Of a DNA stretch of 37,928 bases, positions 1 to 37,928 are shown piece by piece. This DNA comes from Phenylobacterium sp. (GTDB taxonomy: Bacteria > Pseudomonadota > Alphaproteobacteria > Caulobacterales > Caulobacteraceae). A program made the position numbers and the translations under genes. The notes beneath the pieces are model-generated. The model was not told the origin of the DNA, made no database searches, and was given only the letters and a program-made list of their open reading frames with translations. The DNA is taken from contig NZ_JAUXZW010000002.1 in NCBI RefSeq assembly GCF_030693805.1, forward strand, positions 1-37,928, read 5' to 3'. Within the stretch, counting starts at the first letter, position 1. Each line of letters begins with the position of its first letter.

Positions 1-71
1 AGATCAGATGGATATCGCTTGGTCTTCTTCGCGATCTTGGCCATCCGGCCACGGCTCTGCTCGGTCCACAT
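1..71 (-). CDS. IS5-like transposase, N-terminal fragment (runs off the window)
   Basis: Reading the minus strand from 71 to the window edge gives about 23 residues beginning MWTEQSRGRMAKIAKKTKRY. That is the look of the N-terminus of IS5-family transposases (IS427/IS1031-like group). The rest of the gene lies beyond base 1. A candidate terminal inverted repeat follows upstream at 121-136. The family call is from memory of the N-terminal style; the gene is only partial because the window ends. Confidence 0.6.
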   Translation of the reverse strand, partial: MWTEQSRGRMAKIAKKTKRYPSD

Positions 72-120
72 CCCGAGCTTGAATCACAGACCACGATGAA
101 GCGGAATCACCGCTCACGCC

Positions 121-136
121 TTTTCCAAACAGCCTC
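121..136 (-). repeat. Terminal inverted repeat of the left IS5-like element
   Basis: On the minus strand this reads GAGGCTGTTTGGAAAA. It matches in 12 of the first 15 bases the end of the right-hand IS copy at 37836-37850 (GAGTCCGTTTGGAAA). The next three plus-strand bases, 137-139, are TTA, compatible with the 3-bp TNA target duplication known for part of the IS5 family. TTA also abuts the right-hand IS. Confidence 0.6.
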
Positions 137-140
137 TTAG

Positions 141-430
141 ATGAAGCGCTTCGTTGAGAGTGAAGACCGCCGGCAGGGTGTCCTGCTTCCCGAATATCTC
201 GAAGACTACGTGGCCGAGGACAACCCGGTCCGGGTGATCGACGTGTTTGTCGATGAGCTGGATTTGGCGGGCTGGGGTTTGAGGGCGTGATCCCTGAAGC
301 GACCGGCCGTCCGGGCTATCATCCGGGCGTGCTGCTCAAGATTTATGTCTACGGCTACATCAACCAGGTGCAGTCCAGCCGCCGGCTGGAGCGTGAGGCG
401 CAGGCCGGCGGAGTGGGGAATGTGGCTAGA
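141..430 (+). pseudogene. Broken IS1182-like transposase, N-terminal remnant
   Basis: The ATG at 141 opens a reading frame starting MKRFVESEDRRQGVLLPEYL and containing NPVRVIDVFVDEL, which stops at 288-290. The protein continues in another frame from about 275 with PEATGRPGYHPGVLLKIYVY and QSSRRLEREA. Together these reproduce the N-terminal region of IS1182-family transposases, so there is a frameshift near 265-280. Similarity fades after about 415-430, and the DDE catalytic core is absent. The IS5-like element ends immediately upstream of the ATG (136, plus TTAG), so it has separated the remnant from its own left end. The 3' limit is approximate. Confidence 0.75.
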
Positions 431-584
431 TCCTTCGACGGATGCTGCCGACGTCATTGCGGCGGTGCGGCCGGAGCGGTTCGAGCTGCGAGCGACTGCC
501 TAAACGCTTTCGTGCACACCTCCGGAGCCGCACCGCGTTGATCCGCGTTGACTCACGTGTTCTCTAATTGTTCACGTCGTCGGT

Positions 585-881
585 ATGGGCTCTCGCAATT
601 CAGACCGCATCCCCATCCAGATGCGACGACGCAAGTGCGAGACGGTTGCTGACATGGCCGCCCAGGGTTGGGACGTGCTATCCAAATGTCAGGCCTGTGG
701 CTTGGTAATGCGTGTGAACCTGAAGATGATCGCGAAGGTCAGCGGCCCAGCCACGAGCTTGTGGAACCGAAAGCAACGGTGTCGCCGAGTTGGCTGCACG
801 GGTTTTATCGAGTTCCAAGGCCGAGCGCCCGACATGCACTGGCACGAGACGCTGTCCGCACCCTCCGATGGCGAGATGTGA
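585..881 (+). CDS. Small zinc-ribbon-like protein, unknown function
   Basis: A 98-residue basic protein whose recognisable feature is four cysteines, C35-x2-C38 and C66-x4-C71, separated by a hydrophobic and basic stretch. This would suit a small zinc ribbon. No signal peptide or membrane segment is visible. I do not recognise a named family and do not assign a function. The start is uncertain: ATG 585 has no clear ribosome binding site, and an internal ATG at 621 would still keep all four cysteines. A strong hairpin terminator follows at 952-979, about 70 bases after the stop, which supports it being a transcribed unit. It lies in a region of broken mobile elements. Confidence 0.55.
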   Translation: MGSRNSDRIPIQMRRRKCETVADMAAQGWDVLSKCQACGLVMRVNLKMIAKVSGPATSLWNRKQRCRRVGCTGFIEFQGRAPDMHWHETLSAPSDGEM

Positions 882-951
882 CGGAACAATTGCCAGCGAT
901 AAACGATTTGCAAGATAGGTCCGCGTCTCTGGGAGGACCTTCTCCAGTCAG

Positions 952-979
952 CCCCCGGCGCCCCGACGCCGGGGGTTTT
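952..979 (+). terminator. Rho-independent terminator
   Basis: A perfect 9-bp stem, CCCCCGGCG (952-960) with CGCCGGGGG (967-975), has a 6-base loop and is followed by TTTT (976-979). It sits downstream of the plus-strand gene ending at 881 and just before the stop of the minus-strand gene at 1004. Confidence 0.75.
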
Positions 980-1003
980 CATGTGCCCGGATGGACCGAG
1001 CCT

Positions 1004-1225
1004 TCAAGCTGCTAGATCGCTCAACTTCAGACTGGCTAGGATGCGGCAGCTCAGGCCAGCAGCCAGTCCAAGGGCTTCTGCACGGCGACCGGCGTCGATG
1101 CTGGCGTCACGCGCCACTGAGCGAAGGCGGCGCATTGTGTCGACATACCGCCTGACCGGCTCAAGTTTGTCAGCGGCGAGGGCCGCCTTCGCGTGTTCAA
1201 AGGCTGCGTCGTCATCGGTGAACAC
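1004..1225 (-). CDS. Small helical protein, paralogue of the one at 28432-28641
   Basis: A 73-residue protein. I place the start at GTG 1225, preceded by GGGAG at good spacing, although the frame stays open further upstream. It is clearly related to the product of 28432-28641. Both share an acidic start (TDDDAAFEHAKAAL / SEDEEAAFRDAEAAI), then DKLEPVRRYVDTMRRLRSVA / ERLGPTRAYLDTMRRLRSVA, and end in a hydrophobic helix near SCRILASL / SRRLLAEL. It is predicted to be mostly alpha-helical with no membrane segment. Function is unknown. The conserved TMRRLRSVA core in two genes 27 kb apart supports both as real genes. Confidence 0.6.
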   Translation of the reverse strand: MFTDDDAAFEHAKAALAADKLEPVRRYVDTMRRLRSVARDASIDAGRRAEALGLAAGLSCRILASLKLSDLAA

Positions 1226-1406
1226 TGAACTCTCCCAGTAGTTCTGGCGTAGAGACCAAATCGGCACACTCGGATGCCTTCGGTCTGCGACGTCGCATAG
1301 TTCGCGCCGGGGCCAAATCGTGCACCGAGCGCAGATGCCTCCGCAGCGGAGAACTCGTACCATCCGGCGTCATCCGCTACAGGACGCGCAAAGCGTAGGG
1401 GCTCCC

Positions 1407-1557
1407 ATGTACAGCCGCAGTCCAAGCGACCATTGAGCGGCTTCAGCGCCTTGCCTCAACAGCGACTGACAACGGACGCCGCGCTCAGTTGTTAGCTCTG
1501 ATTGAGGCGGAGAAGCGCAAGATGCAGCCTGCAAAGGGGCCGCGAGACGCATATTGA
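1407..1557 (+). pseudogene. Frameshifted small protein (about 50 aa)
   Basis: ATG 1407 follows AGGGG at 5-base spacing and encodes MYSRSPSDH before a stop at 1434-1436. In another frame from 1432 there is a coherent 41-residue helix-forming sequence, IERLQRLASTATDNGRRAQL, ending at TGA 1555-1557. Joined, these give one small charged protein of a type common in alphaproteobacteria (short helix, RAQLLALIEAE motif). A single-base change near 1431 would explain the break. Either this is decay or a sequencing error; the evidence is only compositional. Confidence 0.35.
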
Positions 1558-1834
1558 TCCAAAGCGAGAACGATGTCGGGCCGTGGGGGCTGTCGAGGTG
1601 AACGGTCGATGGTTCGTGTCGAGGATCGCTCGGCAAACGCGGTGACCGTGAATTGAAGTCTGCTTTGCGCCACAGGGGTTAGCGCGTCACTCAAGCCTGA
1701 GCCAATGCGATCGGGGCAGCCGCCGAGCGAGGGCTCCCTGTGATGCGTGACGCTCGTTTGCGCGCTTCTGAGGAACTTTTTTGACCTAGTGGCCTAAATT
1801 TCAGTGGGACGAGGCGCCCGAAAGGTGGTGCTCT

Positions 1835-1987
1835 ATGCAGACTGCGGAACACTACGTCGTCCAAGCTAAGCAGCTTGAGGAGCTCGCGGCGAAGGTGAAG
1901 CTGCTTGGCGCCCGCGAGGTGATCCTGCACGCGGCCGACTTGTCACGACGACGAGCGAAACGCCTGGGAAGGGCGATTGAGGACTAA
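1835..1987 (+). CDS. Small 50-residue helical protein, unknown
   Basis: ATG 1835 follows AAAGGTGG at good spacing and encodes 50 residues starting MQTAEHYVVQAKQLEELAAK and ending with a basic tail rich in Arg and Lys. It resembles the many short, charged, helical orphan proteins in alphaproteobacteria. No domain is recognised and no function is assigned. The clear ribosome binding site and the helix-like pattern are the only support. It lies between broken elements and could be a relic. Confidence 0.4.
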   Translation: MQTAEHYVVQAKQLEELAAKVKLLGAREVILHAADLSRRRAKRLGRAIED

Positions 1988-2232
1988 CGCATCCAGCCTG
2001 TCGAAACCGAAGGACAGGAAAACCCACTTGCGCCAGAGCGCCTCGAGCGTGTGCTTTTGGTTGGGACCGATCCTCGCGGAAGGCATTGTGGCCAGCGGTC
2101 ACGCGAACCGCACCAACAGGTCGAACACATGGCCGCACCGACCAGCAAAGGCGAGACGTCCGAAACACCTTGCCAAGGGGGCGCCGTCCACACATGGCGC
2201 ATCGGGGACGTCGGCGGTCACAAGCACGAGCA

Positions 2233-3033
2233 TCAGGCGATTTTCAAAACTCCCCGCACAATCCCCTGGTTTATGCTTCTCCCGTCCGCAGTGTCGGCCA
2301 GCTCCTCAAGAAGGTCCGCCACGCGCCGCAGGCTGCGCACAGTCCGTGGACCGCTGAAGCTGCGAATGATCATGGCCACAGCATCAGGCTCTGCATCCAC
2401 CCGAGCGCTGATGAAGAGCCGCAGGTCCTCATCGGTGAGCTCATTATAGGCGAGCGTCTGCACGTATAGGGCCCGGTCCGCGACGGCTGCGGATATGACG
2501 CTGTTGCGTCCACCGGCCAGTGAGAACTCGCTATTCCCGACAAACACGAGCCCAAGCGGGAACGGAGCATAGCAGCGATCGGTGTCGTTCCAGTAGCGGA
2601 GTGCGTCGATTGATTCTCGAGACAGGTTCTGTGCTTCATCGAAGATCACTGTCAGCCTGCCGAGTTTGCCCGGCTCGTGCTCACCCTGGCGCACCGCGTC
2701 CGCATCAACGCCGGCCCAGTGACACATGGTCGAATAAATCTTCTGACGCAGCTCCCAAAGCGAAGTCGGAGCATGCTTGAGCGACGAGCCGCCCAGGCGG
2801 CGGAGCCCCTCAAGCAGGTGCTGCAGGACCAAGACTTCCTTGGCGTTCTGCCGCGCGATCTTCACCACCACCATCTCGTCTGGCCGGCGGGAACAGGCGA
2901 CATCAATGGCGGTGGTTTTGCCGATCCCAGGGGGACCAGAAAACACTGAAATACGCCGCCGCTCGTGGGTCGCCTGGATCCGTGCGATCAGCCGGCGGGC
3001 GATCGAGGTTGCGACGTAGGCATCAGTCAGCAT
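2233..3033 (-). CDS. Mu-type AAA+ ATPase (MuB/TnsC-like transposition protein)
   Basis: A 266-residue AAA+ ATPase. Walker A is GPPGIGKTT at residues 33-41 and Walker B is TVIFDEAQ at about 128-135. Later the conserved VFVGN sensor segment and the C-terminal helical region (RTVRSLRRVADLLEEL) are visible. Proteins of this class choose target DNA, bind it as filaments and activate the partner DDE transposase. I start at ATG 3033, which follows GGAAG at about 9 bases, rather than at an upstream ATG (3081) that would overlap the transposase. The start lies 4 bases after the stop of the transposase gene, so the two are almost certainly co-transcribed, as A and B are in phage Mu. No frameshift or missing motif is seen. 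Confidence 0.88.
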   Translation of the reverse strand: MLTDAYVATSIARRLIARIQATHERRRISVFSGPPGIGKTTAIDVACSRRPDEMVVVKIARQNAKEVLVLQHLLEGLRRLGGSSLKHAPTSLWELRQKIYSTMCHWAGVDADAVRQGEHEPGKLGRLTVIFDEAQNLSRESIDALRYWNDTDRCYAPFPLGLVFVGNSEFSLAGGRNSVISAAVADRALYVQTLAYNELTDEDLRLFISARVDAEPDAVAMIIRSFSGPRTVRSLRRVADLLEELADTADGRSINQGIVRGVLKIA

Positions 3034-3037
3034 CACG

Positions 3038-4993
3038 TTACTTCCGTTCCAGCCGCTGGGTGATTTCCATTTCGCGTGCACGTACGCGATCCGCTGCCGC
3101 CGGTTCTAGACGCGGTGATTGAAGCTCTTCCGCCATCGCCTTGCCACGCACCTCGACGTCGCTCCCGAGATCGAGTCTCGTACCAATGAAGGCTGATTGT
3201 TCCTGGGCTTGGCGCTTCGACCAACGGATTTTCGCTGCGACAGGATCGAGCTTCGGCGCCCCTCGCGCTAGCTCCGAGACGTATTTCGATTGCTCGCTCT
3301 GGCGTCGGCTTGAGACCTGCGCCCCCTCGATCCAACGCGCTGGAAAGAGCTGCTCGCGCTGCAGGTACACCCATTGCTCGCCGAGCTTCGCCAGCGGGGC
3401 GGCGTCGCGTCGCCAAGGCAAGGCAAGATCGACAGTGGTTCGCGAGGGTAGGGCGGCGAGCTTCTCATGCGTGAAGCGCTGGCCGCCGATCTTCAGAACG
3501 CCGCGATCAGAGCGGCGGCTGTCGCGATCTGAGAACGCCGCATCGAGCGCGAGCGGATCGACAGTTGCGCTCCGCCAGCCAGTCGCGACTTTCGACTGCA
3601 GCCACCCATCGGGCGATCGGTCAGCCCATTGCCCGCCCACAGGGCGCTGGTTGTGAGCGGTGATCAGATCCTGCGCGGTTCGGCAGAACTCATCCCAACT
3701 GCCTGGAAACGGCTTTGGCGGCTTGCCTATGGTCTGGGTCTTCTTGGCCATCCGGTTTGACCCGGCATAGCCAGGGAGCAGGGAGAACACGTAGCGATCG
3801 AGACGTGCGAACAGGCTTTCGATGGGCTTGGCCGAGGCATTGTACGGACGCGCATAAATCAGCGTCCGCATCCCCGGCTCATTCAGCTGCTGCAGCGCGC
3901 CGTCGATCTTTGCGAGCGCCCCGAACTCCGAGCCATTGTCCAGATAGAGCCCTTGGGGGAAGCCCCAGTTGGGCGAGGTGACCATCGCCAAGAAGCCTTC
4001 GATCACATGTTCCTGGCGAACGCCCTCTCCGCGCTCGAGGAGCACGAGGTGGACGAACACCCGGCCCGTGCCGGCGTCCATGAAGGCGACGATCTTCGGC
4101 CATGCTGGTGAGCCGTCCACACGTGTGACGATGACGTCCAGGTGCTTCACGTCGGCGACGATGCGTTCCATCGGCGCCAAATCTGTCCAGTCCCTGCGGA
4201 TACGCGGCTTGGCGTCGTCGAAGGCCTTCCGGTCATTCCGACGAGTGTTCACCACGCGGTAGAGTGAAAAGCGCTCGACGTAGCGCCGGCTGAGGCGAAG
4301 CGCGTCGGCCGGCAGCTGCACGCCTCGCCGCTCGCAGATCTCGAGCAGCAAGAACTCGGCGAGCCTTCGGACCTCGCGACTGCCGGCTTGTTCCGCGCGA
4401 GATGCCCATAGGCCCTTCAGCGCCAACTCGAGTTCGGCCGCAATATCTCGGTGAATCCGATTGCTGTAGCCGCGGCCGCGGAAGGCGCGGTCGAAGACCC
4501 GAGACACCAGCACACGCGCTAAGCCGGCATTCGATGGGCGAGCTCGCGAGAGGCCGCGAAAGCCGTGTTGTTCATACTGGCTAAGCCACCGATACAGCGT
4601 GCGTTTGCTGCACCCGATAGCCCGTGCAGCCTCGGCGATTGCAACGGCTCGATCTGGTGATTGGCAGGGGTGAGCGAACGCGGTTGAGATGGTGTCCCAG
4701 CGGCGCAGCGCGACGTGGTCCTGCTCGACAGTCGATCGCAGAGCCGGCAGCTGCCGGGCATTGCGAACTGCCTTATCTGCCGGGCGAAGTTCGTCAGGCA
4801 AACTGGCTACGCTGACCTGATAGGCGAGGCCTCCGCGTGCGCGGAGACGACGGACGCGGATCGCAGCACCCCGCCAAGGCTTGCCTTGCGAGCCCAGCCT
4901 CAGCGCCTTCCTGGCGGCCTGTACGCTGATGCCAGCAAGCTGGGCGAAGGCGTCCGTCGAGATCCACGGCCCTGATGCGCTGAAGCTCTGCAT
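3038..4993 (-). CDS. Mu-like DDE transposase (MuA family)
   Basis: A 651-residue transposase. The N-terminus (about 8-70) has the Mu-type DNA-binding domain (WISTDAFAQLAGISVQAARK and PWRGA). A helix-turn-helix follows near 118-140 (AEAARAIGCSKRTLYRWL). The RNase-H-like integrase core carries the acidic triad D281 (VADVKHLD), D352 (LDNGSEF) and E392 (KPIESLF). The C-terminal about 200 residues match the Mu C-terminal beta-barrel plus a charged tail. It catalyses strand cleavage and transfer at element ends. I chose ATG 4993, just after the stop of the metallophosphatase at 4995; an upstream ATG at 5041 would overlap that gene. No phage structural genes follow, so this is a Mu-like transposon or a prophage remnant, not an intact phage. 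Confidence 0.9.
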   Translation of the reverse strand: MQSFSASGPWISTDAFAQLAGISVQAARKALRLGSQGKPWRGAAIRVRRLRARGGLAYQVSVASLPDELRPADKAVRNARQLPALRSTVEQDHVALRRWDTISTAFAHPCQSPDRAVAIAEAARAIGCSKRTLYRWLSQYEQHGFRGLSRARPSNAGLARVLVSRVFDRAFRGRGYSNRIHRDIAAELELALKGLWASRAEQAGSREVRRLAEFLLLEICERRGVQLPADALRLSRRYVERFSLYRVVNTRRNDRKAFDDAKPRIRRDWTDLAPMERIVADVKHLDVIVTRVDGSPAWPKIVAFMDAGTGRVFVHLVLLERGEGVRQEHVIEGFLAMVTSPNWGFPQGLYLDNGSEFGALAKIDGALQQLNEPGMRTLIYARPYNASAKPIESLFARLDRYVFSLLPGYAGSNRMAKKTQTIGKPPKPFPGSWDEFCRTAQDLITAHNQRPVGGQWADRSPDGWLQSKVATGWRSATVDPLALDAAFSDRDSRRSDRGVLKIGGQRFTHEKLAALPSRTTVDLALPWRRDAAPLAKLGEQWVYLQREQLFPARWIEGAQVSSRRQSEQSKYVSELARGAPKLDPVAAKIRWSKRQAQEQSAFIGTRLDLGSDVEVRGKAMAEELQSPRLEPAAADRVRAREMEITQRLERK

Positions 4994-4994
4994 T

Positions 4995-5921
4995 TCAGAC
5001 GGCGACAAAGTTAGAGGCCGACAGCTCAGGAGCGCCGTCAAACCGATAGGCGACTAGCGGCCCGCCCTTGGCCACGCTGTAGTCCACACACGCGACCCGG
5101 CGCGATGCGGGAGCCCGGGGTCCCTCGGGATCAAACCAATAGTGTCCGATGAAGGTCGGGCGGTCTGGTTCCGCGATGCGGCTGTCTGGAGGAACGTCGC
5201 CGTCCGGAAGCGTCACGCCGGAAGGGCCGATATAGGCCTCACGAAGGCTCCCTAACTGCGGATCCCACCAGCGCGTGCGGATCGCGCTGCGGACGTGCCC
5301 GTCCTTGTCTGTGAACGTCGCGCCGCCTGGCAACTCGACCTCGACGCCCTTCAGCAGCGCGTCGACCGCATCATAGATGTCCGAGCCTGGCCGGCTGGCG
5401 GCGTCGATGTCGCCTGGCGTCAAGCGCCCCTGATCGCCAAGACGCGTCTTAAGGACTGCGGCGTGGCCGGGGCTCCAGCACGCGTGCACGACGCGAAAGC
5501 TCGACTCCTCGATCCACAGCGGCAGCTGATAGAACCAGTCGACCCACGCCCGATGTTCTGGAGTGTCTGCGCCGACCTCGCTCAGGAAGGCCGCGTGTTG
5601 ATGGCGATTCTTCTCGCCTTTAGGTCCCACGCGCGTCCGAAGGTGATCTCCCTCGATGTCTGCGTGCGGCGTTGCCCAGGCGATCGCATTGAGCTCGTGG
5701 TTGCCCATGACGGCTCGAGCGGAGCCGGCATCGATCATCGCGCGGACCAGCTCCAAGGTTCGAAGCTGACCTGGCCCGCGGTCAATCAGGTCGCCGACGA
5801 AGACAGCGGTGCGCGTCGGATGGCGCCAGGCGCCGTTCCGACGGCGATAGCCGAGGGTTTGTAGAAGCGCCTCCAATCGGTCGCCGTGACCGTGGATGTC
5901 GCCGATGATGTCTTGGCTCAT
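4995..5921 (-). CDS. Calcineurin-like metallophosphatase (Ap4A/serine-threonine phosphatase type)
   Basis: A 308-residue metallophosphoesterase with all signature motifs in order: GDIHG (7-11), GDLIDRG (43-49), GNHE (73-76), then later histidines in VVHACW and GHYW that would complete the two-metal site. Relatives hydrolyse diadenosine tetraphosphate or act as protein phosphatases; the substrate here is not determined. I use ATG 5921 (MSQDIIGDIHGHG), because the family begins right at the GDIHG strand and the 23 residues added by an upstream ATG (5990) do not look conserved. It ends one base before the transposase start, so it is read as the first gene of phosphatase-transposase-ATPase. Whether it is cargo or an integral part of the mobile unit is unknown. 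Confidence 0.85.
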   Translation of the reverse strand: MSQDIIGDIHGHGDRLEALLQTLGYRRRNGAWRHPTRTAVFVGDLIDRGPGQLRTLELVRAMIDAGSARAVMGNHELNAIAWATPHADIEGDHLRTRVGPKGEKNRHQHAAFLSEVGADTPEHRAWVDWFYQLPLWIEESSFRVVHACWSPGHAAVLKTRLGDQGRLTPGDIDAASRPGSDIYDAVDALLKGVEVELPGGATFTDKDGHVRSAIRTRWWDPQLGSLREAYIGPSGVTLPDGDVPPDSRIAEPDRPTFIGHYWFDPEGPRAPASRRVACVDYSVAKGGPLVAYRFDGAPELSASNFVAV

Positions 5922-6026
5922 AGCGCAGCCAGCCTTCCTCGACCCAGAGCATGGGTCGTCGATCTCATTGTTGTGCGAGAAGAGCCTCATTGGGGCCGCG
6001 GCATTGGCGCGGCGAACCGGAGGCGT

Positions 6027-6047
6027 TGAGCTATTGATTTCTTATAA
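6027..6047. repeat. 21-bp direct repeat, copy 1
   Basis: The 21 bases contain GAGCTATTGATTTCTTATAA and are identical to 6576-6596. Looser similarity continues to the right (TGC, then GGGCAAG in both). Copy 1 is about 105 bases upstream of the metallophosphatase start. The sequence is AT-rich compared with its surroundings. Confidence 0.85.
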
Positions 6048-6088
6048 CGTATGCGGGGGCAAGGGAGAATCTTGCGCTCAAGGCTTAC

Positions 6089-6457
6089 CTACAGCCCCCA
6101 GTGCATCGCGCCCCTGCGCCGACCGGAGCTCCCGTAATAGGAACCTCCATAAAGGTACCACTCCAAGCCATCGAGGTGAGCGAGCGCCGTTTCAGGGGTG
6201 ATCGTCGCGGCGGCGGCTTCAGAGATGAGGCCGCGCGCCCAGCGGCCTGATTGGGTGAAGGCTTCATACTCGACGAAGTAACGCAGCCACAGCCGGCGGC
6301 ACGTCCGACAGCGAAGGAGCCCCACGTCTGCGTAGCGGCCATCCGTCTCATCACAGCCGCCGCCACCATAACTATCGAACTGGGTGTATTGGGCCGCCGC
6401 CTCCTCGCAGGCGCAGCCCGTGAGGTCCGTCAGCGGCTGTTGTCGTGCATTGACCAT
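6089..6457 (-). CDS. Cys-rich 122-aa protein of unknown function
   Basis: The start is decided by a strong ribosome binding site (TTGGAGG, 6 bases before ATG 6457). The protein has cysteines at C15, C17, C35, C50 and C53 in an arrangement that would bind zinc, followed by a conserved-looking segment (LWLRYFVEYEAFTQSGRW), a helix (PETALAHLDGLEWY) and a Gly/Tyr-rich end (GGSYYGSSGRRRG). I recall similar uncharacterised proteins in diverse bacteria but no named function. It is bracketed by the 21-bp direct repeats at 6027 and 6576 and shares the strand of the phosphatase and transposition genes. Confidence 0.7.
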   Translation of the reverse strand: MVNARQQPLTDLTGCACEEAAAQYTQFDSYGGGGCDETDGRYADVGLLRCRTCRRLWLRYFVEYEAFTQSGRWARGLISEAAAATITPETALAHLDGLEWYLYGGSYYGSSGRRRGAMHWGL

Positions 6458-6575
6458 GGATACCTCCAAGGGTGCGCGTGTCATCGCGCGACCCGTCCGT
6501 GTTCGCCCCGAACTGAGACGATGTAATTTGAGGAGAGGCGACGGGTCGCGTGATCACGCTGCGTCCCGAGGGCCG

Positions 6576-6596
6576 TGAGCTATTGATTTCTTATAA
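6576..6596. repeat. 21-bp direct repeat, copy 2
   Basis: Identical in 21 bases to 6027-6047 and in the same orientation. It is about 119 bases upstream of the minus-strand gene starting at 6457, a placement like that of copy 1 before the phosphatase gene. It could be a duplicated regulatory site, an attachment-type repeat, or a transposase-binding site. Confidence 0.85.
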
Positions 6597-6667
6597 TCAC
6601 TGCACGGGCAAGCCGTAATTTGCAGCGGCCCGGGGGTCCTGCAGTCGGCGGCTGGAGGGAGCAAGAG

Positions 6668-6765
6668 GTTTCCCAATCGGTTTCCCTATCGTCCCGTGAT
6701 TGAGGAACCTCGCGGAAGAATGTCCTGTAGATTCAATAGTGCGCGTGTCATCACGATTGGGAAAC
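6668..6765. repeat. 12-bp perfect inverted repeat
   Basis: GTTTCCCAATCG at 6668-6679 is the exact reverse complement of CGATTGGGAAAC at 6754-6765, with 74 bases between. It may be the two ends of a small non-coding element or relic; no open frame lies between them. Confidence 0.6.
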
Positions 6766-6908
6766 TACGTGCCCAAGCCAAGGAGAAACCACGCCCGCGA
6801 AGTTCGTTGGTTTCGTTCCAGGTTCCGCGGGGCTGTTGACAGAATCTATGTGCCAGTCTGCGCCATTTTGTAAGAACCGTTCCACTGACCGTGCGACCTT
6901 GCTAGTGC

Positions 6909-6923
6909 TTGAGAATAACTCAA
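6909..6923. promoter_or_regulatory. LysR-type box before the LysR gene
   Basis: A perfect palindrome, TTGAG-AATAA-CTCAA, containing the T-N11-A dyad typical of LysR-family sites. Its centre is 21 bases before the GTG start at 6937, a placement suited to autoregulation. The same arms and spacing recur at 10444-10458. Confidence 0.65.
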
Positions 6924-6936
6924 AGCTGAGCCGGGC

Positions 6937-7881
6937 GTGCGATACCGACTGCCTTCCCTTAACGCCTTGCGGGCGTTCGAGACCGCTGGGCGGCGCGGCA
7001 GCGTCACGGGCGCGGCGGAGGAACTTGGCGTCACGCCCGGCGCGGTGAGCCGTCATATCGGCATGCTCGAGGCGCACTTCGGCGTCCGGCTGCTGCTGCG
7101 GCATGGCCGCGGCGTGTCGCTGACCGCGAAGGGCCAGACCTATTTCGAGGAGGTGGTGCGCGCCTTCGACGGCCTTGACCGCGCCAGCAACGACCTCGCC
7201 GGACCTGGCTCGACGGGCGTGCTGTTCGTCAGCCTCTACACGACGCTGACGACCGAATGGCTGGCCTCGCGTCTCGATCGGTTCCGTCAGCGCCATCCGG
7301 AGGTCGATCTGCGGCTCACGGTCACCGTCGAGCGGGTGGATTTCGACAACGAGGAAGTCGACCTCAGCATCATCGCCGGGTCCTTTCGGCGGCCGGACCT
7401 GCAGGAGGACGCGCTATTTCGGTCTTCCTTCTTCCCGGTGTGCTCCCCCCTGCTGCTGGAGCGCGAGGTTCCGCTGAAGACGCCTCTGGACCTCAGCCGC
7501 CACACCCTGCTCTACGCGGACCGGGAACTGGAGATGTGGCGCGCCTGGTGCAGAGGTGCGGATATCCCGCCGCTCGACATGCGCAACGGCCTGCGCTTCG
7601 ACAACCTCAGCCTGACCTACCAGGCGGCGCGGGCCGGCGGCGGTGTGGCGCTGGGCCACCCCTTCTTCCTGGTCGACGACCTGGCCTCAGGACGGCTGGT
7701 GGCGCCGTTCAAGCTGGCGACTGATTCCTTCACCTTCCACGTCGTCTATCCAAAGGCGCGCGCCAACGCGCCCGCACTGATCGCCTTCCGCGAATGGCTG
7801 GTGCAGGAAGTCGCGACCAGCAACGCCGTCGCCCGTGCGCTGATGGCCGACTTCGAGGTGATGTCGGCCGCCTTCGAATAG
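6937..7881 (+). CDS. LysR-family transcriptional regulator (GcvA-like)
   Basis: A 314-residue LysR regulator. The winged-helix DNA-binding domain covers about 5-64 (LNALRAFETAGRRGSVTGAA, then ELGVTPGAVSRHI as the recognition helix), and the substrate-binding domain about 92-300. The LPSLNALRAFE start and the GcvA-type core (DLSIIAG, SPLLLE, GGGVALG) place it in the GcvA branch. The start is GTG 6937; the ribosome binding site is weak. The gene converges on the minus-strand hydratase and FAD-dehydrogenase genes, 15 bases from the hydratase stop. Identical palindromes before its own start and before the FAD gene point to self-control and control of that unit. The inducer is unknown. Confidence 0.9.
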   Translation: MRYRLPSLNALRAFETAGRRGSVTGAAEELGVTPGAVSRHIGMLEAHFGVRLLLRHGRGVSLTAKGQTYFEEVVRAFDGLDRASNDLAGPGSTGVLFVSLYTTLTTEWLASRLDRFRQRHPEVDLRLTVTVERVDFDNEEVDLSIIAGSFRRPDLQEDALFRSSFFPVCSPLLLEREVPLKTPLDLSRHTLLYADRELEMWRAWCRGADIPPLDMRNGLRFDNLSLTYQAARAGGGVALGHPFFLVDDLASGRLVAPFKLATDSFTFHVVYPKARANAPALIAFREWLVQEVATSNAVARALMADFEVMSAAFE

Positions 7882-7896
7882 CGGTCGCCGCGACGC

Positions 7897-8697
7897 TCAG
7901 GCGCTCACCGGCTGCGGCGCACGGCGCGCCTGCAGAGCCTGCATCGCTTCTGCGAAGTCGTCGCTGGCCGCACACGCCGCCACACGACTCCGTTCGGCCT
8001 GCATCTGCTGCTCGAAGTCATTGACTGCGGAATCCCGCAGCAGAGCCTTGGCCTGTCGCAGGGCGAAGGGTGCGCCGCGCAGCAACTTCGCGACGATCTC
8101 TCCAGTCTTGGTCTCCAGATCCGCGTCGTCGGTCAGCCAGTTTGCGATGCCGAAGCGTTCTGCGTCGGCGGCGCTCAGCACATCGCCGACCAGGCACATC
8201 TCCAACGCCTTCGAGGGGCCGATCCGGCGCGGCAGCAGCCAGGATTCCCCGTGGTCGGTCACGTGTCCCAACTTCACGTTGTTCAGCAGGAACTTCGACG
8301 TCCGCGAGGCGACCACCAGGTCGGCGGCCAGCACGAACTGCATGCCCAGGCCGATGACATAGCCGCGCGCACTGGCGATCACCGGCTGCGGCAGGTTTAG
8401 CCACGCCCGCAGCAACGGCTGGATGGTGGTGTCGAGGGCGCGTTCGAAGCCCGCGGCGCGGTCCTGCGGCGTGGACTGGCCGTTCTGAGACAGGGCGCCG
8501 ACGTCGGCGCCGGAACAGAAGTCGCCGCCGGCGGCGCGGACCACCACGACCTCGGCGGCTTTCTCATGCTCCAGCCGTCCCAGGATCTCGAGCAGACCCT
8601 TCATCATCTCCTGGGTGAAGGCGTTCTTCTTCTCGGGACGATCGATGGTGATCCAGCCGACGCGATCGGCGATATGCAGGGTGACCTGGTCGCTCAT
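7897..8697 (-). CDS. Enoyl-CoA hydratase/isomerase family protein
   Basis: A 266-residue crotonase-fold protein. Visible are the N-terminal strand ending in ITIDRPEKKNAF, the first oxyanion-hole segment (AAGGDFCSGADVGAL), the second (SARGYVIGLGMQFVLAADLVVA) and a C-terminal helical region. It would hydrate or isomerise an acyl-CoA in a beta-oxidation-type pathway. The usual acidic residue after GHVTDHGE is present, but I cannot decide the exact reaction. The start ATG 8697 follows AAAGGA; an upstream GTG-type extension to 8715 is less likely. It is downstream of a decayed acyl-CoA ligase tail and the FAD dehydrogenase on the same strand, so probably part of one transcript. Confidence 0.88.
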   Translation of the reverse strand: MSDQVTLHIADRVGWITIDRPEKKNAFTQEMMKGLLEILGRLEHEKAAEVVVVRAAGGDFCSGADVGALSQNGQSTPQDRAAGFERALDTTIQPLLRAWLNLPQPVIASARGYVIGLGMQFVLAADLVVASRTSKFLLNNVKLGHVTDHGESWLLPRRIGPSKALEMCLVGDVLSAADAERFGIANWLTDDADLETKTGEIVAKLLRGAPFALRQAKALLRDSAVNDFEQQMQAERSRVAACAASDDFAEAMQALQARRAPQPVSA

Positions 8698-8711
8698 GGC
8701 AGTCCTTTCGT

Positions 8712-8871
8712 TCACGCGGTCGTCGGCGCGGGTTGATAGGCGTTTTGCAGGTCGCGCTTCACGACCTTGCCGTTTGGGTGCGCGGCAAGGCGTCGATCAA
8801 GCGTAGGTCGGAGAGAAGCTCGGTGGTGGACATGCAATGCTCCTCGATGTCGGGCTGGTCGCCCTCGGGCT
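8712..8871 (-). pseudogene. Acyl-CoA ligase (AMP-binding) C-terminal remnant
   Basis: On the minus strand, one frame reads PEGDQPDIEEHC then LRLIDALPRT, and after a one-base shift near 8774-8780 it reads PNGKVVKRDLQNAY before a stop at 8712. This is the C-terminal subdomain of acyl-CoA ligases, including the A10 motif with its catalytic lysine (PNGK). The rest of the enzyme is missing. The remnant starts where the FAD-dehydrogenase gene ends, and the last dozen residues of that protein may even be read from ligase DNA. I infer a deletion that removed most of a ligase gene between the dehydrogenase and the hydratase. A short open frame MSTTELLSDL from 8834 is probably not a functional gene. 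Confidence 0.55.
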
Positions 8872-10308
8872 TCAGGCGCTGGCCAACGATGTGGCGCGGA
8901 CCACGCTCGCCGCGGCGCGCTGGCCGGCGCGGCGGCCGGTGATCGCCGAGCGCGAGAGCGCCGAACCGCTGAGGTACAGGGCGCCGTAGAAACCGCCGGC
9001 CGTCTCGCCAACCGCATACAGCCCCTCGATCGGGTCCCCGAACTGATCGGTCACCACCATGTCCGGGTTCACCGTCACGCCGCCGTAGGTCGAGGTGATC
9101 GCGTTGCCGGTGGCGGCGATGTAGTAGGGCGCAACGTCCACGGTCATCAGCTCGCCCTTGGCGTTCTGGTTCACCTTGCGGCCGAATTGGCTGTCGACGC
9201 CGCTCTCCCGCGCATCCTTGTTGTACTGGTCGACGCTGGCCTCGACCTTGGCGGGATCCAGGTTCATCGCGCGTGCGAGATCCGCGATGGTCGAGGCTGT
9301 GCGGATGTAGCCGTTGGCCAGCGCGTCCTTGAAGTTGTTGACGCTGGTGTCGGCGCCGGAGCCGTCCATCACCTTCTGGTCGAAGATCTGAAAGCCCAGG
9401 CCGTCGGGCTGCTTCATGCCGATGCCGCTCAGCACCTTGTAGCTCTGAGCCTCGTTGACGAACCGCTCGCCGTTCTTGTTGACCATGATCGCTCCGGCCG
9501 CGAAGGCGAAGATCAAGGGTGGGTAGTCGTCGTCCCCGGCCGGCTCGGGATAGTTGCGCAAGGCCCCGCCGTAGGAGCCGCTGACATAGCCCAGGTCGGC
9601 GTGCCCCGCGCCTAGCGCGGTCGCCATCACCAAGCCGTCGCCGGTGTTCGCGATGCCGCCGTGTTTGACCGCGTCGGCCAGTTCCGGCGCGTAGGTCTGC
9701 AGCAGCTTGCGGCTGCGCGAGAAACCGCCGGTGGCCAGGATCACGCCGCGCGAGACCTCGATATCCAGCGACTTACCGCCGTGGGTCACCGTCACGCGAT
9801 TGACCCGCCCGGCGGCGTTGCGGTGCAGGCGCGTCGCCGCGGCCTTCGCGGCGTAGCGTAGCCTCGGGGTCTTCAGCGCGGCTTCGAACATCGCCGTGAC
9901 CGCCCGGCCGGTCCCGGTGAGATGGGCGCGGGTGAAGCTGCGGATGCCTAGGTCGCCCAGGCTGAACTTGACGCCGTGGTCGCGCATGAACTCATAGGTG
10001 GCGAGCTGGTCCTCGACATAGACGTTGACCAGGGCGGGATCGTTCTTGTGCTGGCCGCTTTCCAGGAAGTCGTTGCGCAGAGCCTCCAGGCTGTCGCCGG
10101 TCATGCCGGCGGCCTCCTGCAGGTCGGTGCCGACGAAGGTGAACGCCCCACCGGCGTAGGACGAGCTGCCGCCGGGCTGATCGGCCTTTTCCAGCAGCAG
10201 GACGTCCGCGCCGGCCTCCGCCGCGGTGATCGCTGCACAGAGGCCCGCCATCCCGGCGCCCAGCACAAGCACGTCGGTCTTAGTGGGCAAAGCGTCAGCC
10301 TGGCTCAT
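8872..10308 (-). CDS. FAD-dependent oxidoreductase (fumarate reductase / 3-ketosteroid dehydrogenase-like)
   Basis: A 478-residue flavoprotein. The Rossmann dinucleotide motif is GAGMAG (17-22), followed by LLLEK and GGSSSYAGGAF. The flavin domain resumes at the C-terminus (GLYAVGETAGGFYGALYLSG, then SALSRSAITGRRAG). Between them is the substrate-capping domain of the fumarate reductase / flavocytochrome c / 3-ketosteroid dehydrogenase superfamily. It lacks an N-terminal heme domain and signal peptide, so it is probably cytoplasmic and desaturates or reduces a ring or acyl substrate that I cannot name. ATG 10308 follows GGAGACG. A LysR-type palindrome overlaps its predicted -35 region at 10444-10458. 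The extreme C-terminus may be altered by a neighbouring deletion. Confidence 0.85.
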   Translation of the reverse strand: MSQADALPTKTDVLVLGAGMAGLCAAITAAEAGADVLLLEKADQPGGSSSYAGGAFTFVGTDLQEAAGMTGDSLEALRNDFLESGQHKNDPALVNVYVEDQLATYEFMRDHGVKFSLGDLGIRSFTRAHLTGTGRAVTAMFEAALKTPRLRYAAKAAATRLHRNAAGRVNRVTVTHGGKSLDIEVSRGVILATGGFSRSRKLLQTYAPELADAVKHGGIANTGDGLVMATALGAGHADLGYVSGSYGGALRNYPEPAGDDDYPPLIFAFAAGAIMVNKNGERFVNEAQSYKVLSGIGMKQPDGLGFQIFDQKVMDGSGADTSVNNFKDALANGYIRTASTIADLARAMNLDPAKVEASVDQYNKDARESGVDSQFGRKVNQNAKGELMTVDVAPYYIAATGNAITSTYGGVTVNPDMVVTDQFGDPIEGLYAVGETAGGFYGALYLSGSALSRSAITGRRAGQRAAASVVRATSLASA

Positions 10309-10422
10309 GGTCGTCTCCGGTCCCTGGGGCTCGTCGGGCGGCGGGCCGCCCGGACGCGCGCGGAGAGGCGTTCCGCGCCCGATGCCGTGGACGTTAGCAT
10401 CCGGCCTCGGCGGCCTGAAAAG

Positions 10423-10458
10423 ATAATAACCGCAAGCACCTGATTGAGGAAAACTCAA
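10423..10458 (-). promoter_or_regulatory. Predicted LysR-controlled promoter of the FAD-dehydrogenase unit
   Basis: The perfect palindrome TTGAG-GAAAA-CTCAA is at 10444-10458 and has the same arms and spacing as the site before the LysR gene. On the minus strand, TATTAT (10428-10423) lies 15 bases after it and could be the -10 element, so the palindrome covers the -35 position. The FAD gene starts 114 bases further on. Confidence 0.55.
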
Positions 10459-10495
10459 GTCCGGCGCGGAGCGCTGCTGGCCGTCGCTCGCGGTC

Positions 10496-11521
10496 TTAAG
10501 ACGCCGCGGCGCTGGTCATCTTGAAGATGCCCTGGGCGTTGCCGCTGTCGAAGCTGAGGTCGAGTTTCCCGCTGCCCGGGACGCGCTCGCGCTGGATGAA
10601 CTCGAAGAACGAGCCCGGTGTCGGCTGTTCGACATGGCGTCCGGCGGCGTCGACGAACACGCGCACGATCGGGTCGGCGCGATAGGCGGTCTGGCGAATC
10701 CGGCCGGTGGCCGAGACCTCGATGGTCTCCTTCATGGGCCGGCCCATGTCGCGTTGGGCGCCCGCCAGCGCCTCCACGGAGGACACCCGGTCGGTGGCGT
10801 GGTTGAAAGCGTTTCCCTCTGTGGCGATCCAGGCCATCTCGGCCGACTCGGCCAGCACGACCTCGTAGTCGGCGCGCGCCGGCGCAGGGTGCTGGCGGGC
10901 GAAGCAGGCGACCATCTTTGGCAGCAGGGCGCAGGCGTCCGCGAACGACAGCCGTCCGGCCTTCGACAACGCTTCAAGGCGGGCGCGGTCCGCGTCGTCC
11001 AGCGGATCGACCGAACCCTGGGTGATCCGCGCCGTCGCGGCCTGGAACGCCGGCGAGAAGCGCTCGACGTGCAGTTCGCTGAGGAAGAATTGCGGCACGG
11101 TCTCGGGGAAATCGGCGTGGGCGTAGGAGCGGCCGGTCATGCCCAGGCGGTCCAGGGGATAGACCTCGTTGCAGAAATAGCCGAGCGGCAGCAGGATCCG
11201 AGTGAGGGCGGCTTCGCCCGACGGCAGCGATCCCATGCCCGCCAGTTCCACCGTGCGCAGCGCCCCGTGGTCGAACACGAGCTGGCGGCCAGCCGCGCTC
11301 AGGTCCTGCATGTAGAGCCGGGCCGTCGGCACGCGATCGAGCAGGTCTTTCAGCAACAGGATGTTCAGCGCCTGGGCGAGCACGGCGCGCGAAACGTCGG
11401 TGTCGTTCGCCTCGGCGAAAGCCGGGTCGAGCTGGATCTGATCCACCAGCGCGGAGACCTCCGGCGCCGGATCCACCGATCGCAGCAGGCGCCGAAGAAC
11501 GGTGTCGCGCACCTCTTGCAT
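10496..11521 (-). CDS. DUF1338 protein, 2-oxoadipate dioxygenase/decarboxylase family
   Basis: A 341-residue protein of the DUF1338 family. Members such as bacterial HglS are Fe(II) enzymes that convert 2-oxoadipate to 2-hydroxyglutarate in lysine breakdown. The metal and substrate residues appear as H85 and R89 (DHGALR, spaced like the known His and Arg), SELHVERFS further on, and a Glu in WIATEGNAFNHATDR. The family segments GRSYAHADFPETVPQ and ATGRIRQTAYRADP are also present. I start at ATG 11521, which follows GGGAG; the longer open frame to 11704 reads through the divergent promoter region. It is divergent from the porin gene and probably has its own promoter. No lysine-pathway partner is seen nearby, so the substrate is inferred from the family. 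Confidence 0.85.
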   Translation of the reverse strand: MQEVRDTVLRRLLRSVDPAPEVSALVDQIQLDPAFAEANDTDVSRAVLAQALNILLLKDLLDRVPTARLYMQDLSAAGRQLVFDHGALRTVELAGMGSLPSGEAALTRILLPLGYFCNEVYPLDRLGMTGRSYAHADFPETVPQFFLSELHVERFSPAFQAATARITQGSVDPLDDADRARLEALSKAGRLSFADACALLPKMVACFARQHPAPARADYEVVLAESAEMAWIATEGNAFNHATDRVSSVEALAGAQRDMGRPMKETIEVSATGRIRQTAYRADPIVRVFVDAAGRHVEQPTPGSFFEFIQRERVPGSGKLDLSFDSGNAQGIFKMTSAAAS

Positions 11522-11555
11522 GATCTCACTCCCTGCGTACCGGCCGCAGACTAGG

Positions 11556-11579
11556 GCTTTTGCGGCCCATGGCAAAAGC
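11556..11579. promoter_or_regulatory. Dyad in the divergent promoter region
   Basis: GCTTTTGC (11556-11563) and GCAAAAGC (11572-11579) form a perfect 8-bp inverted repeat with 8 bases between. It lies 35 bases upstream of the DUF1338 start and about 145 bases upstream of the porin start, so it could be an operator for one or both. No regulator is assigned. Confidence 0.4.
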
Positions 11580-11724
11580 GCTCGGCGGCGTCCGCGCTTA
11601 ATGATCGATAGACGAAAAGCCGAAATCAGGCCGTTGATTGGCGATCGCCCTCGATCTGAAGTGGCGCGCCGGCGGCCGCAAGAACTGGACCTCGTCATAG
11701 TCAAGCAGGTCAGGGAGGGGCGGA

Positions 11725-13167
11725 ATGCGTGGATCTATGACGCTTGCCGTACTGCGGAGCGTCGGGCTGGCGTGGTTCGTGGCCGCCGTGGTCGTCGCAG
11801 GACCCGTCGCGGCGCAGACCGCTCCGCCTGCGGGCGCCGGGCTCTCGCCTCAGGCCGAGGCGGCGCTGCGGACCCTCCGCTATCATCGCGAGGATGAGGA
11901 CTGGCGCTGGCTGAAGCGCGGCGCGCGCACGCCGGACGCGTGGGATCGGTTTGAATACATCCCCCTGGGGAATGGCGCGTCGCTGTCGATCGGCGCCGAC
12001 CTGCGCGCCTATTATGAGGGCTTTCGCAACGAGAACTTCGGGGTGGGCCTCGCCGAGAACCGGTACTTCCAGAACCGCGCCCTGGTGCACGCCAACCTGC
12101 GGATCAACGACAACCTGCGCATCTTCACCCAGTTGCAGAGCGAGGGCGTCACCAATCGCAAGGGTGGGCCGCGCCGGACCATCGACCGCAACGACCTCGA
12201 CGTGAACCAGGCCTTCGTGGAGACCGCGGTTCCCGGCGGCGTGCTGCGGCTTGGACGTCAGGAATTGCGGCTGGGGGTCGGCCGGATCCTGTCGACCCGC
12301 GACGGCGTGCTCAATGTCCGCCAGCCGCTGGACGGCGCGCGCCTGATCCTCAGGAACAAGGCCGGCCGCCTGGACGCCTTCGTCTTCCATCAGGTGCTGA
12401 CCACGCCTGACGCTTTCGACGATCGCTCGAAGGGCCAGCCGTATTGGTGGGGCGTGCAGGCCCAGCGCGCTCAGCCGACTCCGCGCGACCTGGGCGTCGA
12501 GCTTTACCTGCTCGGCTATGACGCCCAGCGCGCCACCTACTACGACGGCGGCGTGGGGCAGGAGCGGCGGCGTACGCTCGGCGGACGGGTGTTCATCAAC
12601 CGCGACGGCTGGGACAGCGACGCCGAGGCCAATTACCAGTTCGGGACGTTCCGCGGGAACCGCATCGAAGCATGGTCGGCGGACTGGGAGGCCGGCTACA
12701 CCTTCCGCGATCGGCCATGGAAGCCACGGCTGGGCTGGGCGTTCACCGCCAACAGCGGCGACAAGGCGATCGGCGATGGCGAGCTCAATTCCTTTCGCCC
12801 GTTCGTGGCGCGCCACCCCTGGGGCCAGCTTGCGCCGTTCGGCCTGACCAACATCGAGGGCGTCCAGGCGGTGGCGAATCTCCAGCCGCGCTCGAACCTG
12901 CGCCTGACCGCGCGGCGCTACTGGGTGCGTCGCCAGCAGGACGCGGAAGGGATCTACGCCGGCGGCTATGCGCCGCTGCGGCCTGGCTCACCCGCCCAAA
13001 GCCGCGACATCGGATCCCAGACCGAGCTCGCGGCCGAATACGACGTCACCCGTCATCTGAAGTTGTCGCTGTTCCTGACGCACGTCGAGGCCGGCCGCTA
13101 CATTCGGCAGGGGCCCGGCGGCAAGGACATCGATTACACCGCCGCGATACTTCAGTACCGCTTCTGA
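11725..13167 (+). CDS. Alginate-export-family outer-membrane porin
   Basis: A 480-residue predicted outer-membrane beta-barrel. A signal peptide occupies about 1-31 (hydrophobic stretch ending AAQT). The barrel has alternating strands and the features of the alginate-export family, such as LSIGADLRAYYEGFRNENF, NRALVHANLRINDNLRIFTQ, LRLGRQELRLG and a terminal aromatic residue (LQYRF). Such porins move anionic or aromatic compounds across the outer membrane, and many family members are not involved in alginate. ATG 11725 follows a strong GGAGGGG. It is the first of three plus-strand envelope genes (porin, TonB-dependent receptor, exported globin), 103 bases before the next. Confidence 0.88.
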   Translation: MRGSMTLAVLRSVGLAWFVAAVVVAGPVAAQTAPPAGAGLSPQAEAALRTLRYHREDEDWRWLKRGARTPDAWDRFEYIPLGNGASLSIGADLRAYYEGFRNENFGVGLAENRYFQNRALVHANLRINDNLRIFTQLQSEGVTNRKGGPRRTIDRNDLDVNQAFVETAVPGGVLRLGRQELRLGVGRILSTRDGVLNVRQPLDGARLILRNKAGRLDAFVFHQVLTTPDAFDDRSKGQPYWWGVQAQRAQPTPRDLGVELYLLGYDAQRATYYDGGVGQERRRTLGGRVFINRDGWDSDAEANYQFGTFRGNRIEAWSADWEAGYTFRDRPWKPRLGWAFTANSGDKAIGDGELNSFRPFVARHPWGQLAPFGLTNIEGVQAVANLQPRSNLRLTARRYWVRRQQDAEGIYAGGYAPLRPGSPAQSRDIGSQTELAAEYDVTRHLKLSLFLTHVEAGRYIRQGPGGKDIDYTAAILQYRF

Positions 13168-13270
13168 TCAATTCGGCGCCGCGCACAGTTGTGCAAACAC
13201 GCGGGTTGGTGTCTCAGTCTCCGTTCATGATAGGTCCGACCAATAAGAGTCGGGCGGGGGACGGGACGGG

Positions 13271-15211
13271 ATGCGGGCACTTACATTGGCACTGGCGATC
13301 GCCGCCGCCGGCGCGGGATCGCAGGCGCAGGCCCAGCAGCGCGCCCAGGAGAACGCCACGCGATCGGCCGACGACGCCTTCGGCGTGCAGGTCGGCAACG
13401 ACCGCATCGGCCTCTACAGCGACCGCGACACCCGCGGCTTCAGCCCACTGGCGGCCGGCAACGCGCGCATCGAGGGGATGTTCTTCGACACCCGCGGCAT
13501 GGTCACGCGCGTGCTGGCCAACACCACCATCCGGGTCGGCCTGACCGCCCAGAGCTATCCGTTCCCGGCGCCAACGGGCATCGTCGACTACGCCTTGAGG
13601 CCGCTGCCGGAGCGCGCGTCGTTCTCCAGCGTGCTGCAAGGAGGGCCCAACACCAGTTACGACATCGAGCTCGACGGCCAGCTGCCGATCGTCGAGGGCA
13701 AGTTCGGGATCGCCGGCGGGCTGATGTATCGCAATGACGTGCTGGTCCCGAGCGATCAGCTCAACACCCGTGCGGCGGGTCTTGTCGCCCGTTGGCGGCC
13801 TGCGGACGGCACGGAGATCATGCTGTTCTATGGCTATGCGGCGATCCAGCACGACCGGTTCAATCCGCTGGTGTTCACCTCCGGGCCGTTCCTGCCGCCG
13901 GACGTCAAGCCCACCTACTTCGGCCAGCGATGGGCGGTATCCAACGCCTGGAACCGCGCTTACGGCCTGCGGGCGCACAGACAGTTTGACGAGCACTGGC
14001 GGCTGGACACGGGCGTGTTCCACCAGAACATTCCCAACAAGGGACAGATCGCCGACCTCTACCTGAACACCGATCAGAACGGCGTCGCCGGACAGCACCT
14101 CGTCACCAACGAATTACCCGTGCAAGGCCCAGGCGTCTCGGGTGAGGTGCGGCTGAGCGGCGTCTACGTCGGCGATCGGGCCCGTCAGACCCTGCATCTC
14201 ATGGCGAGGGCGCGCAGTTCGGAGCGCAACTTCGGCGGCACGGCGAACGCGATCATCGCGCCGCTGGTGATCGGCCAGCGTGTCGACCTGCCGCAGCCGG
14301 TGTGGAACTACGGCCGGTCATCGCAGGACGAGGTCCGGCAATGGACGGTCGGCGCCCAGTACCAGTTCGCCTGGCGCGGCCTTGGCGAAGCGACCCTCGG
14401 CGTCCAGCAGATCGACTACGAGAAGACCGTCACCCCGCCCACCGGTGCGCCGACCGTCACGGTCGACAAGCCTCTGTTCTACAACGGGTCGGTGGCCTTC
14501 ACCCTGACCAAGCGGCTGGCCGCCTACGCGAGCTTCACGCAAGGACTCGAGGAGGTGCCGCTGGCGCCCGAGAACGCGTCCAACGCCCAGGAGGCGCCGC
14601 CGGCCATCCACACCGAGCAGTACGACTTCGGCTTCCGCTATGCGATCACCCCGCAGCTGCGCCTGGTGGTCGGCTACTTCAATGTGCAGAAGCCGTACTT
14701 CAACGTCGACCCGACGAGGGTCTACCGGTCGCTCGGGCAGGAAATCCACAAGGGCTACGAGATCTCGCTGGCCGGCAAGCTGACCGACCGTCTGAACGTG
14801 GTGGCCGGCGCGGTCCTGCAAAAGCCCGAGGTCACCGGCGAAGGCGTCGCCGCGGGCCTCATCGGACCCAAACCGGTGAGCCAGGCCGAGACCAACGTCC
14901 GCTTCAACCTCGACTACCGCACGGCGTGGATCGAGGGGCTGTCGGTCGATGCGGCCTTCGCCTACACCGGCGAGCGTGCGGCGACGGCGCGCGCCTTCGC
15001 CCAACTGGGCGGCAAGCAACTCGACGCCGAGGCTTTCGCCACCCTCGACCTGGGTTTCCGCTACCGCTTCAAGATCAGGGGCAATCCCTCGACCTTCAGA
15101 GCCCAGGCGCTCAACGTGTTCGACGATTTCGCCTGGCGCGTCTATCCGTCCGGCGCGTTCTATCTGGCGCCGGGGCGCGCCTATATGATGAGCCTAGCGA
15201 CAGACTTCTAG
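13271..15211 (+). CDS. TonB-dependent receptor with a shortened plug
   Basis: A 646-residue outer-membrane receptor. The signal peptide is about 1-22 (ending AQAQQ). The plug is only about 100 residues: GFSPLAAGNARIEGMFFD corresponds to the usual RGF-RIDG region, and PTGIVDYALRP to the plug end. About 500 residues of beta-barrel follow, ending with NVFDDFAWRVYPSGAFYLAP and a terminal Phe. I see no secretin/TonB N-terminal extension and no obvious TonB box. It would take up a ligand (siderophore or carbon substrate) with energy from TonB. A weak dyad, GCACA-GT-TGTGC, lies at 13183-13194 before it. Start ATG 13271 has a GGGACGGG upstream. The ligand is unknown. Confidence 0.85.
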   Translation: MRALTLALAIAAAGAGSQAQAQQRAQENATRSADDAFGVQVGNDRIGLYSDRDTRGFSPLAAGNARIEGMFFDTRGMVTRVLANTTIRVGLTAQSYPFPAPTGIVDYALRPLPERASFSSVLQGGPNTSYDIELDGQLPIVEGKFGIAGGLMYRNDVLVPSDQLNTRAAGLVARWRPADGTEIMLFYGYAAIQHDRFNPLVFTSGPFLPPDVKPTYFGQRWAVSNAWNRAYGLRAHRQFDEHWRLDTGVFHQNIPNKGQIADLYLNTDQNGVAGQHLVTNELPVQGPGVSGEVRLSGVYVGDRARQTLHLMARARSSERNFGGTANAIIAPLVIGQRVDLPQPVWNYGRSSQDEVRQWTVGAQYQFAWRGLGEATLGVQQIDYEKTVTPPTGAPTVTVDKPLFYNGSVAFTLTKRLAAYASFTQGLEEVPLAPENASNAQEAPPAIHTEQYDFGFRYAITPQLRLVVGYFNVQKPYFNVDPTRVYRSLGQEIHKGYEISLAGKLTDRLNVVAGAVLQKPEVTGEGVAAGLIGPKPVSQAETNVRFNLDYRTAWIEGLSVDAAFAYTGERAATARAFAQLGGKQLDAEAFATLDLGFRYRFKIRGNPSTFRAQALNVFDDFAWRVYPSGAFYLAPGRAYMMSLATDF

Positions 15212-15305
15212 GGGCGCCGTCTTGGGCCCGCCTGTCCGTTGCGATCCGTGGACGCGTTCAGGGACCAGCGCGGCCTCCACATCTCTCTGCAAGCGGGGTT
15301 CTGAC

Positions 15306-15797
15306 ATGAAGCCGATGATGCTGATCGCCCTGGCCGCCAGCGCGCTGGCCACGTCAGCCCTGGCCCAGCCGACGCCTGGAACCGGCGAGAACGCGGTCGA
15401 TCCTCATGTGGTGTCCGACGCCGGCGCGGCGCCGATCGCCGGCCAGAGGATGTTCGAGGCGTTCCACGGCGAAGCCGGGATCAGCCGCATCGTCGACGAT
15501 TTCGTCACCCGCATGGTCGCCGACCCCAGGATCTCGGAGATTTTCAAGGCCACCGATCTGGTCCGGCTGCGGCGCACCCTGAAGGAACAGGTCTGCTACC
15601 TGCTGGGCGGGCCGTGCGCCAACACGGGACGCGACATGACGACCACGCACATGGACCAGGGCGTCACCGCCGCCGACTTCCACGCCGGCGTCGAGAACCT
15701 GCAGGCGGCGATGACCAAGGAAGGCGTTCCGTCTCGCGTGCAGAACCGACTGTTGGCGAGACTCGCGCAGATGCAGGGCGACGTGGTCGAACGCTGA
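15306..15797 (+). CDS. Exported group 1 truncated hemoglobin
   Basis: A 163-residue protein with a signal peptide (about 1-20, ending ALAQ) followed by a truncated-hemoglobin fold: FHGEAGISRIVDDFVTRMVADPRI, then LKEQVCYLLGGPCANTGRDM, a probable proximal His in TTTHMDQGV, and ADFHAGVENLQAAMTKEGVP. It would bind heme and O2 or NO in the periplasm, which is unusual because most truncated globins are cytoplasmic. The two cysteines (QVCYL and GPCAN) could form a disulphide after export. I start at ATG 15306; the frame is open to 15222 but only the later ATG gives a signal peptide. It follows the TonB-dependent receptor by 94 bases and may share its transcript. Confidence 0.87.
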   Translation: MKPMMLIALAASALATSALAQPTPGTGENAVDPHVVSDAGAAPIAGQRMFEAFHGEAGISRIVDDFVTRMVADPRISEIFKATDLVRLRRTLKEQVCYLLGGPCANTGRDMTTTHMDQGVTAADFHAGVENLQAAMTKEGVPSRVQNRLLARLAQMQGDVVER

Positions 15798-15798
15798 G

Positions 15799-16083
15799 CT
15801 AGAGGGTGATCCAGCGGCGGGGCCACTTCCAGCCCAGCGGCCGCACCTCGCCGGGTTTCAGGGCCAGGGACTTCACCGTGCCGGCCGAAAGCTCGCTGAC
15901 CACATGCACGGGCTCCAGCCCTCCGACCGGGCTCACCGCGACGCCGCCCGCCAGCATCGCCTGATCGATCGCCGTCCATTCGGCCTTGGCGCGGTCCTCG
16001 TGGCCGACGGCGAAGAAGTGACGCAATGGCGCCGGCTCGCCCGCCAACTCCACCATCACCCCGATCATCCAGCCGCTGGCCAT
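15799..16083 (-). CDS. Hypothetical 94-aa protein
   Basis: Start ATG 16083 follows a good GGGAGG. The sequence begins [20 protein letters not shown] and has conserved-looking hydrophobic and aromatic positions ([29 protein letters not shown]), but I recognise no domain. There is no signal peptide or long membrane segment. It converges on the globin gene, its stop being one base beyond that gene's stop, and is divergent from the PhnD-like gene. Confidence 0.6.
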
Positions 16084-16219
16084 GGTCCGCCTCCCTTGCC
16101 GCCAGAGACGACAACCCGCCGCCGCATTCAAGGCCGCGCGGAGGCCTGTAAATATTTCATGGCCGCGCATGTTCGCCGGCGGCGCGCAGCATAAGCTGCG
16201 CCGCCCGCCAGGAGTCGTC

Positions 16220-17221
16220 ATGAACCGTCGCATCGTCATCGCCGCCGCCCTGCTGGCGGTGGTCGGATCGCTCGCCGCCTGCTCGAAGCCCGCCCAGCCG
16301 CCCGCCAAGACCGTGCTCAACTTCTCGATCATCTCGGCCGAGAGCCAGCAGTCGGCGGAGGGCGACTGGCGGCCCTTCCTCGACGAGATGTCCAAGGCCA
16401 CGGGCCTAACCGTGCGGCCGTTTTTCGGCAGCAACTACACGACCCTGATCGAGGCCATGCGGTTCAAGCAGACCGACCTCGGCTGGTTCACCAACCAGTC
16501 CGGACTTGAGGCCGTGCGCCGGTCGGGAGGGGAGGTGTTCGCCCGCTCGGTCAATCCCACCGGCGTCGATGGCTACGAGGGCGTGATCATCGTGCGCAAG
16601 GGCGGCGGCGTCACCCTCGACAAGCTGCTGAAGTGCGACAAGACGATCGACTTCGGCATGGGCGACGCGAAGTCCACCTCCGGCACCCTGGCGCCGATGA
16701 CCTATCTGTTCGCGCCGCGCGGGATTGACCCCGCGACCTGCTTCCGGACCGTGAAGTCGGCCAACCACGAAGCCAACCTGTTCGCGGTGGGTAACGGCGT
16801 GCTGACGGCGGCGACCAACAACACCGCCTCGATGGACCGTATGGCGATGCTCGACACCGGCCTCGCCAAGCGCACGATCCATAATGTCGAGATCATCTGG
16901 CGCTCGCCGCGTATTCCCGAGGACCCGATGGTCTGGCGCAAGGACCTGGACCCGAAGATCAAGGCCAAGGTCGCCGACTTCATCTTCGCCTACGGGGTCG
17001 GCGACACGCCGGAAGCAGCGCGCCAGCGAACAATCTTGGCGCGCATCCAGACCCTGCCGTTCAAGCGGGCGAACGACAGCCACCTGCTGCCGGTGCGCGA
17101 GATGGAGGCCACCGAGCAACTGCTGGTCGCGCGCAAGAAGGGTGACGCGGCCGCCGTCGCCCAGGCCCAGGCGGCGCTGGACGCGGTGAAGGCCGAGCGC
17201 GCCGCTGCTCCGGCAAGCTAG
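16220..17221 (+). CDS. phnD: PhnD-like phosphate/phosphonate-binding lipoprotein
   Basis: A 333-residue periplasmic substrate-binding protein. The N-terminal hydrophobic stretch ends in a lipobox, LAAC, with Cys21. The PhnD family core follows: [65 protein letters not shown] and [19 protein letters not shown]. It would capture phosphonate or a related oxyanion for an ABC importer. No PhnC ATPase or PhnE permease is in the window, so it is an orphan here. A C-terminal Ala-rich helix (about 300-333) is an extra tail. ATG 16220 follows AGGAG; the longer frame from 16082 would bury the signal. Confidence 0.88.
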
Positions 17222-17889
17222 GCGCGGGCGAGCCAGATCGTGTGCCGGGCGCCGCGCCGCCGGGCGCTGGCGCGCACCTGCGTCTCCTCGAAACTGAAGC
17301 CCGCGTCGCCGAGCCGTCGGTTGAACGCTGCATCGGGCGCCGAGGACCAGACCGCGAGGATTCCGTCCGGTCGCAACGCCCGACGGGCGGCGGCGAGCCC
17401 GGGCCGGTCATAGAGCCGGTCATTGCCCCTGCGGCTGAGGCCCCCTGGGCCGTTGTCGACATCCAGCAGGATCGCGTCGTAGGCCGCATCGGCCGAGCGG
17501 ATCAGGGCGCCGACGTCGCCCTCGATCACGCTGAGGCGCGGGTCCTCGAGGCACGGCCCGGAGATGTGCGCCATCGGGCCTCGGCCCCAGGCGATCACCT
17601 CAGGAACCAGCTCGCTCAAGGTCACGCTTGCGTCGCCCGGTAGGACGTCCAGGGCGGCCCGCAGAGTGAACCCCATGCCGAAGCCGCCGATCAGCAGATG
17701 GGGCGCGGGGCGATCGCCGATCCGTGCGCAGGTCAGCGTCGCCAGCGCTTCCTCGGACCCGCTGACCCGGCTGTTCATCAGCTCGATGGCGCCCGACATG
17801 ATCGAGAACTCGGCGCCGCGGCGCATGAGCTTCAGCTCGCCGCCGCCGCCGCGCATCACGGCGGTGTCAAGATGGACCCAGGGGATCAC
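17218..17889 (-). CDS. Spermidine synthase-like SAM-fold protein
   Basis: A 223-residue Rossmann methyltransferase-fold protein of the spermidine-synthase-like group: [16 protein letters not shown] is the nucleotide-binding loop, then [14 protein letters not shown], and [13 protein letters not shown] is the acidic segment at the active site. It lacks the N-terminal beta domain of true spermidine synthases, so its substrate is uncertain; aminopropyl or methyl transfer are both possible. The start is GTG 17889, 4 bases after the stop of the esterase gene, so the two are translated from one message, although I see no strong ribosome binding site. The gene ends overlapping the PhnD-like stop by 4 bases in convergence. 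Confidence 0.72.
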
Positions 17890-17892
17890 GAC

Positions 17893-18552
17893 CTAGGTCA
17901 GCACGTGCTGCAGGAACTGCTGGCCGATCTGCAGGCCGGCCTCGTCGATGCTGTGGCCAAGCCTCGGCGACACGTGGGTGGTGACGTCGAAGCCCAGGGG
18001 GGTCAGCACGGCCTCCGCTTCGTAGAGCGACGCCACCGGCAGCATCGGATCGGCGTCGCCGTGGACCAGCAGGACCGGCGGTTTGGACTTCACCTCCGCG
18101 CCCAGGCTCTGCGCGTCAGCCAGCATGCCGGAATAGCCGATGACGCCGGCCAGCGTGCGCTCGCGGCGCGGCGCGACGTGCAGCGACATCATCGTGCCCT
18201 GGCTGAAGCCGATCAGCACTAGCCGATCCTCGCCGAGGCTATAGCGGGCGAGCTGCGCGTCGATATAGGCGTCGACCACGGGGGCGGCCGCGCGCACGCC
18301 CGCGGCGCGGGCCGCCGGGCTGAAGTCGGTGAGCGACCACCACTGATAGCCGCCCGGTGCGCCGGGGCAGGGCTGCGGCGCGTTCGGCGACAGGAAGACG
18401 ACGTCGGGCAAGGCGTCGCGCCAGTAGGGCGCCAGGCCGATCAGGTCGGCGCCGTTCGACCCGTAGCCATGCAACAGGATGACCATCGCCTTGGGAGCGC
18501 CGCCGGAGGCGGGAAGGACGATCGGCCCGGTGAGCGTCGGAATGTCGGTCAT
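17893..18552 (-). CDS. Alpha/beta hydrolase (carboxylesterase/phospholipase type)
   Basis: A 219-residue hydrolase of the Abhydrolase_2 group. The oxyanion-hole segment is LLHGYGSNGADL, the nucleophile is Ser in GFSQG, the Asp is in VHGDADPMLP and the His in PRLGHSIDEAG, so the catalytic triad is complete. Small enzymes of this type hydrolyse short esters or lysophospholipids in the cytoplasm; no signal peptide is present. It is the first gene of a two-gene unit with the spermidine-synthase-like protein downstream. Confidence 0.88.
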   Translation of the reverse strand: MTDIPTLTGPIVLPASGGAPKAMVILLHGYGSNGADLIGLAPYWRDALPDVVFLSPNAPQPCPGAPGGYQWWSLTDFSPAARAAGVRAAAPVVDAYIDAQLARYSLGEDRLVLIGFSQGTMMSLHVAPRRERTLAGVIGYSGMLADAQSLGAEVKSKPPVLLVHGDADPMLPVASLYEAEAVLTPLGFDVTTHVSPRLGHSIDEAGLQIGQQFLQHVLT

Positions 18553-18592
18553 GACGAAAGCTGGTGCGGGACGCGGGCGCGCCGGTCAAGCG

Positions 18593-19114
18593 TCAGAACA
18601 TGGGTTCCAGGTCGCGCGGCTTTCTGCGGCGCGGGCGTTCGCGCATGACGCCGGGATAGCCCTTCAACGGCGACAGCGGCTCGCCCAGGTAGATCCAATC
18701 CGCCTGCTCGTGCAGGTACATGTGGTAGCGCGGCTCGCGGCCCGTACGGGTGGTGAACAGGGCGCGCGGGATGTTGACCATTCGCGGCGAGCGCGGCCGT
18801 TCATAGATCAGCGGCGTGCCGCAACGGGCGCAGAAGCTGCGCGCGGTGCCTTCCTCGGGGTCCTCGAAGCGGGTGATCTGCGCCTCGCCCTTGAGGATGC
18901 GGAAGCGGCTGCGCCAGCTGCCGACATAGGTGGGATAGGCGCAGCCCTGGGCGTGGCGGCTGGCTTGGGAGTGATCGTGCCACGACCAGACGGCCGGCAC
19001 GTCGATCTCCAGCTCGACCGCGCCGCATACGCAACGCCCCTTCGACTGCACGGACGGGGATTTTCCGACCTTCGGCAAGGCGGCGGCTTTGTCAGGGCGG
19101 GGAAGCTTGGCCAT
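18593..19114 (-). CDS. GFA-family (CENP-V fold) zinc protein
   Basis: A 173-residue protein of the glutathione-dependent formaldehyde-activating (GFA) family. Cysteines CVCGAVELEI near 28-36 and FCARCGTPLIYE in the second half fit the structural zinc sites. Family members are often only assumed to bind glutathione-formaldehyde; actual reactions are mostly unknown. An Arg-rich tail (RERPRRRKPRDLEPMF) is present. I choose ATG 19114 (MAKLPRP), which follows GAGG; the longer frame to 19204 runs into the region upstream of the hydrolase gene on the other strand. A second GFA protein is at 28787. Confidence 0.82.
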   Translation of the reverse strand: MAKLPRPDKAAALPKVGKSPSVQSKGRCVCGAVELEIDVPAVWSWHDHSQASRHAQGCAYPTYVGSWRSRFRILKGEAQITRFEDPEEGTARSFCARCGTPLIYERPRSPRMVNIPRALFTTRTGREPRYHMYLHEQADWIYLGEPLSPLKGYPGVMRERPRRRKPRDLEPMF

Positions 19115-19224
19115 TTGGCGCCTCGATTTCGTGCAGAGACGATCCCACGCCGAAATCGCCGCCGCGTCTACGCGCGTGGCGGCCGGTCTCGCGTCAGGGC
19201 GCAAGCTCAGGCATGTGGAGGCGC

Positions 19225-19566
19225 ATGAAGCAGGTGATCGTCGTCAACCAGGCGCTGAACCTCCCGGCGGGCAAGATGGCGGCCCAGGTCGCCCATGCTG
19301 CTGTGGGCGCATTCCTGCACGCCGATCGCGAGCACCAGGTGGGCTGGCTCGAGGCCGGCATGCCGAAGATCGTGCTGCGCTGCGCATCGGCGGAAGACTT
19401 GCTGGCGCTGGCGCAGGCGGCTGAGGACGCAGGCCTCGCCACCATGCTGGTGCGTGACGCCGGCCGCACGGTGGTCGAGGCCGGAACCGCGACCTGCGTC
19501 GGGATCGGGCCCGGTCCTGTCGCCGACGTCGACGCGCTGACCAGCACGCTGAAGTTAGTGAGGTGA
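19225..19566 (+). CDS. Pth2-type (archaeal/eukaryotic-like) peptidyl-tRNA hydrolase
   Basis: A protein of about 113 residues showing the Pth2 fold signature: VIVVNQALNLPAGKMAAQVA, HAAVGAFL, then PKIVLRC, TMLVRDAGRTVVEAGT and CVGIGPGP. It would release peptides from tRNA in the cytoplasm. Pth2 is the archaeal and eukaryotic type, found sporadically in bacteria alongside the usual Pth, so this may be a supplementary or repurposed hydrolase. I favour ATG 19225, just after GGAGG, but ATG 19213 gives four more residues. It is divergent from the GFA gene. Confidence 0.8.
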   Translation: MKQVIVVNQALNLPAGKMAAQVAHAAVGAFLHADREHQVGWLEAGMPKIVLRCASAEDLLALAQAAEDAGLATMLVRDAGRTVVEAGTATCVGIGPGPVADVDALTSTLKLVR

Positions 19567-19588
19567 GCTAAGCGCGCCGGAGCACGCC

Positions 19589-19849
19589 CTAGCGGGCGGC
19601 GACGGTGATGTCTTTGATGGTGGACTGCACGGCGGCCTTGGCGCCGGCGCTCCAGATCAGCTTCAGGTAGCCCAGGGTGCGGGCCGCAGCGTCCTCGAAC
19701 TTCCACTCGCAATCGTTGAAGCGACAGTCGGTGAAGCTGGGCGCGTCGCCGCCGGCGTAGACCAGCCGGCAATCGGTGAACTCGCAGCCGTCGAAGGCCT
19801 CGCCGTCGAGCAGGACCGTTTCCTGCGTGTAGCGGGCGCTATTCTGCAT
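19589..19849 (-). CDS. Small pentapeptide-like protein, unknown
   Basis: An 86-residue protein whose middle (FDGCEFTDCRLVY, SFTDCRFNDCEWKFED) shows the regular five-residue pattern of a short pentapeptide-repeat helix, followed by a hydrophobic stretch (TLGYLKLIWSAGAKAAV). Function is unknown; the repeat suggests a beta-helix scaffold for protein binding. No strong ribosome binding site is seen. It is the last gene of the cold-shock cluster, 9 bases after the stop of the 53-residue protein. Confidence 0.68.
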   Translation of the reverse strand: MQNSARYTQETVLLDGEAFDGCEFTDCRLVYAGGDAPSFTDCRFNDCEWKFEDAAARTLGYLKLIWSAGAKAAVQSTIKDITVAAR

Positions 19850-19858
19850 GGTGTCGTA

Positions 19859-20020
19859 TCAATCCGCGGGCTTGGGTGTGGTGTCCGAGGCGTCCGCGTC
19901 CGTGTCCGACGCCGCCGCCTCGCGACTGCTGCGCTTGGCGGCCGCCTTCTCCGCGAGTTTCGCGGCCTTCTGGCGATCGCGTTCGATGCGCTCGAACTGG
20001 TAGTTGGGCTTTTTGGCCAT
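19859..20020 (-). CDS. Small charged 53-aa protein of the cold-shock cluster
   Basis: A 53-residue, Lys/Ala-rich protein starting MAKKPNYQFERIERDRQKAA and ending in an Asp/Thr-rich acidic tail. Small proteins with the KPNYxFER start are common in alphaproteobacteria and I recall them near other stress genes, but their role is unknown. ATG 20020 has GAGG about 9 bases upstream. It lies between the DUF6481 gene (24 bases upstream) and the pentapeptide-like gene, so the three are probably read together. Confidence 0.7.
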   Translation of the reverse strand: MAKKPNYQFERIERDRQKAAKLAEKAAAKRSSREAAASDTDADASDTTPKPAD

Positions 20021-20043
20021 GGTCTAAATCCTCGAAGGATCGA

Positions 20044-20403
20044 TTATCTGCGCGCCTTGCGCGCGGCGTATTTGGCGTCGCGTTTGGCTTTCGCTTCGGC
20101 GTTCGAGAGCGCCTTGCGCTCCTTGCGTGCGCCACGCACGGCGTCCAACGCAAGCGCTTCGGCCTCGGCCTGAGCCTGGGCGATCGCTTCCTGCGCCTCG
20201 GCGGCGGCCTGCTTCTTGGCGGCCTTGGCCTCGGCGTGGGCTTCGCGGATCTTGGCCTGCTCGGCGGCGCGCAATGCGTCGCGTTCGGCATGCAATGGGT
20301 CGGCCTGAGCCGGGGTGGGACGGAATTTGGCCAGCAACGCCTGCTTGGCGGCGGCTGCGGTCTTCAGACGTTCGGCAAAGCCGGTGTTCAGCGTGTCGTT
20401 CAC
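20044..20403 (-). CDS. DUF6481 family protein
   Basis: A 119-residue, Ala/Lys/Arg/Glu-rich, almost wholly alpha-helical protein, probably coiled-coil through about 30-100 (AEQAKIREAHAEAKAAKKQA and similar). The family is uncharacterised. The basic C-terminus (KRDAKYAARKARR) suggests nucleic-acid binding, by inference only. Start is GTG 20403, 5 bases after GGAG. It is downstream of the cold-shock gene and separated from it by two hairpins, so its expression may be linked by partial termination or processing. Confidence 0.78.
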   Translation of the reverse strand: MNDTLNTGFAERLKTAAAAKQALLAKFRPTPAQADPLHAERDALRAAEQAKIREAHAEAKAAKKQAAAEAQEAIAQAQAEAEALALDAVRGARKERKALSNAEAKAKRDAKYAARKARR

Positions 20404-20430
20404 AGAATCTCCATGGGGGGAATGCCGAAG

Positions 20431-20480
20431 AGGGGCCGCCTTCGCAGGCGGCCCCTCCTCAGATCCATCGGCGAACCGAT
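20431..20480 (-). terminator. Two hairpins between the cold-shock gene and the DUF6481 gene
   Basis: The first stem after the cold-shock gene is CCATCGG-CGAA-CCGATGG (in 20463-20482, 7 bp). The second is an 11-bp perfect stem, AGGGGCCGCCT (20431-20441) with AGGCGGCCCCT (20446-20456) and a 4-base loop. Neither is followed on the minus strand by a T-run, so they could be attenuators or mRNA 3'-end stabilisers rather than full terminators. Confidence 0.5.
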
Positions 20481-20490
20481 GGGCCTTATC

Positions 20491-20700
20491 TTAGCCGGCT
20501 TGCAGTTGGCCGGCCGACATCTTGCCGCTGCGCTGATCGCGCTCGAGCTCGAAGCGGAGCTTCTGGCCTTCATTGAGCGAGCCCAGGCCCGAGCGTTCGA
20601 CGGCGGAGATGTGGACGAAAACGTCCTGGCCGCCATCATCGGGCTGGATGAAGCCGAAGCCCTTGGTGGAGTTGAACCATTTCACGGTGCCAGTGGCCAT
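20491..20700 (-). CDS. cspA: Cold-shock protein (CspA family)
   Basis: A 69-residue single cold-shock domain. The RNA-binding motifs are [12 protein letters not shown] (RNP1) and [12 protein letters not shown] (RNP2), following VKWFNSTKG. It binds single-stranded RNA or DNA, melts mRNA structure and promotes translation in the cytoplasm. The start is ATG 20700 (MATGTVKWF); an upstream extension to 20802 is not conserved. The first about 130 bases upstream hold no gene and could be the long 5' leader that controls many csp mRNAs by temperature. Family-level assignment is firm; the gene symbol names the family and does not claim a specific orthologue. Confidence 0.93.
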
Positions 20701-21002
20701 GTGAGTGACTTTCAGATGCAAGTGTTCGCGCGCCTCCGGGTGAGGCGTGAGATCAAATTGTCGGATGATCTTGGTAGGCTCGGAGCTCGATCCGAAGAAC
20801 AAGCGTAGAGAGCGACCGAAGCCAATTCGAAAATTGATGGCTCATCATCGCATGGAACGCGGGATGGCGCCATCGAAAGCATTCTCAACGAATTCAAAGG
20901 CTCAGGCGTTTTCTGGGTTTATAGGGCCTGAACGAACCCTGATGATCGGGCGCGTCCAACCGCGGGGTCCGACCGTATTGTCGGTGAGGAGAGGATCTCG
21001 CC
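20701..21002. other. Divergent intergenic region with the presumed csp 5' leader
   Basis: No gene is supported here. On the minus strand it should contain the promoter and untranslated leader of the cold-shock gene. On the plus strand it ends with AGGAGAGG before the hydrolase gene at 21003. I could not identify a specific cold-box or promoter with confidence. Confidence 0.4.
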
Positions 21003-21881
21003 ATGTCGAACGTGCGTCGGAATCTGCTGCTGACGATCCCGGCGTTGCTGGCCCAGGCCTGCACCCCTTTGCGCGCCTTCAACGCCCTCACCCCCAGAGA
21101 CCGAGGCGTGCGGCCGAGCGTGCGCGACGTGGCCTACGGCGTCGGCCCAAGCCGTCGTCTGGATATCTATGTCCCGGCGAAGGCCCATGACGCCCCGGTG
21201 CTGGTGTTCTTCTTCGGCGGTTCATGGGAGGGCGGGCGCAAGGAGGATTACGCCTTCGCCGGCCGGGCGTTCGCCGCCAAGGGGTTCGTCACCCTGGTGC
21301 CCAACTATCGGCTGACCGGGGAAGCGCCATATCCAGCCTTCCTGGAGGACTGCGCGGCGGCGGTGGCCTGGGCGCGCAATCACGCCCGCGCCTACGGCGG
21401 CGATCCCCAGCGCATCGTGCTCGTCGGCCACTCGGCCGGCGCCTATAACGCCGCTATGCTGGCGCTCGACCGCCGGTGGCTGGAGCAGGCCGGCGCGCCC
21501 GGCGCGGTCGCGGCCTGGGCCGGGCTCTCGGGCCCGTATGATTTCCTGCCGCTTGAGGATGGCCCGGCCCGGCGCACCTTCGGCGGCGCCAAGGACCTGC
21601 CCGCTACGCAACCGATCAGCTATGTGGCGCCCGGCGATCCCCCCGCCTTCCTGGCGTCCGGCGACAAGGACAGGCTGGTCAGTCCCGGCAACGTCACGCG
21701 CCTGGGCGCGCGGCTGCGCGCGGTCGGCGTAACCGTCGAGGAGAAGCTGTACCCCGGCGCCGGCCACTCAGAGCTGGTCCTGGCCCTGGTCCCGCCGCTC
21801 AGGCTGCGGCTGCGGGTGCTGGACGACGCGAGCCGATTCCTCATGGCGGCCGTTGGACCCGCACTGCGCGTCACCGCATGA
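21003..21881 (+). CDS. Alpha/beta hydrolase (BD-FAE/esterase-lipase type), probably exported
   Basis: A 292-residue hydrolase. After a hydrophobic N-terminus with a possible lipidation Cys20 (LLAQAC), the domain shows VLVFFFGGSWEGGRK (oxyanion loop, with Phe-Gly-Gly instead of the usual His-Gly-Gly), nucleophile Ser in VGHSAGAYNA, Asp in ASGDKDRLVSP and His in GAGHSELV. It would cleave an ester or similar bond, probably outside the cytoplasm. A clear GAGGAGAGG precedes ATG 21003. It is 68 bases before the racemase gene and may open the catabolic operon or be separate. Confidence 0.84.
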   Translation: MSNVRRNLLLTIPALLAQACTPLRAFNALTPRDRGVRPSVRDVAYGVGPSRRLDIYVPAKAHDAPVLVFFFGGSWEGGRKEDYAFAGRAFAAKGFVTLVPNYRLTGEAPYPAFLEDCAAAVAWARNHARAYGGDPQRIVLVGHSAGAYNAAMLALDRRWLEQAGAPGAVAAWAGLSGPYDFLPLEDGPARRTFGGAKDLPATQPISYVAPGDPPAFLASGDKDRLVSPGNVTRLGARLRAVGVTVEEKLYPGAGHSELVLALVPPLRLRLRVLDDASRFLMAAVGPALRVTA

Positions 21882-21949
21882 ATGCGCAAAATTGACAGGC
21901 TCGAGAGGGCGGGCGAGACAGCGGCCACAACAGTCAACGGGAGACGACG

Positions 21950-23068
21950 ATGGCCACGGGACCGCTCAAGGGCGTTCGGATCGTAGAGTTCGCCGGCATC
22001 GGGCCTGGGCCGTTCTGCGCCATGCTGCTGTCGGACATGGGCGCGGATGTCGTGCGCATCGACCGTCCGGCCAAGAGTGGTGAGGCCGATCCTCGCTTCG
22101 CCGTGACCTCGCGCGGTCGCCGGTCCGTGTCGCTCGACCTGAAGAACCCGGCGGACATCGAAACCGCGCTCGGCCTGATCGGCGCGGCCGACGCCCTGAT
22201 CGAGGGCTTCCGGCCAGGCGTGATGGAACGCTTGGGCCTTGGCCCAGACGTTGCCCTGAAGCGCAATCCGAAGCTGGTCTATGGCCGGATGACCGGCTGG
22301 GGTCAGACCGGCGCGTTGTCGCAGGCCGCCGGCCACGACATCAACTACGTCTCCATCACCGGCGCCTTGCTGGCGATGGGCCCGGCGGACCGTCCGCCGC
22401 CGCCGCCGCTGAACCTGGTCGGCGATTTCGGCGGCGGCGCGCTGTATCTCGCCATGGGCGTCTGCGCAGCCCTGTTCGAGGCCTCCAAATCGGGTCAAGG
22501 CCAGGTGATCGACTGCGCCATGTCCGAAGGCGCGGCATCGCTGGCGGCGATGTTCTTCGGGATGCGCGCGTCCGGCGCCTGGACCGACCAGCGCGCGTCC
22601 AACCTGCTCGACGGCGGCGCGCACTTCTACGGCGCCTATGAGTGTAAGGATGGCGGCTACGTCTCGATCGCCTCGATCGAACCCCAGTTCTACGCCCTGC
22701 TGCTTGAGAAGACCGGGCTCACCGGCGATCCGGATTTCACCCGCCAACTCGAGCGCGAGGGTTGGACGGGCCTCGCCGGCCGCCTGACGACGCTGTTCAA
22801 GACCAAGACCCGGGACGAATGGTGCGCAGTGATGGAAGGCTCCGACGTCTGCTTCGCGCCGGTCCTCAGCTTCGACGAGGCGCCGAAGCATGCGCACAAC
22901 AAGGACCGCGAGGCCTTCGTCGAGATCGCCGGCGTGATCCAACCGAACGTGGCCCCCCGCTTCTCGCGCACCCCCAGCGCCGTGCAGGGTCCGCCGCCGG
23001 CCACCGGCGCGCACAACGCCGAGGTGTTCAGCGACTGGGGCGTCGCGGCGCCGGCGCTGGCGAATTGA
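21950..23068 (+). CDS. Alpha-methylacyl-CoA racemase (CaiB/BaiF family)
   Basis: A 372-residue family III CoA-transferase-fold protein. The catalytic residues of the racemase subgroup are all present: H129 in AGHDINY, D159 in VGDFGGG and E244 in ASIEPQFY. They are offset by a constant three residues from the His126, Asp156 and Glu241 of the Mycobacterium enzyme. It would interconvert R and S 2-methylacyl-CoAs so that branched chains, such as steroid side chains or isoprenoids, can enter beta-oxidation. The start ATG 21950 follows GGGAGACGACG. It is the first of four closely spaced plus-strand catabolic genes. Confidence 0.88.
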
Positions 23069-23104
23069 CGCTGGGCCTGAAGAACGCGCCCTAGATTGGG
23101 CGAG

Positions 23105-23132
23105 CGGCCGGCGCCGCCGAGAGCGCCGGCCG
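23105..23132 (+). repeat. Intercistronic hairpin
   Basis: CGGCCGGCGC (23105-23114) and GCGCCGGCCG (23123-23132) form a perfect 10-bp stem with an 8-base loop, between the racemase and dehydrogenase genes. No T-run follows, so it more likely stabilises the upstream mRNA segment than terminates it. It ends 22 bases before the next start. Confidence 0.5.
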
Positions 23133-23154
23133 TGAACAGTTGGAGGACGCCTGC

Positions 23155-24171
23155 ATGAAGGCATACGAACTGCAGTCGACGAGCGGCCTGGACGGGCTGC
23201 AACTCGTCGACAAGCCCATGCCGGTGGCTGGCCCAGGCGAGGTGCTGGTGCGCATAAAGGCCGCGACGCTGAACTACCGCGACCTGCTGATCCTCAAGGG
23301 CGGCTACGGTTCACGCCAGAAGTCGCCGGTGATCCCGCTGTCCGACGGCGCAGGCGTAGTCGAGGCGCTTGGGCCCGGCGTCATGGGTTTCGCCGTCGGC
23401 GACCGAGTGATCGGCGGCTTCTTCGAGACCTGGCAGGGCGGCCCGCCCAGCCAGGAGAAGTTCGCGAGCGCCCTGGGCGGCATGGCCGACGGCGTGCTCT
23501 GCGAATACCGAGTCTTTCGGCAGGACAACCTGACGCGCACGCCGGATCACCTGACCGACGAGGAGGCCGCATCGCTGCCGTGCGCCGGCGTCACCGCCTG
23601 GAGCGCGGTTATGAACTTCAGCCCGGCCAAGCCGGGCGACGTGGTGCTCACCCAGGGGACGGGCGGAGTGTCGCTGTTCGCCCTGCAGTTCGCCAAGCTC
23701 GCCGGAGCGCGGGTGATCGCCACCAGTTCCAGCGACGAGAAGATCGAACGCCTGAAAGCGCTCGGCGCGGACGACACCATCAATTACCGCACGACGCCGA
23801 AGTGGGGCATGAAGGTCCGCGAACTGACCAACGACCGCGGCGTCGACCTGGTGGTCGAAGTCGGCGGCGCGGGCACGCTGAACGAGTCGATCCGCGCCAC
23901 CCGCATCGGCGGCACGATGGCGCTGATCGGGGTGCTGGCCGGGCCGCCGCAGGGCGAGGTGCGCCTGCCGTTGATCGTCATGCAGCAACAGAACATCCAG
24001 GGCGTCACCGTCGGCTCCAGCGAGGATCTGAAGGCGATGGCCAAGGCGATCGGCCTGCACGGCATGAAGCCGGTGATAGATCAGATCTTCCCGTTCGAGC
24101 GGGCGAAGGACGCCTTCGTCCGCCTCGAGACGGGCCAGCATTTCGGCAAGGTGGCGATCTCGTTCCCCTGA
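23155..24171 (+). CDS. Zinc-free MDR dehydrogenase (quinone-reductase-like)
   Basis: A 338-residue medium-chain dehydrogenase/reductase. N-terminal GroES-like domain: AATLNYRDLLILKGGYG, and no catalytic zinc cysteine/histidine set. NAD(P) domain: TQGTGGVSLFALQFAKLAGA with A-x-x-G-A spacing, then GADDTINYRT and the typical GGTMALIGVLAG. It would reduce an enone, quinone or aldehyde with NAD(P)H. I use ATG 23155, 8 bases after GGAGG. It lies within the racemase-amidohydrolase-ligase set and probably handles an intermediate of that pathway. Confidence 0.86.
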   Translation: MKAYELQSTSGLDGLQLVDKPMPVAGPGEVLVRIKAATLNYRDLLILKGGYGSRQKSPVIPLSDGAGVVEALGPGVMGFAVGDRVIGGFFETWQGGPPSQEKFASALGGMADGVLCEYRVFRQDNLTRTPDHLTDEEAASLPCAGVTAWSAVMNFSPAKPGDVVLTQGTGGVSLFALQFAKLAGARVIATSSSDEKIERLKALGADDTINYRTTPKWGMKVRELTNDRGVDLVVEVGGAGTLNESIRATRIGGTMALIGVLAGPPQGEVRLPLIVMQQQNIQGVTVGSSEDLKAMAKAIGLHGMKPVIDQIFPFERAKDAFVRLETGQHFGKVAISFP

Positions 24172-24210
24172 GCGCGCCGACACTCCGAATTTCACAGGAG
24201 GCGACACGCC

Positions 24211-25272
24211 ATGGCGTCCACCCCAGCCGGTTCGCCGGCCGCCCTGCACCCCACTGCTGATCCCGCCTGGCTGGCCAGCGGCGCCGAGGAGATCCTCGAG
24301 CCCGGCCTGCCGATCGTCGATGCGCACCATCACCTCTGGGGTCCGCCCAGGGGGCCGTATCTGGGGGCCGAACTCGCGGCCGACATCGGCGAAGGCCACA
24401 GGGTGGTCGCCACGGTGTTCGCCGACTGCACCGAGGGCTATCGCACCGACGGGCCTGAAGGCTTGCGCTCGGTCGGCGAGACGGAATTCGCCGCCCAGGT
24501 CGCGCGAGAGGCGGAGGCCGGCGCCTATGGCGGCGTATTGCTCTGCGCCGGGATCTTCAGCCGCGTGGAGATGCGTGACGGCGCGGCGGTGGCCGAGGCG
24601 TTGCACGCCCACATCGAAGCCGGTCAAGGCCGCTTCAAGGGCGTGCGGTTCTCGAGTCCATGGGATGCGGACCCGGCCATCCGCAGCACGGCCCGCCTGT
24701 ACACCGAGGGTCTGCTGTACGATCCGACCGTCCGCGAGGGCATAGCCTGTCTCGCGCCGCTCGGCCTGACCCTGGACACCTGGCTCTACCATCCGCAGAT
24801 CCAGGACGTGGCCGACCTCGCCGAGGCCTTCCCGGACACCCAGATCATCCTGGATCACGTCGGCGGGCCGGTGGGAACGGGACGCTACGCCGGCAAGCGG
24901 GACGAGGCCTATGCGGTGTGGCGCAAGGGCGTCGAGGCGGTGGCGCGCCAGCCCAACGTCTCGGTGAAACTGGGCGGCCTGGCGATGGAGCTTTCAGGCT
25001 TCGATTTCCACGAGGGGCCGAAGCCGCCGTCGTCGCAGGAACTCGCCGACGCCTGGCGGCCCTATGTGGAGCCCTGCATCGAATTGTTCGGAGCCGACCG
25101 CGCGATGTTCGAGAGCAACTTCCCGGTCGACAAGTTCTCCTGCAGCTACGGCCTGCTGTGGAACGCCTTCAAGCGTCTAGCCGCCGGCGCCTCGGCCCAG
25201 GAGAAGACCGCCCTGTTCAGCGGGACCGCCGCCCGCGTCTATAGTCTCGACCTCTCTGCGGCGACCGCGTGA
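24211..25272 (+). CDS. Amidohydrolase-family TIM-barrel enzyme (lactonase-like)
   Basis: A 353-residue amidohydrolase of the group that holds lactonases and decarboxylases (Amidohydro_2). The first metal motif is IVDAHHHLWGPP; later come TWLYHPQIQD, IILDHVGGPVGTGRY and AMFESNFPVDKFS with the conserved terminal Asp. It would hydrolyse a lactone or decarboxylate a ring acid in the cytoplasm; the substrate cannot be told from sequence. ATG 24211 follows AGGAGG. It is 39 bases after the dehydrogenase gene and 25 bases before the ligase gene. Confidence 0.86.
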   Translation: MASTPAGSPAALHPTADPAWLASGAEEILEPGLPIVDAHHHLWGPPRGPYLGAELAADIGEGHRVVATVFADCTEGYRTDGPEGLRSVGETEFAAQVAREAEAGAYGGVLLCAGIFSRVEMRDGAAVAEALHAHIEAGQGRFKGVRFSSPWDADPAIRSTARLYTEGLLYDPTVREGIACLAPLGLTLDTWLYHPQIQDVADLAEAFPDTQIILDHVGGPVGTGRYAGKRDEAYAVWRKGVEAVARQPNVSVKLGGLAMELSGFDFHEGPKPPSSQELADAWRPYVEPCIELFGADRAMFESNFPVDKFSCSYGLLWNAFKRLAAGASAQEKTALFSGTAARVYSLDLSAATA

Positions 25273-25297
25273 TCCGCAACGGCCTGACTAGGAGCGC

Positions 25298-26782
25298 ATG
25301 ACCATGTCCGATGCCCCGCTGTCCCTCGGCGCCCGCCTCCATCAGCTTGCACAGGCCGACCCCGACGCCGCGATGATCAGCATGGGCGCCGTGACCTTGT
25401 CGCGCCGCGAGGTGGACGCCCGCAGCAACCGACTGGCGCGCGCCTTCCAGGCCAAGGGGCTCGGCCAGGGAGATCTGCTGTCGATCGCGCTCGCCAACAG
25501 CGTCGACTTCATGGTCGCCGCCGCCGCCTGCTGGAAACTCGGCGCGACGCCGCAGCCGGTGTCCTGGCGCCTGCCGATCGCCGAACTGACGGCGATCGTC
25601 GAGTTGGCGCAGTCGTCCTTCGTGCTGTGCGAGCCCGGCGCGGCGACCGGCGACGCGCCGGGCTACACCGTCGACGAACTACTCGCGTCCACTCAGGATG
25701 CGGCCCCGCTGCCTGACGCCATCGCCCCGTCCTGGAAGGCGCCGACGTCCGGCGGCTCGACGGGTAGGCCGAAGCTGATCATGGCCAGCACCCCGGGCGT
25801 CTACACGCCGACCTTCAACGGCCACTGGAACGTGCAGCCCGACGACATCGCCATCATGCCGGGGCCGCTCTACCACAACGCCCCGTTCGGTTCCGCCGCC
25901 CTGTCGATGATGCGCGGCGCGCACATGATCCTGATGCCGAAGTTCGACGCCGAGGCGGTGCTGAAGGAGGTCGAGGAGCGCGGCGCCACCTGGCTCTACC
26001 TGGTGCCGACGATGATGAACCGCATCTGGCGGCTGCCGGACGAGGTCCGCAACCGCTACGACATCTCCAAGCTGCGCACGGTCTGGCACACCGCCGCGCC
26101 CTGTCCGCCGTGGCTGAAAGAGGCCTGGCTCGACTGGATCGGCCCGGACGTGATCTGGGAGCTGTTCGGCACCACCGAGGCGATCTGCGCGACGGTGATC
26201 TCCGGGCGCGAATGGCTGGCCAAGCCGCGCTCGGCCGGCGTGCCGATCTTCGGCGAGATGAAGATCGTCGGCGAAAACGGAGAGACTCTTCCGGCAGGGG
26301 AGGTGGGCGAGATCTACGCCCGCCGCGGCGTCGGCGCGCCACCCAGCTATTTCTACCGCGGGGCCCAGACCGTACAAACCGAGGGCGGCTGGGAGACCAT
26401 GGGCGACATGGGCTACCTGGACGAGGACGGCTACCTGTTCCTCGCCGACCGGCGCGGCGACATGATCCTGGTCGGCGGCTCCAACGTCTATCCGGCGGAG
26501 ATCGAAGCCGTGCTCGACGAGCATCCGGCCGTGGGCTCGAGCTGCGTGATCGGCCTGCCCGACGACGACATGGGCAACCTGATCCACGCCATCGTGCAGA
26601 CCAAGGGCGACGTCAGCGCCGAGGACCTACACGCCCACATCGCCTCACGACTGGTCAGCTACAAGCGCCCGCGCAGCTTCGAACTCGTGACGCATGCGCT
26701 GAAGGACGACGCCGGCAAGGTGCGCCGTTCGCAGCTTCGCGCCGAGCGGATCGCCGACGCACGCGAGAAGGCTCCAGGCTAG
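25298..26782 (+). CDS. Acyl-CoA ligase (AMP-binding; bile-acid-CoA-ligase-like)
   Basis: A 494-residue adenylate-forming ligase. The ATP loop (A3) is TSGGSTGRPK, A5 is ELFGTTE, A7-A8 is GDMGYLDEDGYLFLADRRGD with the hinge after it, and A10 is KDDAGKVRRSQL with the catalytic Lys. It makes an acyl-CoA from a carboxylic acid, ATP and CoA. The overall style resembles ligases for bile acids and related polycyclic or alicyclic acids, but the substrate is inferred. Both ATG 25298 and ATG 25304 fit the AGGAG site. As the last gene of the catabolic set it would supply the racemase with CoA esters. Confidence 0.89.
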   Translation: MTMSDAPLSLGARLHQLAQADPDAAMISMGAVTLSRREVDARSNRLARAFQAKGLGQGDLLSIALANSVDFMVAAAACWKLGATPQPVSWRLPIAELTAIVELAQSSFVLCEPGAATGDAPGYTVDELLASTQDAAPLPDAIAPSWKAPTSGGSTGRPKLIMASTPGVYTPTFNGHWNVQPDDIAIMPGPLYHNAPFGSAALSMMRGAHMILMPKFDAEAVLKEVEERGATWLYLVPTMMNRIWRLPDEVRNRYDISKLRTVWHTAAPCPPWLKEAWLDWIGPDVIWELFGTTEAICATVISGREWLAKPRSAGVPIFGEMKIVGENGETLPAGEVGEIYARRGVGAPPSYFYRGAQTVQTEGGWETMGDMGYLDEDGYLFLADRRGDMILVGGSNVYPAEIEAVLDEHPAVGSSCVIGLPDDDMGNLIHAIVQTKGDVSAEDLHAHIASRLVSYKRPRSFELVTHALKDDAGKVRRSQLRAERIADAREKAPG

Positions 26783-26786
26783 CGCC

Positions 26787-28073
26787 TCACCCCGACCGGT
26801 TCGGCCGGTCGGGCCGGGTCGCTGCGAAGATGGCGACCGCGATCAGCAGCGTGGCGCTCATCGCCGCGCCCATGGAGATCGGCGCGCTCCACGTCGCGAT
26901 GCTCACCAGGGTGGTGTTGATCGCGCCGATCCCGAAGTGGAAAGCGCCCATCAGCGCGGACACCGATCCTGCGCGCAGCGGGTCATGGGCCATGCCGCCG
27001 GCCAGCGCATTCGGCTGGTTGAAGCCCAGGCTGGCGACGACGAAGAACAGGGGGACCATCACGCCCCACATGCCGCCGAACCCAGTGACGGCGTTGAGCA
27101 GCATGACCAGACAGATGGCCAGGCTGGCGCGGTTGGCGATCTTCAGCACGAAGCCGGGCGGATAGCGCTTCGCCAGTCGGGCGTTGATCTGGCTGGCGCC
27201 GATCAACCCGATGCCGTTCAGGCCGAACACCCAGCCGAACGCCTGGGGCGAGACGCCGTAGGTTCCGATCACCAGGGCCGGCGAGGCCGTCACATAGACG
27301 CTCGTCGCGGCGCCGGAGACGGCGCCGGCCAGGACGAAGCCCATCACCCGCCGTTCGCCCAGCAGGATGCGGTAGCTGCGCAAGGGATTATCGGCCCGCG
27401 CCAGCGTCGCCGCCGCCTCGGGACGCGACTCCTTCAGCAGGAACGCGGTGATCACGCCCAGCACCGCACCCATGCCGGCGAGCAGCCAGAAGATGGAGCG
27501 CCAGCCGCCGCCCAGCAGGATCAGCCCGCCCAGCAGCGGCGCGAGGATCGGCGAGATACCCATCACCAGCATCAGCAAAGAGAAGATGCGCATGGAATCC
27601 TGCGGCTCGTAGCGGTCGCGGACCACCGCGCGGGGCACCACCACGCCGACGCAGCCGCCGAGCGCCTGCAACAGCCGCATCGCCGTCAGCATCTCGATCG
27701 AGGTGGCCATGGCGCAGCCGGCCGAGGCGATCACATAGACCGCTATGCCCCCCAGCAGCGGCGCGCGCCTTCCGATTCGGTCGGACAGCGGCCCGTAGAT
27801 AAGCTGGCCCGCGCCCATTCCCAGGAAGAACACCGCCATGGTCCGCTGCGTGGCGCCGATGTCGGTGTGCAGGTCCGTCGCGATCTGCGGCAGGGCCGGA
27901 AGGTACATGTCGATCGCCAGCGGCCCGAGCGCCGTCAGCAGTCCCAGCATCAGGATCAATCCGGCGGCAGAGGATCCGCGCTGGGCCCCGGCCGCGCTCA
28001 AAGCGGGCGCACGGCGGTCAGGTGGCGCGGCTTGGCCATGACGGTGTCCTGTGGGCTGATGGGGCGCCGACAC
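26787..28073 (-). CDS. MFS drug-resistance transporter (Bcr/CflA type)
   Basis: A 12-helix MFS exporter. The first helix is LILMLGLLTALGPLAIDMYL with the Bcr/CflA-style DMYLPALP; the inter-helix motif GPLSDRIGRRAPLLGG is intact. It would expel small drugs or metabolites. The start is doubtful. GTG 28073 gives about 428 residues and TTG 28001 about 404. A better-looking start, ATG 28039 (MAKPRHLTAVRPL with AGGA before it), is out of frame and stops after 13 codons; a one-base frameshift or sequencing error between 27998 and 28039 could explain this. It converges on the ligase gene, 4 bases away. Confidence 0.82.
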   Translation of the reverse strand: MSAPHQPTGHRHGQAAPPDRRAPALSAAGAQRGSSAAGLILMLGLLTALGPLAIDMYLPALPQIATDLHTDIGATQRTMAVFFLGMGAGQLIYGPLSDRIGRRAPLLGGIAVYVIASAGCAMATSIEMLTAMRLLQALGGCVGVVVPRAVVRDRYEPQDSMRIFSLLMLVMGISPILAPLLGGLILLGGGWRSIFWLLAGMGAVLGVITAFLLKESRPEAAATLARADNPLRSYRILLGERRVMGFVLAGAVSGAATSVYVTASPALVIGTYGVSPQAFGWVFGLNGIGLIGASQINARLAKRYPPGFVLKIANRASLAICLVMLLNAVTGFGGMWGVMVPLFFVVASLGFNQPNALAGGMAHDPLRAGSVSALMGAFHFGIGAINTTLVSIATWSAPISMGAAMSATLLIAVAIFAATRPDRPNRSG

Positions 28074-28431
28074 GGGCCGGCCGGTCGAGACTATAGCGGC
28101 CGGCGCGATGCGCCATAAGCCATTGATGAACACACGCGCCTTATCGCTGCTCGCACTCGCTGAGCCGTTCCGCTTCCGGCGCGATTTCGAAGCCGCCTGG
28201 GCCTCCCGCTTCGTCCCGCCTGCAATGGTGATCGTGGACTGTCCGGCGCCCTGATTGCGTCTCATTCGCACGTCAGTCAGTCGCCTGCGTCAAAACTCCT
28301 ACTTCGATCGTATGGGATGAGTGGGAAGGGCGGCGCGCGAATTGCTGAAGCTTCAGCACGTCACACCAAACCGTGCCGCTTTGGATCAAACCCGGGGCGG
28401 AACAGAGCATCAACGACTCGACGGAGGTCGC
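28074..28431. other. Intergenic region with a perfect palindrome
   Basis: Between the divergent MFS exporter and the small-protein gene. The main structure is the 16-bp palindrome at 28343-28358 listed separately. A 42-codon open frame on the plus strand (28126-28254) has no ribosome binding site or family and is not annotated. Confidence 0.45.
28343..28358. promoter_or_regulatory. 16-bp perfect palindrome
   Basis: TGCTGAAGCTTCAGCA is its own reverse complement over all 16 bases. It lies 74 bases before the GTG start of the small-protein gene at 28432, a typical operator distance. The cognate regulator is unknown. Confidence 0.45.
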
Positions 28432-28641
28432 GTGAGCGAAGACGAAGAAGCAGCGTTTCGAGACGCCGAGGCCGCCATCAACGCCGAGCGTCTGGGTCCG
28501 ACGCGCGCCTATCTCGACACCATGCGTCGCTTGCGCAGCGTCGCCGCAAACAAGCAGGCCGCGAGCGACCAGCGTGACAACGCGCGCCAGCTCGCCGAAG
28601 CGCTCAGCCGGCGGCTTCTGGCCGAACTTCGCCTCCACTAG
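28432..28641 (+). CDS. Small helical protein, paralogue of the one at 1004-1225
   Basis: A 69-residue protein starting at GTG 28432, 5 bases after GGAGG. The acidic N-terminus (SEDEEAAFRDAEAAINAERL) leads to RAYLDTMRRLRSVAANKQAA and ends in LSRRLLAELRLH. It is probably one long helix or a helical hairpin. It matches the product of 1004-1225 throughout, strongest at DTMRRLRSVA, so the two are paralogues and at least one is expected to be functional. No function is known. The palindrome upstream at 28343 may regulate it. Confidence 0.7.
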   Translation: MSEDEEAAFRDAEAAINAERLGPTRAYLDTMRRLRSVAANKQAASDQRDNARQLAEALSRRLLAELRLH

Positions 28642-28786
28642 GCGCGCGCCGCCTCAGAGGGCGGTGTCGATACCGCCGCAGTTCGAATTCCCGCCTTCTG
28701 CGGACATGGTCTCCTGGACGCGCTCGCGTGAGCGGCTGGACAGGCTTTCGTTCTTGTCCCTAACCTGCATGACGCAGGAGAAGACG

Positions 28787-29164
28787 ATGACGGAGGTCAC
28801 CTGTCACTGCGGCGCGGTGCACCTGACGGTGCCGCAGGCGCCCACGGAGGTCACGGAGTGCAACTGCTCCGTTTGCCGCCGACTGGGCGCGCGTTGGGCA
28901 TACTACACGCCATCCGAGGTCAGCGTCGCCCAGGTGGGCTCGACGCATCCCTATGTGTGGGGCGACCGGATGCTGGCCTTCCACCGATGCCGGCGATGCG
29001 GATGCGTCACACACTGGCAGAGCCTGAGCGTCCAACCGAGGATGGCGATCAACGCCCGGATGATCGACGGACTGGATTGGACGAAGGTGCGCATACGCCA
29101 GTTCGACGGCGACAAGACCTGGGCGTATCTGGAAACGCCGGGCGGCGAAGCCCACATCGCCTGA
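28787..29164 (+). CDS. GFA-family zinc protein, second copy
   Basis: A 125-residue GFA-family protein. The zinc-binding cysteines are in TCHCGAVHL, ECNCSVCRRLGARW and HRCRRCGCVTHW, so both family zinc sites look complete. GFA proteins are named for glutathione-dependent formaldehyde activation, but many have no shown reaction. I use ATG 28787, 7 bases after GGAG. It lies 35 bases before the SnoaL-like gene and may share a transcript with it. A longer GFA homologue of different sequence is at 18593. Confidence 0.86.
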   Translation: MTEVTCHCGAVHLTVPQAPTEVTECNCSVCRRLGARWAYYTPSEVSVAQVGSTHPYVWGDRMLAFHRCRRCGCVTHWQSLSVQPRMAINARMIDGLDWTKVRIRQFDGDKTWAYLETPGGEAHIA

Positions 29165-29198
29165 CGCAAGAGCCGGAGCAGCCGGCCAGGAGGAACAC

Positions 29199-29558
29199 AT
29201 GCGATCCGAGATCGAAGCGACGCTCGCCAAGTGGGTCGAGGCCTATGGCCGGCAGGACCCGGCCGCGCTCGCGGCGCTGTACACGCCTGACGCCCTGTTC
29301 TTCGGCGGCAGTGGTGGGCTGTACCGTGGCCAGGACGGCGCGCGCGCCTACTTCAGCGCCATGCCCACGCGGGTCAAACCCAGCATGGTGTTTCGTGACG
29401 TGACGCTGATGCCCCTGGGCGAGGACGCCGTGAACGTGGCGATGATCGGCGCCGCCGGCGCAGAGGGCGCCGATCCCCGCGACATCCGCTTCAGCCAGAC
29501 CCACGTGCGCACGCCCGACGGATGGCGCATCGCCAGCCACCACGGATCGGTCGGCTGA
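29199..29558 (+). CDS. SnoaL-like / nuclear-transport-factor-2 fold protein
   Basis: A 119-residue NTF2-fold protein: IEATLAKWVEAYGRQDPAAL starts the cone, then YTPDALFFGGSGGLYRGQDG, ARAYFSAM, and the closing strand TPDGWRIASHHGS. Such proteins are polyketide cyclase-like isomerases, small ligand binders or unknown. ATG 29199 follows a strong AGGAGG. It may be co-transcribed with the GFA gene. No specific substrate is inferred. Confidence 0.8.
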   Translation: MRSEIEATLAKWVEAYGRQDPAALAALYTPDALFFGGSGGLYRGQDGARAYFSAMPTRVKPSMVFRDVTLMPLGEDAVNVAMIGAAGAEGADPRDIRFSQTHVRTPDGWRIASHHGSVG

Positions 29559-29707
29559 CCCGACGCGCGCCCGCGAGCGCAGATTAGGGCCTCAACTAGA
29601 CTCTGGCGCCAGTTACGGCCAGCAGTCGCGCCGGGCGCCACGATCCTGACGCGGGCGCATGATCTTGCCGGGACCTCGGGCAGAAACGCCAGTTGGGACG
29701 CTTCCTG

Positions 29708-30451
29708 GTGAACGACCTCGGCCATGGGCCGCCTCAGATCCGCTCCACGCGTCTTGCGTCGGTCCGGCGCCGCTACGCGCTGACCGCGGTGGTCAGCGTC
29801 GCCTGGCATCTGATGGTGCTGATGGCTCTGGTCTATGGCCGCACCGAAACCCCGCCGCCGCCCGAGCCGGAGCCGATGGTGGTGGCGCTGGTGGACCTGA
29901 AGCCGATGGCCGATCCCGTGAAGCCCGACGATCCACCCAGGCCCAAGCCGGTCAAGCCGCCGCCGCCCCGCCCGATCTTCCGCCAGACGCCTCTGCCGCC
30001 CCCGCCGGACGTCGTCCCGCTACAGGCTGGCGACGGCCCGAGCGCGGACGGCGATGACGAGATGAGCGATGCGCAGGTCGCCTCCGCAGAGACTGCGGGG
30101 TCGGGCGGGGCAGGTCGCGCCTGCAACATGGTGCGGCTGCTGCAGACGGCGCTGCGCAAGGATCCGCTAGTCCGCAACGCGGTCGCCGGCGCTCATCGCG
30201 GCAAGGCGCTGAACGTCTGGAACGGCGACTGGGTGCGCCACCGCGGCCAGGAGGGGAACGGGCTGGCGGCGGTCCGCGAGGTGATCATGTGGGAGGTCGG
30301 GTTCGCGCCCGAAGCCTGTCGCGCCGAGCCGGTGCGGGGCCTGGTGATGATCTCGCTGGACGACTCGCCGGGCGCGGCGCGCGTCGTGCTGGGATCCGAT
30401 CGGTGGCGCTGGACCGATCTGTTGTTCGCCCGCGGCGCCGTATCACCCTGA
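29708..30451 (+). CDS. TonB-like inner-membrane protein with an atypical C-terminus
   Basis: A 247-residue protein with an N-terminal membrane anchor (YALTAVVSVAWHLMVLMALVYG, about residues 23-44) and then a proline-rich, charged spacer (TPPPPEPEPM, KPDDPPRPKPVKPPPPRPIF), as in TonB. The C-terminal about 110 residues (CNMVRLLQTALRKDPLVRNA, WRWTDLLFARG) do not show the usual TonB C-terminal repeat. It could span the periplasm for energy transduction or envelope linkage; this is inference. GTG 29708 is used as start; TTG 29693 is another option. It lies before an OmpA-type lipoprotein gene. Confidence 0.65.
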   Translation: MNDLGHGPPQIRSTRLASVRRRYALTAVVSVAWHLMVLMALVYGRTETPPPPEPEPMVVALVDLKPMADPVKPDDPPRPKPVKPPPPRPIFRQTPLPPPPDVVPLQAGDGPSADGDDEMSDAQVASAETAGSGGAGRACNMVRLLQTALRKDPLVRNAVAGAHRGKALNVWNGDWVRHRGQEGNGLAAVREVIMWEVGFAPEACRAEPVRGLVMISLDDSPGAARVVLGSDRWRWTDLLFARGAVSP

Positions 30452-30533
30452 CGCGTCATAAGGGGCGCCCGGTCGTGCGCAAACTGACATCGGCGCCCAA
30501 CTCCGCCTGCTTAAAAGCATAGGCGCGCCCACA

Positions 30534-30585
30534 AACCGCCGTTTTCGAACACGATGGAGTCGGGCTCCAAAACTTAACGGCGGTT
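30534..30585. promoter_or_regulatory. Inverted repeat upstream of the OmpA-type lipoprotein gene
   Basis: AACCGCCGTT (30534-30543) and AACGGCGGTT (30576-30585) are perfect 10-bp inverted repeats with 32 bases between. The right arm ends 24 bases before ATG 30610. It may be an operator or, if transcribed, a leader stem. Confidence 0.4.
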
Positions 30586-30609
30586 CATAACCGGGACGGA
30601 GGAACTTGC

Positions 30610-31179
30610 ATGATCCAGCGTGGGTCGAACGTAATGATCGCGGGGGCGATGTTATTGGGTGTTGTCAGCCTGGGAGGCTGCGCCACCAAGAAATACGTCA
30701 ACGAGCAGGTCGGCGTCGTATCCACCAGGGTCGCTGACCACGACGCGCGCCTCGCCGGCCTCGACGCCTCGACGCGTCAGGCGATGGAACGGGCCGATGC
30801 GGCGGGCAAGCTGGCCGAGGGCAAGTTCGTCTATTCGATGGTCCTGTCCGACGACAGCCTGAAGTTCCCCGCCTCCAAGGCGAACCTCTCGCCCGAGACC
30901 CAGGCCAGGCTCGACGCCTTCGCCAGCAAGCTGAAGACCGAGAACAAGAACGTCTACGTCGAGGTCCAGGGCCACACCGACGCCAGCGGCTCCAAGGAGG
31001 GCAACTACCGCCTGGGCGCCGAGCGGGCCGAGGCCGTGCGCCGCTACCTGAACCTGCAGGGCGTGCCGCTGAACCGCATCGGCACCATCTCCTACGGCGC
31101 GGACGCGCCGGTGGCGCCGAACACCAACCGGGCTGGCCGCCAGGCCAATCGCCGGGTCGTGCTGATCGTCCTGTCCTAA
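30610..31179 (+). CDS. OmpA-family lipoprotein
   Basis: A 189-residue lipoprotein. The N-terminus is a signal with lipobox LGGC (Cys24). A short coiled region follows (QVGVVSTRVADHDARLAGLD), then an OmpA C-terminal domain (about 78-189) with VEVQGHTDASGSKEGNYRLG and RAEAVRRYLN, and the terminal RQANRRVVLIV. It anchors the outer membrane to peptidoglycan. ATG 30610 follows GGAGG. It converges on an MDR gene, with a long perfect stem between them as a probable bidirectional transcription stop. Confidence 0.9.
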   Translation: MIQRGSNVMIAGAMLLGVVSLGGCATKKYVNEQVGVVSTRVADHDARLAGLDASTRQAMERADAAGKLAEGKFVYSMVLSDDSLKFPASKANLSPETQARLDAFASKLKTENKNVYVEVQGHTDASGSKEGNYRLGAERAEAVRRYLNLQGVPLNRIGTISYGADAPVAPNTNRAGRQANRRVVLIVLS

Positions 31180-31191
31180 GAGGACACGCGA

Positions 31192-31219
31192 GCCCGCAGC
31201 CTCTTCGGAGGCTGCGGGC
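31192..31219. terminator. Bidirectional hairpin between convergent genes
   Basis: GCCCGCAGCCTC (31192-31203) and GAGGCTGCGGGC (31208-31219) form a perfect 12-bp stem closed by a stable TTCG loop. It lies between the convergent OmpA-type and MDR genes. No clear T-run follows, so efficiency as a terminator is uncertain. Confidence 0.6.
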
Positions 31220-31231
31220 CGTCGCGCAGGC

Positions 31232-32353
31232 CTAGGCTTCAGGCTCGAACCGCACCTGCAGCTTGCCGGCGCGGGGGTTCGCATAGAGGCCGACGATGGC
31301 GCTGGGCAGGTTCTCGAAGCCGTCCACGACGGTGTTCACTGGCTTGACCACGCCCCGGCGCATCAGCCGCGACAGGTCGCCCTCCGCCTTCAGGCGCTCG
31401 TCGTAGAATTCGTCGACGATCCAGCACTCCGAGCGCATGCGCTTGGCCTTGAGCGCCGCCTCGACGGTCTCGGAGATGCCGAAGTTGCGCCGCAGCGACG
31501 GCCGCTGCGCCGCGGGAGCCGCCAATCTGTCGGCGTAGAAGGCTGCGGCCCCGCCGAACGAGAACAGCCGGCTGAACGGATTCATCTCCGCCATCACGGT
31601 CTCGGTCAGCTGTCCGCCGACGCCATCCGAGAACACGTCGATCCCGTTGGGAAAGGCCGTTGCGAGCTGCGCCGCGAAATCATCCGCCCGGTAATCCAGG
31701 CACTGGTCCGCGCCCAGCGTCTCCACCACCCAGCGGCACCGGTCCACGCCGCCTGCGAACCCGACCACATAGGCCCCCGCGGCCTTGGCGAGCTGCACGG
31801 CGATCGAGCCCACCGACCCGCTGGCCCCGGCCACCGCCACGGCGTCGCCAGGAGTGATAGGCCCGCACTCGCGCAAACCGAAATAGGCGGTCATGCCGGA
31901 TGTGCCGAACATCTCCATCAGCACGTCGGAAGGCCAAGCCTTCACCATCGCCGGGCGGAAGACGTAGTTCCACTGGGAGTTGGCGCCGTTCAGCGCCTTG
32001 ACCAGTTCGCTGGGCGCGCCGTAGCCGACCGAGGCGCTCTCGCTGCTGACTACCTGATGATCCTGCCAGCCCGCCTGACAGGCGATCACGTCGCCTTCCT
32101 TGAAGGTCTTGTCCCGCGACTTCAACACTTCGGCGCAGGCGTAGTTGGAATAGTCGGTGTCTCCGGGCTTGGTCGCGCCATTGGCGATGCGCGCGCGGGT
32201 GGCCGAGTGGATGTTGATCAGCTTCACTCGGATCAGCGCCTGGCCGGCCTCGAGCTCAGGGATGGGCGCCTCCTTCAGCGCGAATTGGTCGGGCGTCAGG
32301 ACATCGTCGACCATCGGCCGATCGAGCACCCATTTGCGGTACGTGTCAGGCAT
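31232..32353 (-). CDS. MDR-superfamily NADP-dependent oxidoreductase (DUF2855/leukotriene-reductase-like)
   Basis: A 373-residue zinc-free MDR protein. The N-terminal domain begins RKWVLDRPMVDDVLTPDQF; the coenzyme domain has AVAGASGSVGSIAVQLAKAAGA, then GADQCLDYRADDF and a Gly-rich segment (SFGGAAAF). It would reduce an alkenal or enone with NADPH. ATG 32353 has only a weak ribosome site. It is divergent from a small fragment gene and from the quinone reductase at 32868. Confidence 0.8.
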   Translation of the reverse strand: MPDTYRKWVLDRPMVDDVLTPDQFALKEAPIPELEAGQALIRVKLINIHSATRARIANGATKPGDTDYSNYACAEVLKSRDKTFKEGDVIACQAGWQDHQVVSSESASVGYGAPSELVKALNGANSQWNYVFRPAMVKAWPSDVLMEMFGTSGMTAYFGLRECGPITPGDAVAVAGASGSVGSIAVQLAKAAGAYVVGFAGGVDRCRWVVETLGADQCLDYRADDFAAQLATAFPNGIDVFSDGVGGQLTETVMAEMNPFSRLFSFGGAAAFYADRLAAPAAQRPSLRRNFGISETVEAALKAKRMRSECWIVDEFYDERLKAEGDLSRLMRRGVVKPVNTVVDGFENLPSAIVGLYANPRAGKLQVRFEPEA

Positions 32354-32516
32354 GTGGCGCTCCGTTCAGTGAGACAGGGACTGGTTAGCCGACGTCCTGG
32401 GCCAAGCGCGACCCTGTGTTTGGCGAGCGGGCGCGATAGCAAAGGTGCGGCGTCGCGGAAATTCGTTTCGGCGCGTAACGTCTCGGTGTCGGTGGAGTTC
32501 TCCACCCCGCGCTCGA

Positions 32517-32770
32517 TGATGACCAACGGCGTGTTCTATGTGAACGGCCGCCTGCGCCGCCAGTTCGGCCTGAACGGCGTGTCGCGCGGAACCCCCGAAG
32601 TGCTGAAGCCAGCCTATTGGGCGGTGGCCAAGGCCTGGAAAACGTTGGCCCCGCCAAAGCACAATTTCGAGGCGGCGCACGAGCGTCAGTTCGACGTCGA
32701 TCTCTCGGCGCCAGACTGCATCCGCTGGCGTCCGGGGTTCGGACCCGCCGCGGCCGCCCAGGCAGCCTGA
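32517..32770 (+). CDS. Hypothetical protein or 3' fragment
   Basis: From ATG 32517 the frame encodes 84 residues (MMTNGVFYVNGRLRRQFGLN, then VAKAWKTLAPPKHNFEAA and FDVDLSAPDCIRWRPGF) with a coding-like third-base pattern. The same frame stays open upstream into the 5' part of the divergent MDR gene, so the true 5' end is unclear and this may be the tail of a decayed longer gene. I recognise no domain and assign no function. Confidence 0.35.
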
Positions 32771-32867
32771 CAGCACTCGCCTGCGCGGTCGAAACCACCT
32801 TGCGCACGCGCCTCGATTTGCCGATGACCTGAGCGCGCGCTCCGGGCGCGCCCGAGGAGTTCATCCG

Positions 32868-33848
32868 ATGAAGATCGTCCAGGCCCACGCGCTAGACTCC
32901 CTCGACGACTACGCGATGGTCGATGCGCCGCTTCCGCAAGCCGGCGTGGGCGAAGTGCGCATCCGCGTGGCCGCCTGTGGCGTGGGCTACGTCGAGGCGC
33001 TGCGCGCGCTGGGCAAATATCAGGTCAAACCGCCGCTGCCCTACACCCCCGGCAACGAGTTTTCCGGCGTGGTTGACCAGGTCGGAGCCGGCGTCACCGA
33101 CGTGAAGCCTGGCGACCATGTGATGGCGACCTCCGGCGGGGCCTTCGCCGAATTCGTGGTTGTGGCGCGCGAGCGCGTTGACGCCATGCCTTCGGGGCTC
33201 AGCTTCGATCAGGCGGCCGGCGTGCGCGTCAATTACGAGACCGCGCTGTTGGCGTTCCGCAACCGTGCGCGGCTGGCGGCGGGCGAGACCGTGCTGGTGT
33301 TCGGGGCCGCAGGCGGGACAGGCGTCGCCGCCGTACAGATGGCCCGCGCCATGGGCGCACGGGTGGTCGCCGCGGCCTCCACCCCCGCCAAACGCGAATT
33401 CGCCCTGGCCCAGGGCGCGTCCGTGGCGATCGACACGGAGGTCGAGGGCTGGCGTGACCGCCTAAAGGAAGCGACCGACGGCAAGGGCCCGGACGTGATC
33501 TTCGATCCGGTGTGTGGGCCGCTGTTCGATCCGGCCTTCCGCTCGCTCGCCTGGAACGGGCGCCATCTGGTCGTGGGCTTCGTCGGCGGACCGATTCCGG
33601 CGCTGAAGTCGAACCTGACCCTGCTCAAGGGCGCGGCGCTCGTTGGCGTCGACCTGCGTCAGTTCCTACTGAACGAACCCGAGGCGGCGGCGACCAATTT
33701 CGCCGATATCCAGCGGTGGCTCGGCGACGGCACGCTGAACCCGCCGGTGGGAAGGGTCTTCGCGTTCGAAGAGTATCGCGAGGCGCTCGAATTCGCGTTC
33801 AGCGGATCGGGCATGGCCAAGACCGTTGTGCGTATCGCTCAGGACTGA
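32868..33848 (+). CDS. NADPH:quinone-reductase-like MDR protein
   Basis: A 326-residue zinc-free MDR protein. The N-terminal domain contains YVEALRALGKYQVKPPLPYT and PGNEFSGVVDQVGAGV; the coenzyme loop is VFGAAGGTGVAAVQMARAMG, then GPDVIFDPVCG. It would catalyse one- or two-electron reduction of quinones or enones with NADPH. ATG 32868 follows GAGGAG. Its stop overlaps the convergent M28 peptidase by 10 bases. It is the third MDR reductase in the window. Confidence 0.88.
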   Translation: MKIVQAHALDSLDDYAMVDAPLPQAGVGEVRIRVAACGVGYVEALRALGKYQVKPPLPYTPGNEFSGVVDQVGAGVTDVKPGDHVMATSGGAFAEFVVVARERVDAMPSGLSFDQAAGVRVNYETALLAFRNRARLAAGETVLVFGAAGGTGVAAVQMARAMGARVVAAASTPAKREFALAQGASVAIDTEVEGWRDRLKEATDGKGPDVIFDPVCGPLFDPAFRSLAWNGRHLVVGFVGGPIPALKSNLTLLKGAALVGVDLRQFLLNEPEAAATNFADIQRWLGDGTLNPPVGRVFAFEEYREALEFAFSGSGMAKTVVRIAQD

Positions 33849-35575
33849 GGGTCGACCAGCGGCCGGGCGAGCATCATCGTCAGCAGGCCGGTGATCGCCA
33901 GCACGCCCGGCATGTCGGCTCCAACGCCCAGGAACAGCCCGTGCGACTGCACGCCCAGCCAACCGCCGCCGACGATCGTCGCGAGCAGCGCGGGCCATCG
34001 CGATCGCCAGGCGAGGCTGGCGGCGGCGATCAGCGTCGGCCAGGCGAACAGGAAGGCGGTCTCCGGCGCCGCGGCCTGGGCGGCGGCCGTGAGCGCGAGG
34101 CCCAGCCCGATCAGTCCCAGGCCCGCGCCGCGCGCCGTCCTGGGGGCCAGGCCTGGAAACAGGCTGAGGCCGACGGCGACCATCAAGGCGGCGGCGACGA
34201 CCGGGTCCAGCCGCCCCGCGGCATGCGTCAGGCCGGCCGAGACGACCATCGCCAGGACCGGCCCGGTCCGCCCCAGGCGTCCGCGACCGCCGGCCATGAC
34301 CACGGCGAGACAGACGAGTATGAGGCCCGCGGCGGCCTCCATCCAGCCGAGGTGCGCCAAAGCCGTGAAATAGCCCTCGGAACCGCTCGCCGTCCGCCCG
34401 GCGATCAGCCCCACCGCTGGCAGCATCACCAGGGCGGCGCAGACGAACCAGACGCCATCGAGCGCGCCACGGCCAATGTCGGACAGCGCCGCGCGGACCG
34501 GCAGGCCGCTCCGCGACGCGGCGAATGCTGTCAGTGCGAACGCTGCGCCGAGCACAAGCCATCCCATCGCCGGTGGGTAGGCGAGGAGCGCCCGGCCGAA
34601 GACGTCGGCGTAGACCACATCTCGCGTCGGCTGCGGAAGCGAAGGCGCCCGTAACAAGGCGTCAGCGGTCTCCAGGGCCAGGCCGCCGATGTGCTGCACG
34701 CTGCCCTGGTCAAGCGCCTGCGGCGTGGCGCTGGACGTATGGTACTGGCCGGGCCGCCCCAGGAAGGCGAGGTTCACGCCGGGCGTTCCAGCATCCTTCG
34801 GAAGCGTGAAGTCAGTGCCGTTGGGCATGTGCCGATAGACGAAGACAGCCAGGGAATTGCTGCTCGGGCCGCCCTGGGCGCGGGCCGCCGCTCGCGCGAA
34901 CAGGGCGACCATCTGGGCGTTTCCCGGCCCGGTCTCGAACATCAGCGCCCGCCCGCCGCCGCCTCGCGCCTCCAGGTTGACCACCGCGCCGACGGCGCCG
35001 CGCAGGGGGTGCGCGCCGAAGAACAGCCGCGCGCCGTCCAGATCGATCTCTTCGGCGTCGGTGAGCAGCACGATCAGCGGGCGCAGGGCCGGCCCTCGAG
35101 CCTGGATCGCGCGCGCCGCCTCCAGCGCCGCGGCGACGCCGGTGGAATCATCGGCGGCGCCTGGTGAGCTTGGCGTGGTGTCGTAGTGGGCCATGAGCAC
35201 CACCGCCCTGGCAGCCGGGTCGCGACCTGGCAGGACGCCGATCAGATTGGTGATCTCGCGCGCCCGCTCGTCGCCGCCCATGGCGCCCAGGCGCACGGCT
35301 GAAGCCCGAGACAGCGGACCGACCTGGGTGATGGGAACGAGGCCGAGTGCGCGCATCCGAGCGAGCAGATAAGCCTTCACCCTGGCGTGCTCTGTCGACC
35401 CGACTGGATGGGGCCGTTGCGCGATCTCGCGGATGTCGCGCATGGCGCGGCCGGCGGAGTAGACGTTAGCCGGGGCGTCGGGCGAGAGCGGCCGTGGCGT
35501 TTGCGACGCCGCGAACGCCAGTCCGGCCGCGAGGGCCAGCGCGACTGCGAACCACGTCCAGCGCCTGAGGCTCAT
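33839..35575 (-). CDS. M28 metallopeptidase with a membrane C-terminal half
   Basis: A 578-residue protein. A hydrophobic N-terminus (AVALALAAGLAFA) acts as signal or anchor. The M28 zinc site is seen in VLMAHYDTTPSSPGAADDST (His, Asp), LTDAEEIDLDGA (catalytic and metal Glu), VVNLEARGG and a His in GQYHTSSAT. After about residue 315 the protein changes to many hydrophobic helices, about eight, making a membrane tail. It resembles aminopeptidases whose catalytic domain sits outside the cytoplasm. ATG 35575 is used (MSLRRWTW); the ribosome site is weak. Confidence 0.86.
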   Translation of the reverse strand: MSLRRWTWFAVALALAAGLAFAASQTPRPLSPDAPANVYSAGRAMRDIREIAQRPHPVGSTEHARVKAYLLARMRALGLVPITQVGPLSRASAVRLGAMGGDERAREITNLIGVLPGRDPAARAVVLMAHYDTTPSSPGAADDSTGVAAALEAARAIQARGPALRPLIVLLTDAEEIDLDGARLFFGAHPLRGAVGAVVNLEARGGGGRALMFETGPGNAQMVALFARAAARAQGGPSSNSLAVFVYRHMPNGTDFTLPKDAGTPGVNLAFLGRPGQYHTSSATPQALDQGSVQHIGGLALETADALLRAPSLPQPTRDVVYADVFGRALLAYPPAMGWLVLGAAFALTAFAASRSGLPVRAALSDIGRGALDGVWFVCAALVMLPAVGLIAGRTASGSEGYFTALAHLGWMEAAAGLILVCLAVVMAGGRGRLGRTGPVLAMVVSAGLTHAAGRLDPVVAAALMVAVGLSLFPGLAPRTARGAGLGLIGLGLALTAAAQAAAPETAFLFAWPTLIAAASLAWRSRWPALLATIVGGGWLGVQSHGLFLGVGADMPGVLAITGLLTMMLARPLVDPQS

Positions 35576-35694
35576 GCAACTCGGACCATGTCGGGACGCT
35601 GGACGCTGGATCCGATGTCGGCAAGCGGCGCGCGATTTGACGCCCCTGCGTCGAGCGGGCAAGCCCGCCGGGCGGTCACTCAAGGGAGCTCACA

Positions 35695-36438
35695 ATGTCG
35701 GATACGGATTTCACCGGTAAGACGGTGCTGGTGGTCGGCGGCTCAAGCGGTATCGGCAATGGCATCGCCCAGGCCTTCAACACGCGCGGCGCCGACGTGC
35801 ATGTCTGGGGGACCCGGCCCAGCGCCGCCGACTACGCCGGGGATGCGGGCTCCAACCTTGACGGGCTGTCGTACACCGGCGTCGACGTTGGTGTGCGCGC
35901 CGCCGTGGATGCTGTGCAGCCGGCGTTCGACACGCTGGACGTGCTGGTCCTTTGCCAGGGCGCGGTGCTGTATCAGCGCGCGGAGTTCGAGCCCGAGGGG
36001 TGGGACAAGGTAATGTCAGTCAATCTCGATAGCCTGATGCACTGCGCAAACAAGTTCCGCGCGATGCTGTCCCAGGCCAAGGGGGCGCTGATCACCATCT
36101 CTTCGGTATCCGGCTATTGGTCGAACCGGGGCAATCCGGCCTACGCCGCGTCCAAGGCCGGCGCTATCAGCCTGACCAAGACCCTGGGCGAAGCCTGGGC
36201 GCGGGAGGGCATCCGCGTGAATGGCATCGCGCCGGGCCTGGTCGAGACGAAGATGACGGCGGTGACCACCCAGGACCCCCAGCGTATGGAGACCATCCTA
36301 AAGGGCATCCCACTGCGCCGCGCCGGCACGCCGGACGAACTGGCCGGGGCGGCTCTGTTCCTGGCGTCGCCGCTGGCCGCCTACATGTGCGGTCATACGA
36401 TCGTGGTGGACGGCGGGCTCTCGATCGTCGGGCGCTGA
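35695..36438 (+). CDS. Short-chain dehydrogenase/reductase (SDR)
   Basis: A 247-residue classical SDR. The coenzyme motif is VVGGSSGIGNGIA, the catalytic Ser is in ISSVSGYW, and Tyr and Lys are in YAASKAGA. The C-terminal segment GHTIVVDGGLS is typical. It would oxidise or reduce a hydroxyl/keto group of a small metabolite. ATG 35695 follows AGGGAG. It converges on the MFS gene, 10 bases away; it could serve the same substrate, but that is inference. Confidence 0.9.
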   Translation: MSDTDFTGKTVLVVGGSSGIGNGIAQAFNTRGADVHVWGTRPSAADYAGDAGSNLDGLSYTGVDVGVRAAVDAVQPAFDTLDVLVLCQGAVLYQRAEFEPEGWDKVMSVNLDSLMHCANKFRAMLSQAKGALITISSVSGYWSNRGNPAYAASKAGAISLTKTLGEAWAREGIRVNGIAPGLVETKMTAVTTQDPQRMETILKGIPLRRAGTPDELAGAALFLASPLAAYMCGHTIVVDGGLSIVGR

Positions 36439-36448
36439 ACTTCGCGGC

Positions 36449-37801
36449 TCAGCGCGCCGCCAGCAGAGCCTCGTCGGCGGCTCGTTCGCGGGCCTCCGCC
36501 GTCACCAGCGCGCGCAGATAGGCCTTGCGGGTCATCCACACGGCGACGCTGGCGATTGGTCCGCCGACCAGGGCGATGGCGGCCATGCCGTAGCCGATCG
36601 CGTGCGGTCCGGTGAAGAACCGCTCGGCGATCCAGGCCGCGAGCGGCGGGCCGATGGTGAAGCCGACCAGGTTGTTGGCCATCAGGTAGCCTGCCATCAC
36701 CCGCCCGCGCATGCGCCCGGGCGTGACGTTCTGGAAGATCATCGGGATCAGCACGGCGCCGGCAGTGGTGAAGAACGTCGCCGCGCCGACCGCCGCCAGC
36801 ATCACCACGATCGACGGCGTGAGCGCCAGCGTCGCCGCGCAGATCCAGTAGCCGGTGATGCCGATGGTGAAGGCGATGATCAGGGCGTCCTTGCGGCCCT
36901 TGCGGCTCCAGGCCTCTACCAGGACCGGCCAGAGGACCGCGCCGATCAGCCCCGTGACCAGACCGACCGTGCCGTAAAGGTAGCCCGCATGCGCCGGCGT
37001 CAGGCCATGGGTGCGCACCATCAGGGTCGGCGCCCAGGCCGAGGCGGCGAAGCCGGTCATCGTCAGCATGGCGGCGGCCAGATAGACGTAGCCGTACAGG
37101 CCGAACTCCTTGGCGACATAGCCGATGGCCTGGCCCGCCGTGCTGAACTGCTCGTTGGCCGGGGCAGGCGCGCGGACCGGCTCGCGGACCGTCGAATAGA
37201 ACAGCAGGCCCATCGCGATCCCGGGGAGGCCCACGAACACCAGCGCCAGCCGCCAGGGCTCCATGCCCAGCGCGGCTGACAGGTGCGTGCCAAGGTCCAA
37301 CGCCGCGCCGCCGATCACGAAGGCGCCGGCGCCCATGAAGGTGCTGACGGCCATGTAGGCGGTCGTCGGCGCGCTGCGTTTCTCGCGCGGGAACAGGTCG
37401 GCGATGATCGAGATGGCCGCCGGAGAGAGCACGGCTTCGCCGACCGCGACGCCGGCGCGCAGGATCACCAGGGCGGTGTAGTTGGGCGCAAAGGCCGAGC
37501 CGATGGTGCAGACGCTCCACAGCAGCACGCCGAATGTGACCATGCGCACGCGGTTGCTCTTGTCGATCAGATGGGCGAGAGGCAGGCCAGTCAGTCCGTA
37601 GACCACGCCAAAGCCCATGCCGAACAACACGCCAAGCTTGACGTCGGAGATCTGAAACGCGGCCGAAAGCGCCGGGGCCAGCAACGACAGGATCAGCCGG
37701 TCGATGAACGACATGCAGTAGAGCAGCAGAAGCAGGATCACCGCGTACCAGGCGCTGCGCATGCTGGCGGCGCGCGGTGCGGCTCGGACCTCATGAGTCA
37801 T
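36449..37801 (-). CDS. Spinster-type MFS transporter
   Basis: A 450-residue 12-helix MFS transporter of the Spinster-like group: LYCMSFIDRLILSLLAPAL in the first helix, GFGVVYGLTGLPLAHLIDKS for the A-motif region, RAGVAVGEAVLSPAAIS and FPREKRSAPTTAYM. Such proteins in Caulobacterales and sphingomonads carry organic solutes linked to degradation, substrate unknown. The start is ATG 37801, preceded by GGGGAG; a frame open to 37855 would begin inside the IS. The right IS copy begins only 34 bases upstream of this start, so the native promoter is probably disrupted or replaced. Confidence 0.88.
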   Translation of the reverse strand: MTHEVRAAPRAASMRSAWYAVILLLLLYCMSFIDRLILSLLAPALSAAFQISDVKLGVLFGMGFGVVYGLTGLPLAHLIDKSNRVRMVTFGVLLWSVCTIGSAFAPNYTALVILRAGVAVGEAVLSPAAISIIADLFPREKRSAPTTAYMAVSTFMGAGAFVIGGAALDLGTHLSAALGMEPWRLALVFVGLPGIAMGLLFYSTVREPVRAPAPANEQFSTAGQAIGYVAKEFGLYGYVYLAAAMLTMTGFAASAWAPTLMVRTHGLTPAHAGYLYGTVGLVTGLIGAVLWPVLVEAWSRKGRKDALIIAFTIGITGYWICAATLALTPSIVVMLAAVGAATFFTTAGAVLIPMIFQNVTPGRMRGRVMAGYLMANNLVGFTIGPPLAAWIAERFFTGPHAIGYGMAAIALVGGPIASVAVWMTRKAYLRALVTAEARERAADEALLAAR

Positions 37802-37835
37802 CCGGACATCTCCCCGACTTTTATTTTTTGCCTTA

Positions 37836-37850
37836 GAGTCCGTTTGGAAA
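37836..37850 (+). repeat. Terminal inverted repeat of the right IS5-like element
   Basis: GAGTCCGTTTGGAAA, matching the left copy's end in 12 of 15 bases. TTA at 37833-37835 flanks it on the window side, a possible 3-bp target duplication. The stop codon of the transposase fragment is 2 bases beyond. Confidence 0.6.
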
Positions 37851-37851
37851 C

Positions 37852-37928
37852 TCACGGGTGGGTGGTCCGGCGTAGCAGGTTTCCGCCCATGGCGACGAGG
37901 ATCATGGCCTGCGAGACGTCGATCCGGG
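37852..37928 (-). CDS. IS5-like transposase, C-terminal fragment (runs off the window)
   Basis: The last 24 residues of a transposase read on the minus strand, ending in IDVSQAMILVAMGGNLLRR and THP before TGA (37852-37854). It has the look of an IS5-family C-terminus. The rest of the gene lies beyond the window. It is in the same orientation as the N-terminal fragment at the left edge. Confidence 0.55.
   Translation of the reverse strand, partial: RIDVSQAMILVAMGGNLLRRTTHP

Follow-up and report, generated by a model that had tools for sequence, protein, structure and literature searches.

Two matched palindromes as likely operators of a GcvA-like LysR regulator and a nearby FAD-dehydrogenase gene in Phenylobacterium

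Do two palindromes with identical arms, one just before a LysR gene and one before an FAD-dehydrogenase gene 3.5 kb away, serve a single regulator? The LysR family is large, and predicting its operators from sequence is difficult; the question was examined here in a 37,928-nucleotide stretch of Phenylobacterium sp. DNA (the window). Taken as a whole, it is likely that the palindromes are the operators of the GcvA-like LysR encoded at 6937-7881 and form a local two-operator circuit. The features are as follows.

6909..6923, no strand: operator 1 (predicted LysR site), TTGAG-aataa-CTCAA, exact match, motif rank 1 in the window
6937..7881, plus: GcvA-like LysR-type regulator with recognition helix VTPGAVSRH, 314 aa from a GTG start (Pfam HTH_1 and LysR_substrate)
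7897..8715, minus: enoyl-CoA hydratase/isomerase family protein (Pfam ECH_1, 5.8e-49), in convergent orientation to LysR
8716..8840, minus: possible acyl-CoA ligase C-terminus remnant (..NGKVVKRDL..) in two frames, from translation only
8872..10308, minus: FAD-dependent dehydrogenase (FAD_binding_2; Pfam 3e-55), presumed target
10423..10428, minus: -10-like TATTAT downstream of operator 2, noticed by eye
10444..10458, no strand: operator 2 (predicted LysR site), TTGAG-gaaaa-CTCAA, exact match, motif rank 2 in the window
10496..11521, minus: gene of the HGLS family (2-oxoadipate dioxygenase/decarboxylase-like), on the upstream side of the FAD gene, start picked by eye (Pfam PF07063, 2.5e-21)

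The palindromes and their neighbouring genes

Both palindromes were found where the original prediction had placed them, with exact arms and the spacers AATAA and GAAAA, and the 13 bp gap between operator 1 and the LysR GTG (6937) was confirmed. Both are intergenic, and operator 2 is 135 bp upstream of the ATG at 10308, the most likely start of the FAD gene as judged by alignment with two homologues. A T-N11-A dyad lies inside the perfect 5-base arms at each site, at the regulator's own and its presumed target promoter. Literature searches with the operator string, in the spellings used, turned up no paper.

The palindrome was rare. In 100 shuffled windows, TTGAG-N5-CTCAA occurred 0.02 times on average and never twice. 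A genome-wide count, proposed as a check on the original prediction, showed that it is not frequent elsewhere, with two exact copies in the draft genome (3,273,794 bases, 440 contigs), both in the window, and none of a reversed-pattern control; with one mismatch allowed there were 24 sites including the two palindromes, against 7 for the control. With no further exact copy in the draft assembly, the regulon is likely to be a local one. In a background set of 100 genomes (its own, 59 of the same genus and 40 from other families of the order), exact sites numbered 17 in ~225 Mb (summed rounded sizes; 0.075 per Mb) in the same-genus genomes and 84 in ~127 Mb (0.66 per Mb) in the other families, from which ~0.003 and 0.025 sites, respectively, are expected per 37.9 kb. 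The window holds 93 perfect repeats with 5-base arms and a 5-base spacer, with 73 distinct arms. Arm sharing between such repeats is not in itself rare, 14 arms being present at least twice; TTGAG is the only one of these 14 with three A/T letters.

The LysR protein has an N-terminal HTH_1 domain (1.6e-20) and a C-terminal LysR substrate-binding domain (5.1e-35) in Pfam. Its best NCBIfam match is GcvA (NF008352; 280.8 bits over residues 1-301), and as this falls just under the curated cut-off of 288 bits the protein is called GcvA-like rather than GcvA itself. No close orthologue was found: an initial contig-level scan had no match, and further searches gave 4 of 149 genomes at E <= 1e-60 (best other 42% identical) and 2 of 385 at E <= 1e-70, each including its own. 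A looser search (E <= 1e-52) reached 73 of 354 genomes, again including its own, the GcvA-type LysRs so found being no more than 42% identical. The classical divergent arrangement of LysR-type regulators is absent, LysR being on the plus strand and convergent with the FAD and hydratase genes on the minus strand.

The original prediction, that this LysR controls itself and an FAD/hydratase unit, is supported. Comparative evidence (below) speaks for a putative operator at both promoters. Membership of the hydratase in the unit is presumptive, as a 156-bp gap holding the possible gene remnant separates it from the FAD gene. The NGKVVKRDL motif of the remnant, which we take to be acyl-CoA ligase C-terminal, was not reported by tblastn with two ligases. 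Operator 2 had also been placed over a predicted -35, but in a sigma-70 scan of 6500-11800 no promoter came up to the threshold; if TATTAT were the -10, operator 2 would lie near -42 to -28.

In the circuit that we infer, including LysR binding, the sign of regulation and the ligand, the protein probably binds the 15-bp inverted repeat TTGAG-N5-CTCAA with its A/T-rich spacer, in the manner predicted for E. coli GcvA. At 6909-6923 the bound protein would lie over the start of its own gene, leading to autorepression. Its binding to 10444-10458 would place the FAD-dehydrogenase promoter under its control, probably with activation in the presence of a catabolic intermediate.

Boxes in homologous FAD-dehydrogenase clusters

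With two homologues from Hyphomonadaceae, the FAD-gene product shares 57 and 56% identity. A related FAD gene was found in 14 distinct loci, 12 of which also carry a LysR homologue, as do all nine loci with an FAD homologue of 55-58%; in the two of these nine that were tested (L012 and L035), the best NCBIfam profile of the LysR was GcvA. The FAD-linked LysRs share 34-43% identity with that in the window, and tree placement is unsure.

A motif was trained on the LysR-promoter boxes alone of seven Hyphomonadaceae clusters (L012, L013, L034, L037, L039, L040 and L124). When each was left out in turn, the top two matches were the LysR box and a target-promoter box in 7/7, the former 7-9 bp upstream of LysR and the latter 91-97 bp upstream of a divergent monooxygenase gene, and in five of the seven the second match was also ~100 bp before the FAD gene. 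The best match likewise precedes the monooxygenase gene in L126 (92 bp) and L035 (94 bp). In a scan of the window, the two palindromes ranked first and second (12.8 and 12.3 bits; next 7.8), and they scored highest among the 93 perfect repeats (next 3.0 bits). The motif score by itself is not extreme, as in Markov-shuffled windows the best match was as high in 80/200 and the second in 25/200. What gives the result its weight is that the motif picked out two sites already named before the scan; as these share their arms, they do not count as two independent successes.

The palindrome had been expected upstream of the orthologous FAD gene, and its absence there was to count against the prediction. 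Its exact letters are not there, with no copy in L012, L013, L032-L040 or L124-L126, but diverged boxes occupy comparable places in most clusters: the Hyphomonadaceae boxes read TTCAG-N5-NNGAA, in a layout like that of the window but with different letters. In L036, where the LysR-hydratase order is nearest to that of the window, the top five motif matches included no box at those places; a box picked there by eye, TTGAGAAAATTGTGA, was without support from the motif scan, came seventh with a wider motif and was not counted. No box precedes LysR in L035, where that gene lies close behind another one, and the monooxygenase box of this locus falls within the 3'-terminal part of the LysR frame. 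L125 carries an FAD homologue without any LysR match in the locus, and its best motif match is far from the FAD gene.

Other GcvA-type LysR genes and alternative readings

TTGAG-N5-CTCAA recurs letter for letter before two other GcvA-type LysR genes, at a distance of 22 bp in Cupriavidus campinensis (L187) and of 21 bp in G849 (L218). Azospirillum brasilense (L170) carries TTGACcaaagCTCAA 21 bp before its LysR gene and an exact TTGAGcaaaaCTCAA ~100 bp before an OB-fold gene. Among nine LysRs with the helix core VTPGAVSR, the box before the gene's own start was exact in three and had one arm letter changed in two, three letters being changed in another two and no clear box seen in the last two. 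More broadly, a GcvA-type box scoring at least 9 was present in 13 of 47 LysR upstream regions (10 of the 47 mis-oriented) versus 539 of 14,100 random stretches. On this scale of 11, the boxes of the Hyphomonadaceae get no higher than 7. The idea that the box is specific to FAD-linked LysRs was rejected, GcvA-type boxes being found also upstream of LysRs without a linked FAD gene.

Such own-start boxes bear on the possibility that operator 1 alone works, in autoregulation, and that operator 2 arose by chance or is a relic. Target sites were sought at few of the loci with own-start boxes, and the FAD site is without a predicted promoter. However, at either background density another exact copy only 3.5 kb away would be very unlikely, target-promoter boxes recur in all seven training clusters, and the palindromes are two of just six window repeats with at least three A/T letters per arm; this reading is improbable. 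Slightly less probable still is that both sites serve some other regulator, for example another GcvA-type LysR or a repressor whose gene lies elsewhere. The genome may encode further LysR proteins (12 candidates in G000, one above threshold), but both exact sites of the draft genome lie beside this LysR gene, operator 1 a mere 13 bp ahead of it, and the exact (3/9) and one-letter-off (2/9) boxes of the VTPGAVSR-core LysRs stand at those genes' own starts.

A reading of the palindromes as short hairpins in RNA, or as inverted repeats that arose by chance, rather than as protein sites is very improbable. Five-base arms are short, and repeats of this kind and recurring arms are common in the window; against this, neither palindrome has a terminator-like match, the whole window has no Rfam match at gathering score, and arms and A/T-rich spacers agree with independent LysR-promoter boxes. 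The preferred reading, a LysR with operators at its own and the FAD promoter, gives a so far uncharacterised FAD dehydrogenase a regulator, and that regulator a definite predicted 15-bp operator.

Comparison with related clusters and E. coli GcvA

The seven Hyphomonadaceae clusters share with the window a homologous FAD dehydrogenase, a box just before LysR and another before target genes, and a 15-bp TT-N11-AA box with a mostly A/T spacer. They differ in that their LysRs are 34-37% identical to that of the window (six aligned) and that they have their own divergent SDR and monooxygenase genes, neither of which has a significant match in the window. A literature search on Hyphomonas and LysR found nothing attributable to this cluster, and tblastn of the L035 LysR against plasmids at 1e-50 found nothing. 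The clusters on the Cupriavidus campinensis plasmid (L187/L223) and in G849 (L218/L222) are alike and thus counted as one case; they have the helix core VTPGAVSR in common with the window but differ in their neighbours (CoA-transferase III and molybdopterin dehydrogenase genes) and in having a single exact site in the 16-17 kb read.

It is conceivable, though somewhat doubtful, that the two-operator circuit was kept between families while operator letters (TTCAG-N5-NNGAA, TTGAG-N5-CTCAA) changed, in one direction or the other, together with the helix (VSVGAVSRH versus VTPGAVSRH). L035, with TTGAG-aaaat-TGGAA and helix VTVGAVSRH, would then be an intermediate, and the series would be a natural one for reading how GcvA-type proteins choose operators.

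A code linking one helix residue to the operator was considered separately and is not claimed. In a first set of 47 rows, 10 of them wrongly oriented loci without a helix, Arg at LysR residue 39 went with G/C at arm position 3 in 16/16 and His/Gln with A/T in 10/11 (score at least 7, at least three A/T in the spacer), or in 7/8 and 10/11, respectively, at a score of at least 8 without the spacer filter. A second set of 39 loci, with the prediction fixed beforehand but not fully blind as 10 had been displayed earlier in the wrong orientation, did not confirm it: at a score of at least 8 with at least three A/T in the spacer, and three mixed boxes set aside, 3/3 Arg and 8/15 His/Gln loci were as predicted (p = 0.22), and 3/4 and 9/16 at a score of at least 7. 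The helix class VTQTAISHQ, 7 of these 15 His/Gln loci, violates the rule. The matched regulator/operator pairs form a short list for the GcvA-like branch and raw material on operator choice.

The best NCBI family profile of the window LysR, with a score just below the curated cut-off, is that of GcvA, for which PMC5002191 gives a predicted 15-bp operator, ATTAG-n5-CTAAT, at gcvA-gcvB in E. coli. In E. coli the regulator and target are divergent, whereas in the window they are convergent, and the window neighbours do not suggest glycine metabolism. The same paper describes two repeats per promoter with centres 22 bp apart, whereas the window has one; by the criteria used, no second repeat was found 22 bp from either site, a weak 6-of-10 match at 6870 apart. 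The arms differ (ATTAG/CTAAT versus TTGAG/CTCAA), but the geometry is shared, each 15-bp inverted repeat being built of 5-base arms around a 5-base spacer (PMC5002191), and one E. coli repeat, like operator 1 as proposed here, is placed over the regulator's own promoter and linked to self-repression in that paper. When ATTAG-n5-CTAAT was generalised by us to the core xTxAG-n5-CTxAx, both window sites matched at 6/6 positions.

The palindromes and the neighbouring genes

The palindrome TTGAG-N5-CTCAA was found where the original prediction had placed it, at 6909–6923 with spacer AATAA and at 10444–10458 with spacer GAAAA, exact at both positions. The window makes up the whole of contig C206, from a draft genome that totals 3,273,794 bases over 440 contigs, with a completeness of 97.11 and a contamination of 5.15, and these two copies were the only exact ones in that draft, in which the reversed pattern, used as a control, had no exact site. 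With one mismatch allowed, 24 sites were found in the draft genome, including both in the window, and seven for the control. The exact palindrome was present in 43 of the 100 genomes searched, its own included, with 17 exact sites per ~225 Mb in 59 genomes of the same genus (sizes rounded and summed) and 84 per ~127 Mb (sizes rounded) in 40 genomes from the other families of the order, where the maximum was seven per genome. At either background rate, two copies only 3.5 kb from each other on a contig of 38 kb, both of them intergenic, are far beyond chance. A pair with equal arms is less special per se; the window contains 93 perfect 5-n5-5 repeats with 73 distinct arms, 14 of which are present at least twice, and the other 13 of these have a higher G+C content than TTGAG.

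The genes around the two sites are as follows.

6937–7881, forward strand, LysR-type regulator (both LysR domains, Pfam)
7897–8715, reverse strand, enoyl-CoA hydratase family gene (Pfam)
8872–10308, reverse strand, FAD_binding_2 dehydrogenase (Pfam; start at ATG 10308 from alignment with two homologues)
10496–11521, reverse strand, HGLS-family gene (Pfam; start picked by eye)

As the top NCBIfam profile for the regulator, GcvA, scores 280.8 bits, slightly under the cut-off of 288, the regulator is termed GcvA-like. The 156-bp gap between the hydratase and FAD genes includes an apparent acyl-CoA ligase C-terminal remnant (NGKVVKRDL) in two frames at 8716–8840, the sequence of which suggests a decayed gene of the unit; a tblastn search with two ligases did not report this putative remnant.

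Beside the unit, the 11725–17218 region encodes an alginate-export-type porin, a TonB-receptor-like protein that scores under its NCBIfam cut-off, and a phosphonate-type periplasmic binding protein, possibly an uptake set for the substrate of the unit. An AAA ATPase gene and transposase-like genes lie at 2233–5041, ~1.9 kb from the LysR gene; Pfam identified only AAA_22 and HTH domains in these, and they are putatively TniB/TniA-like. As no matches to the LysR or FAD protein were found in same-genus genomes at the search thresholds used (E ≤ 1e-60 and E ≤ 1e-80, respectively), the cluster may have been acquired, or the contig may be foreign to this draft genome.

Related boxes in homologous FAD clusters

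Close relatives of the FAD protein were scarce, being found in 3 of 149 genomes at E ≤ 1e-80 and 2 of 385 at E ≤ 1e-100 (own genome included in each), and the FAD protein of L012, used as query at E ≤ 1e-130, matched 12 of 105 genomes of its own family. A scan with a three-sequence alignment kept 80 of 189 loci, nine of which (L032–L040) shared 55–58% FAD identity. A LysR homologue was present within all nine and within L012, L013 and L124 (from whole genomes), hence in 12 of 14 FAD loci, with no LysR match in L125 or in L126, which sits on a 14-kb contig. A point against the predicted regulon is that the window LysR is 34–43% identical to the FAD-linked regulators and no less close to four unlinked LysRs (41–42%), and by the tree it is only a possible orthologue of the former. 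Its DNA-binding domain is nearest to that of L035 (74%; others 53–62%).

As several loci were identical or nearly so (L032/L033/L039 and L037/L038), seven Hyphomonadaceae loci (L012, L013, L124, L034, L037, L039 and L040) were used for training. All seven have a 15-bp box 7–9 bp upstream of the LysR start; five of these boxes read TTCAG-N5-TGGAA and the other two TTCAG-N5-TAGAA. A further point against the predicted regulon is that the exact letters of the palindrome are not conserved in the homologous FAD clusters, where conservation is limited to a comparable layout and a related box. As the training boxes were first spotted by eye, followed by a loose-pattern search of LysR upstream regions, they are chosen, and the real test is where else the motif matches.

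A position weight matrix made from the LysR-promoter boxes only, with the tested locus omitted, was scanned over whole loci (17–21 kb). In 7/7 the top two matches were the LysR box and a box located 91–97 bp upstream of the divergently transcribed FAD monooxygenase gene, and in five loci the second box is also ~100 bp upstream of the FAD-dehydrogenase gene. The top match was 92 bp upstream of the monooxygenase gene in L126 and 94 bp upstream in L035 (Sphingomonas colocasiae), where the box, TTGAG-aaaat-TGGAA on one strand, falls within the 3′-terminal part of the LysR coding sequence. The top five matches in L036 and L125 included no box at the LysR or target positions. In the window, 6909 ranked first (12.8 bits) and 10444 second (12.3 bits), with the third at 7.8 bits, and the same two sites scored highest among the 93 perfect repeats (next 3.0 bits). 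Shuffled windows reached the best score in 80 of 200 cases and the second-best in 25 of 200; as chance attains such scores, the evidence is that a matrix made without the window landed on two sites named beforehand.

Boxes of other GcvA-type regulators

Similar boxes also tend to stand just upstream of GcvA-type LysR genes that have no adjoining FAD gene. Among the LysRs examined, nine share the helix core VTPGAVSR (window, L162, L170, L183, L184, L185, L187, L181 and L218). Exact TTGAG-N5-CTCAA was found for three, 13 bp upstream in the window, 22 bp in L187 (a Cupriavidus campinensis plasmid) and 21 bp in L218; TTGAC-N5-CTCAA and TTGAC-N5-GGCAA were each found for two, and the remaining two have no clear box. 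L187 and L218 count as one case, as their clusters are alike, with CoA transferase III and molybdopterin dehydrogenase.

The Azospirillum locus L170 has its own matched pair, TTGACcaaagCTCAA located 21 bp upstream of LysR and an exact TTGAGcaaaaCTCAA located ~100 bp upstream of an OB-fold gene, which is followed by a thiolase gene. Two further boxes of the TTGA[CG]-N5-[CG]TCAA type (4902–4916 and 4967–4981), near this GcvA-type LysR and between genes for an MFS transporter and an NAD(P)-dependent oxidoreductase (5085), perhaps indicate a bigger local regulon.

For GcvA-type LysRs with a VTQTAISHQ helix, 7/8 have an ATGAA- or ATGAT-N5-[CG]TCAT box 15–20 bp upstream of the start (L193–L198 and L203), a putative additional operator type. 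The first set of loci pointed strongly to a one-residue rule that would connect helix and operator; the second set did not confirm it, and no such rule is claimed.

Predicted regulation of the unit

Comparison with the other loci gives good support to the small local regulon originally predicted, and it is very probable from the sequences that the palindromes are genuine operators of the adjoining LysR. Confidence in this is slightly reduced because the two window sites, having the same arms, cannot be counted as two separate successes for the motif. The circuit is of an ordinary type and the pair of sites is unusually clean; the more interesting aspect is that the two-site layout is kept between families while the operator letters differ.

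By analogy with GcvA, the box 13 bp upstream of the start codon would overlap or adjoin the point where lysR transcription begins and would mediate autorepression, with the box upstream of the FAD gene as the target site. If TATTAT (10428–10423) is the -10 element, the latter box would span about -42 to -28, a placement compatible with an activator contacting the -35 region or with a repressor. The hydratase gene may be transcribed by read-through from the FAD gene. Ligand-dependent activation with autorepression is favoured over other signs of regulation because of what is generally known of LysR regulators.

PMC5002191 describes, for Escherichia coli GcvA, a predicted pair of 15-bp repeats of the form ATTAG-n5-CTAAT whose centres lie at -65 and -43 relative to the gcvB start, and it links self-repression to the one overlapping the gcvA promoter. 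The geometry of the E. coli repeat described there is kept in the window box.
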